Assembly: GCF_014211915.1 (NCBI RefSeq)
Contig: NZ_CP060039.1
Location: forward strand, 2,976,001-3,040,000
Origin: Burkholderia cenocepacia
GTDB lineage: Bacteria; Pseudomonadota; Gammaproteobacteria; Burkholderiales; Burkholderiaceae
Direction: 5' to 3'
Length of the DNA stretch: 64,000 nucleotides
Below are positions 1 through 64,000 of the stretch, in pieces (within the stretch, counting starts at the first letter, position 1; the number at the start of each line of letters is the position of its first letter). The position numbers and the translations under genes are program-made. The notes under the pieces were generated by a model. It was not told the DNA's origin and did no database searches. It saw nothing but the letters and a program-made list of their open reading frames with translations.

Positions 1-155
1 GTCACGGGCCGCACGGCGCCGCCGCCGCGATGGCGCCAGACATGGCCGCGCAGTTCGTAGCCGTCGGCTGCGCGCAGCGTCACGGGCTCGGGCGGCAACG
101 CGCCCGCCGCGCGACTGGCCTGCGCCGCGTCGCTTTCCTCGTTCGAAATCGTCAT
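1..155 (-). CDS. Alpha/beta hydrolase, N-terminal part (truncated by window edge)
   Basis: Only the first 51 codons lie in the window; the gene runs off the left edge. The start ATG (complement of 153-155) follows a good AGGAGA ribosome binding site. The peptide contains LRAADGYELRGHVWRHRG, which resembles the first beta strands of serine alpha/beta hydrolases, where a substrate-side 'DG..L....W' strand opens the fold. The catalytic residues would be outside the window, so the family call rests on this short stretch. A hairpin repeat element (166-214) sits directly upstream of the ribosome binding site, inside the expected leader. The LysR regulator on the other strand is divergent and could control this gene; that is inferred from position only. 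Confidence 0.55.
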   Translation of the reverse strand, partial: MTISNEESDAAQASRAAGALPPEPVTLRAADGYELRGHVWRHRGGGAVRPV

Positions 156-165
156 CGTGTCTCCT

Positions 166-214
166 GTCGATCCCCAGTTAGCGCTTTAGCGCTTACTGGG
201 GTCCCATGCATCGC
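166..214 (-). repeat. 49-bp hairpin repeat element, copy A, in the leader of the hydrolase gene
   Basis: The core TTAGCGCTTTAGCGCTTA is flanked by CCCCAGT on one side and ACTGGGG on the other, giving a long stem. The same layout recurs at 61826-61923 with a different but still complementary outer stem (CCGGAGT/ACTCCGG). Conserved flanks are GTCGA at one end and GGTCCCATGCA at the other. The element abuts the ribosome binding site of the minus-strand hydrolase gene. Confidence 0.8.
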
Positions 215-220
215 GGTCGG

Positions 221-253
221 TCGGGGTTAGCGCTTCAGCGCCTACTCGCCCCG
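221..253. repeat. Diverged third version of the hairpin element
   Basis: The stretch holds TTAGCGCTTCAGCGCCTA flanked by CGGGG and CCCCG. It keeps the core and a complementary outer stem but lacks the conserved GTCGA and CCCATGCA flanks, so it looks like a decayed or related copy next to copy A. Confidence 0.5.
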
Positions 254-340
254 TCCTCCGCGATCAACCCGCCTCCATTGAACTTGACGCGTGCCGCATT
301 CTCAACCAATCTTGCTGCTCCGTTCGCATGAGTCACGCGC

Positions 341-1282
341 ATGTCAACGCCACTCGTCCGTCTCCCGTCGCTCGACCTCGTTCGCGGTTTCGTCGCCGTC
401 GGCCGCCGCATGAGCATCACGCTCGCCGCGCAGGATCTGTGCGTCACGCAGTCGGCGGTCAGCCGCCAGGTCCATGCGCTCGAAGCGCATCTCGGCGTGA
501 CGTTGCTGCAGCGCGGCTACCGGAAGATTTCATTCACGCCGGAAGGCGACCGGCTGTTCCGCGTCGCCGATGCGGCGCTGCTCGGCCTGCAGGACACCGT
601 CGCGTCGCTCGCCGCGGCGCGCGAGCGCCAGCCCGTGACGATCACCGCCAGCATCGGCGTGACGGCGCTGTGGCTGCTGCCGCGGCTCGGGCGGCTGCAG
701 GCGCGGCTGCCCGGGATCGACCTGCGCGTCGCCGCGAACGACAAGGTACTCGATTTGCGCGCCGAAGGCATCGACCTCGGCATCCGCTACTGCCCGCGCG
801 AGCGGGCGCCGGCCGGCGCGCTGCGCCTGTTCGACGAGATCGTCGTGCCGGTCGCACACCCCGCGCTCGCCGCGCGACCGGTCACGAGCGCGGCCGCGAT
901 CGCTGATCACGTGCTGCTCGAATTCGACGGGCCGCCGCAACCGCAACTGCAGTGGCACGCGCATCTGCACGCGGCCGGGCTCGGCGACGCGCGCCCGAAA
1001 GGCGTGCTGCGCTTCAACCAGTACGACCAGGTGATCCAGGCCGCGATCGCGGGCCAGGGCATCGCGCTCGGCCGGCTCGCGCTCGTCGCGCCGATGCTCG
1101 CCGACGGCCGGCTCGCGGTGCTCGGGCCGCACACGCAGACGCTGTCGCAGACGTACGGCTACTGGCTGTTCCAGCACGATCCGGCCCCGCGCCGCGAAGT
1201 CGCCGACGTGCGCGACTGGATGCTCGCCGAAGCAGCCGAATGCGATGCGGCGATGCACGCGCACGATACGACGTCGGCCTGA
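341..1282 (+). CDS. LysR-family transcriptional regulator
   Basis: The 313-residue length is typical of the family. Residues about 10-65 form the winged helix-turn-helix, with LAAQDLCVTQSAVSRQVHAL as recognition region and LGVTLLQRGYRKISFTPEG as the wing and linker helix start. The rest is a periplasmic-binding-protein-like effector domain, including DLGIRYCP, the motif seen in the GcvA-like branch. The ATG at 341 is used because the helix-turn-helix begins soon after it; no strong ribosome binding site precedes it. It is divergent from the hydrolase at 155 and co-directional with the MFS carrier at 1446, so either could be its target. The inducer cannot be inferred. Confidence 0.88.
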   Translation: MSTPLVRLPSLDLVRGFVAVGRRMSITLAAQDLCVTQSAVSRQVHALEAHLGVTLLQRGYRKISFTPEGDRLFRVADAALLGLQDTVASLAAARERQPVTITASIGVTALWLLPRLGRLQARLPGIDLRVAANDKVLDLRAEGIDLGIRYCPRERAPAGALRLFDEIVVPVAHPALAARPVTSAAAIADHVLLEFDGPPQPQLQWHAHLHAAGLGDARPKGVLRFNQYDQVIQAAIAGQGIALGRLALVAPMLADGRLAVLGPHTQTLSQTYGYWLFQHDPAPRREVADVRDWMLAEAAECDAAMHAHDTTSA

Positions 1283-1445
1283 GCCGGCGGTGCGGATGCG
1301 CGTGACCACCGGCAACCGCCATCGCCCCTTCACATTCCCGTGACGCATGCCAACCTGACTGAACGATCGCTTGAGCGACGGCCGCCCCGCTCGTCTAATC
1401 GGATCGAGCGCGGCCGTTTCGTCGCGCCTTCATCCGGAGACACGC

Positions 1446-2678
1446 ATGACCCCGATCGAGCAGGAAGTCCGGCGCCGCTGGCTGCCCGTGCTGGCAGGCG
1501 GCCTGATCATGGGCGCCGCGCTCGGCATCCGCCACGTGCAGGGCCTGTTCCTCGCACCCGTGTCGCTCGACCACGGCTGGTCGCGCGAGGCGTTCGGGCT
1601 CGCGCTGGCACTGCAGAATCTGATCTGGGGCGTCGCGCAGCCGTTCACCGGAATGGTCGCCGACCGCTTCGGCTCGGTGCGCGTGATCGTCGCCGGCACG
1701 CTGCTGTACGCGACCGGGCTCGTCACGATGGCGCAGGCGGCCACGACCGGCCTGTTCACGGTCGGCGCCGGGCTCGTGATCGGCATCGCGCTGTCGGGCT
1801 CCGCGTTCGCGTCGATCTACGGCGCGCTGAGCCGCCTGTTTCCGCCCGACCGGCGCGGCTGGGCGCTCGGGGTCGCCGGCGCGATCGGCGGGCTTGGCCA
1901 GTTCTGCATGGTGCCCGTCGCGCAGGAATTGATCGGCGGCATCGGCTGGCGGCACGCGTTCATCGCGCTGGCGCTCGTCGCCGCGCTGCTCGCGCCGCTC
2001 GCCGTGCTGCTGCGCGACCGGCCCGCGCAAGCGGCAGGCGCCGCTGCCGGCGCCGACCAGTCGATCGGCGAAGCCGTGCGCGAGGCGTTCGCGCATCGCG
2101 GCTTCTGGCTGCTGAACGCGGGCTTCTTCGCGTGCGGCTTCCAGCTCGCGTTCATCGCGACGCACCTGCCCGCGTACCTGCTCGACCACGGGTTGCCGGC
2201 GCGCCACGCGAGTGTCGCGCTCGCGCTGATCGCGCTGACCAACGTGGCCGGCACCTACGCGTGCGGCCATCTCGGCGGGCTGCTGCGGCGCAAGTACGTG
2301 CTGTCGGTGCTGTACCTCGTGCGCGCGCTCGCGATGGCCGCGTTCGTCGCCGCGCCGCTGTCGCCCGCGAGCGTCTACGTGTTCGCGGCCGTGATGGGGT
2401 TCACGTGGCTCGGCACGGTGCCGCTGACGAACGGCGTGATCTCGCAGGTGTTCGGCGTGCGCTACATCGCGACGCTGTTCGGCTTCGTGTTCTTCGGGCA
2501 CCAGCTCGGTAGCTTCTTCGGCGTGTGGCTCGGTGCAATCGTGTACGACGCGACGCACTCGTATATGCCGCTGTGGCTCGGCTCGATCGCGCTCGGCGTG
2601 CTCGCGGCGCTACTGCACCTGCCGATCGACGACGCGCGCGTCGCGCGCCCGGCGTCGGGCCACGCGGCATGGGCATGA
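1446..2678 (+). CDS. MFS transporter
   Basis: A 410-residue inner-membrane protein with about twelve hydrophobic segments. Residues 69-79 read GMVADRFGSVR, the loop 2-3 motif A of the major facilitator superfamily. The second half repeats the six-helix pattern. The ATG at 1446 is preceded by GGAGA; an in-frame upstream ATG at 1371 would add 25 polar residues and has no ribosome binding site. It resembles the oxalate/formate or monocarboxylate-type MFS carriers in general, but the substrate is not evident. Its stop codon overlaps the start of a 38-residue micro-ORF (ATGA), suggesting translational coupling. The LysR gene upstream may regulate it. Confidence 0.85.
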   Translation: MTPIEQEVRRRWLPVLAGGLIMGAALGIRHVQGLFLAPVSLDHGWSREAFGLALALQNLIWGVAQPFTGMVADRFGSVRVIVAGTLLYATGLVTMAQAATTGLFTVGAGLVIGIALSGSAFASIYGALSRLFPPDRRGWALGVAGAIGGLGQFCMVPVAQELIGGIGWRHAFIALALVAALLAPLAVLLRDRPAQAAGAAAGADQSIGEAVREAFAHRGFWLLNAGFFACGFQLAFIATHLPAYLLDHGLPARHASVALALIALTNVAGTYACGHLGGLLRRKYVLSVLYLVRALAMAAFVAAPLSPASVYVFAAVMGFTWLGTVPLTNGVISQVFGVRYIATLFGFVFFGHQLGSFFGVWLGAIVYDATHSYMPLWLGSIALGVLAALLHLPIDDARVARPASGHAAWA

Positions 2679-2791
2679 TCCGCGCGGCCCTGGCCGCCGG
2701 CACGCTCGCGTTCGTCGCGTGGTGCGGCGCGGCCTACTTCGATTCGGGCGTCGCGTACGCGCTGCTCGAGCACGTCGCGTTCTGCAATTGA
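2675..2791 (+). CDS. Small membrane protein coupled to the MFS carrier (hypothetical)
   Basis: A 38-residue reading frame starts on an ATGA overlap with the stop codon of the MFS gene; an alternative ATG six bases earlier would give 40 residues. The N-terminal half (MIRAALAAGTLAFVAWCGAA) is a single hydrophobic helix after one arginine, and the tail YFDSGVAYALLEHVAFCN is mildly amphipathic with a cysteine near the end. I do not recognise a family. The overlap and co-direction suggest co-translation with the carrier. It could also be a chance frame in GC-rich DNA; the coupled start is the main support. Confidence 0.45.
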   Translation: MIRAALAAGTLAFVAWCGAAYFDSGVAYALLEHVAFCN

Positions 2792-2813
2792 TGCGGCGAA
2801 CCGGCGCGTGCGG

Positions 2814-4292
2814 TCAGCGGCGCTTCGGCAACGCGGCCAGCGCATCGAGCGCACGGGCGCGCGCGGCCGCATGCTCGACGAGCGGCGCCGGATAGTCGAT
2901 GCCGAGCCGGACGCCGGCCGCCTCGAGCGCCAGCGGCGACGCTTCCCACGGCGCATGGATCGACGCGTCGTCGAGGCCGGCAAGCTCGGGCACCCAGCGC
3001 CGCACGTACGCGCCGTCCGGGTCGAACTTCTGCCCCTGCGCGACCGGATTGAAGATGCGGAAATACGGCGCGGCGTCGGCGCCGCAGCCAGCCACCCATT
3101 GCCAGCTCGCCGCGTTGTTCGCGGGATCGGCGTCGACCAGCGTGTCGCGGAACCATGCTTCGCCCGCGCGCCAGTCGATCAGCAGATGCTTGATCAGGAA
3201 CGACGCGACGACCATCCGCACGCGGTTGTGCATCCAGCCGGTCGTCCACAGCTCGCGCAGGCCCGCATCGACGAGCGGATAGCCGGTGCGGCCGCGCTGC
3301 CACGCACGTAACGCGGCGGGATCGTCGCGCCACGGCATTGCATCGAATTGCGCACGGAAATTGTCGGTCGCGAGCGCCGGGAAGTGATACAGCAGCGTGT
3401 AGCTGAATTCGCGCCAGCCGAGTTCGCTGAGGAACTTGTCGGCGTGCGCCGCGTATGCCGCGCCGCCTGCGTTCGCGGCGCCCTGCACCGCATGCCACAC
3501 CTGTCGCGGCGACACGTTGCCGAAACGCAGGAACGGCGACAGCCGGCTCGTCGCGGGGCGGTCGGGACGGTCGCGCGCATCCGCATAGCCGGCGAGCGAG
3601 GTCGTCAGAAACGTGTCGAGTCGCGCGAGCGCGCCGGCTTCGTCGGGCGCCGGCCACGCATCGCGCAGGCCGCCGGCCCAGTCCGGCGCATGCGGACGCA
3701 ACGCGAGTGCATCGAGCGCCAGCGCGCGGTCGCGCACGGCTTGCGGCCACGGATGAAACGCGATCCGCTCGGGTGCCGGCAACGGCGCGGCGACCGTGCG
3801 ATCGCGGCGCGCCGCGCGCCAGTACGCGGTGAACACCTGGTACGGGCCGCCGCTGCCCGTCAGCACCTCCCACGGCTCGTTCAGCAGGCTGCCGTTGCTG
3901 CTCTCGACCGTCACGCCGCGCGCCTTGAGCGACGCCTTCAGCGCCGCGTCCGCGTCGCGCTGCGGCTGCGCATAGCGGCGGTTCCAGTACACGGCTGCCG
4001 CGCCCGTGTCACCGACGACGCGCTCGATCTCGCGCTGTGCGTCGCCGCGCAACAGCAGCAGGCGCCCGCCGTGACGCGCGAGCGCGGTGTCGAGCCCGGC
4101 CAGCGACCCGTGCAGCCACCAGCGCGCCGCGCCGCCGAGTGCGGGCCCGGCGCCGGCGCCCGTGTCGTCGATGAACACGCAGACGAGCGGCCGGCCGGAT
4201 TCGACCGCGCGCGTCAGCGCGGGCTGATCAGTCACGCGCAGATCGTCGCGGAACCAAACGATCGCGGGAGCAACGGACGGCTTGGCAGACAC
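2814..4292 (-). CDS. phrB: Deoxyribodipyrimidine photolyase
   Basis: The 492-residue product is a class I CPD photolyase, which uses FADH- and an antenna cofactor to split UV-induced cyclobutane pyrimidine dimers with blue light. The N-terminal Rossmann domain opens with IVWFRDDLRVTDQPAL. The C-terminal FAD-binding domain shows GRTGYPLVDAGLRELWTTGW, MHNRVRM, WRAGEAWFRDTLVD and PYFRIFNP, all family hallmarks. I chose the GTG start at 4292 because GAGGTG lies seven bases upstream and the protein then begins VSAKPSVAPAIVWF; an ATG at 4409 would add a non-conserved 39-residue leader. The gene stands alone, between the DHH phosphoesterase upstream and the convergent MFS unit. Confidence 0.93.
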   Translation of the reverse strand: MSAKPSVAPAIVWFRDDLRVTDQPALTRAVESGRPLVCVFIDDTGAGAGPALGGAARWWLHGSLAGLDTALARHGGRLLLLRGDAQREIERVVGDTGAAAVYWNRRYAQPQRDADAALKASLKARGVTVESSNGSLLNEPWEVLTGSGGPYQVFTAYWRAARRDRTVAAPLPAPERIAFHPWPQAVRDRALALDALALRPHAPDWAGGLRDAWPAPDEAGALARLDTFLTTSLAGYADARDRPDRPATSRLSPFLRFGNVSPRQVWHAVQGAANAGGAAYAAHADKFLSELGWREFSYTLLYHFPALATDNFRAQFDAMPWRDDPAALRAWQRGRTGYPLVDAGLRELWTTGWMHNRVRMVVASFLIKHLLIDWRAGEAWFRDTLVDADPANNAASWQWVAGCGADAAPYFRIFNPVAQGQKFDPDGAYVRRWVPELAGLDDASIHAPWEASPLALEAAGVRLGIDYPAPLVEHAAARARALDALAALPKRR

Positions 4293-4612
4293 GGGCAGGC
4301 ACCTCGATGGCGAAAGCAAAAGGAGACGCGTATTGTCGCGGCTGCGCTGCGCGGTGTCGACGCCGGCCGTCATGGCCGGCACGCCACGTGCGACACCGCG
4401 CTCGGGCACACGATCCGCTTCAATCCGATGGAAGTCGCGCTACCGACCGGCAGCACGCCCGGAAGGTTTCTCGGTCCGGGATACGGCGACCGGCTCGTGC
4501 ACGCCACGCACGGCTGACGCAGCGCCGAATCCATCGAGTCGCGCCACGACCGCCCGACGGGGCGACCGTGCTCGCCAGTGCGGCCGGCCGATCCGGTCGA
4601 CGATGCGTCGCG
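4293..4612. other. Intergenic stretch without a supported gene
   Basis: This 320-base gap lies between the phrB start and the DHH gene stop. Open frames in it are GC-rich shadows with no ribosome binding site or recognisable motif. It presumably holds the phrB promoter; no clear -35/-10 pair stands out. Confidence 0.5.
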
Positions 4613-5593
4613 TCAATCGAGCCGGAACGCGGCCTCGAAGCGCTCGGCGAATGCGTCGAACTCGTCTTCCGGCAGATGGTTGATGCCGCCTGCGCGCTTG
4701 CGCCCACCGCCGGTCGCGAAGCCGCGGCAGAACTCGTCCGCGCCGATCGGCCGGCCGTCGGGCACGCGCACGCTGACGACCAGCCCGCCGCCCGCGCGCG
4801 GCGACAGCACCGCGAGCGCCGCATGCGGTGCATTGCGCATCCGTTCGTTCGCGAGCATGCCGGTCGCGCGCCGCGCCCACGGATGATCGGGCATCCGGAC
4901 CAGCGTCGCGCCCGGCACCTCGCGCAGCGGCGCGAGCGCGCACGCGCGCGCCATGTCGTCGCGGTAACCGTCGCGCAATGCGGCGAACACCGCCGTGTCG
5001 CGCACGAAATCGAGCGGATCGATGCACGGCAGCATCGCGTCCGCGAGCGTCGCCGGATCGAAATGCAGATCGCCGACGCACTCGCCGTATGCGTTGTAGT
5101 TCAGATAGCGCCCGAGCTCGGCGAGCATGCAACGCTCGGCTTCGTCGACGCCATGCTCGCGCGCCAGCGCATCGCCGAGCGCCGGCAGTTCGTCGCCATA
5201 GGCGGCGACGATCGCCCAGCGCACATACCGGCCGCCGAGATAGCGGTTCACGATCGCGCTCGTGCAGACGTCGGCCGCCATGTCGATATGCGCGTCGAAA
5301 CGCGGATGGTCGGGCAGCTCGCCGGCAAAGTGGTGGTCGAAGTAACGGACCGTCGCGCCGTCGCGCAGCAGCCGCACGCACGCGTCGCGGTTCTGGTCGT
5401 GCGACACGTCGAGCACGGTGACGATGTCGCCCGCGCCCGCGTCGATGCGTTCGAGCAGCCGGATGTCGCGCTTCACGCCGGTCACGAGCGTGCCGTGCAC
5501 GCGTTCGGCGAGCCGCAATTGCTGAAGCGCGCACAGGCCGTCCGCGTCGCCGTTGAATGCGAAGACGTGCCGCGCGTACCGGTTGTCCTGCAT
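4613..5593 (-). CDS. DHH-family phosphoesterase
   Basis: The 326-residue protein carries the metal-binding motifs of DHH phosphoesterases: NGDADG at residues 14-19, LDVSHDQNRD at 61-70 and the name-giving FDHH at 85-88. Near the C-terminus GGGRKRAGGI matches the substrate-binding glycine-rich stretch of the DHHA1 domain. The family includes oligoribonucleases (nanoRNases), pAp phosphatases and RecJ-like enzymes; this protein is short and RecJ-like extra domains are absent, so an exopolyphosphatase/nanoRNase-like activity is plausible but unproven. The start at 5593 is preceded by GGAG at a good distance; a second ATG at 5608 would add five residues. Confidence 0.85.
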   Translation of the reverse strand: MQDNRYARHVFAFNGDADGLCALQQLRLAERVHGTLVTGVKRDIRLLERIDAGAGDIVTVLDVSHDQNRDACVRLLRDGATVRYFDHHFAGELPDHPRFDAHIDMAADVCTSAIVNRYLGGRYVRWAIVAAYGDELPALGDALAREHGVDEAERCMLAELGRYLNYNAYGECVGDLHFDPATLADAMLPCIDPLDFVRDTAVFAALRDGYRDDMARACALAPLREVPGATLVRMPDHPWARRATGMLANERMRNAPHAALAVLSPRAGGGLVVSVRVPDGRPIGADEFCRGFATGGGRKRAGGINHLPEDEFDAFAERFEAAFRLD

Positions 5594-6175
5594 GATCCGT
5601 TGCTCCATCGTCAAGGTATGAAATCGCCGCCGTTTGCGTCGAGTGGCGTGCACGGCGAGTTCGCGTGCCTGATATTTTGCCGCAACCGCGAGCGCGTTCT
5701 TCAACTCAATGGAGCGGAGCCGCCCTCCCCCCGCAAACGGCTTGCGGGGTGCCTCCGTGTCGTTCATCACGATCGCGTTGCCGCCGCTCCATGTGCGGCA
5801 CGCCTTGCCCCATGCGCACCAGCGTGTGAAACACACGGGTATCGAGCGCAGCCCCGTCGAGGTCGGTTTTCTCCACCGGCTCCGGAAATCGACCACGCAC
5901 GAATGAACGCGCCGCCTCGACCTCGGATTTCACGCCGCCCCCCAAGGACCGCCGACGGACGCAGCATCGTTCCATGTCATACGTCATCAGATATGAAAGC
6001 GCTCGCTTCTCCTCCCGATATTTATGCAGAATGCGGGATATTTCCGGGTAAACCCGTGACGTCATCCTCGGTCCACCGGCGTACCATGTCATACGACGAC
6101 GTACTACATTGAATCGGCATCCAGACGCCGACGCGGGCCGCCGCCCCGTCCGCCGTCCCCCGACCGGAGACACCC
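5594..6175. other. Intergenic stretch, ambiguous short ORFs, regulatory DNA of the MFS gene
   Basis: About 580 bases separate the divergent DHH and MFS genes. Two minus-strand frames are open here, one of 155 codons ending at 5706 and one running into the DHH frame from 5896, but neither has a ribosome binding site or a known motif and they overlap each other. The base composition from 5960 on is AT-richer, as in promoters. Two copies of CATGTCATACG occur at about 5974 and 6085. Confidence 0.4.
5972..6104 (+). promoter_or_regulatory. Repeated CATGTCATACG motif upstream of the MFS-lactonase unit
   Basis: CCATGTCATACG begins at 5973 and again at 6084, 111 bases apart, in the AT-richer leader of the MFS gene. 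Direct repeats of this kind are often binding sites of a dedicated regulator (GntR-type factors bind GT..AC-like sites). The assignment as operator is inferred from position and repetition only. Confidence 0.35.
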
Positions 6176-7543
6176 TTGAACCCGCCCTCGTCCGTCCTGC
6201 CCGGCCGCGACCCGCTCGCGTCCGCCGTCTCGAAAGTGAAGTGGCACGTGCTGCCGCTCGTGCTGATCATGTTCATCGCGAACTACATCGACCGCGTGAA
6301 CGTCGGCTTCGTCGATCGCCATCTCGAAGCGTCGATCGGCATCGGCGCGGCCGCGTACGGGCTCGGTGCCGGGCTGTTCTTCGTCGGCTACGCGCTGTTC
6401 GAAGTGCCGTCGAACCTGCTGATGCAGCGCTACGGCGCGCGCATCTGGCTCGCGCGGATCATGGCGACATGGGGCATCGTCGCGGCCGCGATGGCGTTCG
6501 TGTGGAACGACACGTCGTTCTACGCGCTGCGCTTCCTGCTCGGCGCGGCCGAGGCCGGCTTCTTCCCCGGCGTCGTGCTGTACCTGTCGCAATGGCTGCC
6601 GCCGCAGGAACGCGGCAAGGCGATGGCGATCTTCCTTGGCGGCTCCGCGTTCGCGTCGGTGCTGTCCGGGCCCGTCACCGGCGCGCTGCTGTCGATCCGC
6701 GGCTTCGGCCTGGAAGGCTGGCAATGGATGTTCCTGATCGAAGGGCTGTTCTCGGTCGCGCTGTGCGGCGCGAGCTGGCTGCTGCTGAAATCGCATATCC
6801 GCGATGCGACGTGGCTCACCGCCGAAGAACGGACGGCGCTGCAGAACGCACTCGACGAGGAGCGCGCGACGCGCGACGTCCGCTCGAACGTGCCGGTGCG
6901 CGCCACCACGCTGCTGCGCGATCCGCAGATCATGCTGTTCTGCTTCCTGTACTTCTCGATCCAACTGACGATCTACGCGGCCACGTTCTGGCTGCCGACC
7001 ATCATTCGCAAGATGGGCGGGCTCACCGATTTCCAGGTCGGCCTGTACAACACGATTCCGTGGATGATCGCGATCGGCGCGATGTACGGCTTCGCGGTGC
7101 TGTCGTCGAAGTGGAAGCATCCGCAACGCTGGCTGGCGTGCGCGCTCGTGCTGGCCGCGTGCGGGCTGTTCGCGTCGACGTCGCATGATCCGGTCTGGTC
7201 GTTCGCGTCGATCTGCTTCGCCGCGCTCGGCTTCAAGGCCGCGTCGTCGCTGTTCTGGCCGATTCCGCAGGGCTATCTCGATACGCGGGTGGCCGCGGCC
7301 GTGATCGCGCTGATCAACTCGGTCGGCAACCTCGGCGGTTTCGTCGCGCCGACGGCCTTCGGCTATCTGAAGCAACATACGGGTTCGATCACGGGCGGGC
7401 TGTATGCGCTCGCGATCGCTTCGCTCGTCGCCGCGGTCGCCGCGCTGTTCGCGCGCACGCACCGGCGCAGCGATCCGCCGCGCGGCCAGCCGGCCGACGA
7501 AACTTTCTCGCACGCCTCGATGCTCCGCCATGCCGAACACTGA
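6176..7543 (+). CDS. MFS transporter, anion:cation symporter (ACS) type
   Basis: A 455-residue carrier with twelve predicted membrane helices. The N-terminus LIMFIANYIDRVNVGFVDRH is characteristic of ACS-family carriers for organic acids such as tartrate, galactonate, phthalate or hydroxyphenylacetate. FEVPSNLLMQRYGARIWLAR and RFLLGAAEAGFFPGVVLYLS are further family signatures. Translation appears to start at TTG 6176, preceded by GGAG at a proper distance; no ATG fits. The gene overlaps the lactonase gene by 14 bases, so import of an aldonic-type acid or lactone followed by ring opening is a reasonable inference. Upstream repeats may be the operator. Confidence 0.87.
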   Translation: MNPPSSVLPGRDPLASAVSKVKWHVLPLVLIMFIANYIDRVNVGFVDRHLEASIGIGAAAYGLGAGLFFVGYALFEVPSNLLMQRYGARIWLARIMATWGIVAAAMAFVWNDTSFYALRFLLGAAEAGFFPGVVLYLSQWLPPQERGKAMAIFLGGSAFASVLSGPVTGALLSIRGFGLEGWQWMFLIEGLFSVALCGASWLLLKSHIRDATWLTAEERTALQNALDEERATRDVRSNVPVRATTLLRDPQIMLFCFLYFSIQLTIYAATFWLPTIIRKMGGLTDFQVGLYNTIPWMIAIGAMYGFAVLSSKWKHPQRWLACALVLAACGLFASTSHDPVWSFASICFAALGFKAASSLFWPIPQGYLDTRVAAAVIALINSVGNLGGFVAPTAFGYLKQHTGSITGGLYALAIASLVAAVAALFARTHRRSDPPRGQPADETFSHASMLRHAEH

Positions 7544-8576
7544 CCGCCTGACCGTCGTCGTCTCGAATGCCGTCGACGGCGACCTCGCCACCTTCGCCCT
7601 CACCGGCGACGGCACGCTCGCGCCGCTCGCCCGTTATCCGGCCGCCGACGTCGCGATGCCGATCGCCGTGCAGGCCGACCGCACGCGGCTCTACGTCGCA
7701 ACGCGCGGCGAGCAGCCGACGATCGTCGCGTTCCGCGTCGCCGCCGCGGGCGCGCTCGCGCGCATCGGCACGACCGCGATCGACGCGAGCCATGCGTACC
7801 TGTCGCTCGACCGCAGCGGCCGCTGGCTGCTCGGCGCGTCGTACGGCGGGAATTCGCTGAGCCTCTACGACGCCGCCCGCGTGCGCGACGGCGACGGCAC
7901 GCCGCTGCAAGTCGCGAGCGGCATCGCGAACGCGCACGCGGTGATCGTGTCGCCGGACAACCATTTCGCGTACGTCAGCTCGCTCGGTTCGGACCGCGTG
8001 TTCGGCTTCGCGCTCGTCGAGGACGCCGCCGGCCTGCGCGCGATCGAGCACGGCGAAACGCGCGTGCCGGCCGGCTTCGGCCCGCGTCACCTGCGGTTCG
8101 CGGATGACGGCCGCACGCTCGTCGTCGTCAGCGAATTCCAGGGAACGCTCGCGACCTTCGCGCGCGATACCGACACCGGCCGGCTCGGCGACCCGCATGT
8201 GAGCGCGCGCCATCCGGCCCTCGCCGAACTCGCGCAAGGCCATGCGCGCCCGCCCGCCCCGACCGAACCGTCCGTGTGGGCCGCCGATCTGCACCTGACG
8301 CCAGACGAGCGTTTCGCGTACGTCAGCGAGCGCACGTCGAGCCGGTTGCTCGGCTACCGCCGCAACGAAGACGGGTCGTTCGAGCCCACCCACGCGACGC
8401 CCACCGAGACGCAGCCGCGCGGCTTCGCGATCGATCCGTCGGGGCGCTGGCTCGTCGCCTGCGGCGAGCAGTCGGAGCACGTGGCCTTGTATGCGATCGC
8501 GCCGGGCGACGGCACGCTGTCGCTGCACACGCGCGTGCCGGGCGGCCGCGGCGCGAACTGGATCGCGATTGTCTGA
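7530..8576 (+). CDS. Beta-propeller lactonase family protein
   Basis: The 348-residue protein has the repeating blades of the YbhE-type lactonase/6-phosphogluconolactonase family: phrases such as VSPDNHFAYVSSLGSDRVF, LTPDERFAYVSERTSSRLL and IDPSGRWLVACGEQSEHV recur at blade spacing, and YLSLDRSGRWLLGASYGGN is the conserved fold core. These enzymes hydrolyse sugar or muconate-type lactones in the cytoplasm. The ATG at 7530 overlaps the end of the ACS carrier gene, implying co-translation. The exact lactone cannot be told from sequence; 6-phosphogluconolactone is one option, and an aldonolactone imported by the partner carrier is another. Confidence 0.85.
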   Translation: MPNTDRLTVVVSNAVDGDLATFALTGDGTLAPLARYPAADVAMPIAVQADRTRLYVATRGEQPTIVAFRVAAAGALARIGTTAIDASHAYLSLDRSGRWLLGASYGGNSLSLYDAARVRDGDGTPLQVASGIANAHAVIVSPDNHFAYVSSLGSDRVFGFALVEDAAGLRAIEHGETRVPAGFGPRHLRFADDGRTLVVVSEFQGTLATFARDTDTGRLGDPHVSARHPALAELAQGHARPPAPTEPSVWAADLHLTPDERFAYVSERTSSRLLGYRRNEDGSFEPTHATPTETQPRGFAIDPSGRWLVACGEQSEHVALYAIAPGDGTLSLHTRVPGGRGANWIAIV

Positions 8577-8645
8577 AAGCTTGAAGGTTTGAAAAAGCAT
8601 CCGCGCCTGCGCGAGGACCGGCAAAAGCCGGCGCCGACGCGACGT

Positions 8646-9683
8646 TCAGCGCCGCTCGCTCGGCGTCACGCCCGTCCAGCGCTTGAACGCGCGCGTGAAA
8701 TTGGCGCGGTCGGTATAGCCGACGCGCGCGGCGATCTCGTCGACCGGCAACCGCGTGCCTTCGAGCAGCCGCAGCGCGTCGCGCAGCCGGATCTCGTCGA
8801 GCAGCGCCGAATAGGTCGCGCCGTATTCGGCGAGCTTGCGCTTGAGCGTGCGCGCCGACACATGCAACTCGCGCGCGACGTCGTCGACCGACGGATAGCC
8901 GCCCTCCCCGCAGATCAGCAGGTTGCGCACGCGCTCGACGATGCTCTCCGCATAGCCGAGCCGCGCGAGTTCGGCCTCGCACTGCTGGACGATCATCTGC
9001 GCGGTCTGCGCGTTCGCGGTGCCGATCGGCTCGTCGAACAACGCGGCGTCGCAGCGGATGCGGTTCGCGCTCGCGTCGAAATGGCAGCGCGGCAGCCGCG
9101 CGCGATAACGCTCGAACCACGGCGGCTCCGGCCATTCGAAATGGAGTTCGGCACGCGACTGCAGCGTGCGTCCCGGCGTCGGATACAGCAGCGAATTGAA
9201 CAGGATCGCGGTTTCGACCAGAAAGTTTTCCACCGCGAACTGGCGCAGCCGGCCGAGCGGAAACGCTTCGAGCACGTCGATGTCGACGATGCCGTCGAGC
9301 TGCGCGAGCCGCACCGAGAAAAACGGCACGCGCGTCGGCAGGTAGCGGATGCCGAGCGCGATCGCCTCGCCGAGCGTCGCGCAGCTCATCAGCCCGAAGC
9401 CGATCAGCCCCGCTTTCGTCAGGCTGCTGCGCAGGCCGATCTCGATCGCGATCGACGGATCGTCGGTCGCATCGAGCAGGTTGAACACGATCGCCGCCTG
9501 CTGCAGCGGCGTGATGCGCGCATCGGGCTGCGCGAGCCGGTCGCGCGCGACGCCCGAGCCGGCGAGAATGCGGCCGCCATCGATGCCGCGCTCCTCGGCC
9601 AGCATCAGCATGAACAGCGCATACGCGGACGACACCGTCGCCTTGTTCAACTGGCGCGCGGCATCCGGAACGGACAGGGCCAT
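8646..9683 (-). CDS. AraC-family transcriptional regulator
   Basis: A 345-residue regulator of the OruR/ArgR-like AraC group. The N-terminal 200 residues resemble the arabinose-binding-like domain of these proteins (LMSCATLGEAIALGIRYL). The C-terminal double helix-turn-helix includes VDDVARELHVSARTLKRKL and the closing VDEIAARVGYTDRANFTRAF, ending at GVTPSERR as usual. The ATG at 9683 has GGAG eight bases upstream; a longer frame start lacks one. The gene is divergent from the fatty acid desaturase with about 220 bases between the starts, a layout in which the regulator commonly controls the enzyme. Confidence 0.88.
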   Translation of the reverse strand: MALSVPDAARQLNKATVSSAYALFMLMLAEERGIDGGRILAGSGVARDRLAQPDARITPLQQAAIVFNLLDATDDPSIAIEIGLRSSLTKAGLIGFGLMSCATLGEAIALGIRYLPTRVPFFSVRLAQLDGIVDIDVLEAFPLGRLRQFAVENFLVETAILFNSLLYPTPGRTLQSRAELHFEWPEPPWFERYRARLPRCHFDASANRIRCDAALFDEPIGTANAQTAQMIVQQCEAELARLGYAESIVERVRNLLICGEGGYPSVDDVARELHVSARTLKRKLAEYGATYSALLDEIRLRDALRLLEGTRLPVDEIAARVGYTDRANFTRAFKRWTGVTPSERR

Positions 9684-9907
9684 GCGGCGAACTCCGGAGC
9701 GGTTTCGGCGGATTGTAGCGTCGCTGGCCCGCGATGACACCGCGGCGGCACTCTAGCGGGCCGACCTCCGCTCAGGCGCCCGCGCGTCGGCCAACGTGGC
9801 CCGAAATGACACCGCCATTGGCACCGATGGCCCTCGCCTGCGTTCCGGCACGCGCTATGCTTGTCACATCGGCATTGCCCCCACTCTTTTCGCACGGATT
9901 CCGGTCG

Positions 9908-11017
9908 ATGAGCCAACCCGCACGAACCGCCTTTCGCCACGACGCCGACAGGGTCGCGTACGTCCGCCGCGAAGTGAACGCGGCGAGCGACGCGATCCGC
10001 GCACGCTTTCCGCTGCTCGACCGCCAGAACCTCGTCGGCGCGACCGTGATGGCCGTGTCGGTGAGCGCGATGCTCGCGATCGCATGGCTGTATGCGCGCG
10101 GCGCGATCGCGTGGTACGCCGCGCTGCCGCTCGCCGCGTTCGTCACGTCGCTGATCCACGAGCTCGAGCACGACCTGATCCACCTGATGTACTTCAAGAA
10201 GACGCCGTGGGCGTATCACCTGATGATGGCGCTATGCTGGGTCACGCGGCCCGGCACGATCAACCCGTGGACGCGCCGGCGCATGCACCTGCACCACCAC
10301 AAGGTGTCGGGCGGCGAATCGGATCTGGAGGAATTCGGCATCACCAACGGCGAGCGCTGGGGCGCGAAGCGCCTGCTGATGATCGCGGACGGCATGCTCG
10401 CCGTCGTGCTGCGGCCGGCCGCGATGCGTCGCAAGGTGAAGCAGTACGTGGCCGCGCAACCGGTGCAGGACCCGTCCGAACGCCTGCAGTTGCGCATCGA
10501 GCAGGTGTCGTCGTACATGCCGATCGGTCACCTGTACTACACGCTGTGGCACGCGTTCATCGTCTATCACGTCGGCCTGTTCGCGCTGCATGCATTCGAT
10601 GTCGCGGTGACGGTGCCCGCCGCCGTCGAGCGCGTGATGAGCGTCGTCGATTTCCTGGCGGTGGTGTGGCTCGGGCCGAACTTCGTACGCAGCTTCTGCA
10701 TCAACTTCGTCAGCTCGAACATGCACTATTTCGGCGACATCGACTCGCGCAACGTGATCCAGCAGACGCAGGTGCTGAACCCGTGGTGGATGCTGCCGTT
10801 CCAGCTGTTCTGCTTCAATTTCGGCAGCACGCACGCGATTCATCATTTCGTGGTGCGCGATCCGTTCTACATCCGCCAGCTGACCGCGCGCACCGCGCAT
10901 GCGGCGCTGCGCGAAGTCGGCGTACGCTTCAACGACGTCGGCACCTTCGCCCGCGCGAATCGCTGGGGCGGCTATCGTCCGCCCCGCGCGGCGCGCAACG
11001 CGCCGGCCGACGCGTAA
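9908..11017 (+). CDS. Membrane fatty acid desaturase family protein
   Basis: A 369-residue integral membrane di-iron enzyme. The three histidine boxes are visible: HELEHD at residues 84-89, HLHHH at 127-131 and HAIHH at about 318-322, separated by hydrophobic helices, the pattern of membrane acyl desaturases and hydroxylases. It would insert a double bond or hydroxyl group into a lipid or alkane chain using O2 and an electron donor. No ferredoxin or reductase gene is adjacent. The start at ATG 9908 places the first helix at about residue 43; the ribosome binding site is weak, and an upstream ATG would add residues without similarity. The divergent AraC regulator is the likely controller. Confidence 0.86.
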   Translation: MSQPARTAFRHDADRVAYVRREVNAASDAIRARFPLLDRQNLVGATVMAVSVSAMLAIAWLYARGAIAWYAALPLAAFVTSLIHELEHDLIHLMYFKKTPWAYHLMMALCWVTRPGTINPWTRRRMHLHHHKVSGGESDLEEFGITNGERWGAKRLLMIADGMLAVVLRPAAMRRKVKQYVAAQPVQDPSERLQLRIEQVSSYMPIGHLYYTLWHAFIVYHVGLFALHAFDVAVTVPAAVERVMSVVDFLAVVWLGPNFVRSFCINFVSSNMHYFGDIDSRNVIQQTQVLNPWWMLPFQLFCFNFGSTHAIHHFVVRDPFYIRQLTARTAHAALREVGVRFNDVGTFARANRWGGYRPPRAARNAPADA

Positions 11018-11046
11018 CGGCGGCGGCGCGCCGCATCAGCGCCGCG

Positions 11047-11667
11047 TCAATCGCCGATCGGCGGCATCGGCCCCTGCCCGCGAATCCATGACCAGTGCGC
11101 GAGCTCGGCCATTTCCTTGTCGCCGCGACTGTCGCCATACGCGAACAACTGCTTCGGCGGCCGGTTGCCCCACCATCCGCGCAACCGCACGACTTTCTGC
11201 GGCCCCCAGCAGTTCTCGCCGTCGAGGCGCCCGGTGAAGATGCCGCGCTCGAACGCGAGCCGCGTCGCGAGTACCGCGTCGAAGCCGGCCGTCTTCGCCC
11301 ACTTCTCCAGATACAGCGACGGCGACGCGCTGACCAGCACGACTTCATGCCCGCGCGCCCGATGCTCGCGAATGCGCTCGAGCATTTCCGGACGCACGAG
11401 GCGCGGCAGATAACCGTCGACGAATGTGCGCGCGTGCGCATCGAGCGCGTCTTCGCGAATCGGCCCGAACGCGAACGACGCGAACTTCGCCTTCGCGTCG
11501 CCGCGCGACAGCAGCCCGGCCTTCATCGTGACGATCCACGGCAGCGCGCGCAACCCGGCCCACGCGAAACGCGGCGTGCCGACCGCCTGGCGGACGAAAT
11601 GGCGAAAGCTGTCGGTGGTCGTGATGGTGCCGTCGAAATCGAAGGCGGCGACGATGCGGTCGGTCAT
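11047..11667 (-). CDS. HAD-superfamily phosphatase, subfamily IB
   Basis: The 206-residue protein begins with the nucleophile motif AFDFDGTITTTDS, continues with LVSASPSLYLEKWA (motif II serine) and KVVRLRGWW...YGDSRGDKEM (motif III lysine and motif IV acidic pair). This is the serB/HAD-IB architecture, with a helical cap between motifs I and II. Members dephosphorylate small substrates such as phosphoserine, phosphocholine or lysophosphatidic acid. The substrate here is unknown. The gene stands alone, convergent with the desaturase gene, 29 bases from its end. Confidence 0.88.
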   Translation of the reverse strand: MTDRIVAAFDFDGTITTTDSFRHFVRQAVGTPRFAWAGLRALPWIVTMKAGLLSRGDAKAKFASFAFGPIREDALDAHARTFVDGYLPRLVRPEMLERIREHRARGHEVVLVSASPSLYLEKWAKTAGFDAVLATRLAFERGIFTGRLDGENCWGPQKVVRLRGWWGNRPPKQLFAYGDSRGDKEMAELAHWSWIRGQGPMPPIGD

Positions 11668-11791
11668 GGAGAATCGGCGGGGAAAGCGATGAGATGCCCG
11701 GGAAGATAGCAGACTCGCGAGGGCCCGCGCGAAACCGTACCGCCCGACACGAGACCGCGCGCGGCGAAGCGCATGCGGTCGGATCGTTCGC

Positions 11792-12541
11792 TCAGCGCGG
11801 CGGCCGCGCGGCCAACGCCGCCGGCAGCACGACGTTCATCAGGTGATCGGCGCGCGACAGCAGGTCGGTCACGCGCTCGTCGAGCCCGCGCAGTTGCGCC
11901 GGCTGCATCCGGATCGGCTGGACGGCCTGCCCGACGACGTTGCGACGGTCGAACAGCGTGCGTTCGACGCCCGCATCGTCCGGCGCCCGCACGACGCCCG
12001 ACACCGCGCTCAGCGCCGCGAGCACGACCACGAGGTTTTCCTCCGCATGGCGGACCTTCGCGGCGAGCTCCTCGGTACGGCGCGGGAAAAAGCCGAGCGA
12101 CTGCTTCAGCGCACCGAGCGCCGCGCGGTAGTCGACATGGCTGGACGCCCCACCGAACCAGCGTTCGAACATGCCGGCCCTGCGCGTTGCCTGCGCGAAC
12201 ATCCCGGCCATCATGTCGGCCGCGCCGAGTTCGTTGAATTCGCGCGTCGTCGCCGCGACGGCTTCAACGAGGTTGCCGGATGTGCCGCTCGATGCGCGGC
12301 GCGTAGTCGGGATAGAGATTCGGAAAGCTGTCCGGATCATATCGTCGTTGGCGTTCGGTTTGACTAACCCAAGCGTCCACAGCAATTGCCACTCGGTCGG
12401 ATAGTCACGCCGCAGCGGATTGAGCCATTCAAGTCCGACAGCCTGGGCAACAACCGGCACAGCCGGCACACCTTCGACAAATTGCGCCGATGTGGCGCTC
12501 GTCTCGGTCCGCAACGGCGGGCCCGACAAGAGTGTTGCCAT
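11792..12541 (-). pseudogene. Chimeric remnant: tla3-like (DUF2875) fragment fused to an unrelated C-terminus
   Basis: The 249-codon frame joins two unlike parts. Residues 29-71 (VGLEWLNPLRRDYPTEW, LLWTLGLVKPNANDDMIRT) match residues 92-136 of the intact DUF2875 protein encoded at 12906-14387, with about four of five residues identical. After the threonine the similarity stops. In another frame at about 12290-12345 the DNA reads DPDSFPNLYPDYAPRIERHI, which looks like coding sequence, and from about 12290 down to 11792 the first frame again looks protein-like (NELGAADMMAGMFAQATRRA, HAEENLVVVLAALSAVSGVV). I read this as a deletion joint between a second tla3 copy and an unidentified gene, with a frame change. 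The C-terminal part is not recognised. Confidence 0.6.
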
Positions 12542-12632
12542 GACAATCGAGACGCACCCGATGCGTCAAGTGTGAAGCAGTGCAGGAATAGTCCCGATCG
12601 AACCGGCCAATCGAGCGCGCCGGTTCGGCAAT

Positions 12633-12896
12633 TCATTCCCGTCCGGAGGACGCGAGACTCGAAATCAACGTCGCACCACATGAGGTCTTGTGACCATCGA
12701 ACGCGGCCGGTTTTCCATCGACGATGACCTGCGGATCGCCTTCGGCGATAAAGCAGGCCTGATGGCCCGCGATCGGACAGATACACGTATCACCGAGCCG
12801 GGCGACCGGCCGCCCCATCACTTCGATGACCGAGCTGCCGGTCACGACTTGACCGCCGTGGCTCGTTGCGTCGCCGACTCGAATGATTCCGCGCAT
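12633..12896 (-). CDS. PAAR-domain protein (T6SS spike tip)
   Basis: The 87-residue product has the PAAR layout: GDATSHGGQVVTGSS, MGRPVARLGDTCICP, GHQACFIAEGD and DGHKTSCGATL, with the conserved histidines and cysteine that hold one metal at the tip of the cone. PAAR proteins cap the VgrG trimer and sharpen the type VI secretion spike. The ATG at 12896 follows AAGGAG at five bases. It lies directly downstream of tla3 in the same direction, so it is part of the vgrG-tle3-tla3 unit. It has no effector extension. Confidence 0.93.
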   Translation of the reverse strand: MRGIIRVGDATSHGGQVVTGSSVIEVMGRPVARLGDTCICPIAGHQACFIAEGDPQVIVDGKPAAFDGHKTSCGATLISSLASSGRE

Positions 12897-12905
12897 GCGC
12901 GCTCC

Positions 12906-14387
12906 TTACTTTGAATAGCCTTGGGTCGTAGGACTCGCATCGTGACGATGTCCCCACCAAGGCAGATAGGCGTTGTTTCCACCGCGTGCACGAAACCAGT
13001 TCTTACTTGCGTCGATCGGCGTCAGTTTCGAGGGCGCGATCACTACCATCGCTGTCGGATGCTCGGTGTCGGTCGTTCCGGCTACGAGCACATTTCCACC
13101 GAGGTGATTCGCCCGGCCGATCGCCAACGCCACATCGGTCAGCGCCGCGCCGGCCCCCATGTCACCGAGCAACGCCGATGTATTGAAGGTCTGCGTACGG
13201 AAATCGTACTCGGGCAGCACTTCGGTCAGCGTCTGCGACAGTGAGGCAATACGTGTCGATGCAGCATCGCTGCCCTTACCCGCGTCGTGCACGACGTAAT
13301 TCACCGACGACACCGGCACACCCGCATTATTCGCCGCCGTATTGATCGTCGACTTCCACGCCTGCACCGCGCGGCTCGCGCCTTGCTTTGCCTCGAAGTC
13401 CTTGACGTTGCTTCGTGCGGCTTTACCGATCCACGCCAGCGGCTCGCGCTCAGTCTTCAGATCCGGGCCAGCAAGGAATAGCACCACCATATTCTCGTTG
13501 ATCTGTTCGTCGTTCGGCGGAAAACTCGGCGCGTCCCAGTTCATCACCCATGCACTCTTGTCCGGATGCGTAGCCAGATAGTCCAGCGCGGCGTCCAGCG
13601 ATGCGAAGCCGGCGTTGCCGTGGCCCGTCGTCACGTGCACATCGGGCGGTGTGTCGCGGCTCCATAGATTTTTTGCGGATGGATTGCCGATTTCGAATAT
13701 ATTGATAATGCGATTGCGCAGATAAGACGCAGCCGATACAGGCTCAATTCGACCAGAAGGAATAGCCAGTTCGACGTGCACACCAGCCAACTCCCGCCAC
13801 TTCCCTTTCTCATCCGCACTGACGGTATAAAAATAATCTTCGTTGGTAAAATACGGAACCCGGAACAGCAACAACAACTTATCAACATACTTCTCATAAA
13901 ATCCAGAAAAAGATTCGCTACCTCGATTACCATCGGCGACAATGGAAATTGCCTGCAACGTCGAATATTTCTTCGGGTTCGTTCGAACCATATCGTCGTT
14001 GACATTTGGCTTGACTAGACCAAGCGTCCACAATATTTGCCACTCGGTAGGGTAATCTCTGCGTTGAAGGGGATTCATCCATCCAAGCCCTACAACTTGA
14101 GCAACGAAAGGTTTGGATGAACTGGCTCCAGCTATGGGAACTGCCTTATCGGTCGACGAGGCAGCCACCGCGCGAGGGGCGGCAATCACTGTTGCGAACG
14201 CAAATACCATGATTGCCACGAGCCCAGGGACCAGCACCAATCGTCTCATCAGATTACCCATACTCAATAACTCTCCCGTCGGCTTGCCAGACAAAATCAA
14301 TATCAAAAATGATGCCCCTAAAGCAAGAAACAACGCAAGACTTGCAATCCCGACTCGGCGCGGCCAGGTAGAAATGACCGCCCTCAC
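12906..14387 (-). CDS. tla3: Type VI lipase adaptor, Tla3-type (DUF2875)
   Basis: The 493-residue protein carries two N-terminal hydrophobic segments (residues 14-33 and 49-70), then the DUF2875 domain with VVGLGWMNPLQRRDYPTEWQ at about 99-118. In Pseudomonas aeruginosa a DUF2875 protein, Tla3, is the adaptor that brings the lipase Tle3 to its VgrG; the gene neighbourhood here is the same. Translation starts at GTG 14387, four bases inside the end of tle3 (GTGA overlap) and behind GGAGGT, so the two are translationally coupled. The first third of the gene is AT-richer than its surroundings. A partial second copy lies at 12330-12460. Function is transferred from the family, not shown here. Confidence 0.88.
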   Translation of the reverse strand: MRAVISTWPRRVGIASLALFLALGASFLILILSGKPTGELLSMGNLMRRLVLVPGLVAIMVFAFATVIAAPRAVAASSTDKAVPIAGASSSKPFVAQVVGLGWMNPLQRRDYPTEWQILWTLGLVKPNVNDDMVRTNPKKYSTLQAISIVADGNRGSESFSGFYEKYVDKLLLLFRVPYFTNEDYFYTVSADEKGKWRELAGVHVELAIPSGRIEPVSAASYLRNRIINIFEIGNPSAKNLWSRDTPPDVHVTTGHGNAGFASLDAALDYLATHPDKSAWVMNWDAPSFPPNDEQINENMVVLFLAGPDLKTEREPLAWIGKAARSNVKDFEAKQGASRAVQAWKSTINTAANNAGVPVSSVNYVVHDAGKGSDAASTRIASLSQTLTEVLPEYDFRTQTFNTSALLGDMGAGAALTDVALAIGRANHLGGNVLVAGTTDTEHPTAMVVIAPSKLTPIDASKNWFRARGGNNAYLPWWGHRHDASPTTQGYSK

Positions 14388-16645
14388 AAAACACCTCCCA
14401 GCTTCATGAAAAATCCGCCATCTCGCTCGTCATATATTTTCCCTGGCATCTTGGCATTGTCGTCTTTTTTTGCCCAATCGGGCAAAAACAATTCGCCATG
14501 CTTGCCAGTATTTATATAATCCATCAAATTGAAATTAGGATCACTCTTCCTGGAATCACTGGCGAACCTCCAATCAGCTTGAGTTCTGAGATATGTCAGA
14601 TCTTCTTCAGTCAGATAGCAAAGCCCAATTGCGACATCATAAGCCAACGCCTTTTCAGCATGGTCCTTGTTGGTCATGATGGTCGAATGGTTGGTGGGGT
14701 TATTCTTGTCCCCGCCGTTCAGAATCTGAAAAATCTCATTGTTCCGCCATTCGGTATAGTCAGCACTCGCTGCCTCCGGATTGTCTTCCCCGACCACATT
14801 TCCTTCCTTGTCGACCCAGCGACGATTTCCGGATCTCCGCGCTTCCATGCGAAGAATCGAATGATCCTCATACCGCTGCGCAGCCTCGGACGCCGCATCC
14901 CCCTGCGCCTTCAGCGCATCACCCTCAGTCTTGAATTTTTCCGACTTCGCGTCGAAGTTGTCATACGGATCGTCATCCCGCTTGTTCTCCTTGTTGGCGT
15001 CACGCCCAGCCGACGGCGGATCGTAACCCTCGTTGAAGCACCCTTCCTCAATCGGTTTGCCTTGCGCATCGCGAGCACCCGATGGTTTGCCGTAGCGCAA
15101 CGCCTGCGGCAGAAAGCGCGTTTCCTTATCGAGCATCGGTGCGGTAATCGGGATTTCCCAGTCTTTTGGCGGATCCTCATTGACCGGCATGTTCGTCAAA
15201 TTGAACAGGTAGAGTGCCGGGCTCGTTGCAATCGTGAAAAACTTCGCGATCCACCCTTCATTGGAATGCATGCCTCGTCCAAGACCATACCGCGCAGGTG
15301 GTGATGGCGGATACCAGAAACCTTCCTTCTGGTTCTTGTCCTTGCGCCAGTCATCCTGCCAATACCGATAGAGCTTGTTCTCTCCGCCGACCTCGAAATT
15401 CGACGCGAACACGCGTTGCGAAAAAACACCCCACGCGTTCGTCGCACTGATCTCGTCGACACTCATCCCGCGCCAGCCGATTCCCTGAACGGTCAGGGCA
15501 GAAATGACCTGATCGTGCGGGCAACAGTACAGCGTCACTCTCCCGTAGGTGTTTTTCTGATACAGCCCATGCGCCTCCCGGTCCTTGGCTGCGCTATACG
15601 GCTTGCCCCCGTTCTTCGACGGTCGTGCGTTTTCCATTGCCCGATCGAGATCCTCCGCAGGCATCTCGAGCTCGGCCCGGGCACGCAGGATATCGAAGTA
15701 TGCCCTCAGCGTTTCCTTGCGCGCGACATAGGTCTCGCGCCCCACGTGCCCGTTCTTGTCGCGCACCCCACGCTGGGCCCACGAGTCGGTCATGTTGGCC
15801 TCGACGAGACTGTACGGGGGATTGGCGAGAACATAGGTATCGGCTACGCAGCGCCCTTTCTTGCCCCATTGATCCGTCACCTCGGGCAACCGATCACCGA
15901 GGAATGCAGCGGCAAGGCCGATCATGTTTCCCTGGCTGTGGCATACGATCGTGATCGGCGCGTCGGCCTGTCGCTTGCGGATCGATTCGACCAGACGTGC
16001 AAGCCGCAGAGCACCAAGCACGCCATAAGTGCGCGGTGGCGTGGAATAGATCTTTCGATTGCCGATGCCGTTCATGTGCTGGACGGTCAGCCACAGAAAG
16101 AGCCGATCGTTCAATCCGTCGTTCCACAGGTCCGGCAGACTCGAACACCCGCCCGCGAACGGGCCACCGCCCCAGTAATTCTTCTCGTTGAGCATGATCT
16201 TGTCGCCATACTCCTTCAACTCCACCGCATTCGCGGCATAGCCCCACCGAAAGTGAATGACGGGCGAAAAGGACGGATCGGGCGTGATGTACGTCTTCGA
16301 CGACATGTCCGGATTCAGGAAACCGTCTGGCGTCAGGCTTTCGATATAACTGACCGGCGTCATCTGCCCGGCCACCGGCCCCCAATGGAACAGCTGATCG
16401 TCATAACGCCCCATGCGCCGGTTCAATCCGGCACACAGCCCCTTCTCGGCTTCCTTGAACCATTCCCCTTCCGAGTTCACCCCATGCACGAAAATGACGA
16501 CGCCCGGCAGCGGCATCTGCATCACGCACTCGAGGTCGTTGCGGTTGAATAGCGTCGTCCCCAGTCCACCGCCCACCGAAGTCTGCGAAGGGTCATCCGT
16601 CGACGGTTGCCCGCCCGGGTTCTGCGCAAAGTTGTAGTTGAACAT
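14384..16645 (-). CDS. tle3: Type VI secretion lipase effector, Tle3-type (DUF3274)
   Basis: A 753-residue alpha/beta hydrolase of the DUF3274 group. VVIFVHGVNSEG (residues 49-60) is the oxyanion-hole strand; ITIVCHSQGN (231-240) is the nucleophile elbow, with cysteine in place of the first glycine of GxSxG; CCPHDQV (374-380) likely provides the acid. A C-terminal region rich in charged residues (about 540-640) follows. Tle3 enzymes are antibacterial phospholipases delivered by type VI secretion. The gene lies 23 bases after vgrG and overlaps tla3. No signal peptide is seen. The C-terminal third is encoded by AT-richer DNA. No gene that I can recognise as the Tli3 immunity partner is present. 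Confidence 0.9.
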   Translation of the reverse strand: MFNYNFAQNPGGQPSTDDPSQTSVGGGLGTTLFNRNDLECVMQMPLPGVVIFVHGVNSEGEWFKEAEKGLCAGLNRRMGRYDDQLFHWGPVAGQMTPVSYIESLTPDGFLNPDMSSKTYITPDPSFSPVIHFRWGYAANAVELKEYGDKIMLNEKNYWGGGPFAGGCSSLPDLWNDGLNDRLFLWLTVQHMNGIGNRKIYSTPPRTYGVLGALRLARLVESIRKRQADAPITIVCHSQGNMIGLAAAFLGDRLPEVTDQWGKKGRCVADTYVLANPPYSLVEANMTDSWAQRGVRDKNGHVGRETYVARKETLRAYFDILRARAELEMPAEDLDRAMENARPSKNGGKPYSAAKDREAHGLYQKNTYGRVTLYCCPHDQVISALTVQGIGWRGMSVDEISATNAWGVFSQRVFASNFEVGGENKLYRYWQDDWRKDKNQKEGFWYPPSPPARYGLGRGMHSNEGWIAKFFTIATSPALYLFNLTNMPVNEDPPKDWEIPITAPMLDKETRFLPQALRYGKPSGARDAQGKPIEEGCFNEGYDPPSAGRDANKENKRDDDPYDNFDAKSEKFKTEGDALKAQGDAASEAAQRYEDHSILRMEARRSGNRRWVDKEGNVVGEDNPEAASADYTEWRNNEIFQILNGGDKNNPTNHSTIMTNKDHAEKALAYDVAIGLCYLTEEDLTYLRTQADWRFASDSRKSDPNFNLMDYINTGKHGELFLPDWAKKDDNAKMPGKIYDERDGGFFMKLGGVL

Positions 16646-16668
16646 GTTGTTTTTCTTGAAGACTCAGC

Positions 16669-19446
16669 TCAGGTTCTCGACTTGAAAAAGCGAACCACCA
16701 ATTGTTCGAACTGATCGCTGCTGACCGGCGCCAGCTTGCCTTGCGCGTCGGTCTTCCCCTTGATCAATTCGCCCGATGCCTTTCGCACCTCGGCTTCCAT
16801 GCCCTCGACCGGCTGCCCGTCAGTGGCCCGGACCAGCTTCGGCACCCGCCCGAGCGAGCCTTGGTCGAACTTCGGAAAATCGGCGCTCATGCTCGCCGGC
16901 CCGGCCCACGTATGCGATGCGGACTTGACGGTAAAACTCCCCGGACACCCGAGCTCGATATCACCGCCATGCAGCTTCAGATACGCGCCGCCCGACGTCA
17001 CGAATACGACCTGCTCGCTGGCCATGCCCGCGAGCTTGCCGCCGCCCGCCGTCATCTGGATGTTCTTCGCCGAATCGATCTGCGTGTCGTCGTTCTGGCT
17101 CTGCAGCGCCACCTTCCCCTGGTTGGCGATCGCCGACACGCCCTCGCTGTGGGCGAACATCGCGACGCCATGCCCGGCCTGCAGGTTGATCCGCTGCCCG
17201 CTCGTGTACTGCAGGTGGTTCTGCGCGACGACATCAACGTTGCCGCCCGCATGGGTCGTCACGGTCTTGGGCGTCGCCATGCTGATGCCGGCCGGCGCGG
17301 TGATGCCGATCGCGGCCATCGACACGCCTGGCGATTCGCCGCTGCCAGATGCCTCGCCATTCGGCCAGCCTTTCACCGTGGTCATGAGTGCATCGTGCGG
17401 CTGCGTATCCGGCGCCACGCCCTGATGCTGGCCAGCATAGTCGCCGAGACTCTTGAACAGCTCGACGCATTCCTGCATCAACTGCAGATACTCGTCCCGC
17501 GCGAGGTGGCCGTCACTCGCGCGCAGCCGTTCCCAGGCCGAAATCAGCATCGCCTTGCCGCTGCGAATCGCCACGTGCGCATCGCTGCGCAATTCGGCGC
17601 CTTCGCCGCGTGCCGCCCCCTGCCCATTGTCGCGTGGCTGCGTCAGATAGCCGAGGTTCAGCTGACTGTACGCATGCTCGCTCGCCAACTGGCTGCTGAT
17701 CTGCCCGGGCGTATCGTCGAAGCGGATCTGGTTGTACCGCTGCCCCTTGATTTCCTTCGTCTTCGTGCCGGAAAGATAGCGGTTGCCCGGCAGCGCGCCG
17801 GTATGGCTGAAGGTTGCCGGCATGTTCGGCCCGTTGGCCAGCACGCCCATCACGACCAGCCGGTCCGGATCGCCGCCGATATGACCGATCAGCACCTCCA
17901 TGCCGACGCGCGGCAACGTATTCGCGCCGAAATTCGGCCCGGCGAGCGCGCAGGCGACGCGCACCGGCGCGCTGTCGGACGGCGTGCCGCTCGTACCGGC
18001 ACCCTGCGCGTGCGCATGATCGTCCGCGCTCAGTCCCTGGATCCGCACACGGATGCGGCCCATTTCATCGCAGAACACCTCCTCGCCCTCGGGCCCGACG
18101 ACGACGGCCGTCATCGGATGCACAGGCGGCAGGTCGACGTGGGGATCGTAGGCAGGCGTCAGCGGCACACCTCGCCGCACGCACGAGAACGTGTTTTCGT
18201 AGCGCCTGTCGCTTTCGTCGCCCGGCTTGCCGTTCACGTCGGACGGCACCGCGTTGAACAGCACGCGGCTTGCCGCGAACAGCGATTGCGCGCGCTCGTT
18301 CAGTTCCTTCGGCAGGTTGTTCCGCACGCAATGATGAAGTGACGTGACGACAAACTGCCGCTGTTCGGCGGGCAACGTGTCGAGTTGCGGATGCTCTGCG
18401 AGCGCAAACCAGTGACCGACCGCCAGATCACGCACATTGCTCACGCCATCGACGGATTCGGCACGCAGTTCATGCGCCAGCATCCGGTCCTTGCCGATCC
18501 GGTCGAGATCGGACGACGAATCCCCGGCGTGCGGGATATCGATGACGACGTCGGCCAGCAAATGCCCGAGATCGTTGCCGCCGTCGCCCTGATCGACGAT
18601 CGTCGCCTGCTCGGTTTGCGACATGCGGCCGCTCTTGTAGTCCCACGTCGGCCGGACGATCTTGCCCGGGATCAATCGGCGGCTCGTCGCCCACAGCGTG
18701 ATCGAGTCGCGCTCCTCGGTAGAGGCGTCGCGGTGGTAGCGGATGGTACCGGCGGCCGTCTCCGGCAACTTCATCGAGTCGTCGGCAAAGACGAGCGTAT
18801 GAACCGGCGTGTCGTTCGCATTGCCGCTCGCCCGCTCGCCGGCCTTGCCCGCCTTGACGAATACGGTCGCCCCCTCGCGTCGCAACAGCCGCCGGATGAA
18901 GTGCGCGTCCGACTCGTTGACCTGCCGCGTGAGTTCACGCGCCGGGTAACGCTCGGTTTGCAGACCGGATAGGTCGAACTCGAATGCACCCGCGAGCGCC
19001 GAACTGCGCTGGCGCCATTCCTGAAGCAGCACCCCCAGGATGTCGGGCAGGCTCTTGGACCGATACAACCGCGAATTGGTCCGCCGCTCCATCACGGACA
19101 GCACGTCGCGAATCGTCAACTGGTAACAGGTCAGTGAACCGTCCGATTGTCCGGTGCGAACGTCGGTGACAATGCCGTTGATGGTATGGAGACGCCCGCG
19201 ATCGGTCGTCATCTCGACGGAGACCGGCAGCCCGATGAAGCTGCGGATCGGAAGATCGGCCCGTGCCGACACGCAGGTCAGATGCCCCTCGATGCCCGTC
19301 ATCAAGCCTTCGCGGATATCGGCATACTGAAGCGCGAGCACCTGCTCGAGCGTTTTCTGGGCGGGCCCCCAGTTCATGCGCACCGGCCGATTGTTCTGAT
19401 CGACCACCCCGGACGCAAATGCGCGTAGCAATTCGGCTGTATTCAC
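16669..19446 (-). CDS. vgrG: VgrG spike protein with DUF2345 and C-terminal transthyretin-like extension
   Basis: The 925-residue spike protein of the type VI secretion system. The first half is the gp27-like hub (LTIRDVLSVMERRTNSRLYR; SDAHFIRRLLRREGATVFVK). The gp5-like OB fold follows (CDEMGRIRVRIQ; RVGMEVLIGHIGGDPDRLVV), then the DUF2345 beta-helix repeats (about residues 680-830). The last 65 residues (VPKLVRATDGQPVEGMEAEV...GKTDAQGKLAPVSSDQFEQL) resemble a transthyretin-like cargo-docking domain. I chose GTG 19446, preceded by GAGAG, because the alternative upstream frame is low-complexity. It is first in the unit vgrG-tle3-tla3-PAAR. No structural T6SS genes are nearby, so it is an orphan cargo cluster served by a T6SS elsewhere. 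Confidence 0.93.
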   Translation of the reverse strand: MNTAELLRAFASGVVDQNNRPVRMNWGPAQKTLEQVLALQYADIREGLMTGIEGHLTCVSARADLPIRSFIGLPVSVEMTTDRGRLHTINGIVTDVRTGQSDGSLTCYQLTIRDVLSVMERRTNSRLYRSKSLPDILGVLLQEWRQRSSALAGAFEFDLSGLQTERYPARELTRQVNESDAHFIRRLLRREGATVFVKAGKAGERASGNANDTPVHTLVFADDSMKLPETAAGTIRYHRDASTEERDSITLWATSRRLIPGKIVRPTWDYKSGRMSQTEQATIVDQGDGGNDLGHLLADVVIDIPHAGDSSSDLDRIGKDRMLAHELRAESVDGVSNVRDLAVGHWFALAEHPQLDTLPAEQRQFVVTSLHHCVRNNLPKELNERAQSLFAASRVLFNAVPSDVNGKPGDESDRRYENTFSCVRRGVPLTPAYDPHVDLPPVHPMTAVVVGPEGEEVFCDEMGRIRVRIQGLSADDHAHAQGAGTSGTPSDSAPVRVACALAGPNFGANTLPRVGMEVLIGHIGGDPDRLVVMGVLANGPNMPATFSHTGALPGNRYLSGTKTKEIKGQRYNQIRFDDTPGQISSQLASEHAYSQLNLGYLTQPRDNGQGAARGEGAELRSDAHVAIRSGKAMLISAWERLRASDGHLARDEYLQLMQECVELFKSLGDYAGQHQGVAPDTQPHDALMTTVKGWPNGEASGSGESPGVSMAAIGITAPAGISMATPKTVTTHAGGNVDVVAQNHLQYTSGQRINLQAGHGVAMFAHSEGVSAIANQGKVALQSQNDDTQIDSAKNIQMTAGGGKLAGMASEQVVFVTSGGAYLKLHGGDIELGCPGSFTVKSASHTWAGPASMSADFPKFDQGSLGRVPKLVRATDGQPVEGMEAEVRKASGELIKGKTDAQGKLAPVSSDQFEQLVVRFFKSRT

Positions 19447-20002
19447 AGCGTGACTCTCAGGATTTTGTTTGATTTCGTTATTCGGCGAGCAATCACGCCC
19501 GCTGGTCCGTCCTGGGAGTGCCGCCCGTCTGGTTTTCGGCGAGCATAGCAAATCTGTCAAGTTGATGACGGCTTTTTGACAGAATTTAGAATCCTTTTTT
19601 CCAAGCGCCCAACCGGACTCGACAGTTCACATTCTTTCGAATCGGGTCGGTCCCATCCCGTGCCCCTCGACCGTCGTCCCACCGTCGTTCCCGTACGCCT
19701 CGCATCCCCGATATGGGCCGGATGAACACCACAACCGGTACGCGTGGTTTATTGCGACGAATGTGGACTTCGCATGATCGCATGCCATCCGACGCCCCCT
19801 CGGCGGTCATGCACCATCGCCCGTGAACGCCCAGTTATCTCAAATAGTGGGCCGCCCCTCCCGTAAACGACAATGATTCTCGTTTACGTTAGACTCCGCC
19901 GCTCGATAAAAACACGTCCGCGACAGTACGGACGCGTCACGCCGCCCGGATTCCGACTTGCCGCCCTGGGATGGATCAACGACCACACCCGATTTGCGTC
20001 CC
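19447..20002. other. Divergent intergenic region between vgrG and the TonB receptor gene
   Basis: The 556 bases hold no convincing gene; a 74-codon minus-strand frame at 19586-19810 has no family features. The right end contains the Fur-box dyad at 19863-19887. The region must also carry the promoter of the T6SS cargo unit, for which I see no obvious motif. Confidence 0.5.
19863..19887 (+). promoter_or_regulatory. Putative Fur box, 25-bp dyad
   Basis: GTAAACGA and TCGTTTAC form perfect 8-base arms around CAATGATTC. The interior ACAATGATTCTCGTTT matches the 19-bp Fur consensus (GATAATGATAATCATTATC) at most core positions. It sits 115 bases before the siderophore receptor start, so iron repression of that gene is expected. 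Confidence 0.7.
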
Positions 20003-22192
20003 ATGTCGACACTTTCGTTACCCGTCCGGCGTCTCACGCCGATTGCCTTCGGCATTGCGCTCGCCTGCACCTTCCCGGTCGCCGCACGGGCCCAGCAGGC
20101 GACTTCCGCCGCCGTCAACGCCAATGCCGCGTCCGATGCCACCATGCTGCCGTCGATCAACGTGACCGGCGCGGCCGAGCCGCTGCCCGGCGACCTCACA
20201 CCGACCTACGCCGGCGGCCAGGTCGCGCGCGGCGCGGATTTCGGCGTGCTCGGCCGGCAAAAGGCGAGCGACGTGCCGTTCAGCATGACCACCTATACGT
20301 CGAAACTGATCGAGGACCAGCAGGCGCGCACGCTCGCCGACGTGCTCGACAACGATCCGGCCGTGCGCAGCGCCTCCGGCTACGGCAATTTCTCGCAGGT
20401 ATTCGTCATCCGCGGTTTCGAGCTTGCCGGCGACGACGTGTCGCTCAACGGCCTGTACGGCGTCACGCCGCGGCAGCTCGTCCAGACCGATGCGGTCGAG
20501 CGCGTCGACGTGTTCAAAGGCGCGAATGCCTTCCTGAACGGCGCGTCGCCGAACGGCTCGGCGGTCGGCGGCGGCGTGAACCTGCAACTGAAGCGCGCGG
20601 ACGACAAGCCGCTCACGCGCGTCACCGTCGACGGCGCCACGTCCGGTTCGCTCGGCACGCATGTCGACATCGGCCGCCGCTTCGGCAGCGAAGGCCAGTT
20701 CGGCGTGCGCGTGAACCAGTCGATCAGCGGCGGCGACACGGCCGTCGACGACGAGCGCCGCCGCAGCAACGTGACGGCGGTGTCGCTCGACTGGCGCGGC
20801 GACAAGCTGCGACTGTCCGGCGACTTCCTGTATCAGCGGCAGCGGATCGACAACGGCCGCCCGGTCGTGCTCGTCAGCGGCGATCAGTTGCCCGCCGTGC
20901 CGTCGGCGACGCACAACTATGCGCAGCCGTGGAGCTTCAGCGAACTCGAGGACACGGTCGGCATCGTGCGCGCCGAGTACGACTTCCTGCCTGCGTGGAC
21001 GGCCTACGTATCGGCCGGCGCACGCCATACGAACGAGCACGGCGACTACTACACGCCGACCTACTCGTCGTCCGGCACGACCGGCTCGCGCCTGAGCGTG
21101 CCGCACAAGGAAGATGCGCAGTCGGCCGAGGCCGGCGTACGCGGCCGCTTCACGACCGGCCCCGTGTCGCACTTCGTGACGGCCGGCGCGTCGTTCATCC
21201 GCATCGACAGCCAGTCCGCGTACACGATGTCGAACGCGTTCCCGACGACGCTCTACGATCCGGCACCGATCGCGTCCCCGCCGACGGCCTACACGGGCGG
21301 CGACATGAACGATCCGGGCACGGTCACGAAGACCTGGCTGCGCAGCCTCGCGGTGTCCGATACGCTCGGCTTCCTCGACGACCGCGTGCTGTTCACGATC
21401 GGCGCGCGCCGCCAGTCGATTTCGGTCGACAACTTCAGCTACACGGGCGCGGTCACGGGCGTCTACAGCGACGCGATCACGACGCCCGTGTTCGGTCTCG
21501 TCGTGAAGCCGTGGCGCAACGTGTCGATCTTCGCGAATCGCAGCGAAGCGCTCGCCCAGGGCGAGATCGCGCCGAACACCGCGCGCAACGCAGGCCAGGC
21601 GCTGTCGCCGTACCGGTCGAAGCAATATGAAGCCGGCATCCGCTACGACACCGACAAGTACGGTGCGTCGCTTGCGCTGTTCCAGATCGAGAAGCCGATG
21701 GCGTACACCGATCCGGCGACGAACCTGTTCGGCGCCGACGGCACGCAGCGGCACCGCGGCATCGAGACGGCCGTGTACGGCGAGCCGTGGAAAGGTGTGC
21801 GGCTGATCGCCGGCGCGACGTACCTCAACGCGACGCTGCAGAACACGGCGAGCGGCGCGAACGACGGCCACCGGCCGATCGGCGTGCCGTCGTTCCTGCT
21901 CAACGCGGGCGCCGAATACGACGTGCCGATGCTGCGCGGGCTCACGCTGACCGCGCGCTGGCTCCACACGGGGCCGCAGTACCTGGACGTCGCGAACACG
22001 ATGTCGATCCAGGCGTGGGACCGCTTCGACCTCGGCGCGCGCTACGCGACAAACGTGTTCGGCAAGAAGACGACATTGCGCGCGACCGTGCGCAATGTCG
22101 CGAACAAGTCGTACTGGTCGTCGACGATCGGCGGATACCTGACGCAGGGCGACCCGCGCTCGGTGTGGCTGTCGATGACGACGGATTTCTGA
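20003..22192 (+). CDS. TonB-dependent siderophore receptor
   Basis: A 729-residue outer-membrane receptor. Residues 1-30 are a signal peptide ending ARA|QQ. The plug domain includes VPFSMTTYTSKLIEDQQART, LADVLDNDPAVRS and the QVFVIRGFELAGDDVSLNGL region typical of ferric-siderophore receptors. The C-terminal beta-barrel ends with phenylalanine (MTTDF), the outer-membrane assembly signal. It imports a ferric chelate into the periplasm using TonB-ExbB-ExbD, encoded at 33.9-35.8 kb here. No biosynthesis or ABC-transporter gene is adjacent, so the ligand could be a xenosiderophore. The start ATG at 20003 fits the signal peptide. A Fur-box dyad lies upstream. Confidence 0.9.
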   Translation: MSTLSLPVRRLTPIAFGIALACTFPVAARAQQATSAAVNANAASDATMLPSINVTGAAEPLPGDLTPTYAGGQVARGADFGVLGRQKASDVPFSMTTYTSKLIEDQQARTLADVLDNDPAVRSASGYGNFSQVFVIRGFELAGDDVSLNGLYGVTPRQLVQTDAVERVDVFKGANAFLNGASPNGSAVGGGVNLQLKRADDKPLTRVTVDGATSGSLGTHVDIGRRFGSEGQFGVRVNQSISGGDTAVDDERRRSNVTAVSLDWRGDKLRLSGDFLYQRQRIDNGRPVVLVSGDQLPAVPSATHNYAQPWSFSELEDTVGIVRAEYDFLPAWTAYVSAGARHTNEHGDYYTPTYSSSGTTGSRLSVPHKEDAQSAEAGVRGRFTTGPVSHFVTAGASFIRIDSQSAYTMSNAFPTTLYDPAPIASPPTAYTGGDMNDPGTVTKTWLRSLAVSDTLGFLDDRVLFTIGARRQSISVDNFSYTGAVTGVYSDAITTPVFGLVVKPWRNVSIFANRSEALAQGEIAPNTARNAGQALSPYRSKQYEAGIRYDTDKYGASLALFQIEKPMAYTDPATNLFGADGTQRHRGIETAVYGEPWKGVRLIAGATYLNATLQNTASGANDGHRPIGVPSFLLNAGAEYDVPMLRGLTLTARWLHTGPQYLDVANTMSIQAWDRFDLGARYATNVFGKKTTLRATVRNVANKSYWSSTIGGYLTQGDPRSVWLSMTTDF

Positions 22193-22232
22193 CCGACGCG
22201 GAAGGGAGTGGCGGGCTGCCGCCAGAGTTTGC

Positions 22233-22238
22233 TATACT
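22233..22238 (+). promoter_or_regulatory. -10 element of tRNA-Ser
   Basis: TATACT lies 12 bases before the tRNA-Ser 5' end, at a position expected for the -10 hexamer. The -35 is not clear. Confidence 0.5.
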
Positions 22239-22249
22239 CTCGGTCTTCC

Positions 22250-22340
22250 GGAGAGATGGATGAGTGGTTTAAGTCGCACGCCTGGAAAGCGTGTATAGGT
22301 TAATCGCCTATCGGGGGTTCGAATCCCCCTCTCTCCGCCA
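22250..22340 (+). tRNA. tRNA-Ser (anticodon GGA)
   Basis: The 91-base sequence folds as a long-variable-arm tRNA. The acceptor GGAGAGA pairs with TCTCTCC, the anticodon loop CTGGAAA shows GGA (22284-22286), the variable arm is TATAGGTTAATCGCCTA, and the T arm has GGTTCGAATCC. CCA is encoded. It reads UCC/UCU serine codons. Confidence 0.97.
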
Positions 22341-22350
22341 GGATTCACCA

Positions 22351-22387
22351 AAAAAGCCCCGCAGAATCAATGTTCTGTGGGGCTTTT
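22351..22387 (+). terminator. Rho-independent terminator after tRNA-Ser
   Basis: AAAAAGCCCCGCAGAA and TTCTGTGGGGCTTTTT form a stem with a six-base loop and a T run, right after the tRNA. Confidence 0.88.
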
Positions 22388-22915
22388 TGTTTTCCGACCC
22401 ACAAACCGATATCAAAGTGCCGCTTCGGGGCAGAATAGGGGAAGACACGGGAATGCCTTGCCGTTCTTCGTGAAGTCGAGCATCGTCGGTCGAGACGGCG
22501 ATGAACCAGCGCAAGCAAACGTACGAATCGGTCCATGCGCGCTGGCGGAAGATTTCGCCCCGCATATCCTGTGAAGCGCCACCGTCACAGTAGGCAGGAA
22601 TCATGGTCGGCAGCGTGTCGAATTCCTGTAAAAAATTCTGCCTGACACTCGCCTTTCATGCGGAAGCATCGGGGCCCACGTGAACGTCGCCTCGAATCGA
22701 ATAAGCCACCACGTTAAGGTCGGCATGTATCTCCTGTCGCTGTGGTTGCTCTTCGTGCCCGTTATTTAATAGCGGATGTCGACGCAACGATCTGTCTTGA
22801 TTGCGCGCTCCTCCCTCGTCCGGCTCTAGCAACGTTGGCACTGAAAAGAAGATGACTTATCCTCCGATAGCCTGGCTTCTAGAATCTCGATCTCAATACG
22901 AAAAGGTGAAAGCAC
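22388..22915. other. Gene-poor stretch after tRNA-Ser, possible remnant DNA
   Basis: About 530 bases with lower GC than the neighbours and no frame I can support. A minus-strand frame (about 22390-22604) reads DMRGEIFRQRAWTDSYVCL and similar, which looks partly protein-like but is not recognised. A 34-base inverted-repeat-like block lies at 22615-22648. The position 3' of a tRNA gene makes island debris possible. Confidence 0.35.
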
Positions 22916-23680
22916 GTGTCACTACGGAAAGGTGTGCATGTCGCGCTATGGCTTGCGAGCGCTTGCAGTTTCATGGGCTTTTCAGGTGCCTTCGTTGCGG
23001 TCGCATCCGCTGTCGAGCCGGGCGAGTATTTCTATGTCGAAGGCGGTCACTCGCATGGCGCGCTCGTCGTGAAGGGCGGTCGATTCACGCTCGATACGAT
23101 TGGAGGCAACTGCCACACCTGTTCACTCACGGGCACGCTCAAAGGCAATACGGGCGTGGCCACTGATGGCGGCGAAACATGTCGTATTTCCATCACTGGC
23201 GGCCACGGCGCGGTGAAGGTCGATTCCGGCAATACCGATGCGTGCCGTTCGTATTGCGGTGTACGCGCGATGTTTGACGGCGCCTATCGACAGCCCACCG
23301 CAGCGTGTACGGACCGCTCACGTGCGGCACGACTCACGCAGGCCCGCGCTCTTTATGTAAAGAAGAACTACGCGGCGGCCGAGATGGTATTTACATCATT
23401 GATAGACGAATGCACGCGCGACATGGACTGGATCGAGATCGATCGCGTGCGCAGCGATCTCGCGCTGACGCAATACCATCTCGGCAAAAGTGCAAAATGC
23501 CTTGCTACGCTCTCGCAGACGACGGCGATGCGCAATCATGACGACAGCGACAACGAGAGTGACGCCTCGTTCGGCCTGCCACCTTGCGACGCGACCAACT
23601 ACCAGTCGACGGGGAAAGCGATCTTGCACAATGCCGCGCTATGCAAAGCGCCTGTTGCGGCACGCGGGGTCACGAATTGA
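22916..23680 (+). CDS. Exported cysteine-rich hypothetical protein
   Basis: A 254-residue protein that starts at GTG 22916 behind AGGTGA. Residues 1-31 are a signal peptide ending ASA|VEPG. The mature part has ten cysteines (GNCHTC, ETC, DACRSYC, AAC, DEC, AKC, PPC, ALC), an even number suited to disulfides in the periplasm. The first half is rich in glycine and beta-prone (GEYFYVEGGHSHGALVVKGG). The second half (about 140-215) looks helical and TPR-like, with ARALYVKKNYAAAEMVFTSL and LALTQYHLGKSAKCLATLSQ. I do not recognise a named family. It may be a periplasmic or secreted protein with a repeat scaffold. Confidence 0.65.
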   Translation: MSLRKGVHVALWLASACSFMGFSGAFVAVASAVEPGEYFYVEGGHSHGALVVKGGRFTLDTIGGNCHTCSLTGTLKGNTGVATDGGETCRISITGGHGAVKVDSGNTDACRSYCGVRAMFDGAYRQPTAACTDRSRAARLTQARALYVKKNYAAAEMVFTSLIDECTRDMDWIEIDRVRSDLALTQYHLGKSAKCLATLSQTTAMRNHDDSDNESDASFGLPPCDATNYQSTGKAILHNAALCKAPVAARGVTN

Positions 23681-23809
23681 ACGTGAGCCGAGCAGCGGGC
23701 TTGATGAGTCGGCAAGGTCGGGCGTGCGTCACACGGCGACATCCGGCCGAACGCACTGGCGGCAGGTGCGGTCCATCGGGCCTATCCGCGTTTCGTCGCC
23801 CCCTCCCCC

Positions 23810-25824
23810 TCACGGATGCCGAATGTAATCCACCAACGCCCGCGTATACTCATCCGGCCGCTTATCAAACAGACTCACCACGATCGCCACCGCGAACCCC
23901 GCCGGCACGCCGAACACGCCTGAGCTGATCGGCTCGATCCCGAACCACGTACGCCCGGCGAACCCGGTCAACTGCGTGAAGAACGGATAAGTCGACACGA
24001 TGTAGTACACACACACCGCCAACCCCGTCACCATCCCGGCGATCGCGCCACGCGTCGTCGTGCGCTTCCAGAACACCCCCAGCACCAGCACCGGAAAGAA
24101 GCTCGACGCCGCCAGCGAAAACGCGGCGCCGACGAGGAACAGGATCTTCCCGGTATTGAGCGACGCGACATACGACGCGAACAGCGCCACCCCAGCAGCA
24201 GCACCTTCGAGATCGTCACGCGCCGCTGGCTCGACGCATCGGGCGCGACCATGCAGTAATAGACGTCGTGCGACAGCGCGTTCGCGATCGTCAGCAGCAA
24301 CCCGTCCGCGGTCGACAGCGCCGCGGCCAGCGCACCGGCCGCGATCAGCCCCGACACCACGTACGGCAGCCCCGCGATCTCCGGCGCGGCCAGCACGACC
24401 ATGTCCGGCTGCATCTGGATTTCCGACCAGTGCACGATGCCGTCGCGGATCACCTCGACGACACTGATCAGGTCGGGTTCGAAGTGATGCCATTGCGTGA
24501 CCCACGCCGGCAATTCGGCGAACGGCCGCCCGACGAGATTCGCGAGGATCTCGTACTTGATCAGCACCGCGAGCACCGGCACGCTCAGGTAGAACAGCGC
24601 GATGAAGAACAGCGTCCAGCCGACCGAACGCCGCGCCGACGCGACCGACGTGGTCGTGTTGTAGCGCGTCAGGATGTGCGGCAGGCTCGCGGTGCCGAGC
24701 GACAGACACAGCAGCAGCGCGAGGAAATTCCGCTCCCGCGGCTTGCGTTCGTCTTCGCTCGCGGCCGGAAACGGCTCGTGCATCGGCACGGGCGGCTCGG
24801 CCCGCGCGAGCAGGTCGTCGCGCGCCTGCGTCCACGCCACGCGCGCCGCTGCCGGATCGCGCGGGAAATCGGCCAGTTCGCGCTCGCGCTGGCTGATCTC
24901 GCGCAGCGGCCCGTTGTGACGGCGCAGGTCGGCAAGCTGGTCGACGAGATGCCGGCGCGCATCCGCATAGGACGCCGGCAGCCGGTCGAGCCGCGTCTGG
25001 ATAGCCGCGGCCTGCCGGCGATACGCATCGCGCACCTGCTGCTCGTCGTGCGCGTCGCGCACCTGCGCCTCGCGCGCCGCGACGCGCTCCATCAGCTTGC
25101 CGTAATTGAACTGCGGCACGGGGCCGAGCCCGTTCTTCATCGCGATCAGCGACACCGGAATCAGGATCGCGCTGATCAGGATGATGTACTGCGCAACCTG
25201 CGTCCACGTAACCGCGCGCATCCCGCCGAGAAACGAGCACACGAGAATGCCCGCGAGCCCGCAGAAGATGCCGATCGCGAAATCGACGCCGATGAAGCGC
25301 GTCGCGATCAGGCCGATCCCCTGGATCTGCGCGACCAGGTACACGAACGAACACAGGATCGCCGCGCCGGCCGCAAGCGCACGCACGGCCGTGCTCGAGA
25401 AGCGCGTGCCGAGAAAGTCGGGAATCGTGTAACGCGCGAGCTTGCGCACATACGGCGCAAGCAGGAACGCGACGAGGCAGAACCCGCCCGTCCAGCCCAT
25501 CACGTACGCGAGCGCGTCGTAACCGGTCGCGTAGAGCGAGCCGGCCAGGCCGATGAACGACGCGGCCGACAGCCAGTCGGCCGCCGTCGCCATCCCGTTG
25601 AACGCGGACGGCACGCGCCGCCCGGCCACGTAGTACTCGACGAGATCGGACGTGCGCGACAACAACCCGATCACCGCGTACACGGCGATCGGCACGAACA
25701 GGAACACGTAGCCGATCCAGACGCCCGAGCCCGTCGCGCGCTCGATCCGCCACATCAGCAGCACGAAGCCGAGAAACCCGAGCGTGTAGAGCGCGTATGC
25801 GCGTATCAGTCGATGCGTCAGCAT
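23810..25824 (-). pseudogene. Sodium:solute symporter (VC_2705/ActP-like), interrupted by a -1 frameshift
   Basis: Joined, the two frames make a roughly 671-residue symporter of the SSS family type that pairs with a DUF4212 subunit and is often linked to acetate use. The N-terminal frame (start 25824) covers about ten helices and a family-typical cytosolic coiled-coil insert (about residues 230-330), then runs out of frame at a run of four C (24190-24193 on the plus strand), after ISKVLLLG. The expected continuation VALFASYVASLNTGKILFLV lies in the next frame and carries on to the stop at 23810. One extra G in the coding strand restores a perfect protein. It could be a real mutation or a homopolymer sequencing error. 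Confidence 0.85.
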
Positions 25825-25827
25825 GAG

Positions 25828-26172
25828 TCAGCGCCCGCCGTTCGCATGGCCGGCGCGCGCCGCATGCTCGTCGTACGCGCGGCGCAGCGTGCGGTCCGCG
25901 CGCTGCATCAACCCGATGTAGACGACGATCAGCACGAGGTACACGAGTATCGCGCCCTGCGCGCCGACATAGAACGGCAGGCTGAAGCCGGCGAAGCGAA
26001 CGCCGGCGAGCGCGGGCCCGAAGAACGGCACGATGAACGACACCGCGAAGCCGATCACCATCAGCACCGCGATCAGCGCGACGTTGAAGCGCCAGTAGCG
26101 TGCGTGCGCACGCGCGAGCGGTTCGGGAACGGGGGGCGGCGCGGCAGGCGCCGAACGGGTCGGAACGGTCAT
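25828..26172 (-). CDS. DUF4212 small subunit of a sodium:solute symporter
   Basis: The 114-residue protein has two hydrophobic helices (ALIAVLMVIGFAVSFIVPFF and AILVYLVLIVVYIGLMQRAD) after a proline-rich start. HARYWRFNVALIA is the conserved DUF4212 entry motif. In this family the small protein is encoded directly before the large SSS permease; here the gap is three bases. The ATG at 26172 is preferred over an upstream TTG at 26187, which lies in the acs terminator T run. The gene has no obvious promoter of its own, and transcription from acs would have to pass the terminator hairpin. Confidence 0.85.
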   Translation of the reverse strand: MTVPTRSAPAAPPPVPEPLARAHARYWRFNVALIAVLMVIGFAVSFIVPFFGPALAGVRFAGFSLPFYVGAQGAILVYLVLIVVYIGLMQRADRTLRRAYDEHAARAGHANGGR

Positions 26173-26185
26173 GCCGTTATGTAGC

Positions 26186-26227
26186 AAAAAGCCCCTGCGC
26201 GGGCAATCGGGATTGCCGCGCAGGGGC
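26186..26227 (-). terminator. Rho-independent terminator after acs, just before DUF4212
   Basis: On the minus strand GCCCCTGCGCGGCAAT and ATTGCCCGCGCAGGGGC form a 16-pair stem with one bulged base and a three-base loop, followed by TTTTT. It sits between the acs stop (26258) and the DUF4212 start (26172). Confidence 0.85.
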
Positions 26228-26257
26228 TCGTGCGCGAGATGCGCAACCGGCAGGCGC

Positions 26258-28240
26258 TCAGCGCACTTCGGTGAGCTGCTCGAGGATGGCCGGATTCTCG
26301 AGCGTGGACGTGTCCTGCGTGATCGCCTCGCCCTTCGCGAGCGAGCGCAGCAGGCGCCGCATGATCTTGCCCGAGCGGGTCTTCGGCAGGTTGTCGCCGA
26401 AGCGGATGTCCTTCGGCTTCGCGATCGGCCCGATCTGCTTGCCGACCCAGTCGCGCAGCGTCTTCGCGAGCGCCGCCGCTTCGTCGCCTTCCGGGCGCGA
26501 GCGCTTCAGCACGACGAACGCCACGACCGCTTCACCGGTCGTGTCGTCCGGACGGCCCACTACCGCCGCCTCGGCCACCAGCTCATGCGACACCAGCGCC
26601 GACTCGATCTCCATCGTGCCGAGCCGGTGGCCCGACACGTTCAGCACGTCGTCGATCCGGCCCATGATCGTGAAGTAGCCGGTCTCCTTGTCGCGCACGG
26701 TGCCGTCGCCGGCCAGATAGAGCGTGCCGCCGAGTTCTTCCGGGTAATAGCTCTTCTTGAAACGCTCCGGGTCGCCCCAGATCGTGCGGATCATCGCGGG
26801 CCACGGGCGCTTGACGACGAGAATCCCGCCTTGCCCGTTCGGCACGTCCTGGCCGGTCTCGTCGACCACCGCGGCCGTGATGCCCGGCAGCGGCAGCGTG
26901 CACGAGCCCGGTACGGTCGGCGTGGCGCCCGGCAGCGGCGTGATCATGTGGCCGCCGGTTTCGGTCTGCCACCACGTATCGACGATCGGGCAGCGCTCGT
27001 GGCCGACGTGCTTGTGGTACCACATCCACGCTTCCGGATTGATCGGCTCGCCGACCGTGCCGATGATGCGCAGGCTCGACAGGTCATAGCTCTTCGGATG
27101 GACCTTGTCGTCCGCTTCGGCCGCCTTGATCAGCGAACGGATCGCGGTCGGCGCGGTGTAGAACACGGTGACCTTGTGATCGCCGATCATCTTCCAGAAG
27201 CGGCCGGCGTCCGGATACGTCGGCACGCCCTCGAACACGACCTGCGTGCCGCCGCACGCGAGCGGGCCGTAGGTGATGTACGTGTGGCCCGTTACCCAGC
27301 CGATGTCGGCCGTGCACCAGAACACGTCGTCGGGTTTCCAGTCGAAGGTCCACTTCATCGTCTGCGCGGCCCACAGCAGGTAGCCGCCCGTGCTGTGCTG
27401 CACGCCCTTCGGCTTGCCGGTCGAGCCCGACGTATACAGGATGAACAGCGGATGCTCGGCGCCGACCCAGGTCGGCTCGCAGCGGTCGGATTCGCCATCC
27501 ACCAACTCGTGCATCCACAGGTCGCGCTCCGCATGCCAGTCGATCTTGCCGCCGGTGCGGCGATAGACGATCACGCTCTTGACCGCTTCGCAGCCGCCCA
27601 GCGCGATCGCCTCGTCGGCGATGCTCTTGAGCGGCAGCGTCTTGCCGCCGCGCGCCTGTTCGTCGGCGGTGATCAGCGCGACCGCGCCGACGTCGACGAG
27701 CCGCTCGTTCAGCGATTTCGCGGAGAAGCCGCCGAACACGACCGAGTGCGTCGCGCCGATGCGCGCGCAGGCCTGCATCGCGACGATGCCTTCGATCGAC
27801 ATCGGAATGTAGATGACGACGCGATCGCCCTTGCCGATGCCGCGTTTCTTCAGCGCATTGGCGAAGCGCGACACGCGTGCGAGCAGGTCCGCATAGGTGA
27901 CACGGGTGACGGTGCCGTCGTCGGCCTCGAAGATCACCGCGACGCGCTCGCCGTTGCCGGCTTCGACGTGGCGGTCGAGGCAGTTGTACGACGCGTTCAG
28001 CTCGCCGTCGTCGAACCATGTGTAGAACGGCGCGTTGCGCTCGTCGAGCACCTTGGTGAACGGCTTGTGCCACGTGAGGCCTTCGCGCGCGAGACGCGCC
28101 CAGAAGCCTTCGTAATCCTGCTCGGCCTCGGCGACGAGCGCGCGGTAGGCCGGCATGCCGGAAATGGTCGCCGTCTTCTCGAGCGCCGCGGGCGGCGCGA
28201 ACTGACGGGTTTCGTGAAGAACCGATTCAATCGCAGACAT
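26258..28240 (-). CDS. acs: Acetyl-CoA synthetase
   Basis: A 660-residue AMP-forming acyl-CoA synthetase that activates acetate to acetyl-CoA through acetyl-AMP. The P-loop-like motif [15 protein letters not shown], the [16 protein letters not shown] motif for acetate/AMP binding, [10 protein letters not shown] and the C-terminal lysine motif [11 protein letters not shown] (the lysine often regulated by acetylation) are present. Length equals the usual Acs. The start [17 protein letters not shown] is as in relatives. A sodium:solute symporter pair lies downstream, consistent with acetate uptake and activation. It is divergent from the EamA exporter gene across a 315-base gap. Confidence 0.96.
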
Positions 28241-28555
28241 CGACTACCCCTTGGTGAACATGAATCCTCTGCATGGCGGCGCGATCGTGCGCGCCGCGCG
28301 TCGTCCTGGCCGGCGCCTGCGCGCCGCTGTCTCCCACCACCTGCACGCGACCGCGAAGGCCTGCGCACGATGCTGCACCGCACCACATCACGCGAACGTG
28401 ACTCGCGGCCCGGCAGTTTCCACGATAAGCGCTCGAACTTACCCGTCACTTACGCGGCATGGCCGTCGTGCGCAGGGCACCGCATCGAGGTCGGCTTTAC
28501 GCTGTTACAACCGCGACCCTACAATCCTAACTGAACTCGCCTTCCGGACTCCAGC
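28241..28555. other. Divergent promoter region of acs and the EamA gene
   Basis: No gene is supported in these 315 bases. TTTACG at 28497 and TACAAT at 28521 are 18 bases apart and fit a sigma-70 promoter for the EamA exporter. No CRP-like or other operator is obvious for acs. Confidence 0.5.
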
Positions 28556-29464
28556 TTGAATCGCTACGCCCTCTTCCTCATCCTGTCGATGCTGTTCGTC
28601 GGCAGCAACGTCGGTATCGGTAAATCCATCGTTGTATTCGTCCCGGTTGCCATCCTCGCCACGCTGCGCTTCGTGATCGCGATCGCCGTGCTGTGGCCGC
28701 TGTTCAGCCCCGTGAAGATGCGCGCGGTGAAGCGCGGCGAATGGCTGAACCTGTTCCTGCAGGCGTTCTTCGGCACCTTCATGTTCACGCTGCTGATGCT
28801 CAACGGCGTGCAGCGCACGAGCGCGGTGGCCGCGGGCGTCATCACGAGCACGATCCCGGCGATCGTCGCGCTGTTCGCGTGGCTGATCCTGCGTGAAAAA
28901 CCGAACGGCCGTGCGCTCGTGTCGATCGCGCTCGCGATCGTCGGCGTCGTGACGATCAACCTCGCCAACGGCAGTGCAACCGGCCACGGCGCGCAGGGCG
29001 ATGCGTCCGGCTCGCTGGCGGGCAACCTGCTGATCCTCGGCGCGGTCTGCTGCGAATCGATCTACGTGATCCTGTCGCGCCGGCTCACGCAAACGCTCGC
29101 GCCGATCGACATCTGCGCGTACACCCACCTGTTCGGCCTGTTCCTGATGCTGCCGCTCGGCGCAACCGCGCTGTGGCGCTTCGATTACGCGAGCGTGCCC
29201 GCCGGCACCTGGGCGCTCGTCGTCTGGTACGGGCTGTCGGCCAGCATCTTCTCGTTCTGGCTGTGGATGAAGGGCATCCGGCACGTGCCGGGCAGCCTCG
29301 CCGGCGTGTTCAGCGCGGTGCTGCCGATCGCCGCGGCCGCGTACGGCATCGCGTTCCTCGGCGAGCGCCCGACGCTCGCGCACGGCATCGCGCTCGCCTG
29401 TGTGGTCACCGGTATCGTGCTCGCGAGCCTGCGCGTGAAACGCGTGCCGGCGGCCGCTTCCTGA
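28556..29464 (+). CDS. EamA-family (DMT superfamily) exporter
   Basis: The 302-residue protein has ten predicted helices as two EamA repeats: FLILSMLFVGSNVGIGKSIV opens the first and GNLLILGAVCCESIYVILSR the second, which closes with FSAVLPIAAAAYGIAFLGER. DMT carriers export amino acids, nucleotides or other metabolites. I use the TTG at 28556, since the first helix begins right after it; the next in-frame ATG falls inside that helix. Substrate unknown. It lies upstream of the YqhA-like gene with a 111-base gap containing a TTACAAT -10-like element at 29513, so these are probably separate units. Confidence 0.84.
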   Translation: MNRYALFLILSMLFVGSNVGIGKSIVVFVPVAILATLRFVIAIAVLWPLFSPVKMRAVKRGEWLNLFLQAFFGTFMFTLLMLNGVQRTSAVAAGVITSTIPAIVALFAWLILREKPNGRALVSIALAIVGVVTINLANGSATGHGAQGDASGSLAGNLLILGAVCCESIYVILSRRLTQTLAPIDICAYTHLFGLFLMLPLGATALWRFDYASVPAGTWALVVWYGLSASIFSFWLWMKGIRHVPGSLAGVFSAVLPIAAAAYGIAFLGERPTLAHGIALACVVTGIVLASLRVKRVPAAAS

Positions 29465-29575
29465 TCCGTCCCCGGCAGGGCCGGCGCGTCGCTGCAGCGG
29501 CGCCGGCCGACGCGTTACAATAGCGCGCCTTTTCAAGATTACCCCGATACCTGCGCACCGCGCCCGTACCCCGAC

Positions 29576-30160
29576 ATGTCCGCCCCGCATTCGCCCGGCC
29601 GTCCCGGCCGCCGCCCGCTTCGCCCCCTTCCCGCGCTGATTTTCATGAGCCGCTGGCTCCAGGTTCCGCTTTATCTCGGCCTGATCGTCGCGCAGGGCGT
29701 CTACGTGTTCCTGTTCCTGAAGGAAGTCTGGCACCTGCTGTCGCATGCGACCGGCCTCGACGAAATCAGCGTGATGCTCGCCGTGCTCGGCCTGATCGAC
29801 GTGGTGATGATCTCGAACCTGCTGATCATGGTGATCGTCGGCGGGTATGAAACGTTCGTGTCGCGGCTCGGCATCGAGGGCCACCCCGACGAGCCCGAGT
29901 GGCTCGACCACGTGAACGCGGGCGTGCTGAAGGTCAAGCTGTCGATGGCGCTGATCAGCATTTCGTCGATCCACCTGCTGAAGACCTTCATCAACCCCGA
30001 CCAGCACACGACGCACGCGATCATGTGGCAGGTGATCATCCACGTGTCGTTCCTCGTGTCGGCGCTCGTGATGGCGTGGGTCGACCGCCTGACGACACAC
30101 ACGCACCCGGCCCATTTCCACGAGGCGCACGCGCCCGCGGCGTCCCGACCGGCGGCCTGA
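29576..30160 (+). CDS. YqhA/UPF0114-family inner-membrane protein
   Basis: A 194-residue protein with four hydrophobic segments and the UPF0114 signatures [40 protein letters not shown] and [10 protein letters not shown], then [20 protein letters not shown]. Members are widespread inner-membrane proteins without a settled function; an ion-channel-like role has been suggested for structural relatives. The 25-residue proline/arginine-rich start and histidine-rich end are variable. It lies 44 bases before fumarase and may be cotranscribed with it. Confidence 0.83.
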
Positions 30161-30204
30161 ACCGTCGGCAAACCCTTCCCCACTGTCCCCACAGAGTCTC
30201 AGCC

Positions 30205-31728
30205 ATGACCGTCATCAAACAGGAAGACCTGATCCAGAGCATCGCGGATTCGCTCCAGTACATCAGCTACTACCACCCGCTCGACTACATCCAGGCCCTC
30301 GGCCGCGCGTACGAGCTGGAAGAGAGCCCGGCGGCGAAGGACGCGATCGCGCAGATCCTCACGAACAGCCGCATGTGCGCGGAAGGCAAACGCCCGATCT
30401 GCCAGGACACCGGCATCGTGACGATCTTCGTGAAGGTCGGCATGGACGTGCGCTGGGACGGCGCGACGATGGGCCTCACCGACATGATCAACGAAGGCGT
30501 GCGCCGCGGTTACACGCACCCGGACAACGTGCTGCGCGCGTCGATCGTCAATCCGCCGGAAGGCGCCCGCAAGAACACGAAGGACAACACGCCGGCCGTG
30601 ATCCACTACGAGATCGTGCCGGGCGACAAGGTCGACGTGCAGGTCGCGGCGAAGGGCGGCGGCTCGGAAAACAAGTCGAAGTTCGTGATGCTGAATCCGT
30701 CCGATTCGATCGTCGACTGGGTGCTGAAGACGGTCCCGACGATGGGCGCCGGCTGGTGCCCGCCGGGCATGCTCGGGATCGGCATCGGCGGCACCGCCGA
30801 GAAGGCGATGCTGATGGCGAAGGAATCGCTGATGGAGCCGATCGACATCCAGGAAATCATCGCGCGCGGCCCGAAGGACTGGGTCGAGGAACTGCGCGTG
30901 GAACTGCACGAAAAGGTCAACGCGCTCGGCATCGGCGCGCAGGGCCTCGGCGGCCTCGCGACCGTGCTGGACGTGAAGATCATGGCGGCGCCGACGCACG
31001 CGGCGTCGAAGCCGGTCGCGCTGATCCCGAACTGCGCGGCCACGCGCCACGCGCACTTCGTGCTCGACGGGTCGGGCCCGGCCAAGCTGGAAGCGCCGTC
31101 GCTCGACGCCTGGCCGAAGGTGCAGTGGGAACCGAACACGGAAACCAGCAAGCGCGTGGACCTGAACACGCTGACGCCGGAAGAAGTCGCGAGCTGGACG
31201 CCGGGCCAGACGCTGCTGCTGTCGGGCAAGATGCTCACCGGCCGCGACGCCGCGCACAAGCGCATCGCCGACATGCTCGCGAAGGGCGAGAAGCTGCCGG
31301 TCGATTTCACGAACCGCGTGATCTACTACGTCGGCCCGGTCGATCCGGTGCGCGACGAAGTGGTCGGCCCGGCCGGCCCGACGACGGCCACGCGCATGGA
31401 CAAGTTCACCGAGACGATGCTCGCTCAGACGGGTCTGATCTCGATGGTCGGCAAGGCCGAGCGCGGCCCGGTCGCGATCGACGCGATCAAGAAGCACAAG
31501 GCGGCCTACCTGATGGCGGTCGGCGGCGCGGCCTACCTCGTGTCGAAGGCGATCCGCGGCGCGAAGGTGCTCGCGTTCGAAGACCTCGGCATGGAAGCGA
31601 TCTACGAGTTCGACGTGCAGGACATGCCGGTGACGGTCGCCGTCGATTCGTCGGGCACGTCGGTGCACCAGACGGGTCCGAAGGAATGGCAGGCGAAGAT
31701 CGGCAAGATCCCGGTCGCCACCGCTTAA
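30205..31728 (+). CDS. fumA: Fumarate hydratase, class I (iron-sulfur)
   Basis: A 507-residue class I fumarase, the oxygen-sensitive [4Fe-4S] enzyme that interconverts fumarate and malate in the TCA cycle. The cluster ligands are expected at KRPICQDTGI, PNCAATRH and MGAGWCPPGM. The N-terminal domain carries IGGTAEKAMLMAKESL, and the C-terminal swivelling beta domain carries RVIYYVGPVDPVRDEVVGPA and GPTTATRMDKFTETML. The single chain of about 500 residues is the one-gene type, like E. coli FumA. Its iron-sulfur need fits the iron-handling genes that follow, but no Fur box precedes it. The gene symbol marks the type only. A terminator closes the unit. Confidence 0.93.
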   Translation: MTVIKQEDLIQSIADSLQYISYYHPLDYIQALGRAYELEESPAAKDAIAQILTNSRMCAEGKRPICQDTGIVTIFVKVGMDVRWDGATMGLTDMINEGVRRGYTHPDNVLRASIVNPPEGARKNTKDNTPAVIHYEIVPGDKVDVQVAAKGGGSENKSKFVMLNPSDSIVDWVLKTVPTMGAGWCPPGMLGIGIGGTAEKAMLMAKESLMEPIDIQEIIARGPKDWVEELRVELHEKVNALGIGAQGLGGLATVLDVKIMAAPTHAASKPVALIPNCAATRHAHFVLDGSGPAKLEAPSLDAWPKVQWEPNTETSKRVDLNTLTPEEVASWTPGQTLLLSGKMLTGRDAAHKRIADMLAKGEKLPVDFTNRVIYYVGPVDPVRDEVVGPAGPTTATRMDKFTETMLAQTGLISMVGKAERGPVAIDAIKKHKAAYLMAVGGAAYLVSKAIRGAKVLAFEDLGMEAIYEFDVQDMPVTVAVDSSGTSVHQTGPKEWQAKIGKIPVATA

Positions 31729-31742
31729 GCGCGATCGAACGA

Positions 31743-31769
31743 AAGGCCGGACGGGAGTCCGGCCTTTTT
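31743..31769 (+). terminator. Terminator after fumarase
   Basis: AAGGCCGGAC and GTCCGGCCTT form a ten-pair stem with a four-base loop and a TTTTT tail. Confidence 0.9.
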
Positions 31770-31771
31770 AC

Positions 31772-31826
31772 TTCTCATTCTCATTATTGTGCGCGGCCGG
31801 TTATTCAAGGCTGATTCTCATTACAC
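31772..31826 (+). promoter_or_regulatory. Two Fur-box-like sites before bacterioferritin
   Basis: TTCTCATTCTCATTATTGT (from 31772) and CTGATTCTCATTACAC (from 31811) each resemble half or more of the Fur consensus. They lie about 100-150 bases before bfr. The matches are partial. Confidence 0.4.
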
Positions 31827-31921
31827 GCAAAAGGCAGGCCCGACAAGGCTTCGAGGCTTGGCTTTTCTCGTTCGAGCGATTATCGTTCGGTTTCTGAAGC
31901 CCCACTGAACAAGGAACAGCC

Positions 31922-32398
31922 ATGCAAGGCGACAAGAAAGTCATCGAATATCTGAACGCCCAACTGAAGAATGAACTCACGGCGATCAACCAGTACTTCC
32001 TGCATGCGCGCATGTACAAGCACTGGGGCCTCGACAAGCTCGGCAAGCACGAATACGACGAGTCGATCGGCGAAATGAAGCACGCCGACTGGCTGATCGA
32101 GCGCGTGTTCATGCTCGACGGCCTGCCGAACCTGCAGGACCTGCACAAGCTGCTCGTCGGCGAGGAAACCGAAGAGATCCTGAAGTGCGACCTGAAGCTC
32201 GAGCAGATCTCGCAGTCCACCTGCAAGGAAGCGATCGCCTACTGCGAATCGGTGCGCGACTACGTGTCGCGCGAGATCTTCGAGAAGATCCTCGACGACA
32301 CCGAAGAGCACATCGACTGGCTCGAAACGCAGATCGACCTGATCGGCAAGGTCGGCCTGCAGAACTATCAGCAAACGATGATGGGTTCGGCCGAGTAA
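31922..32398 (+). CDS. bfr: Bacterioferritin
   Basis: The 158-residue subunit of the 24-mer iron-storage shell. Ferroxidase ligands fit Glu18, Glu51, His54 and Glu94-region residues, and Met52 in [14 protein letters not shown] is the heme ligand that distinguishes bacterioferritin from ferritin. Length is standard. The ATG at 31922 follows AAGGAACAG. It stores ferric iron in the cytoplasm; Bfd, encoded at 33442, is the known reductant partner for iron release. murI is next in the same direction. The leader carries Fur-box-like matches; whether Fur represses or RNA regulation applies here cannot be told. Confidence 0.96.
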
Positions 32399-32432
32399 TC
32401 GCCCTGCCCGCCAGCCCGCCGCCTGCCTGACG

Positions 32433-33290
32433 ATGACGAACCCGTCCCACGCTACCGCGCCGCGCGCCGCCGCCCCTGTCGGCATCTTCGACTCGGGGCT
32501 CGGCGGCCTGTCGGTGCTGCGCGCCGCACGCGCGCACCTGCCGGACGAATCGTTCGTCTACGTCGCCGACTCGCACCACGCGCCATATGGCCCGCGCGAC
32601 GAGGCCTTCATCACGGAACGCACGCTGGCCATCGGCGAGTGGCTCGCCCGCGAAGGCGCGAAAGCGCTCGTCATCGCGTGCAACACGGCAACGGCACGGG
32701 CGATCGCGGCCATCCGCGAATGCCTGTCGATCCCGCTCGTCGGCGTCGAGCCGGGCATCAAGCCGGCCGCCGCGCTGTCCGAGACCGGCGTCGCGGGCGT
32801 CCTTGCCACGCAATCGACGTTGAACAGCCCGCGCTTCCAGGCGCTGCTCGACCGCTACGGCGCCGGCCGCCGCTTCATCTGCCAACCCGGCCACGGGCTC
32901 GTCGAAGCGATCGAACGCGGCGACACGAACTCGCCCGCGTTGCGCGCGTTGCTCGAGCGTTACATCCAGCCGATGCTCGACGACGGTGCCGATACGCTGG
33001 TACTCGGCTGCACGCATTATCCGTTCTTCACGGAAACGATTCGTGACCTTGTTGGCGAGCGCCTGACGATCGTCGACACGAGCGATGCCATCGCCCGCCA
33101 GCTCGCACGGGTGCTCGACGAACGCGGGCTGCGCGCGCCGGCCGGCACGCATGCCGCGCCGCCGCGCTTCTGCTCGACGAGCGACGGCCTGCAGCTGCAC
33201 GCGCTCGCGTCCACGCTGCTCGGCCTCGATGCGCCGGTCGAATCCGTCACCATTTCCTCGCCGAACGCGCGCGTCTGCGCGACCGCCTGA
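32433..33290 (+). CDS. murI: Glutamate racemase
   Basis: The 285-residue enzyme makes D-glutamate for peptidoglycan. Two catalytic cysteines are visible: Cys83 in VIACNTATA and Cys193 in LVLGCTHYPFF. The N-terminus GIFDSGLGGLSVLRA is the substrate-binding loop and VYVADSHHAPYGPR the conserved strand; histidines replace some usual residues but the motif is intact. It sits 34 bases after bfr, so read-through is possible, though the functions are unrelated. Codon use is like its neighbours. Confidence 0.95.
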   Translation: MTNPSHATAPRAAAPVGIFDSGLGGLSVLRAARAHLPDESFVYVADSHHAPYGPRDEAFITERTLAIGEWLAREGAKALVIACNTATARAIAAIRECLSIPLVGVEPGIKPAAALSETGVAGVLATQSTLNSPRFQALLDRYGAGRRFICQPGHGLVEAIERGDTNSPALRALLERYIQPMLDDGADTLVLGCTHYPFFTETIRDLVGERLTIVDTSDAIARQLARVLDERGLRAPAGTHAAPPRFCSTSDGLQLHALASTLLGLDAPVESVTISSPNARVCATA

Positions 33291-33399
33291 CACGGGCCGG
33301 TGCGCCGGCTCCCCGCCCCAGCTTCCCCGCTCCCGCCGTTTCAAGGGTCCGATGACCTTAAAAAAAGCCCGACCCAGGCTTGTCAACACCCGCAAAATT

Positions 33400-33418
33400 A
33401 ATGATAATAATTCGCATT
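33400..33418 (+). promoter_or_regulatory. Putative Fur box before bfd
   Basis: AATGATAATAATTCGCATT, 24 bases before the bfd start, matches the AATGATAAT core and the final CATT of the Fur consensus. It is embedded in an AT-rich promoter-like stretch. Confidence 0.75.
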
Positions 33419-33441
33419 AACGTTAGCTATCGCAACTCATC

Positions 33442-33678
33442 ATGATCGTCTGCGTGTGCAAGTCTGTTTCCGATCGCAAGATTCGCGCGTCCCTTGCCGA
33501 GGGCGTGAACTCTTTCGATGAACTCCAGTTCGAGCTCGGCGTGGCCACGTGCTGCGGCAAGTGCGAGGAGTCCGTACGCGACCTCATGGCCGAACAAGGC
33601 GTCTGCGCGAGCCGGTGCGGTGTCGAGCATCATGCTCATCCGATCCCGGTCACGTTCTACGACCGCAAGGCGGCCTGA
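33442..33678 (+). CDS. bfd: Bacterioferritin-associated ferredoxin
   Basis: A 78-residue [2Fe-2S] ferredoxin of the BFD type. Ligand cysteines are Cys4 and Cys6 (MIVCVCKSV) and Cys38 and Cys41 in TCCGKCEE. It binds bacterioferritin and passes electrons to release stored iron when iron is scarce. The C-terminal 20 residues (GVEHHAHPIPVTFYDRKAA) are specific to this genus. It is the first gene of a probable unit bfd - micro-ORF - tonB - exbB - exbD behind a Fur box, which would couple iron release and iron import. Confidence 0.94.
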   Translation: MIVCVCKSVSDRKIRASLAEGVNSFDELQFELGVATCCGKCEESVRDLMAEQGVCASRCGVEHHAHPIPVTFYDRKAA

Positions 33679-33782
33679 GCTGCACCGAGCGTGCGTATGC
33701 GGCCCAGGCCGCATTTTTTGTTTTGACCGTCAGCAAGCCACCGTCCGCGCGAGCCAACGGCTTACCTGTCAAGGAGCCTGTG

Positions 33783-33845
33783 ATGGAATTGCTGATCGGA
33801 TTCGTAACCACCGTTTGCATCTCGCTGCTGATTTTCCGCAAGTGA
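33783..33845 (+). CDS. 20-residue membrane micro-ORF between bfd and tonB
   Basis: The peptide MELLIGFVTTVCISLLIFRK is a single hydrophobic helix closed by Arg-Lys. The ATG follows AGGAG at six bases (CAAGGAGCCTGTGATG), the best ribosome binding site in the region. It stops at 33845, 51 bases before tonB, in the same direction. I do not recognise a family. It may be a small membrane protein that binds the TonB-ExbBD complex, or a leader peptide; both are inference. Confidence 0.55.
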   Translation: MELLIGFVTTVCISLLIFRK

Positions 33846-33896
33846 TGCCGATTCACCCGCCGCGCCCCGGGTGCGACGTCGTTCTTTCAAGCTAAC

Positions 33897-34628
33897 ATGC
33901 AGGCTTCGCATCTCGCTCCTGCCGGCGCCATGCCGGCTGCACCACGTATGAATCCCCGAGTGATCGTCGTCGCGGTCGGTGTGCTTGCCGCACACGCGAT
34001 CATGCTGACGGCCGCGTGGCTCCATCGCAACGCGCCGCCGCCGAAATCGGTCGAAGTCCAGACGATCACCGCGCAGCTCATCACGCCTGCGCCGATCACG
34101 CAGCAGGTCGCGGCCGAGTCGATCCCGCAGCCCGCACCGCCGAAGCCCGTGCCGCGCGTGAAACCCAAGGTCGAGCCGAAGCCGGTGCAGAAGGCGGCGA
34201 AGCCGACGCCGCAGCCGGTTGCGCCCTCGCCGGCTCCGTCGCCCACCCCCGCGCCTGCCGCCGACCCAACGCCTGCTCCGGCCGCGCCCGCTCCCGCGGC
34301 ACCAGCCGCCACGCCGGGCCCGGCGCGCGAAACGATGCAGGTCAGCGCGCCGAAGAACGTGCCGACGCTCCAATGCAACTTCGTGAAGCCCGACTATCCG
34401 TCGATGTCGCGCCGCCGCGGCGAATCGGGTACCGCCTATGTTCACTTCGTCGTCGGCGTGACCGGCAAGATCGAAAGTATCGATCTGCAGAAGAGCAGCG
34501 GCTATCCGCGCCTCGACGATGCCGCACTCGACGCGATGCGCTCGACCACCTGCCGTCCGTACGTCGAGAACGGCCAGGCGATCCGCGCTGCCCGCACACA
34601 GCCCTACAGCTTCGGGCTCACCGACTAA
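33897..34628 (+). CDS. tonB: Energy transducer TonB
   Basis: The 243-residue protein has one N-terminal helix (VIVVAVGVLAAHAIMLTAAW), a long proline/lysine/alanine-rich periplasmic spacer (about residues 50-145), and the C-terminal TonB box-binding domain with FVKPDYPSMSRRRGESGTAY, VHFVVGVTGKIESIDLQKSS and GYPRLDDAALDAM. It transmits proton-motive force from ExbB-ExbD to outer-membrane receptors such as the siderophore receptor at 20 kb. I keep the ATG at 33897; a second ATG at 33948 sits next to the helix and no ribosome binding site settles the choice. exbB follows after 34 bases. Confidence 0.94.
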   Translation: MQASHLAPAGAMPAAPRMNPRVIVVAVGVLAAHAIMLTAAWLHRNAPPPKSVEVQTITAQLITPAPITQQVAAESIPQPAPPKPVPRVKPKVEPKPVQKAAKPTPQPVAPSPAPSPTPAPAADPTPAPAAPAPAAPAATPGPARETMQVSAPKNVPTLQCNFVKPDYPSMSRRRGESGTAYVHFVVGVTGKIESIDLQKSSGYPRLDDAALDAMRSTTCRPYVENGQAIRAARTQPYSFGLTD

Positions 34629-34662
34629 CCTGCCTCATCCGGAAGATTCAAAGGAAACAAAA

Positions 34663-35397
34663 ATGCAAAGCTACGGTATCGCGCACGTCTGGGCGCAAGG
34701 TGATTTCGTCACGCGCGCCATTGCGATCACGCTGCTCGTGATGTCGGTCCTGTCGTGGATCGTGATCGTCATCAAGGGCTGGAACGTGATTCGCCTGAAC
34801 CGCCTCACGAAGAATGCCGAACAGGCATTCTGGCATTCCGACAATTTCGACGACGGCATCAAGAAGCTCGGCCTCGCCGCATCGACGCCGAACGACAACC
34901 CGTTCCTCGCGCTCGCGCTGTCGGGCAAGGAAGCCGCCGACCACCACCATCAGACGCAACCGCACCTGCACGACCGCATGGACGTATCGGACTGGGTCAC
35001 GCGCTGCCTGAAGGACACGATGGACGAAGCCATCTCGCGCATGCAGAGCGGCCTCGCGATCCTCGCATCGGTCGGCAGCACGGCGCCGTTCGTCGGCCTG
35101 TTCGGCACGGTCTGGGGCATCTACCACGCGCTGCTCGCCATCGGCGCCACCGGCCAGACGTCGATCGACCAGGTCGCGGGCCCGGTCGGCGAATCGCTGA
35201 TCATGACGGCCTTCGGCCTGTTCGTCGCGATTCCCGCGGTGCTCGGCTACAACGCACTGACCCGCGCGAACAAGGGCGTCGTCAGCAAGCTGCGCCGCTT
35301 CGCGCACGGTCTGCACGCGTACTTCGTGACGGGTGCGAGCCTCGCGTCGTCGTCGACGCGCGACGGTCTGCGTCTCGCATCGCGCGCCGCCAGCTGA
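34663..35397 (+). CDS. exbB: TonB-system proton channel subunit ExbB (MotA/TolQ/ExbB family)
   Basis: A 244-residue inner-membrane protein with three helices: the first near LLVMSVLSWIVIVIKGW, the others at ASVGSTAPFVGLFGTVWGIY and PVGESLIMTAFGLFVAIPAV, both highly conserved in the family. The cytosolic loop carries the DEAISRMQSGLAIL lead-in. It forms the pentameric channel that powers TonB. ATG 34663 follows AAAGGAAAC. exbD begins 13 bases downstream. Confidence 0.95.
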   Translation: MQSYGIAHVWAQGDFVTRAIAITLLVMSVLSWIVIVIKGWNVIRLNRLTKNAEQAFWHSDNFDDGIKKLGLAASTPNDNPFLALALSGKEAADHHHQTQPHLHDRMDVSDWVTRCLKDTMDEAISRMQSGLAILASVGSTAPFVGLFGTVWGIYHALLAIGATGQTSIDQVAGPVGESLIMTAFGLFVAIPAVLGYNALTRANKGVVSKLRRFAHGLHAYFVTGASLASSSTRDGLRLASRAAS

Positions 35398-35410
35398 GAC
35401 GAGGTGAACC

Positions 35411-35839
35411 ATGGCCATGAACACCGGTTTCAGCGACGATGACGACGATGCCGTGATGAGCGAGATCAACATGACGCCGCTCGTCGACGTCATGCTCGTA
35501 CTCCTGATCATTTTTCTCGTGACGATCCCGGCGATGCAGCATGCGGTGAAGATCGACCTGCCGCACGCCAGCAGCCAGCCCGTCGACGAAAAGCCGCAGA
35601 CCGTCGACGTCGCGATCCAGGGCGACGGCACGATCCTGTGGGACGACCACACGGTCACGCGCGAACAGTTGCAGGCGCGCATCGCGGAAGCCGCGAAACG
35701 CACGCCGCAGCCGGAGCTGCATCTGCGCGCGGATCGCAAGGTTGCGTACGAGCACGTCGCGGAAGTGATGTCGGATGCGCAGGCAGGCGGCCTGACGAAG
35801 CTGGGCTTCGTGACGGAGCCGGGTGCAAAAGCGAAGTAA
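35411..35839 (+). CDS. exbD: TonB-system channel subunit ExbD
   Basis: The 142-residue partner of ExbB. MSEINMTPLVDVMLVLLIIF is the family hallmark, with the functional aspartate in VDVML inside the single helix. The periplasmic part ends with LHLRADRKVAYEHVAEVMSD and GLTKLGFVTEP, as in ExbD/TolR. ATG 35411 is preceded by GAGGTG. It is the last gene of the unit; a terminator follows at 35921. Confidence 0.95.
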   Translation: MAMNTGFSDDDDDAVMSEINMTPLVDVMLVLLIIFLVTIPAMQHAVKIDLPHASSQPVDEKPQTVDVAIQGDGTILWDDHTVTREQLQARIAEAAKRTPQPELHLRADRKVAYEHVAEVMSDAQAGGLTKLGFVTEPGAKAK

Positions 35840-36237
35840 CGCGCATACGTCTCGCAGTCGCAACTGCGCACCTGGTCGGTCGCACCTAACCGGCCGCACC
35901 TAACCGGCCGCGCACAAAGTAAAAGGCCTTCATCGCCAGATGAAGGCCTTTTTTCATGCGCACGCGGGCGCCTTCGGGCGGCGGGCTCTTTGGCGGTATC
36001 GGTTACGCCTCGAGCAACGCAAATGCGACTCTGCCGTGGTCTGCACGGACTGCGCGTTCTGCCCTATCTGGCTCACAATATATGCGGCCACCTGATTTCG
36101 CTCAGAACTTCCTTCGCGAAATGGGATTTCAATATAGGCCCGCCCGCGCACGCATTCAAGGTTCCGGCGATTGAAACTTGCGATTGCAGACGACGCTTCA
36201 ATGACAAAACAAATTTGCGTCGTCGTGCACGCCGTGT
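35840..36237. other. Intergenic stretch between exbD and the LysR gene
   Basis: After the stop comes a small tandem repeat of CGCACCTAACCGGC (35881-35909), then a terminator (35921-35954). The remaining 280 bases are gene-free; short frames here have no support. Confidence 0.5.
35921..35954 (+). terminator. Terminator after exbD
   Basis: AAAAGGCCTTCATC and GATGAAGGCCTTTT form a 14-pair stem around GCCA, with a T run; it also works on the other strand. Confidence 0.9.
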
Positions 36238-37212
36238 TCAGGTCGCCGAAACATCGGCCGCTGCTTCCTGCTTCGCGCGCTCGGGGCAACCCGGCTCCTT
36301 GTACGCGCCATGGTCGAGCTTCTCGACCAGGTAATCGACGAACGCACGGACCGCGGGCGGCATCCCCTGCCGCGACACGAACACCGCGTACAGCTGCGGC
36401 ACCGGCAGCGTCCAGCCCGGCATCACGGGCGACAGTTGCCCCGCGCGCAGCGCGTTGCCGTACATCATCTCCGGCAGCGCGGCGATGCCGAGGCCATCGA
36501 GCACGGCCTCGCGGATCGTCATCAGGTCGGCCGTCACGAGCCGCGGATCATGCTCGTGCACGTGGCGCGTTCCATCCGGCGCGATCAGGTTGAATACGTG
36601 CCGGCCGTCGACGCTCGGCGTATCGAGCGTCTCGAAGCCGGTCAGGTCGTCCGGCGCCAGCGGCGGCGCATTCTGGCTCAGCAGGCTCGGCGCGCCCACC
36701 AGCATCTGCTCGGTGCGCCACAGCGGCCGCACGACGATGTTGGCGTTCTGCGGCGGCTCGGAGCGCACGCGCAACGCAACGTCGATCGAGTCCTCGAACA
36801 GGTCGATCACGCGATTCGTCACGCGGACATGCACCTTCACCTCGGGATAGCGGCGCAGGAATTCGGGCAGGATGCGCGACAGCATCGTCTGCGACAGCGT
36901 CACCGGCACGCTGACCCGCACCGAGCCGCGTGGTGACGCGCGCAACTGCTGCACCGCGTTCATCGCGGCCTGCGCTTCGGCGAGCATCGCCTGGCAATGC
37001 TGGTAGAACAACTCCCCCGCCTCGGTCAGCGCGAGCTTGCGCGTCGAACGCTGCAGCAGGCGCACGCCGAGCGCCGCCTCGAGCTCGGTCAGGCGTCGCG
37101 ACAGACGCGATTTCGAGATGCCCAGCACGCGCTCGGCGGCCGAAAAGCCGCCATGTTCGACGACCTGCGAGAAGTACATCAGGTCGTTCAGGTTATGTGC
37201 ATCGATATTCAT
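36238..37212 (-). CDS. LysR-family transcriptional regulator
   Basis: The 324-residue regulator begins LNDLMYFSQVVEHGGFSAAE, then RVLGISKSRLSRRLTELEAA, a clear LysR helix-turn-helix. The effector domain includes DVALRVRSEPPQNANIVVRP, as in the subgroup that regulates quinone or stress responses (relatives often sit beside pirin genes). It is divergent from pirin with 121 bases between them; an inverted repeat AATAGCG...CGCTATT lies in that gap. It most likely activates pirin, by position. Confidence 0.9.
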   Translation of the reverse strand: MNIDAHNLNDLMYFSQVVEHGGFSAAERVLGISKSRLSRRLTELEAALGVRLLQRSTRKLALTEAGELFYQHCQAMLAEAQAAMNAVQQLRASPRGSVRVSVPVTLSQTMLSRILPEFLRRYPEVKVHVRVTNRVIDLFEDSIDVALRVRSEPPQNANIVVRPLWRTEQMLVGAPSLLSQNAPPLAPDDLTGFETLDTPSVDGRHVFNLIAPDGTRHVHEHDPRLVTADLMTIREAVLDGLGIAALPEMMYGNALRAGQLSPVMPGWTLPVPQLYAVFVSRQGMPPAVRAFVDYLVEKLDHGAYKEPGCPERAKQEAAADVSAT

Positions 37213-37280
37213 CTCATCGTTCCAATTTCAGAACAATCCATTGCGAACGGCCGCAAATCGGACGGGAAAACGCCCAATAT

Positions 37281-37311
37281 AATAGCGCTATGTTTCAAAA
37301 ATAACGCTATT
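37281..37311. promoter_or_regulatory. Inverted repeat, candidate LysR operator between the LysR and pirin genes
   Basis: AATAGCG at 37281 and CGCTATT ending at 37311 form seven-base perfect arms 17 bases apart, in the AT-rich gap of the divergent pair. The length and symmetry suit a LysR-type binding site. Confidence 0.5.
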
Positions 37312-37333
37312 CCGATGATTTCGAGGGCTTCCC

Positions 37334-38206
37334 ATGACGACCGCTCGCTCGCTTGATCGTACCTACCCCGCGCTTCGCACCACCGAAGGCGGCGGTTTCG
37401 TGGTTCACCGTCCGTTCCCGACGCGGCTGCTGATGGACTTCGATCCGTTCCTGCTGCTCGATGAAATGGGCCCCGTCGACTACGCCCCCGGCGAAGCCGT
37501 GGGCGCGCCCGACCATCCGCATCGCGGCTTCGAGACCGTGACGTACGCGCTCGACGGGCGCTTCCGCCATCGCGACTCGTCCGGCCATACCGGCACGCTC
37601 GGCCCCGGCGACGTGCAGTGGATGACGGCCGGCGCCGGCGTCGTGCACAGCGAGATGCCGGATCCGGCGTTCGCCGAGGCAGGCGGGCGTTCCCACGGCT
37701 TCCAGCTGTGGGTCAATCTGCCGCGCCGCGACAAGATGATCGCACCGCGCTACCAGGAGATCCCGGCCGCACGCATTCCGACCGCGACGTCGCCGGACGG
37801 CCGCGCGCGCGTGCGCGTCATCGCCGGCGAAGCATTCGGCGTACAGGCCGCGATCGAGACGCGCACACCGATTCTCTACCAGCACTTCACGCTGGAGCCG
37901 GGTGCGACGGTCACGCAGCCCGTGCCGGCCGGTTATCGCGTGTTTGCCTATCCGATCGACGGAACGGGCCTCTACGGGCCTGACAGGCAGGCGGTCGACG
38001 CACGGCACATGATCGTCTACGGCGACGATGGCGACACCGTCACGTTCGCTGCGGGTGACACGTCGCTCGACCTGCTGCTGATCGGCGGCGTGCCGCTCAA
38101 CGAGCCGATCGTCCGCTACGGCCCGTTCGTGATGAATACCGAAGAAGAGATCCGGCAGGCCGTCGTCGACTACCAGACCGGTCGCATGGGCCGCATCGAA
38201 GCGTGA
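37334..38206 (+). CDS. Pirin family protein
   Basis: The 290-residue bicupin has the pirin N-terminal motif HRPFPTRLLMDFDPFLLLDE and GAPDHPHRGFETVTYALDG, with the metal-binding histidines in PDHPHRG and a partner in GAGVVHSEMP. The C-terminal cupin includes GEAFGVQAAIETRTPILYQH. Pirins bind iron; some bacterial members have quercetin dioxygenase activity, others modulate enzymes. The start ATG 37334 lies next to a weak ribosome binding site. It is divergent from the LysR gene. Confidence 0.92.
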   Translation: MTTARSLDRTYPALRTTEGGGFVVHRPFPTRLLMDFDPFLLLDEMGPVDYAPGEAVGAPDHPHRGFETVTYALDGRFRHRDSSGHTGTLGPGDVQWMTAGAGVVHSEMPDPAFAEAGGRSHGFQLWVNLPRRDKMIAPRYQEIPAARIPTATSPDGRARVRVIAGEAFGVQAAIETRTPILYQHFTLEPGATVTQPVPAGYRVFAYPIDGTGLYGPDRQAVDARHMIVYGDDGDTVTFAAGDTSLDLLLIGGVPLNEPIVRYGPFVMNTEEEIRQAVVDYQTGRMGRIEA

Positions 38207-38304
38207 ATCGGATCGGGGTCACAGGTAGCCGCGAAGCCGATGGTTTTACGTCACAATAAGTTCTTGAACCATGTGGCCAGCCGCCACCAGAAGGAACCCG
38301 CCCC

Positions 38305-38787
38305 TTGAACTTCGAACACCTGATCCAGATCAACTCCGACGAACCGGGCGTGCCGAGCCTCACCCGCGACCAGCTCTGGGAAGGCCTCGTATTGCGTGCA
38401 GAACAGCCGCAACTGTTCGTGATCGGCCTCGACAGCTGCGTCATCCACGAACGGACGGACACGACGCTCGAACGCGAACTCCATTACGGCCACGCGACCG
38501 TGCGCGACCACGTGACGTTCACGCCGAACCAGCAGGTCCGCTATGACATCCGCGCCGCCGATGGCGAGATCGGCGGCTCGCTGACGATGACGATCGAGGA
38601 GCGCGACGACCGCCAACTGTTCCTGCGTTTCGAGTACCGCACGACGCTGACGGTTACGGACGACAGCGAAGAAGCGCGACAGACGCACGGGATCGTCAAG
38701 GAGGCGTACCGCACGTCGGATATCGACACCGTTCGCCTGATCCGCGAGTACGCGCAAGGTCGCAAGGACCCCGATCCGCTGCACTGA
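38305..38787 (+). CDS. AtaL-like SRPBCC/DUF1857 family protein
   Basis: The 160-residue protein matches the DUF1857/AtaL-like group of START-fold proteins: it opens MNFEHLIQINSDEPGVPSL, continues LTRDQLWEGLVLRAEQPQLF and ends with SDIDTVRLIREYAQGRKDPD. The fold makes a hydrophobic cavity, but the ligand is unknown. The start is TTG at 38305, preceded by AAGGA, since the conserved N-terminus begins there. It stands alone between pirin and hemP. Confidence 0.82.
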   Translation: MNFEHLIQINSDEPGVPSLTRDQLWEGLVLRAEQPQLFVIGLDSCVIHERTDTTLERELHYGHATVRDHVTFTPNQQVRYDIRAADGEIGGSLTMTIEERDDRQLFLRFEYRTTLTVTDDSEEARQTHGIVKEAYRTSDIDTVRLIREYAQGRKDPDPLH

Positions 38788-38866
38788 ACCCGGCGGCGGC
38801 CTGCGGGCCGCCGCTTTGATTCAAACTATCAGACCAGACTTATCGATCGATAAAGAGTTTTTGTAA

Positions 38867-38885
38867 ATGGGAATAGTTATCATTT
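38867..38885 (+). promoter_or_regulatory. Putative Fur box before hemP
   Basis: ATGGGAATAGTTATCATTT lies 41 bases before hemP. It matches about 12 of 19 Fur consensus positions, including the ATCATT half. The DNA around is AT-rich. Confidence 0.6.
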
Positions 38886-38926
38886 AGAATTCATTCCATC
38901 GTATCGACAGTCACCGATCAAACCGA

Positions 38927-39172
38927 ATGACCGACACCATGCGCCCGACCACGCTGACCCTGCGCCGCACCACCAGCACCGCAGCCAGCAGCCGTCAGAA
39001 GACGGCAGCGGTCACCACGCCGGCGAAACCCGCCGGCAACCGCGATCCAGGCACGCGGGTCGTCAACAGCGATACGCTGCTGCAAGGCCAAAGCCACATC
39101 AGCATCGCGCATAACGGAGAGACTTACCAGTTGCGGGCCACGCGGCTCGGCAAACTGATCCTGACGAAGTAA
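38927..39172 (+). CDS. hemP: Hemin uptake protein HemP
   Basis: The 81-residue protein has the HemP C-terminal domain: RVVNSDTLLQGQSHISIAHN, then GETYQLRATRLGKLILTK. The first 45 residues are a variable basic tail rich in Thr and Arg. HemP is an iron-regulated small protein needed for heme use in Burkholderia multivorans and in other betaproteobacteria; a regulatory role has been reported for some. Here it is not followed by a heme receptor gene; a structured, terminated segment follows instead. The Fur box upstream suggests iron repression. Confidence 0.9.
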   Translation: MTDTMRPTTLTLRRTTSTAASSRQKTAAVTTPAKPAGNRDPGTRVVNSDTLLQGQSHISIAHNGETYQLRATRLGKLILTK

Positions 39173-39175
39173 CGA

Positions 39176-39362
39176 CCGAGTATTGTGGGGACCACCTCCC
39201 TGAGAGGTGTTGGGCAGTAGCCAGCGTAACGGCTTGCACGCGAGATCTAGACCCCTTCGTGCAAACACACTCAAGCAGCCGTTGCAGCAAGCCAAGCCAC
39301 TTTTTTGGTTCTCGCACAAGGAAGAAAAAAAGCGACACGTCGAAGGACGTGTCGCTTTTTTG
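39176..39362 (+). ncRNA. Candidate structured RNA downstream of hemP (3'UTR-type sRNA)
   Basis: The 185 bases after hemP have no frame but can form three hairpins: CACCTC/GAGGTG near 39193-39208, TTGCACG/CGTGCAA at about 39234-39264, and a strong terminator stem AGCGACACGTC/GACGTGTCGCT (39331-39356) followed by seven T. It could be the 3'UTR of hemP or an independent small RNA. I see no clear internal promoter. Confidence 0.4.
39331..39362 (+). terminator. Terminator after the hemP segment
   Basis: AGCGACACGTC pairs with GACGTGTCGCT around GAAG and is followed by TTTTTT; an A run precedes it, so it may act in both directions. Confidence 0.9.
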
Positions 39363-39450
39363 TTTGGGCAGCCAATGCGCGAAGCGTGCCACCCGTGTGT
39401 AGGTCGGCTATCAATGCACGACGGCTAAAGGAAGCGGCATGCGAGCCGCT

Positions 39451-40848
39451 TCAGAACCCCCAGAACATCAACCACCATGCGCTGTCGACGACCGCCAGCC
39501 CGACGGCGAACCATGCGAATGCCGCGAGCCGGCGCGGCCACGCCGCATAGCGCCCCGTCACCTTCCACGCGAGCCACGCACTCCATACGTTGGCGCCGAC
39601 CAGAATCGCGATGCGCACATCGGTTGCCCAGCCGAGCGGCACATGCTCGGCGCGCAGCAACGACAGCGTCGTGGCCGACAATCCGAGGAACACGCCCGCC
39701 CCCGCGATCGGGATCAACGCCTGGGCGAGGTGATGCAGGCGCACGCGATCGAAGCGGCCGAGCATCAGCGTCGCGCCGGCCAGCAACACCAGCAGCGCCG
39801 TGCCGTACACGAGCCCCGTGCCGACGATGTAGCTGACGACCAGCCCGCCATCGAGCCAGGAGAATACGTCGTTGCGGTCCGGGTAGTGCGTGAGCAGAAA
39901 CCACGGTGCATTGGTCTCGAGCGGCCACGTGATGTCGTGGTCGATCAACCAGCCCGCGAGCCATTGCTTGATCTGCACGAACCACGGGCTGACGGTCCAG
40001 TGGAACGCGCCGATCGCCACGCCGAGCAGGCCGTACAGGATCAGTGCGGTGTCCCACGGGTTGGCCCGCTCTGCACCGAGGTTCACGACTTCGTCGGACG
40101 GCGAGCGCAGCGACAGCGAAATCGCGTCGCGGTGCCCGCTGCAGCGGCCGCACATATGGCAGTCCGCCGCGCCCTTCATGTTGCGCAACGGCACGAGCGG
40201 CGCGCAGTTGATCGGAATCACGCGATGGCCGTGCTCGCCGTTCTTGTACGAACGGCGCCACGCATCCTCGTCGACCTTGTAGCGCATCGGCGCGAGCCGC
40301 GCGAGCAGCCCGAACACGCCGTTGACCGGACACAGGTACTTGCACCACACGCGTTTCTCGCGGCCGTACAGCACGCCGATCACGATCGCGCCGACGGTCG
40401 AGCCGCCGAGCACGAACAGCACCGCGAGCGGGTACTGGTACACGCTGACCATCTGCCCGTAGATCGTCGTGATGCCGAACGCGACGAACGGCCAGCCGCC
40501 CCACCGGATCCAGCGCGGAATCGGGCCGCCACGGCCGAACTTGCTCGCATATTCCGTGAGCGCGCCCTCCGGGCACAGCACGCCGCACCACACGCGGCCG
40601 AGCATCACCATCGACAGCAGCACGAACGGCCACCAGATGCCCCAGAACGCGAATTGCGCGATGAGCGTGAGGTTGTTCCACAGATGCGCGGAATCGTCCG
40701 GCAGCGGCAACACGGCCGGCACGATGATCAGGAACGCGTAGACGGCGACGACGATCCACTGGATACCGCGGATCAGCGCACCGTGGCGCTGCATCCACTG
40801 GCCCGCCTGCGCGAGCCAGCCCGGCTTGACGGCGGCGACAACGCTCAT
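39451..40848 (-). CDS. ftrD: Ferrous iron transport polyferredoxin FtrD-like (4Fe-4S membrane protein)
   Basis: The 465-residue protein has about ten helices and NapH-like iron-sulfur motifs: VWCGVLCPEGALTEYASKFG, VWCKYLCPVNGVFG and DCHMCGRCSGH. In the FtrABCD systems of Brucella and Bordetella this polyferredoxin is thought to supply or receive electrons during periplasmic iron oxidation and transport. It overlaps ftrC by four bases (ATGA), the last gene of the four-gene set. The gene order FtrA-B-C-D is the family standard. Function is by homology. Confidence 0.88.
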   Translation of the reverse strand: MSVVAAVKPGWLAQAGQWMQRHGALIRGIQWIVVAVYAFLIIVPAVLPLPDDSAHLWNNLTLIAQFAFWGIWWPFVLLSMVMLGRVWCGVLCPEGALTEYASKFGRGGPIPRWIRWGGWPFVAFGITTIYGQMVSVYQYPLAVLFVLGGSTVGAIVIGVLYGREKRVWCKYLCPVNGVFGLLARLAPMRYKVDEDAWRRSYKNGEHGHRVIPINCAPLVPLRNMKGAADCHMCGRCSGHRDAISLSLRSPSDEVVNLGAERANPWDTALILYGLLGVAIGAFHWTVSPWFVQIKQWLAGWLIDHDITWPLETNAPWFLLTHYPDRNDVFSWLDGGLVVSYIVGTGLVYGTALLVLLAGATLMLGRFDRVRLHHLAQALIPIAGAGVFLGLSATTLSLLRAEHVPLGWATDVRIAILVGANVWSAWLAWKVTGRYAAWPRRLAAFAWFAVGLAVVDSAWWLMFWGF

Positions 40849-41687
40849 GCCGCGCGACCCGCTGCAACGGCCGGACGGCGGCTCGCGCGCTTCATCAACA
40901 ACCAGACGACCGCCCAGTACACCGCATAGGCCACCAGGTTGGTCAGCGCCGGGTGTGCGCGATAGCCGGTCAGCGTCGCGACGAGCGAACCGAACGTGCC
41001 CGAATCATCGAGGATCGCGGACGTATCCCACACCTGCGAGATGCCGAGCGGCAGGATTTCCTTGTCGATCAGTTTGTCGACGCCGGTCTGGAACAGGCCC
41101 GCGCCGAGGAACAGCAGCATCACTTCGGTGACGCGGAAGAAATGCCGCCACGAGAAGTACTTGCCGCCGAGCTGCAGCAGATAGAAGGTGAGAAACGCGA
41201 GGCCGAGGCCGATCACGACCGCGAGCATCTGGCTGCCGTCGACGTGGCCCGACTGGCCGAAACCGAGGCCGTACAGGAAGATCACCGTCTCGCTGCCTTC
41301 GCGCGCGATCGCGAGCGCGACCAGCACGGCGACGCCCCACCAGTTCGAATCGCGCGTGCTTTGCTGCAGCGACTGCTCCATGTCGCGCTTGAGCGTGCGG
41401 CCGTGCCGGCGCATCCACAGCACCATCTGCACGATCAGCACGCAGGCGATCAGCACCATCGCCGTCTGGAAATAGTCCTGCGCGTCGCCGGACAGCACTT
41501 CGGTGAACCCGACCAGCGCGGCGCCGAGGCCGATGGCCATCAGCAGGCCGACGCCGACACCGGCCCAGAGGAAAGGCAGGCCGCGGCGCGCGTCGTCGTC
41601 GCCGTTTTTCAGCCATGCATAGAGAATGCCGACGACGAGCAGCGCTTCGACGCTCTCCCGCCAGACGATGAACAAGATCTGACCCAT
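40845..41687 (-). CDS. ftrC: FTR1-family iron permease FtrC-like
   Basis: A 280-residue permease with seven helices. The two REGxE-type motifs that bind iron are present as WRESVEAL near residue 9 and AREGSETVIF in the middle. Family phrases LQLGGKYFSWRHFFRVTEVM and GAGLFQTGVDKLI are seen. It moves iron across the inner membrane after oxidation in the periplasm. The start codon follows AGGAGG at a good distance. It is between ftrB and ftrD in the same direction. Confidence 0.92.
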   Translation of the reverse strand: MGQILFIVWRESVEALLVVGILYAWLKNGDDDARRGLPFLWAGVGVGLLMAIGLGAALVGFTEVLSGDAQDYFQTAMVLIACVLIVQMVLWMRRHGRTLKRDMEQSLQQSTRDSNWWGVAVLVALAIAREGSETVIFLYGLGFGQSGHVDGSQMLAVVIGLGLAFLTFYLLQLGGKYFSWRHFFRVTEVMLLFLGAGLFQTGVDKLIDKEILPLGISQVWDTSAILDDSGTFGSLVATLTGYRAHPALTNLVAYAVYWAVVWLLMKRASRRPAVAAGRAA

Positions 41688-41745
41688 CGATACCTCCTGA
41701 CGCGCGGCGCAAGGGACTGGTGCGCCCGCGCGCAGATAAAACGCG

Positions 41746-42078
41746 TTACTTCGCGACGATCACGCCCTGTGCCTGCTGGTGGAAATCGTCGAAAAACTTG
41801 TATTCGCCCGGCGACAGCGGGGCGACGACCACGAACGAATCGGCGCCCGGCGCGAGCACCTTCTCCTTGCGCAACTGCACGCTCTCGAATTCGGCAGCGC
41901 CCTTGCCGGTGTTCCGGATCTCGATCTTGAAACGCTGGCCGGCCGGCACTTCGATGCGGGCAGGATTCAGCTTGCCATCCGTCATCTCGAGCTTGAACGT
42001 CGGCAGATCGGCTGCATGCGCCGCGCCGGCAAGCCACAGCGCAGCGGCCGCGGCAACGATTTTCTGGGGAATCTTCAT
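41746..42078 (-). CDS. ftrB: Cupredoxin-domain protein FtrB-like
   Basis: The 110-residue periplasmic protein has a signal peptide ending AHA|ADL and a cupredoxin-like domain: FKIEIRNTGKGAAEFESVQL, then LSPGEYKFFDDFHQQAQGVI. In FtrABCD it is the proposed ferroxidase/cupredoxin partner of the P19 protein. ATG at 42078 is preceded by GAGA at the usual range. 55 bases separate it from ftrA and 58 from ftrC, so a single transcript is likely. Confidence 0.88.
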   Translation of the reverse strand: MKIPQKIVAAAAALWLAGAAHAADLPTFKLEMTDGKLNPARIEVPAGQRFKIEIRNTGKGAAEFESVQLRKEKVLAPGADSFVVVAPLSPGEYKFFDDFHQQAQGVIVAK

Positions 42079-42133
42079 TCTGGGTTCTCTACGCCGACGG
42101 CGCGCCGAAGCGCGCCGTTCGTGATGCCACCGA

Positions 42134-42685
42134 TCAGTAACCGCCCTTCTTGCCGATACCGGCGAACGGGAAGTCGTACTCGAGCGTGATGGGCTTGAAC
42201 CACGGGCCCACGCCCGTTTCCTTGTCGACGTGGCGACCGAACGCCATGTGACCCGACTGCATCGGCGGCTTGACGACCATCGTCAGGTGATACTTGCCCG
42301 GGCCGGCGAGCTTCACGTTGTCGCCGTAGTGCGGGCCGTCGCTCGCGACCATGCCCATCAGGTCGCCTTCGGCCTTCCACTTCGTGTCGCCCTGCTTCGT
42401 CAGCTTGTACGTGACCTGCAGGTACGGCATCCAGTCGCCTTCCGCGAAACCGGTCGGGTTGTTCTTGACCGCATGGATGTCGGCCTCGAGGTGAATGTCG
42501 GAATCCGACGCCTTGCGCATCATGCCTTCCGGGTCCATCGTGATCGGCTGCAGATACACCGCGCCGATTTCCATGCCGCCCTGGATCTGCTGCTTGCCGA
42601 TCGGATACTCGGCAGCCGAGGCCGACATCGCGGCAAGCGCCGCCGCTACCGCAACCGTCGTGCGGATGAACGAAGAACCCAACAT
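42134..42685 (-). CDS. ftrA: Periplasmic iron-binding protein FtrA-like (P19/Tp34 family)
   Basis: The 183-residue protein has a signal peptide (residues 1-25, ending ASA|AEYP) and the P19 fold: QGGMEIGAVYLQPITMDPEG, then DIHLEADIHAVKNNPTGF and KYHLTMVVKPPMQSGHMAFGRH, which hold the methionine and histidine metal ligands. It binds iron and copper in the periplasm and feeds the FTR1 permease. ATG 42685 has AGGAG five bases upstream; a GTG two codons earlier is less likely. It is the first gene of ftrABCD. Confidence 0.93.
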   Translation of the reverse strand: MLGSSFIRTTVAVAAALAAMSASAAEYPIGKQQIQGGMEIGAVYLQPITMDPEGMMRKASDSDIHLEADIHAVKNNPTGFAEGDWMPYLQVTYKLTKQGDTKWKAEGDLMGMVASDGPHYGDNVKLAGPGKYHLTMVVKPPMQSGHMAFGRHVDKETGVGPWFKPITLEYDFPFAGIGKKGGY

Positions 42686-42777
42686 GGACACTCCTTGTTA
42701 TTTGTCTGACTATCTTGACGACATGCGAGCCGCCGCCGGGGCCGCTCGCTGGAAACACTAACGCGACGAAGAACGTT

Positions 42778-42796
42778 AATGCGAACTATTCTCAAT
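42778..42796 (-). promoter_or_regulatory. Putative Fur box before ftrABCD
   Basis: On the minus strand ATTGAGAATAGTTCGCATT matches the Fur consensus at most A/T core positions, about 95 bases before ftrA. It is inside an AT-rich stretch. Confidence 0.6.
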
Positions 42797-42911
42797 ACAT
42801 GCGGAGTTTAGCACCGAACCTGTTTCGGAACAAACGGAGAGCGCCGTAAACCCCTGATCCGACAAGGCTTACAGGCGCTTTACCAAAAGATTCGGTGACG
42901 CTTGGAAAGAG

Positions 42912-45002
<2,091 letters not shown>

Positions 45003-45261
45003 GGAATGCGGCCGGAGCAAGGGCAAAGAAAGCATTCTAGCGCTTCGCGGCCGCGCGAACTGCTGTCGGCTCCTGACGCGGGACGGCCGCCCCGAATCGC
45101 GATTCGCCGCCCGAATCGCGACGGAATCACCGCCCCTGCCATCACGAATTCGCTACAATGTCAGGCTGCTGCGCTTCCCGGCGTCGCACCGTGGGCGCGG
45201 TCCACTGCGCCCGCCCCGCCGGCTGAAAGCCTGACCCTCTTTTCACTACTGCCGAATCATC

Positions 45262-46461
45262 ATGTCGCTCTTCTCCGCTGTCCAGCTTGCTCCCCGCGAC
45301 CCGATCCTGGGCCTGAACGAAGCCTTCAACGCCGATGCGCGTCCGACCAAGGTCAACCTCGGCGTCGGTGTGTACACGAACGAAGACGGCAAGATTCCGC
45401 TGCTGCGCGCGGTGCGCGACGCGGAGAAGGCACGTGTCGAGGCCGGCCTGCCGCGCGGCTACCTGCCGATCGACGGGATCGCCGCCTACGATGCGGCCGT
45501 GCAGAAGCTGCTGCTCGGCAACGACTCGCCGCTGATCGCGGCGGGCCGTGTGGTCACGGCCCAGGCACTGGGCGGCACGGGCGCGCTGAAGATCGGCGCC
45601 GATTTCCTGCGCACCCTGAATCCGAACGTGAAGGTCGCGATCAGCGATCCCAGCTGGGAAAACCACCGCGCGCTGTTCGAAGCGGCCGGCTTCGAAGTCG
45701 TCGCGTACCCGTATTACGATGCGGCCACGAACGGCGTGAACTTCGAAGGCATGCTGTCGGCGCTGAACGGCTACGCGGCCGGCACGGTCGTCGTGCTGCA
45801 CGCGTGCTGCCACAACCCGACCGGCGTGGACCTCACCGAAGCGCAATGGCAACAGGTCGTCGACGTCGTGAAGGCGCGCAACCTCGTGCCGTTCCTCGAC
45901 ATGGCCTACCAGGGCTTCGGCGAGAACATCGAAGCCGATGCCGCCGCCGTGCGCCTGTTTGCCGCGGCCGACCTGAACGCGTTCGTGTCGTCGTCGTTCT
46001 CGAAGTCGTTCTCGCTGTACGGCGAGCGCGTCGGTGCGCTGTCGATCATCACGTCGAGCAAGGAAGAAGCCACGCGCGTGCTGTCGCAACTGAAGCGCGT
46101 GATCCGCACGAACTACTCGAACCCGCCGACCCACGGCGGCGCGGTGGTCGCAGCCGTGCTCGCGTCGCCGGAACTGCACGCTTCGTGGGTGCAGGAACTC
46201 GGCGAAATGCGCGATCGCATCCGCGCGATGCGCAATGGTCTCGTCGAGCGCCTGAAGGCAAGCGGCGTCGATCGCGATTTCAGCTTCATCAACGCGCAGC
46301 GCGGGATGTTCTCGTATTCGGGCCTGACCTCGGCACAAGTCGATCGCCTGCGCGACGAGTTCGGTATCTATGCGGTCGGCACGGGCCGGATCTGCGTCGC
46401 CGCGCTGAACACGCGCAACCTCGACGCGGTCGCCAATGCGGTCGCAGCGGTCCTGAAGTAA
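45262..46461 (+). CDS. tyrB: Aromatic/aspartate aminotransferase (TyrB/AspC family)
   Basis: The 399-residue PLP enzyme of fold type I. The PLP lysine lies in SSSFSKSFSLYGERVG; the substrate-carboxylate arginine is in FSYSGLTSAQVDRLR...RICVAALNTRN. The N-terminus FSAVQLAPRDPILGLNEAFN is the family standard. It transfers amino groups between glutamate and aspartate or aromatic keto acids. TACAAT at 45154 fits a -10. It is divergent from uvrB and is followed by a terminator. Confidence 0.93.
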   Translation: MSLFSAVQLAPRDPILGLNEAFNADARPTKVNLGVGVYTNEDGKIPLLRAVRDAEKARVEAGLPRGYLPIDGIAAYDAAVQKLLLGNDSPLIAAGRVVTAQALGGTGALKIGADFLRTLNPNVKVAISDPSWENHRALFEAAGFEVVAYPYYDAATNGVNFEGMLSALNGYAAGTVVVLHACCHNPTGVDLTEAQWQQVVDVVKARNLVPFLDMAYQGFGENIEADAAAVRLFAAADLNAFVSSSFSKSFSLYGERVGALSIITSSKEEATRVLSQLKRVIRTNYSNPPTHGGAVVAAVLASPELHASWVQELGEMRDRIRAMRNGLVERLKASGVDRDFSFINAQRGMFSYSGLTSAQVDRLRDEFGIYAVGTGRICVAALNTRNLDAVANAVAAVLK

Positions 46462-46507
46462 AGCCGGGCCGGGCGGCAGCCGTCACCGGCCCCGCCCTGC
46501 CGACATG

Positions 46508-46537
46508 AAAAACGCGCTCCACGGAGCGCGTTTTTTT
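46508..46537 (+). terminator. Terminator after tyrB
   Basis: AAAAACGCGCTCC and GGAGCGCGTTTTT form a perfect stem with a short AC loop and a T run; convergent with the dehydrogenase gene. Confidence 0.9.
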
Positions 46538-46585
46538 GTGCCGTCCAGTCCAGCGCGGCGGGCGGCGGCACCGCCCGCACCCGCG

Positions 46586-47374
46586 TTACTGCATGAACCA
46601 GCCGTGGCTGACGACCACCGACTGGCCCGTGAGCGCGGCGCTCGGGAACGCCGACAGGAACAGCACCGTCTGCGCGACGTCCTGCACCGTCGTGAATACG
46701 CCGTCGACCGTGTTGCCGAGCATCACCTTCTTGATCACTTCCTCTTCGCTGATACCGAGCTCCTTCGCCTGCTCCGGAATCTGCTTGTCGACCAGCGGCG
46801 TGCGCACAAAGCCCGGACACACGACGTGCGAGCGCACGTTGTGCTTCGCGCCTTCCTTCGCCAGCACGCGGGCGAGGCCGAGCAGGCCATGCTTGGCCGT
46901 CACGTACGCCGACTTCAGCGGCGACGCTTCGTGCGAGTGCACCGAACCCATGTAGATCACGACGCCGCCGCGATCGTCCTTGTACATGTGCTTGAGCGCG
47001 GCCTTCGTCGTCAGGAACGCGCCGTCCACGTGGATCGCCTGCATCTTCTTCCAGTCGGAGAACGAATAGTTCTCGATCGGATTGACGATCTGGATGCCGG
47101 CGTTCGACACGAGGATGTCGACCGAGCCGAACGCTTCGGCCACCTTGTCGATGCCGCTGTTCACGGCGTCCTCGTTGGTCACGTCCATCGCGACGCCGAT
47201 CGCCTTGCCGCCTGCCTTGTTGATCTCGTCGGCGACCGCGTTCGCGCCGTCCTGGTTCAGGTCGGCGATCGCGACGGCCGCGCCGGCCTTGGCCAGCTCG
47301 AGTGCGATTTCCTTGCCGATGCCGCTTGCGGCGCCCGTGACGACTGCGGTCTTGCCGCTCAGATCTGCTGCCAT
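46586..47374 (-). CDS. 3-hydroxybutyrate dehydrogenase
   Basis: A 262-residue short-chain dehydrogenase. The NAD-binding motif [19 protein letters not shown], the NAG segment [18 protein letters not shown], the active-site Ser and YxxxK in [20 protein letters not shown], and the C-terminal substrate loop [20 protein letters not shown] are as in D-3-hydroxybutyrate dehydrogenases, which oxidise 3-hydroxybutyrate from polyhydroxybutyrate to acetoacetate. The closing Phe-Met-Gln is typical. It is divergent from the aldo/keto reductase. Confidence 0.92.
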
Positions 47375-47538
47375 GTCCGTCTCCTTCCGTTATCGGATCG
47401 ATGAAACACGCACCCGCCGCATCCGCGTTCATCGCGAAATCGCATCAGCGTGCCAGCCGTCATTGTGCACGATTGGCCCCGCCGTTCGTGCGCAAAACGT
47501 CTAAGCTTAAGGTCGGTTCCGTTCAGCAGGAGATTCTC

Positions 47539-48510
47539 ATGCACTATCGACGGCTAGGCCGCTCCGGCCTACAGATCAGCGAGCTTTCACTCGGTTCGTG
47601 GGTGACGTACGGCAACCAGGTCGACCAGCGGGTCGCGCGCGAATGCCTCGCCGCGGCACGTGATGCAGGCGTCAATTTCTTCGACAACGCCGAGGTCTAC
47701 GCCGGCGGCAAATCTGAGGAAATCATGGGCCATGCGCTCAAGTCGCTCGACTGGCCGCGCGTCAGTTATATCGTGTCCACGAAGTTCTTCTGGGGGCTCG
47801 CGGAAGCCCCGAACCAGTATCACACGCTGAACCGGAAGTACCTGCTGAACGCGATCGACGGCTCGCTGCGCCGGCTGCAGCTCGACTATGTCGACCTCGT
47901 CTATTGCCATCGCCCCGATCCGCATACGCCGATCGAGGAAACCGTCTGGGCGATGAGCGACATGATCGTGCGCGGCAAGGCGCTGTACTGGGGCACGTCG
48001 GAATGGAGCGCCGACGAAATCCGCGCGGCATGCGAGATTGCCGAGCGGCATCATCTCCACAAGCCGGTCGTCGAACAACCGCAGTACAACCTGTTTCACC
48101 GCACCCGGGTCGAACAGGAATATGCGCGGCTCTATGACGATTACGGTCTTGGGCTCACGACCTGGAGCCCGTTGGCGTCGGGCCTGCTCACCGGCAAGTA
48201 CCGCAACGGCGTACCCGCCGGCAGCCGCGCGCAGTTGCAAGGCTACGACTGGATGCGCGAACGCCTGACCGATCGGGCCGCCAACGACATCGTCGAACGG
48301 CTCGGCGAAATTGCGGCCGAATTCGGCTGCAGCACCGGCCAGTTGGCAATCGCGTGGGTGCTCGCGAACCCGCGCGTGAGTTCGGTCATCACGGGTGCAT
48401 CGCGGGTCGATCAGATCGGCGACAACATGCGCGCGCTCGAGGTTGCCGCGAAGCTGACGCCGGACGTGAAGCAGCGCATCGAGGCGGTGGTCGGCGATGC
48501 ATACGAGTAA
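47539..48510 (+). CDS. Aldo/keto reductase
   Basis: A 323-residue TIM-barrel reductase of the potassium-channel beta-subunit-like (AKR6/YghZ) group. The tetrad is visible: Asp and Tyr in [18 protein letters not shown], Lys in [10 protein letters not shown] and His in [24 protein letters not shown] binding fits [16 protein letters not shown]. The ATG 47539 follows CAGGAGA. Substrates are likely aldehydes or methylglyoxal-type compounds, not fixed by sequence. Confidence 0.92.
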
Positions 48511-48621
48511 GGCGACTCACGGCCACTCGCGTACAATACGCGGCCGCATCGGCGCCCGGCCTCACGGCCGCGCACGATCGACCGTTTTCATCGATTCACC
48601 TTTCGTTTCAGGCAGCCAGCC

Positions 48622-49467
48622 ATGCTCAGTTATCGTCACGGTTTTCACGCAGGCAACCACGCGGACGTGCTCAAGCACGCCGTCGTCGTCCAGCTGCTGC
48701 GCTACCTGAACAAGAAAGACAAATCGTACTGGTACATCGATACGCACGCAGGCGCCGGCGTGTACTCGCTGCGCGACGGTTATGCAGCGAAGACGTCGGA
48801 ATTCGATACCGGCATCGGCCGACTGTGGAACGAAAAGAACCTGCCGGAGGCACTGGGCGACTATGTGGACGAAGTCCGCGCGCTGAACGACGACGGCGAA
48901 CTGCACTTCTACCCGGGCTCCCCGTACATCGCATGGCGGTCGATGCGCGAGCAGGACCGGATGCGCCTGTTCGAAATGCATACGACGGAAATCGATGTGC
49001 TGCGCCACAATTTCCGCGATGCCGGGCGACGCGCGATGATCTTCGCCGGCGACGGCTTCGAAGGTATCAAGGCGCTGCTGCCGCCGCCGCCGCGACGTGC
49101 ACTCGTGCTGATCGATCCGTCCTACGAGGACAAGAAGGATTACGCGCGCACGGTGAGCTGCGTGACGGAATGCCTGAAGCGTTTCTCGACCGGCTGCTAT
49201 GCCATCTGGTATCCGCAGGTCACGCGGACGGAATCGCAGCGCTTTCCCGAGCAGTTGAAGCGTCTGCAGCCGAACAACTGGCTGCACCTGACGCTGACGG
49301 TGTCGAATCCGCCGACCGACGGACTGGGTCTCTACGGCAGCGGGATGTTCATCCTGAATCCGCCGTATACGCTCGCCCAGAGCATGAAAGAGGTACTGCC
49401 CTATCTGGTCGAAAAGCTGGGACAGGATAGCGGCGCCCGCTTTCAGATCGAGCACCGCGGCAACTGA
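48622..49467 (+). CDS. rlmJ: 23S rRNA (adenine(2030)-N6)-methyltransferase RlmJ
   Basis: The 281-residue protein starts MLSYRHGFHAGNHADVLKHA, a signature of RlmJ. YIDTHAGAGVYSL is the SAM-binding motif I and LVLIDPSYEDKKDY the catalytic DPPY-like motif. The length is normal. RlmJ methylates A2030 in 23S rRNA. A TACAAT at 48533 is a plausible -10. It is convergent with the small secreted protein gene. Confidence 0.95.
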   Translation: MLSYRHGFHAGNHADVLKHAVVVQLLRYLNKKDKSYWYIDTHAGAGVYSLRDGYAAKTSEFDTGIGRLWNEKNLPEALGDYVDEVRALNDDGELHFYPGSPYIAWRSMREQDRMRLFEMHTTEIDVLRHNFRDAGRRAMIFAGDGFEGIKALLPPPPRRALVLIDPSYEDKKDYARTVSCVTECLKRFSTGCYAIWYPQVTRTESQRFPEQLKRLQPNNWLHLTLTVSNPPTDGLGLYGSGMFILNPPYTLAQSMKEVLPYLVEKLGQDSGARFQIEHRGN

Positions 49468-49482
49468 TCGGGCGACCGGTCG

Positions 49483-49818
49483 TTACGGCTGCGGTCTCGG
49501 CGCGAGCCGGGGCTGGTTGGCCGGCTGCCCGCCCCACGCGGGAACATTGATATATGGCGCGACGAACAGCGGAACCGACGTGTTCGGCGCCTGCCCGGCT
49601 GGCGCCCGCATGCCTGCCGGCTCGACGATCGGCTCGGAAGACAACGGCGCCGTCTGCAGCACCAACCCGCCCTTGCCGTCCTGGATACCGCGCTGCGTAT
49701 CGAGAACGAGCGGCCTGGACGACGTCGCGGCACCGGCCGCGAGGCCATGGACGAGCACGACCGCACCCAGAACGAGACGCGCGCGGGCACTGCGACGCAC
49801 ATCGACACACAAACGCAT
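49483..49818 (-). CDS. Small secreted proline-rich protein (hypothetical)
   Basis: A 111-residue protein with a signal peptide (RARLVLGAVVLVHGLAAGAA, cut near residue 30) and a low-complexity mature part containing SSRPLVLDTQRGIQDGKGG and ending PANQPRLAPRPQP. No family is recognised. The ATG 49818 has AAGG upstream; a longer frame from 49866 is less likely. A similar secreted peptide occurs in relatives by general look; I cannot confirm it. Confidence 0.55.
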   Translation of the reverse strand: MRLCVDVRRSARARLVLGAVVLVHGLAAGAATSSRPLVLDTQRGIQDGKGGLVLQTAPLSSEPIVEPAGMRAPAGQAPNTSVPLFVAPYINVPAWGGQPANQPRLAPRPQP

Positions 49819-49891
49819 GATCGTGACCTTCAGGATAAAAAGCAGGTCCATACCATAGCGCTGCACCGACGATTTCGCTAGAGCCGGCGCA

Positions 49892-49922
49892 CAAAAAACA
49901 AAGCCCCGTCAATACGGGGCTT
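49892..49922 (-). terminator. Terminator after the DUF3563 gene
   Basis: On the minus strand AAGCCCCGT and ACGGGGCTT pair around ATTG and are followed by TGTTTTTTG. Confidence 0.8.
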
Positions 49923-49964
49923 GCTTATCGTTCGGTGCCGCGCGGCACCTGACGGTTACTCCGA

Positions 49965-50111
49965 TTACAGCGAGTAGCCGTTGGTTTCGAGCGAGCGGAT
50001 GCGGCTCTCGAGCTGGACGATGTCCGACGACGTGGCAAGGTAAGCCTCACGGCGTTCACGTTCTGCGGATTCGAACCAGTTGCTCAGCTTTTCGACGATG
50101 TAGGCGATCAT
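49965..50111 (-). CDS. DUF3563 family small protein
   Basis: This 48-residue frame reads MIAYIVEKLSNWFESAERER, then REAYLATSSDIVQLESRIRS and a short end. It matches the short DUF3563 proteins common in Burkholderia, amphipathic helices of about 45-60 residues with unknown function. The ATG at 50111 follows GGAGAACGTC, a strong ribosome binding site. It has its own terminator. Confidence 0.82.
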   Translation of the reverse strand: MIAYIVEKLSNWFESAERERREAYLATSSDIVQLESRIRSLETNGYSL

Positions 50112-50326
50112 GACGTTCTCCAAGGAAGAGGGACCCCTGGTGAATCGAGATTCAGGGATTTCCCGTATAGGGTTATCCCGAATTATAGCGACGCCGCACC
50201 AAGATGCCAGTGAAATCCTTGCATGGCGCCCATTCCATTTTGGAATGTTGGCATGCAGACCACATATAACTCATTGATTTATATAGATGTCGGGGCAAAG
50301 CCTGTTTTGAGCCGCGAGAGCGCGCA

Positions 50327-50731
50327 CTAATTTGGGTCGCCGACAGGGTCAGCCAAGCGCGCCAAAATCGGGCATTCGGGCCGACCGTCACCATGACAGT
50401 GCGCGGCCAGATCGACCAGCGTGTCGCGCATGTCGCTCAATTCGGCGATACGTCTGTCGAGTTCGGCCACGTGCTCGAGAGCAATCGATTTCACTTCGGC
50501 GCTGGCGCGTGAGCGATCCTGCCAGAGCATCAGCAGCTTGCGAATGTCTTCGACGAGAAAGCCAAGTCGTCGCGCCTGACGGATGAACCGCAGGATATGG
50601 ATTTCGTCTGCTCCATAGATCCGGTAGCCAGCATCGGTCCGTTTGCTGGGCGCAAGAAGACCGACCTGTTCGTAGTACCGGATCATTTTTGCACTGACGC
50701 CGGATTCGCGCGACGCGTCGCCGATATTCAT
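50327..50731 (-). CDS. cueR: MerR-family copper-responsive regulator CueR-like
   Basis: The 134-residue activator begins MNIGDASRESGVSAKMIRYY, the MerR helix-turn-helix, followed by the RIYGADEIHILRFIRQARRL wing and a dimer helix. The C-terminal metal loop HCHGDGRPECPIL has two cysteines eight residues apart, the Cu(I)-binding spacing of CueR. No copper exporter gene is adjacent in the window. It ends 240 bases from the 5S rRNA gene. Confidence 0.87.
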   Translation of the reverse strand: MNIGDASRESGVSAKMIRYYEQVGLLAPSKRTDAGYRIYGADEIHILRFIRQARRLGFLVEDIRKLLMLWQDRSRASAEVKSIALEHVAELDRRIAELSDMRDTLVDLAAHCHGDGRPECPILARLADPVGDPN

Positions 50732-50927
50732 TCCCCGCCCTCTTCATGAAGCCCTGGTTTCGAACACGAACGTCGACGATACCCTCATCGACGACAGTTC
50801 GATCGTATCAAATCGCGTGGTTTCGTTCCGGGGAAGGCTTGGCAGCAGGAGCGCAGATAGTCTGATCTGGCGTTCGTAACGGCGAGTTATGACGGCGCTT
50901 CGCCGCATGCTTTTTGAGCGCTGAAAT

Positions 50928-50957
50928 GCAAAAACCCCCGCCTTGTCGGGCGGGGTT
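50928..50957 (-). terminator. Terminator of the rRNA operon
   Basis: On the minus strand AAACCCCGCCC and GGCGGGGGTTT pair across a short loop and are followed by TTGCATTT. It lies 14 bases after the 5S gene. Confidence 0.85.
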
Positions 50958-50970
50958 TCTGGCTAAGGGA

Positions 50971-51085
50971 GCCTGACGATTACCTACTTTCACACGGGAA
51001 TCCGCACTATCATCGGCGTAGAGTCGTTTCACGGTCCTGTTCGGGATGGGAAGGGGTGGGACCGACTCGCTATGGTCATCAGGCA
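50971..51085 (-). rRNA. rrf: 5S rRNA
   Basis: The minus strand reads TGCCTGATGACCATAGCGAG at the 5' end, continues with CCACCCCTTCCCATCCCGAA (loop B/C consensus), and ends near GGTAATCGTCAGGC, pairing with the start. Length is about 115. Exact ends are approximate. Confidence 0.93.
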
Positions 51086-51239
51086 AAGGGGGTTGTTCTG
51101 CTGGCGTGGCCAACAGAACCAATCTTGGAAGAAGCAGTAATTAGGTTGTGTGTATCACACACGAGAATCCAACATGTCGCTTTGGATCGCGGCCGGTGCT
51201 GTCGCACGGCGCCGATCTACAAGGCAGACTTGTTATAGG

Positions 51240-54115
<2,876 letters not shown>

Positions 54116-54300
54116 CTATAACGAGTCTGTCTCATCGACAGTCGCTACAGGTTGAGTTCTCGCGTTGTGCCGTATTCCAATTTAAGTCGAACATAGAGTT
54201 CGAATCATCTTGAGATACATCGATACAATCACAACCCGGATAACTTCCACGTCCATCTCGAGACGCTTCCGCTATCCAAATTACTTACTTCTTCCAGATT

Positions 54301-54310
54301 GTTAAAGAAC
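54301..54310 (-). promoter_or_regulatory. boxA antitermination site before 23S
   Basis: On the minus strand GTTCTTTAAC lies in the 16S-23S spacer, followed by AATCTGGAAG. It matches the NusB/S10-binding boxA of rRNA spacers. Confidence 0.7.
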
Positions 54311-54404
54311 GACAGCCGATATCTGTTGATATCCTCTGACTGGCTCAATCGCCAATGCAAAATTCTCGGTTCAGTGTCTGAACCAAGCCCTTAGCGTTGG
54401 TGAT

Positions 54405-54480
54405 TGGTGGAGGCAGACGGGATCGAACCGACGACCCCCTGCTTGCAAAGCAGGTGCTCTCCCAGCTGAGCTATGCCCCC
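54405..54480 (-). tRNA. tRNA-Ala (anticodon TGC)
   Basis: The 76-base minus-strand sequence starts GGGGGCATAGCTCAGCTGGG and ends GCCTCCACCA. The anticodon loop reads TTTGCAA, giving TGC. It lies in the 16S-23S spacer as usual. Confidence 0.97.
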
Positions 54481-54521
54481 ATGTACAGAATTCCTCAGGT
54501 GTGTACCGCCACACAAGACGG

Positions 54522-54598
54522 TGGTGGGTCTGGTTGGATTCGAACCAACGACCCCCGCCTTATCAAGACGGTGCTCTAACCGACTGAGCTACAGACCC
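54522..54598 (-). tRNA. tRNA-Ile (anticodon GAT)
   Basis: The 77-base minus-strand sequence starts GGGTCTGTAGCTCAGTCGGT and ends CAGACCCACCA. The anticodon loop CTTGATAAG gives GAT. It precedes tRNA-Ala in the spacer. Confidence 0.97.
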
Positions 54599-54660
54599 CT
54601 GAGTCTGTCTTTAATTTACAGCCGATAAGCGTGAGCGCTCAACTTTGCGAGAAGCTCTGG

Positions 54661-56192
<1,532 letters not shown>

Positions 56193-56364
56193 AACCTGTT
56201 ACTGTTTTCGGTTCAGTTAAGAACCGGTCGCTCACTCAAAGCTGACAGGAATATGAATCACTTCATAAACCTGACTTACTTTAGTGTGAGACTCTTGATA
56301 CTTTCGCTATCTGATCCGAGGATCAGCTCGCTACCATCAAGCGCCCACACTTATCGGCTGTTAA

Positions 56365-56376
56365 TTTTTAAAGAGC
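56365..56376 (-). promoter_or_regulatory. boxA antitermination site in the rRNA leader
   Basis: GCTCTTTAAAAA on the minus strand matches the rrn boxA (TGCTCTTTAACA), in the leader between promoter and 16S. Confidence 0.75.
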
Positions 56377-56598
56377 GTTTCTGCGAGGAATCTTGAACCC
56401 CTCAGCAGCGCTGCGTTTTCAGCAGCAGAGAAGCGAGATTATGAACCGTGTTTCGCAGCTCGTCAACAACTTTCTGAACGACTTCGTTGCGACCGCGGGG
56501 CTCAACTTCTGTACCGCCGAGGCTCGCTACCGCCGAACCTCAACAGCACTGCTTCCCTTCCTTCCGCGCTGCGTTTCCGTTAGCGCGAAAGAGGCGTG

Positions 56599-56627
56599 AT
56601 TCTAAGCACCCGCTAGCGATCGCGCAA
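56599..56627 (-). promoter_or_regulatory. rRNA operon promoter (-35/-10)
   Basis: On the minus strand TTGCGC and TAGAAT are 17 bases apart, followed by a GC-rich discriminator (CACGCC), typical of stringently controlled rrn P1 promoters. It lies about 400 bases before 16S. Confidence 0.7.
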
Positions 56628-56760
56628 GGGGTTTGACGCAACTTTTTCACAAACGCCGCAATTCGGCCGTCCGGCCATGCCTGAGGCACGAGACCGCTTA
56701 TGGTGCAAAGAACGGACTAGAATGTGAGGTTCTTCGCCTCTTTCTATATACGTCTTTAAT

Positions 56761-57978
56761 ATGCGCCAGCGAATCGCCAAACGCCTCCCCCCCGATGCCG
56801 ACAAACTGGTCGGTCTGTCGCTTGCGCTCTTCGCGTCGGGCAGCCGCATCGAGGATCGCTTCTGGGAAGCGAAGCTCGATGCGCTGCTCGCCAAGATTGT
56901 CCGCAACGGCAATCAGACCACGCTCGACGCCGCGCTCGACCATCTCCAGCAGAATCATCCCGACGCCTACGGCGCGCTCGCCGACATGGCCGAGACGCAC
57001 AGCGAGTCGATGGTGATCGAGCACGACGGTCAACCATACGATGCGCTGCTGGTCGCCGTCCCGGTTCTCGCCTGGACGCGTTACATGATTCCGTCCGGTC
57101 CGCTCAAGGGCGACGTGGCCGACGCGCTGCGAACGCATCTGCAGGCGCACGTCCTGGCGAACGGCACGCTCGTCGGGCTCGCCCCGTTCCTCTACAGCAT
57201 CGACCAGTTGCCGCGGCACCACGTGGAAACCTACCGGCTTGCGCAGCAACTCGCCCATGCGGCAATCGGTCAGCACACCCCGAAGCTGAGCTTCGGCGAT
57301 CTGCCGGAAACCTCGCCGATCCTGGCCGATCCGCGCTTCCTGCTGGCGGTCGTCGCCGCGCCGGCCGGCGCACCGCTGTTCCGCTGGCAGGAAGAAGAAA
57401 ACGGCAGCCGCATCGAGCGCGGCCAGTGCCTTGAACAGTGGACGGCACAAGGCGGCCCGAACCTGTCGATCGCGCTGCCCGGATGCGAATTCGAATGCCT
57501 GCTTCCGGACGCGTACTACTCGGCCTGTCGCGATGCGGACGAACGTGTGCGTCCGCACACCGTCCGAACGGCCATTCGTTATCTATTCGACACACTTGGT
57601 GCGGCGCCGCAAGAGTTGCGGGCGGTGGTCGCCGGCTTCGGCGAGCGTCGTATCGATGAGTATCGCGTGGGGTTCACGCGGCGTGCCAGCAACGACGTGA
57701 TCTACGGTGTCGTGTGGCCGCTCTACGGCCGTGAAAACGGCGACGTATCGACCGACAGCGCGACGCTCGAAGGCGAAGCGCCGATCGAAGGGCCGCTCGA
57801 AGAAATCGTGAGCCTGCTGAAGGAATGCGGCGTAACCGACGTCCGCAGGCACGCGGGCCGTTTCGAACCCGAATACTGCGACGACTGCGGCGTGCCGCTC
57901 TACGCAGATCCGCTCGGCGAAATCGTCCATGCGGAAATGCCGGAAGACGCGTCGCCCGCCCAGCCGCATTTCCACTGA
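56761..57978 (+). CDS. DUF2863 family protein
   Basis: The 405-residue protein matches the DUF2863 group of betaproteobacteria: MRQRIAKRLPPDADKLVGLS opens it, with LLVAVPVLAWTRYMIPSGPL and LYSIDQLPRHHVETYRLAQQ inside, and the C-terminal RFEPEYCDDCGVPLYADPLG (a CxxC pair) near the end. No signal peptide or membrane segment is seen, so it is cytoplasmic. The function is unknown. ATG 56761 is preceded by an AT-rich stretch. A terminator follows. Confidence 0.8.
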   Translation: MRQRIAKRLPPDADKLVGLSLALFASGSRIEDRFWEAKLDALLAKIVRNGNQTTLDAALDHLQQNHPDAYGALADMAETHSESMVIEHDGQPYDALLVAVPVLAWTRYMIPSGPLKGDVADALRTHLQAHVLANGTLVGLAPFLYSIDQLPRHHVETYRLAQQLAHAAIGQHTPKLSFGDLPETSPILADPRFLLAVVAAPAGAPLFRWQEEENGSRIERGQCLEQWTAQGGPNLSIALPGCEFECLLPDAYYSACRDADERVRPHTVRTAIRYLFDTLGAAPQELRAVVAGFGERRIDEYRVGFTRRASNDVIYGVVWPLYGRENGDVSTDSATLEGEAPIEGPLEEIVSLLKECGVTDVRRHAGRFEPEYCDDCGVPLYADPLGEIVHAEMPEDASPAQPHFH

Positions 57979-58012
57979 CATTGCCCCCGCAGGCCCGTCG
58001 GCCTGCCCCGCC

Positions 58013-58050
58013 AAAAGCCGCTTCCGGTGCCTGCCGAAGCGGCTTTTTTT
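58013..58050 (+). terminator. Terminator after the DUF2863 gene
   Basis: AAAAGCCGCTTCCG and CGAAGCGGCTTTT form a long stem with a short loop and seven T. Confidence 0.9.
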
Positions 58051-58190
58051 CTTGTCCGATGCTCTGTCGCCGAAAATTTCGAACTTTTCCTAAGCCTTTC
58101 AGCCAAGCAGACATCGTGTAAGGTCTTTGTCATTATCGGGGCCAGCTTATACCCGACAGCAGTCGATGACTCACCTTACGGAGATTGAAT

Positions 58191-59027
58191 ATGCGGTTCT
58201 TGGTGCTTAACTCAGACGCCGAACGGCGTGACGGACTGAAGGCCCTGCTGCGGCAGATCGACCGGCACGCCAGCATCAACGATGCGCCCGACAGTTTCCA
58301 GGCGCGCCGGCTGCTGCGTACCCAGCGTTTCGACCTCGTCGCGATCGACTGGCTCGACGTGGGCCGGCTCAGCGAGCTCCAGGCACTCGGCAACGCGTGC
58401 TCGCCGACGCCGATCGCCGTCCTGGTCGACGAAGTCTCGCCCGAAGCCATCCAGCGCTTCTTCAACTACGGCGTCGCGGGCGTGATCCCGCATTCCACGC
58501 GGCCGCACCTGATCGTACGTGCGCTCGAGATCGTGCTGCTGGGCGGCCACTACATTCCGCCGATCGCCCTCAGCCTGCTGCCCGCCCCGACGACGGCACG
58601 CCAGGATGCCCATTTCCAGACGCTCGCCGGCTCGCTGCCCCGCCGCCCGCCGAGCGGCCTCCTGTCGCCGCGGCAAGCGCAGATCATGCGGTTCGTCCAC
58701 ATGGGCAGCACGAACAAGATGATCGCGCGTACGCTCGGCATTAGCGAAGGCACCGTGAAGATCCACCTCGCGAGCATCTTCCAGCAGCTCGGCGCAGCAA
58801 ACCGCGCCGCCGCCGTCGCGATCTACAACGGCTGGCTGTCGCCCCATCTCGAGGTGCTGCTGGCGAACCGCAACCGCGCCCGCAAACCGGCCATCGGCGA
58901 ACACGGCCCGGTTCCGCTGCGTACACAACGGCATGACCGTCCGTACCCGTTACCTACCGCCCATGCCGGCACGCAGGACCTGCCACTCGCCGCCGAGCCG
59001 CGGCCACGGTTCCGGCGCGGACGCTAG
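58191..59027 (+). CDS. LuxR-type response regulator
   Basis: The 278-residue protein has a receiver-like domain (MRFLVLNSDAERRDGLKALL; probable phosphoacceptor Asp53 in LVAIDWLDV) and a LuxR/FixJ helix-turn-helix at about residues 160-220: LSPRQAQIMRFVHMGSTNKM, then IARTLGISEGTVKIHLASIF. A 60-residue basic, proline-rich tail follows. The ATG 58191 has GGAG at seven bases; a TTG two codons earlier is less likely. No histidine kinase is adjacent, so it is an orphan regulator. Confidence 0.87.
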   Translation: MRFLVLNSDAERRDGLKALLRQIDRHASINDAPDSFQARRLLRTQRFDLVAIDWLDVGRLSELQALGNACSPTPIAVLVDEVSPEAIQRFFNYGVAGVIPHSTRPHLIVRALEIVLLGGHYIPPIALSLLPAPTTARQDAHFQTLAGSLPRRPPSGLLSPRQAQIMRFVHMGSTNKMIARTLGISEGTVKIHLASIFQQLGAANRAAAVAIYNGWLSPHLEVLLANRNRARKPAIGEHGPVPLRTQRHDRPYPLPTAHAGTQDLPLAAEPRPRFRRGR

Positions 59028-59103
59028 GCAAACAGTCTCGATATTGCGACGGTCGGGCATGTGCAGATTCCCACCTTTGATGCTCAACGAGTAATATGGA
59101 CGC

Positions 59104-59778
59104 ATGGGTTTTCTTTTCACACCGCTTCCGCTCTGGGTTGGCATCGGTGGCTGGATCGCCGCCGTGGCCCTGCTCGCGCTCGCGATCTGGAATCGCCCGT
59201 TCGTACGTGTGCAAGACGCCACGCTTCAGCACGTGTGGCTCGCGCTCGTCACCGCGATCACGGTCCTGTGGGCCTCGAACGCATGGCTCGAGGATGGCAT
59301 CGTCATGCATCTGCTTGGCGCAACCCTGCTCGTCACGCTGTTCGACTGGACACTCGCGCTGGTCGCGATGGGCGCCGTCACGGCGATTGCCGCGGTCATC
59401 TTCGACGCGCCGTGGCAAGGCATCGGCCTGACCTATCTGATCTACGGTGCGCTGCCTGTCGGCGTGTCGGCGTTGCTGCAACGCGCCGCGCTCGCCTGGC
59501 TGCCGCATAACCTCGCCTCGTTCATCACCGGGCAGGGCTTCCTGTCGCCGGCCATCGCGATCGTCGCGGTCGCCGCCGCGGCGGCAGGTGTCCAGCTCGC
59601 GCTCGCCGACGGCGTGCCCGTCGTGATTCCGGCCGGCTATCTGCTGAACACCGCACTGCTGGCGCTCGGCGAAGCATGGTTCACCGGCATGGCAACGGCA
59701 CTCATCGCCGTCTATCGCCCCGCGTGGGTCACGACGTTCGACGTCCGGCGCTACCGCCTCGGCGGCCCGCGCGCCTGA
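59104..59778 (+). CDS. CbiM-like ECF transporter permease family protein (orphan)
   Basis: A 224-residue protein with six to seven helices. It resembles the energy-coupling-factor substrate-specific CbiM/NikM-like family: TLQHVWLALVTAITVLWASN and HLLGATLLVTLFDWTLALVA are characteristic, and PVGVSALLQRAALAWLPHNL follows. CbiM-type S components take up cobalt or nickel with CbiQ and CbiO; neither is adjacent, and the N-terminal metal-binding MHI start of true CbiM is missing. The metal role is therefore uncertain. No cobalamin riboswitch is seen before it. Confidence 0.7.
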   Translation: MGFLFTPLPLWVGIGGWIAAVALLALAIWNRPFVRVQDATLQHVWLALVTAITVLWASNAWLEDGIVMHLLGATLLVTLFDWTLALVAMGAVTAIAAVIFDAPWQGIGLTYLIYGALPVGVSALLQRAALAWLPHNLASFITGQGFLSPAIAIVAVAAAAAGVQLALADGVPVVIPAGYLLNTALLALGEAWFTGMATALIAVYRPAWVTTFDVRRYRLGGPRA

Positions 59779-59894
59779 AAATCCCCCTGATCGGCTCGGC
59801 GCACACGCGTACCGGCGGTACTTCCGCGGCGCGCGCCGAATACGCCACCTACTGCCGCACAACTTTTTTACGCTAAGATTGAACTCCTGTTCTT

Positions 59895-59920
59895 CATCGG
59901 GCATCTATACGTGCCCGATG
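59895..59920 (+). promoter_or_regulatory. Perfect hairpin in the leader of the BspC-domain gene
   Basis: CATCGGGCA and TGCCCGATG form nine pairs around an eight-base loop; the last three bases are an in-frame ATG. No T run follows, so it is not a terminator. Confidence 0.6.
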
Positions 59921-59947
59921 TCTCCTTCGCTCCTCACCAATAACCAG

Positions 59948-60574
59948 ATGGACAGCTCTCCTGCCTCGCTCCGGATTTTCCGGGCGCTCGGCAAGTTGGC
60001 AGCCTGTATCGCGGGCCTGTCGCTTGCGCTTCCCGCACCGGTATTCGCCGACCTGCTCGACCAGCGCTCCGAACTGATCAACAAATTCGTCAACGAGATG
60101 CATGCCGATCCGCTCGCCGCCGATTGTGCGGCGCACGGTAGCTTCATCGCCAGCACGTCGACGGCGTTCGACCGCGTCGACTTCGCGCCGAACGCATTCG
60201 ACAGCGGCAACGCGACGATCACGCCGTGGAACGACTCGTTCGACCAAGGCAAGCAGCGCGTGAAGGTCGACAACATCGTCACCGTCGACGGGCTCGGCAT
60301 CCACAGCAACGGCAGCGATCCGACGCCGCTGAAATTCCGTTGCGGCTACGTCGGCCAGCAAATGCTCGCGTTCAGCTGGAACGACCCGGTTCCGCCGCTG
60401 AAGCCACGCGTCGAGCGCTCGTCGTCTCCGACGAAGAAGTTCAAGGGCAAGTCGCATCGCGGCAAGGCCAAGGCGAAGGCATCGGGTCGCACCGGCAGCA
60501 AGAAGGCCGTCGCGACGAAGAAATCAAGTGGCCAGAAGAAAGCCGTGAAGAAAAAAACCGCGAAGAAGTCCTGA
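59948..60574 (+). CDS. BspC-domain exported protein with lysine-rich C-terminal tail
   Basis: The 208-residue protein starts (at ATG 59948) with a signal peptide SLALPAPVFA|DLLDQR, followed by a domain of about 125 residues: LINKFVNEMHADPLAADCAA, then TVDGLGIHSNGSDPTPLKFR and CGYVGQQMLAFSWNDPVPPL. That core fits the BspC family of Burkholderia. The final 50 residues are nearly all Lys, Ala, Ser, Gly and Thr (KKFKGKSHRGKAKAKASG; KKAVKKKTAKKS), like a histone H1 tail. The other possible start, ATG 59918, lies at the end of a perfect hairpin. The role is unknown. Confidence 0.7.
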   Translation: MDSSPASLRIFRALGKLAACIAGLSLALPAPVFADLLDQRSELINKFVNEMHADPLAADCAAHGSFIASTSTAFDRVDFAPNAFDSGNATITPWNDSFDQGKQRVKVDNIVTVDGLGIHSNGSDPTPLKFRCGYVGQQMLAFSWNDPVPPLKPRVERSSSPTKKFKGKSHRGKAKAKASGRTGSKKAVATKKSSGQKKAVKKKTAKKS

Positions 60575-60600
60575 TACGACGGAGCGGCAACGACAGCAGC

Positions 60601-60638
60601 AAAAAAGCCGACGCATCGCAAGATGCGCCGGCTTTTTT
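60601..60638. terminator. Bidirectional terminator between the BspC-domain gene and the carboxypeptidase gene
   Basis: AAAAAAGCCGACGCATC and GATGCGCCGGCTTTTTT pair across a GCAA loop and are flanked by A and T runs, so it can end both convergent genes. Confidence 0.9.
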
Positions 60639-60657
60639 CATGCGACGACGGCCGTGC

Positions 60658-61812
60658 TTAACCGAACGTGTCGATGTGCACCAGGATCGCGGCGAGCATC
60701 GCCGCGCCGAGCGCCGCGCTGCGCTCGCCGTTCCAGCCGACACGCTCGTCGGGCAGGTTCGCGTTGTCCTTGAACGGCATTTCGAGCGTCAACGACAGAC
60801 AGCCGAACTGGTGGCCGATGTACTTCGACGCGAGCTTCAGCGCATCCTCCTTGTACTTGCTCGCCGCGTAGCCATGCTCGGTCTGGAAGTCGGGGCTTGC
60901 GACCTTGAACGCGTCGATGAACGCAGCCTGCTCCTTGCCCTGCTGCTCGGTAAAGCTCGGCAGCATCTCCGAGCCGGCGACGAACACGTACGGCAGATCC
61001 TCGTCGCCGTGAATGTCGAAGAACATGTCGCAACCGATCGCGTGGATCGCATCGCGCACGGCCAGCACTTCGGGGCTGCGCTCGGCATCGGGTGCCATCC
61101 ACTCGCGGTTCAGGTTCGCGCCGGCCGCATTGGTGCGCAGGTTACCGTGCACGCTGCCGTCCGGGTTCATGTTCGGGACGATGTAGAACGTCGCGCGATC
61201 GTAGAGCTTGCGCGCAACCGGATCGCCAGCCCAATCGCCCCATCCGGCCAGCCGCTTGACCAGGCCTTCGACGAACCACTCGGCCATCGATTCGCCCGGA
61301 TGCTGACGCGCGATGACCCACACCTTCTTCTTCGGCGCACCATCGGTTTCCGGCGTGCCGAGCGTCAGCAGCGACATCGGACGGCCTTCGACCGTACGGC
61401 CGAGCTCGACGACGCTCGCCTGCGGCAACTGCTGGACCGCACCGAGAAACGCCGCGTGACGCTCTTCCGAGTACGGTTCGAAATACGCGTAGTAGATGCT
61501 GTCGAACTCCGGCGTATGGTCGATGGTCATCGTCTTGCCGTCGAACGTCGTCGGCACGCGGAACCAGTCGACCCGGTCGTAGCTCGCCACCGCGTGGTAG
61601 TTGCGCCAGCCCGACGGATACGCGCATTCGGCTGCGTTCTCGAACGTCATCACGCATCGCTCGCCGCGCGCACCCGTCAAGCGGTAGTAAAACCATTGCG
61701 CGAATTCCGAACGATTGTCGCCGCGCACGCGCAGCCGGATTGCGTCGGGGCTTTCGCACGACACGACGTCGATTGCGCCTGCGTCGAAATTACTGGTGAT
61801 CGAAAGGGCCAT
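60658..61812 (-). CDS. M14-family zinc carboxypeptidase
   Basis: The 384-residue protein has the M14 zinc site: His and Glu in VIARQHPGESMAEWFVEG, the third ligand in FFDIHGDEDLPYVF and the catalytic Glu in LSLTLEMPFKDN. The N-terminal 120 residues form the beta-sandwich domain (WFYYRLTGARGERCVMTFEN; YDRVDWFRVPTTF) of the cytosolic carboxypeptidase (CCP)-like subgroup. The substrate is unknown; eukaryotic relatives remove glutamate from tubulin. ATG 61812 follows AAGGAGA. Two tandem hairpin repeats sit directly upstream. Confidence 0.9.
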   Translation of the reverse strand: MALSITSNFDAGAIDVVSCESPDAIRLRVRGDNRSEFAQWFYYRLTGARGERCVMTFENAAECAYPSGWRNYHAVASYDRVDWFRVPTTFDGKTMTIDHTPEFDSIYYAYFEPYSEERHAAFLGAVQQLPQASVVELGRTVEGRPMSLLTLGTPETDGAPKKKVWVIARQHPGESMAEWFVEGLVKRLAGWGDWAGDPVARKLYDRATFYIVPNMNPDGSVHGNLRTNAAGANLNREWMAPDAERSPEVLAVRDAIHAIGCDMFFDIHGDEDLPYVFVAGSEMLPSFTEQQGKEQAAFIDAFKVASPDFQTEHGYAASKYKEDALKLASKYIGHQFGCLSLTLEMPFKDNANLPDERVGWNGERSAALGAAMLAAILVHIDTFG

Positions 61813-61825
61813 CTATCTCTCCTTT

Positions 61826-61874
61826 GTCGACCGGAGTTAGCGCTTTAGCGCTTACTCCGGTCCCATGCAAAGCT
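61826..61874 (-). repeat. 49-bp hairpin repeat element, copy B, in the leader of the carboxypeptidase gene
   Basis: The core TTAGCGCTTTAGCGCTTA is flanked by CCGGAGT-type and ACTCCGG-type arms, GTCGA at one end and TCCCATGCAAAGCT at the other. It abuts AAGGAG of the minus-strand gene, as copy A does at the other end of the window. Copy C follows directly. Confidence 0.85.
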
Positions 61875-61923
61875 GTCGACCGGAGTTAGCGCTTTGGCGC
61901 TTACACCAGTCTCATGCAAAGCT
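61875..61923 (-). repeat. 49-bp hairpin repeat element, copy C, tandem to copy B
   Basis: It matches copy B at 45 of 49 positions. Two of the four changes break the outer stem (ACACCAG against CCGGAGT) and one lies in the core (TTTGGC), so this copy pairs less well. A third, decayed start (CGCGACCGAAG) follows at 61924. Confidence 0.85.
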
Positions 61924-61995
61924 CGCGACCGAAGCAGACGGTGTACCGCCTGTCCGGCCTCATAAGCGCCGGCCGTCTCGTGAACGCCGGCAGGG

Positions 61996-62778
61996 TTACT
62001 CGCCGACGCGCCGGCGATATACGTAAGTCGAATCGTTCGACGCAGCCGCATCGAACGCATAACCTTCCGTCGCGAATTCCTTCAGCGCCTTCGGGTCGGT
62101 AATACGGTTCTCGACGACGAAACGCGCCATCAGGCCACGCGCGCGTTTCGCATGGAAGCTGATGATCTTGTAGCGTCCGCCCTTCCAGTCCTCGAATACC
62201 GGCGTGATGACCGGTGCGGCCAGCAGCTTCGGCTTGACCGATTTGAAGTATTCGGTCGACGCGCAGTTGACGAGCACGCGCGCCGCGCCGCTGCGCGTCT
62301 CGAGCTGCTCGTTCAGTGCCCGCGTGATGCGGTCGCCCCAGAACGCATACAGATCCTTGCCGCGCGCGTTCGCGAACCGCGTGCCCATCTCGAGCCGATA
62401 CGGCTGCAGCAGATCGAGCGGGCGCAGCAGCCCGTACAGGCCCGACAGCACGCGCACGTGCTGCTGCGCATAGTCGAGATCGGTGGACGACAGCGATTTC
62501 GCGTCGAACCCCTCGTAGACGTCGCCGTTGAACGCCAGCACGGCCTGCTTCGCGTTGGCCGGCGTGAAGGTCGGCGACCAGTCGGCGTAGCGCTGGAAGT
62601 TCAGGCGCGCGAGCGGATCGGAGATATCCATCAGCGTGGCGATGTCCTGCGGCGACAGCTTGCGCAGGCCGTCGATCAGCTCCGACGCGTCGTCGACGAA
62701 TGCAGGCTTCGTGTAAGACTCGACATGCGCGGGCGTGTCGTAGTCGAGGGATTTGGCGGGAGAGAGAACGATTATCAT
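61996..62778 (-). CDS. yaaA: Peroxide stress protein YaaA
   Basis: The 260-residue DUF328 protein has [20 protein letters not shown] at the start, then [40 protein letters not shown] and [19 protein letters not shown]. In E. coli YaaA lowers free iron during hydrogen peroxide stress and limits Fenton damage. It fits the iron theme of the window, though it is far from the other genes. No OxyR site is visible. It is divergent from the PIN-domain gene. Confidence 0.93.
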
Positions 62779-62835
62779 AGAGGCTCGCTGGCACGCCGTG
62801 CCTTGCGGTCAGACGAAAACCACCGATTGTAACGA

Positions 62836-63333
62836 ATGACCCGCTCTCTCGCCCCGCATGCCGCACACCGCGTCGTGCTCGACTCGAACGTCTGGATCGA
62901 CATCCTCGTATTCGACGACCCCGCCACGCGCCCGATCCGTGCCGCGCTGGAGCGCGGCACGCTGGCCGCCGTGATCGACGGCCGCTGCCTGACCGAACTC
63001 GAATACGTGCTCGACTATCCGCAGTTCCAGTCGCGCGCGATCGACAAGGCGGCCGCGCTCGCAACGGTCGCCCGACTCGCGAGCCTCGTCGAGCCGCCGC
63101 CCCTCGACGCCGATGCGCCGCCGCTGCCGAAGTGCAAGGACCGCGACGACCAGAAATTTCTCGAACTCGCCCGCGCCGCGCAGGCCGATTGGCTCGTGTC
63201 GAAAGACCGCGCGCTGCTGAAGCTCGCGAAACGCACCGCACGCGACTTCGGTTTCCGGATCGCGCAACCCGCGCCGTTTGCCGAAGCCTGCGCCCTCGAT
63301 GCCGCGCCGCCCGCCACGGCGACGCCGGCCTGA
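62836..63333 (+). CDS. PIN-domain protein (putative toxin-like nuclease)
   Basis: The 165-residue protein has PIN-domain acidic residues: Asp in VVLDSNVWIDILVF, Glu in LTELEYVLDYPQ and the C-terminal Asp pair in KDRDDQKFLELARAAQADWL, plus VSKDRALLKLAKR. It belongs to the COG1569-type family annotated as toxin components, but no antitoxin gene lies upstream or downstream. It may be a standalone RNase. The next gene starts 27 bases later. Confidence 0.8.
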   Translation: MTRSLAPHAAHRVVLDSNVWIDILVFDDPATRPIRAALERGTLAAVIDGRCLTELEYVLDYPQFQSRAIDKAAALATVARLASLVEPPPLDADAPPLPKCKDRDDQKFLELARAAQADWLVSKDRALLKLAKRTARDFGFRIAQPAPFAEACALDAAPPATATPA

Positions 63334-63360
63334 CGCCCCAACCCGAATTCGACCGTATCA

Positions 63361-64000
63361 ATGAACGCTCCTTCAGATATGCCAACGACACCCGTTTTCC
63401 CGTCGCGCCTGCCGAACGTCGGCACGACGATCTTCACGGTCATGAGCGCGCTTGCCGCCGAAAAAGGGGCGGTGAACCTCGGCCAGGGCTTTCCGGATTT
63501 CGATTGCGATCCGCGCATCGTCGATGCAGTCGCCGCCGCGATGCGCAACGGGCACAACCAGTACCCGCCGATGGCCGGCGTCGCGCCGCTGCGCGACGCG
63601 ATCGCCGACAAGATCGCGCAGGTGTACGGCCGGCGCTACGATCCGGGCACCGAAATCACCGTGACGGCCGGCGCGACCCAGGCGCTGCTGACGGCGATCC
63701 TGTGCGCGGTGCATCCGGGCGACGAAGTGATCGTGGTCGAGCCGACCTACGACAGCTATCTGCCGTCGATCGAGCTCGCCGGCGGCAAGCCCGTGTTCGT
63801 CACGCTGGAGGCGCCCGACTACGCGATCCCGTTCGACCGTCTCGCGGCCGCGATCACGCCGAAAACGCGGATGATCCTGATCAACACGCCGCACAACCCG
63901 ACGGGCACCGTGTGGCGCGAGGCGGACATGCGCAAGCTCGAGGACATCGTGCGCGGCACCAACGTGCTGATCCTGTCCGACGAGGTCTACGAGCACATGG
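63361..64000 (+). CDS. PLP-dependent aminotransferase, methionine aminotransferase-like (truncated by window edge)
   Basis: The first 213 codons of a class I/II aminotransferase. KGAVNLGQGFPDFDCDPRIV, NQYPPMAGVAPLRDAI, TVTAGATQALLTAILCAVHP and LINTPHNPTGTVWREADM are all family motifs, with the PLP-stacking and phosphate-binding residues. NLGQGFPDFD suits the YbdL/kynurenine aminotransferase type that uses methionine or glutamine. The PLP lysine is beyond the window. It follows the PIN gene by 27 bases. Confidence 0.88.
   Translation, partial: MNAPSDMPTTPVFPSRLPNVGTTIFTVMSALAAEKGAVNLGQGFPDFDCDPRIVDAVAAAMRNGHNQYPPMAGVAPLRDAIADKIAQVYGRRYDPGTEITVTAGATQALLTAILCAVHPGDEVIVVEPTYDSYLPSIELAGGKPVFVTLEAPDYAIPFDRLAAAITPKTRMILINTPHNPTGTVWREADMRKLEDIVRGTNVLILSDEVYEHM

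Follow-up and report, generated by a model that had tools for sequence, protein, structure and literature searches.

Three kinds of small repeat come closest to the element described here. REP and REPIN sequences are thought to be mobilised by RAYT transposases. MITEs are defined by terminal inverted repeats and a target-site duplication, and rickettsial palindromic elements (RPEs) are palindromes that lie inside open reading frames (ORFs). In the parts of PMC3733652 available to us, the REP tag is a GTAG (GGAG) or CGTC sequence at the foot of the hairpin, and the REP families lie mostly behind genes, or at no fixed distance to the next start codon; section 15 of the same paper is a source for the comparison with RPEs. 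In the main texts of PMC3733652 and PMC3116915, as far as these were available, the words Burkholderia and Shine are absent. Within our limited coverage of the literature, such a repeat also goes unmentioned in the available part of PMC4603805, which deals with the transcription start sites of B. cenocepacia.

The locus that we compare with these systems is a pair of hairpins in the window, by which we mean the whole stretch of 64,000 nucleotides from a Burkholderia cenocepacia contig (NZ_CP060039.1) that was analysed. We consider it probable that the hairpins belong to a short, non-autonomous palindromic repeat of about 49 nucleotides, mobile or copying, which becomes joined beside Shine–Dalgarno (SD) sites and adds new copies at the SD end.

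Table 1. Hairpin units, ribosome-binding sites and genes at the two loci of the window
Feature	Position	Strand	Evidence or remark
Copy A1, SD-proximal hairpin unit	163..210	-	covariance model R1, 64.3 bits, E 7e-13; RNA fold
Copy A2, distal decayed unit	213..259	-	covariance model R1, 46.7 bits
Shine-Dalgarno AGGAG abutting copy A1	161..165	-	sequence
Alpha/beta hydrolase gene, start	3..155	-	runs off window; 346 aa in genome
Copy B1, SD-proximal hairpin unit	61823..61869	-	covariance model R1, 74.0 bits, E 1.8e-15; RNA fold
Copy B2, distal unit	61872..61918	-	covariance model R1, 64.3 bits
Shine-Dalgarno AAGGAG abutting copy B1	61819..61824	-	sequence
M14 zinc carboxypeptidase gene	60658..61812	-	ORF and family assignment

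A sequence-only reading of the window had pointed to two copies, A and B, with a common core and outer stems whose arms change together, and both were found at these loci. The copies are real, although their flanks (CCCATGCA), first drawn farther out, stop at 210 (A) and 61869 (B); copy A has one extra base within the stem region. A hairpin does stand before each gene, but a second, decayed unit lying 49-50 nucleotides farther out had been overlooked, with its core at 227 in locus A and 61886 in locus B, and both loci are tandem pairs with this period. The distance from the start codon, thought to be the same, is similar but unequal, with a gap from CGAC to ATG of 10 nucleotides at A and 13 at B. 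The gene calls were upheld, one gene coding for an alpha/beta hydrolase and the other for an M14 zinc carboxypeptidase. The reading frames on either side of the carboxypeptidase array run in the same direction; those beside the hydrolase array diverge. With up to three mismatches the core occurs four times in the window, against a mean of 0.02 in shuffles, and the RNAs of copies A and B fold approximately 4.5 standard deviations better than shuffled sequence.

Each unit is about 49 nucleotides long and forms a near-perfect hairpin of 14 base pairs, in which 9 base pairs, an A.A mismatch and 5 base pairs lead up to a URAA loop. Its parts are a constant GCATGGG, a variable outer stem of 9 base pairs, an AGCGC/GCGCT inner stem and a UAAA or UGAA loop. 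The foot, GGTCGAC on the sense strand, is conserved and abuts the SD. Covariance model R1 was built from 17 copies of the B. cenocepacia genome, and these bear out the proposed covariation of the stem: 7 of the 14 pairs are altered on both sides, which is equalled in 3 of 500 shuffles. The covariation score is 0.288 compared with 0.121 in shuffles (0 of 500 as high), and shifting the partners abolishes it.

No Rfam family reaches its gathering score on the element. Relaxed thresholds gave weak matches only, to naRNA4 (26.7 bits, where the gathering score is 59.5) and to MIR4359, and an Rfam identity for the hairpin was dropped since all matches were sub-threshold. For orientation, naRNA4 is a REP-derived RNA. 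Elsewhere in the window there are Rfam matches to the Burkholderia sRNAs ncS011 and BTH_s39 (35918-36125 and 39180-39308), and an rRNA operon lies at 50971-56191.

The model finds 29 sense-strand copies in the genome of this strain at E <= 0.01, in 18 arrays. By eye, an SD and a start codon directly follow the unit in 14 of the 18; at the biotin carboxylase array the SD lies about 12 nucleotides beyond the unit, two further arrays are antisense in a leader ORF (class II, see below) and one is a weak match elsewhere. The downstream genes code for aldehyde dehydrogenase, NadA, M14 carboxypeptidase, ExbD/TolR, acyl-CoA dehydrogenase, two hydrolases, an MFS transporter, ATP synthase gamma, lactate permease, GMC oxidoreductase, biotin carboxylase, an amino acid permease, DUF485 and DUF2471. 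They have no common function, in agreement with the earlier view that the hairpin precedes unrelated genes.

The element is found in all 25 same-genus genomes (this one included), with 9 to 73 copies each, and the same search found it in none of 16 genomes of other families. Under strict filters, a family sample of 200 genomes from 25 genera shows it in 85 genomes and 8 genera; among the matches listed (at least 120 stretches), those with names come from Burkholderia, Paraburkholderia, Trinickia and Caballeronia. One genome, G073, has 17 identical copies of the class II type. On one plasmid record with annotated genes, the match covers the final 17 nucleotides of the upstream gene and lies 8 nucleotides ahead of the next gene.

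Fixed orientation and a fixed place before the SD had also been claimed from the sequence, and both hold widely: most arrays stop 0-4 nucleotides short of a sense-strand SD. Our first set contains 119 arrays (122 minus 3 places fetched twice), with 51 of 334 matches removed as overlapping reverse-strand shadows. An SD, a start codon and an ORF of at least 60 codons follow in 82 of these; 23 are class II, including 17 places from G073 alone, and 14 are other, five of which (L056, L062, L074, L117 and L140) show an SD and a start by eye, with an ORF that is short or unscored. The loci were picked among the best-scoring matches, including 20 stretches of G073, so the absolute purity of their proximal copies is biased upward. 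A second set, drawn from named genomes with sequence as the sole criterion, gave 81 SD-type, 16 class II and 15 other among 112 evaluable proximal copies. In several of these 15 a repeated half-unit precedes an SD; some adjoin an A-run that resembles the end of an opposing terminator. A single classifier applied to both ends of the array found an SD with a start codon at the CGAC end in 76/112 cases, at the other end in 11/112 and at 728/20000 random positions. The junction is narrow. In the 83 SD-type arrays CGAC is invariably followed by A and then, in most cases, by GGAG, and the SD core starts 0 to 4 nucleotides past CGAC in 78/81 of the SD-type copies from the second set. Copies mostly outside leaders, without regard to orientation and without covariation, had been named as the mark of a passive repeat; across genomes, the copies present the opposite picture.

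Class II copies (L083 and L099-L113 of G073, L023 and L026 of the B. cenocepacia genome) carry the element antisense inside an ORF, and the element begins 26-29 nucleotides after the first base of an SD-bearing ATG. These ORFs often have 43-86 codons (MNDPHAHIRSLSTGVSALALTPVPCKAPPEGADA...), those at L104 and L107 continue into a longer frame, and several have a stop codon that overlaps the SD/ATG of the following gene (GGGAGGCATCATGA). Class II looks like a repeated leader ORF. At L056 and L074, which come from two genomes, a unit and SD are followed by an identical 11-codon ORF, MTTAFLPLRMS, a possible leader peptide. Repeated half-units of the GCTAAAGCGCTAACTC-GGTCGACA type follow the last full unit at L089, L271, L278, L339 and L342, in some cases directly before the SD, as would result from template slippage at the loop.

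The arrays are tandem, mostly with a period of 49 nucleotides; L122 and L134 instead alternate 45- and 47-nucleotide units, giving a dimer period of 92 nucleotides over nine or more units. The arrays are also polar. In 61 multi-copy arrays, where copies are compared within their own array, the paired fraction at ranks 1 to 5 from the SD is 0.976, 0.886, 0.831, 0.818 and 0.795 (n = 60, 56, 30, 20 and 8), with no further fall over ranks 6-9 (11 copies in all). Among 88 unequal comparisons between neighbours, 77 have the copy nearer to the SD as the better paired; without rank 1, 40 of 51 do. In sets that were not picked for quality, the best copy stands at rank 1 in 7/9 arrays of the B. cenocepacia genome, in 5/7 carboxypeptidase arrays (the proximal copy scoring lower in 2/9 and 2/7) and in 20/20 nadA leaders, these being leaders with two or more units whose proximal copy scores above the next. 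Such a gradient is consistent with growth of the array at its SD end. It is also consistent with selection that acts on the SD-proximal copy while duplicates are released from it, in keeping with the identical stem arms of 58 of 118 adjacent copies, and both processes may be at work.

Comparison of the same leader in related genomes helps to characterize how copies come and go. For each of three genes we used 30 of 31 genomes (G014, which lacks a usable locus, was left out), counting filled sites by covariance model. The carboxypeptidase leader is filled in 14/30 same-genus genomes, with one to four units, and 16 are without; the atpG leader is filled in 8/30, with one unit each. In contrast to this patchiness, the nadA leader is filled in 29/30 at E <= 0.01 (27 at E <= 0.001), which suggests selection in place at this gene.

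The empty atpG site reads CGGT-CAAGGAG, and is also found in outgroup genomes and in G003, the neighbour of the B. cenocepacia genome on a two-gene tree. In filled sites approximately 49 nucleotides stand between CGGT and the SD. Judged by these comparisons, about 49 nucleotides appear to have been cleanly inserted at the filled sites of atpG and carboxypeptidase, and no target-site duplication was seen by eye in the filled and empty versions of the two. The two-gene tree, which is weak in places and to which exchange between strains can add changes, calls for at least 9 changes of state at carboxypeptidase and at least 5 at atpG. The atpG copies have the same stem, so at this gene a single insertion, lost or exchanged afterwards, is more probable than repeated insertions. 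At three empty carboxypeptidase sites (L175, L177 and L179) and at the nadA site in G021, the GCATGGGAC or GGGGC side runs straight into AGGAG, a junction that looks like the scar of a lost hairpin. Some empty sites could be due to loss, or to exchange between strains, rather than standing for a state before gain.

The stems themselves change rapidly. Between nadA leaders from species whose genes are 2-4% apart (17 pairs), two-sided differences affect 2.47 of the 9 outer-stem pairs and one-sided differences 1.12; for random copies the figures are 2.02 and 0.95. This comparison uses the leaders that passed filters, 26/30 for nadA and 12/30 for carboxypeptidase (14 filled). By this measure of sequence divergence, stem identity is saturated between the nearest species, and stems turn over faster than genes. 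Given this saturation, and since two-sided changes are commoner than one-sided ones, replacement of whole hairpins accounts for the data better than stepwise compensation. Whole-hairpin turnover can produce covariation, so covariation alone is no proof of selection on an RNA.

How would such a repeat spread? Under the mobile or copying repeat that we favour, the hairpin would be recognised as folded single-stranded DNA. The folded unit would then be joined beside the complement of the SD, CTCCT on the other strand, or would spread by an equivalent copying route. Fresh units would enter at the SD end, either inserted there or duplicated from the proximal unit, and would displace older ones outward, where these decay. 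Once settled, the unit would be transcribed, placing a stable hairpin next to an exposed SD. Its probable effect is a small shift in mRNA stability or translation, which may come from slower decay on the 5′ side or from altered ribosome entry. Some genes, e.g. nadA, would keep the hairpin for its effect on expression, and some copies may have acquired a use, as their long persistence in front of nadA suggests. A more specific form of this proposal, which we put forward tentatively and think less likely than not, is a mobile element with the SD as its insertion address and a CRISPR-like polar accretion at the SD end, with old hairpins decaying outward.

Another possibility, which we think unlikely, is that the hairpin is a cis-regulatory RNA in the first place. 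It would be a protein or sRNA site, or an mRNA stabiliser, selected at the SD, with released duplicates decaying and spread being secondary. The sequence-only reading had proposed a structured RNA of this kind, and the structure, covariation, orientation, place at the SD and unrelated genes on which it drew all stand. What counts against conserved regulatory RNA as the primary identity is that the same gene has or lacks the hairpin in near relatives, that arrays decay away from the SD and that some copies are antisense inside a leader ORF. The details cut both ways. Watson-Crick pairing is 96.5% in proximal and 84.4% in distal copies, as expected if the copy at the SD is the selected one, and the fixed place and orientation and the near-constant presence before nadA (29/30 genomes) agree with this. 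The unit between atpA and atpG, which we take to be in one operon, is almost certainly transcribed. The patchiness at carboxypeptidase and atpG, the lack of a shared function downstream and the saturated stem differences between nearest species do not agree with it. Wobble pairs divide in the same way. Over 169 distinct sequences G.T and A.C are about level (100 vs 105), a count against RNA; without pair 18-31, which has a common A-C variant, and at the level of arrays, G.T exceeds A.C (78 vs 46), a mild sign of folding on the sense strand, as RNA or as single-stranded DNA. These pairing and wobble figures, like the paired fractions by rank given above, are for matches of exactly 47 nucleotides. 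Control of translation or stability by the hairpin is still a possible consequence.

We regard it as quite improbable that no transposition is involved, and that the pattern comes from old tandem repeats rearranged by slippage, by unequal crossing-over and by gene conversion between loci, with empty sites left by deletion between repeats of GAC or GGTCGAC. Such shuffling is what one would look for in view of the identical stem arms in 58 of 118 adjacent copies, the dimer-period arrays and the scars GCATGGGAC-AGGAG and GGGGC-AGGAG, which resemble deletions between short repeats. However, the plain empty atpG site occurs in outgroup genomes, the gradient is polar and not symmetric about the centre of the array, and scattered new locations with the same junction require some insertion step. 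A DNA operator for a transcription factor, suggested by the inverted AGCGCT repeats in the core, is hardly credible when the outer arms are free to vary provided they pair, and when the site is tied to the SD, even inside an operon (atpG), rather than to a promoter.

A palindromic repeat that is fixed to the SD in one orientation, at tens of places per genome, would be a natural generator of new mRNA leaders, and could alter the expression of a gene in one step. Its presence and absence between near species provide a ready set of natural experiments. Furthermore, covariation of a stem, the usual sign of a selected RNA structure, can stem from turnover in a pool of mobile palindromes. If the reading of the SD as an address is true, genes repeatedly receive a fresh, intact hairpin before the ribosome site.

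A mobiliser was sought among the Y1-type transposases. By Pfam, the B. cenocepacia genome has one Y1-type gene, coding for a RAYT-like protein (G000:C1:874277-874993; L229, L245). The protein is diverged: it reaches 52.8 bits against NF047646, where the cut-off is 80, and by eye it has QVQ where HuH enzymes should have histidines and is missing the Y---NP motif described in the available part of PMC6006769. The gene is present, nearly always in single copy, in 184 of 200 family genomes. These include all 85 element-bearing genomes and 99 without an element match, and the 16 genomes without the gene have no element match either. Around the gene, the covariance model found no element within approximately 1.5 kb at 25 loci, and at 11 loci a regular expression found only isolated foot letters, GGTCGAC. 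The RAYT-like core gene was dropped as a nearby mobiliser on the strength of the 0 model matches in 25 loci. The Pfam search also listed other IS200-type genes (L213-L217); this test covered the loci of the RAYT-like gene.

Against the known systems, the element compares as follows. Cis-regulatory leaders in Rfam are likewise structured, covarying and upstream of genes; the difference is that none of these families reaches its gathering score at the element. RPEs share with it the copies in short ORFs, class II being readable as codons, but its class II ORFs resemble leader ORFs for the most part, and the majority of copies lie outside any ORF. With MITEs and small insertion repeats the element has in common that it is non-autonomous and shows insertion polymorphism at orthologous sites. 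It differs in having no visible target-site duplication, in terminal repeats that are imperfect, the ends being only partly complementary, and in its SD target with one orientation. The likeness to REP and REPIN sequences is the closest. Both are short imperfect palindromes (20-60 nucleotides for REP), mostly intergenic, in tens of copies and tandem clusters with a varying pool of stems, and both are presumed to move as folded single-stranded DNA; the class II copies are inside short ORFs. Where a REP carries its tag the element has the foot GGTCGAC, and where REPs flank a RAYT gene no linked RAYT was found in 25 loci. Its position, fixed to the SD, is also unlike that of the REP families in the available part of PMC3733652. 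Although it differs from REPs in its tag and in linkage to a RAYT gene, the element is REP-like, and its place is among the small palindromic repeats.
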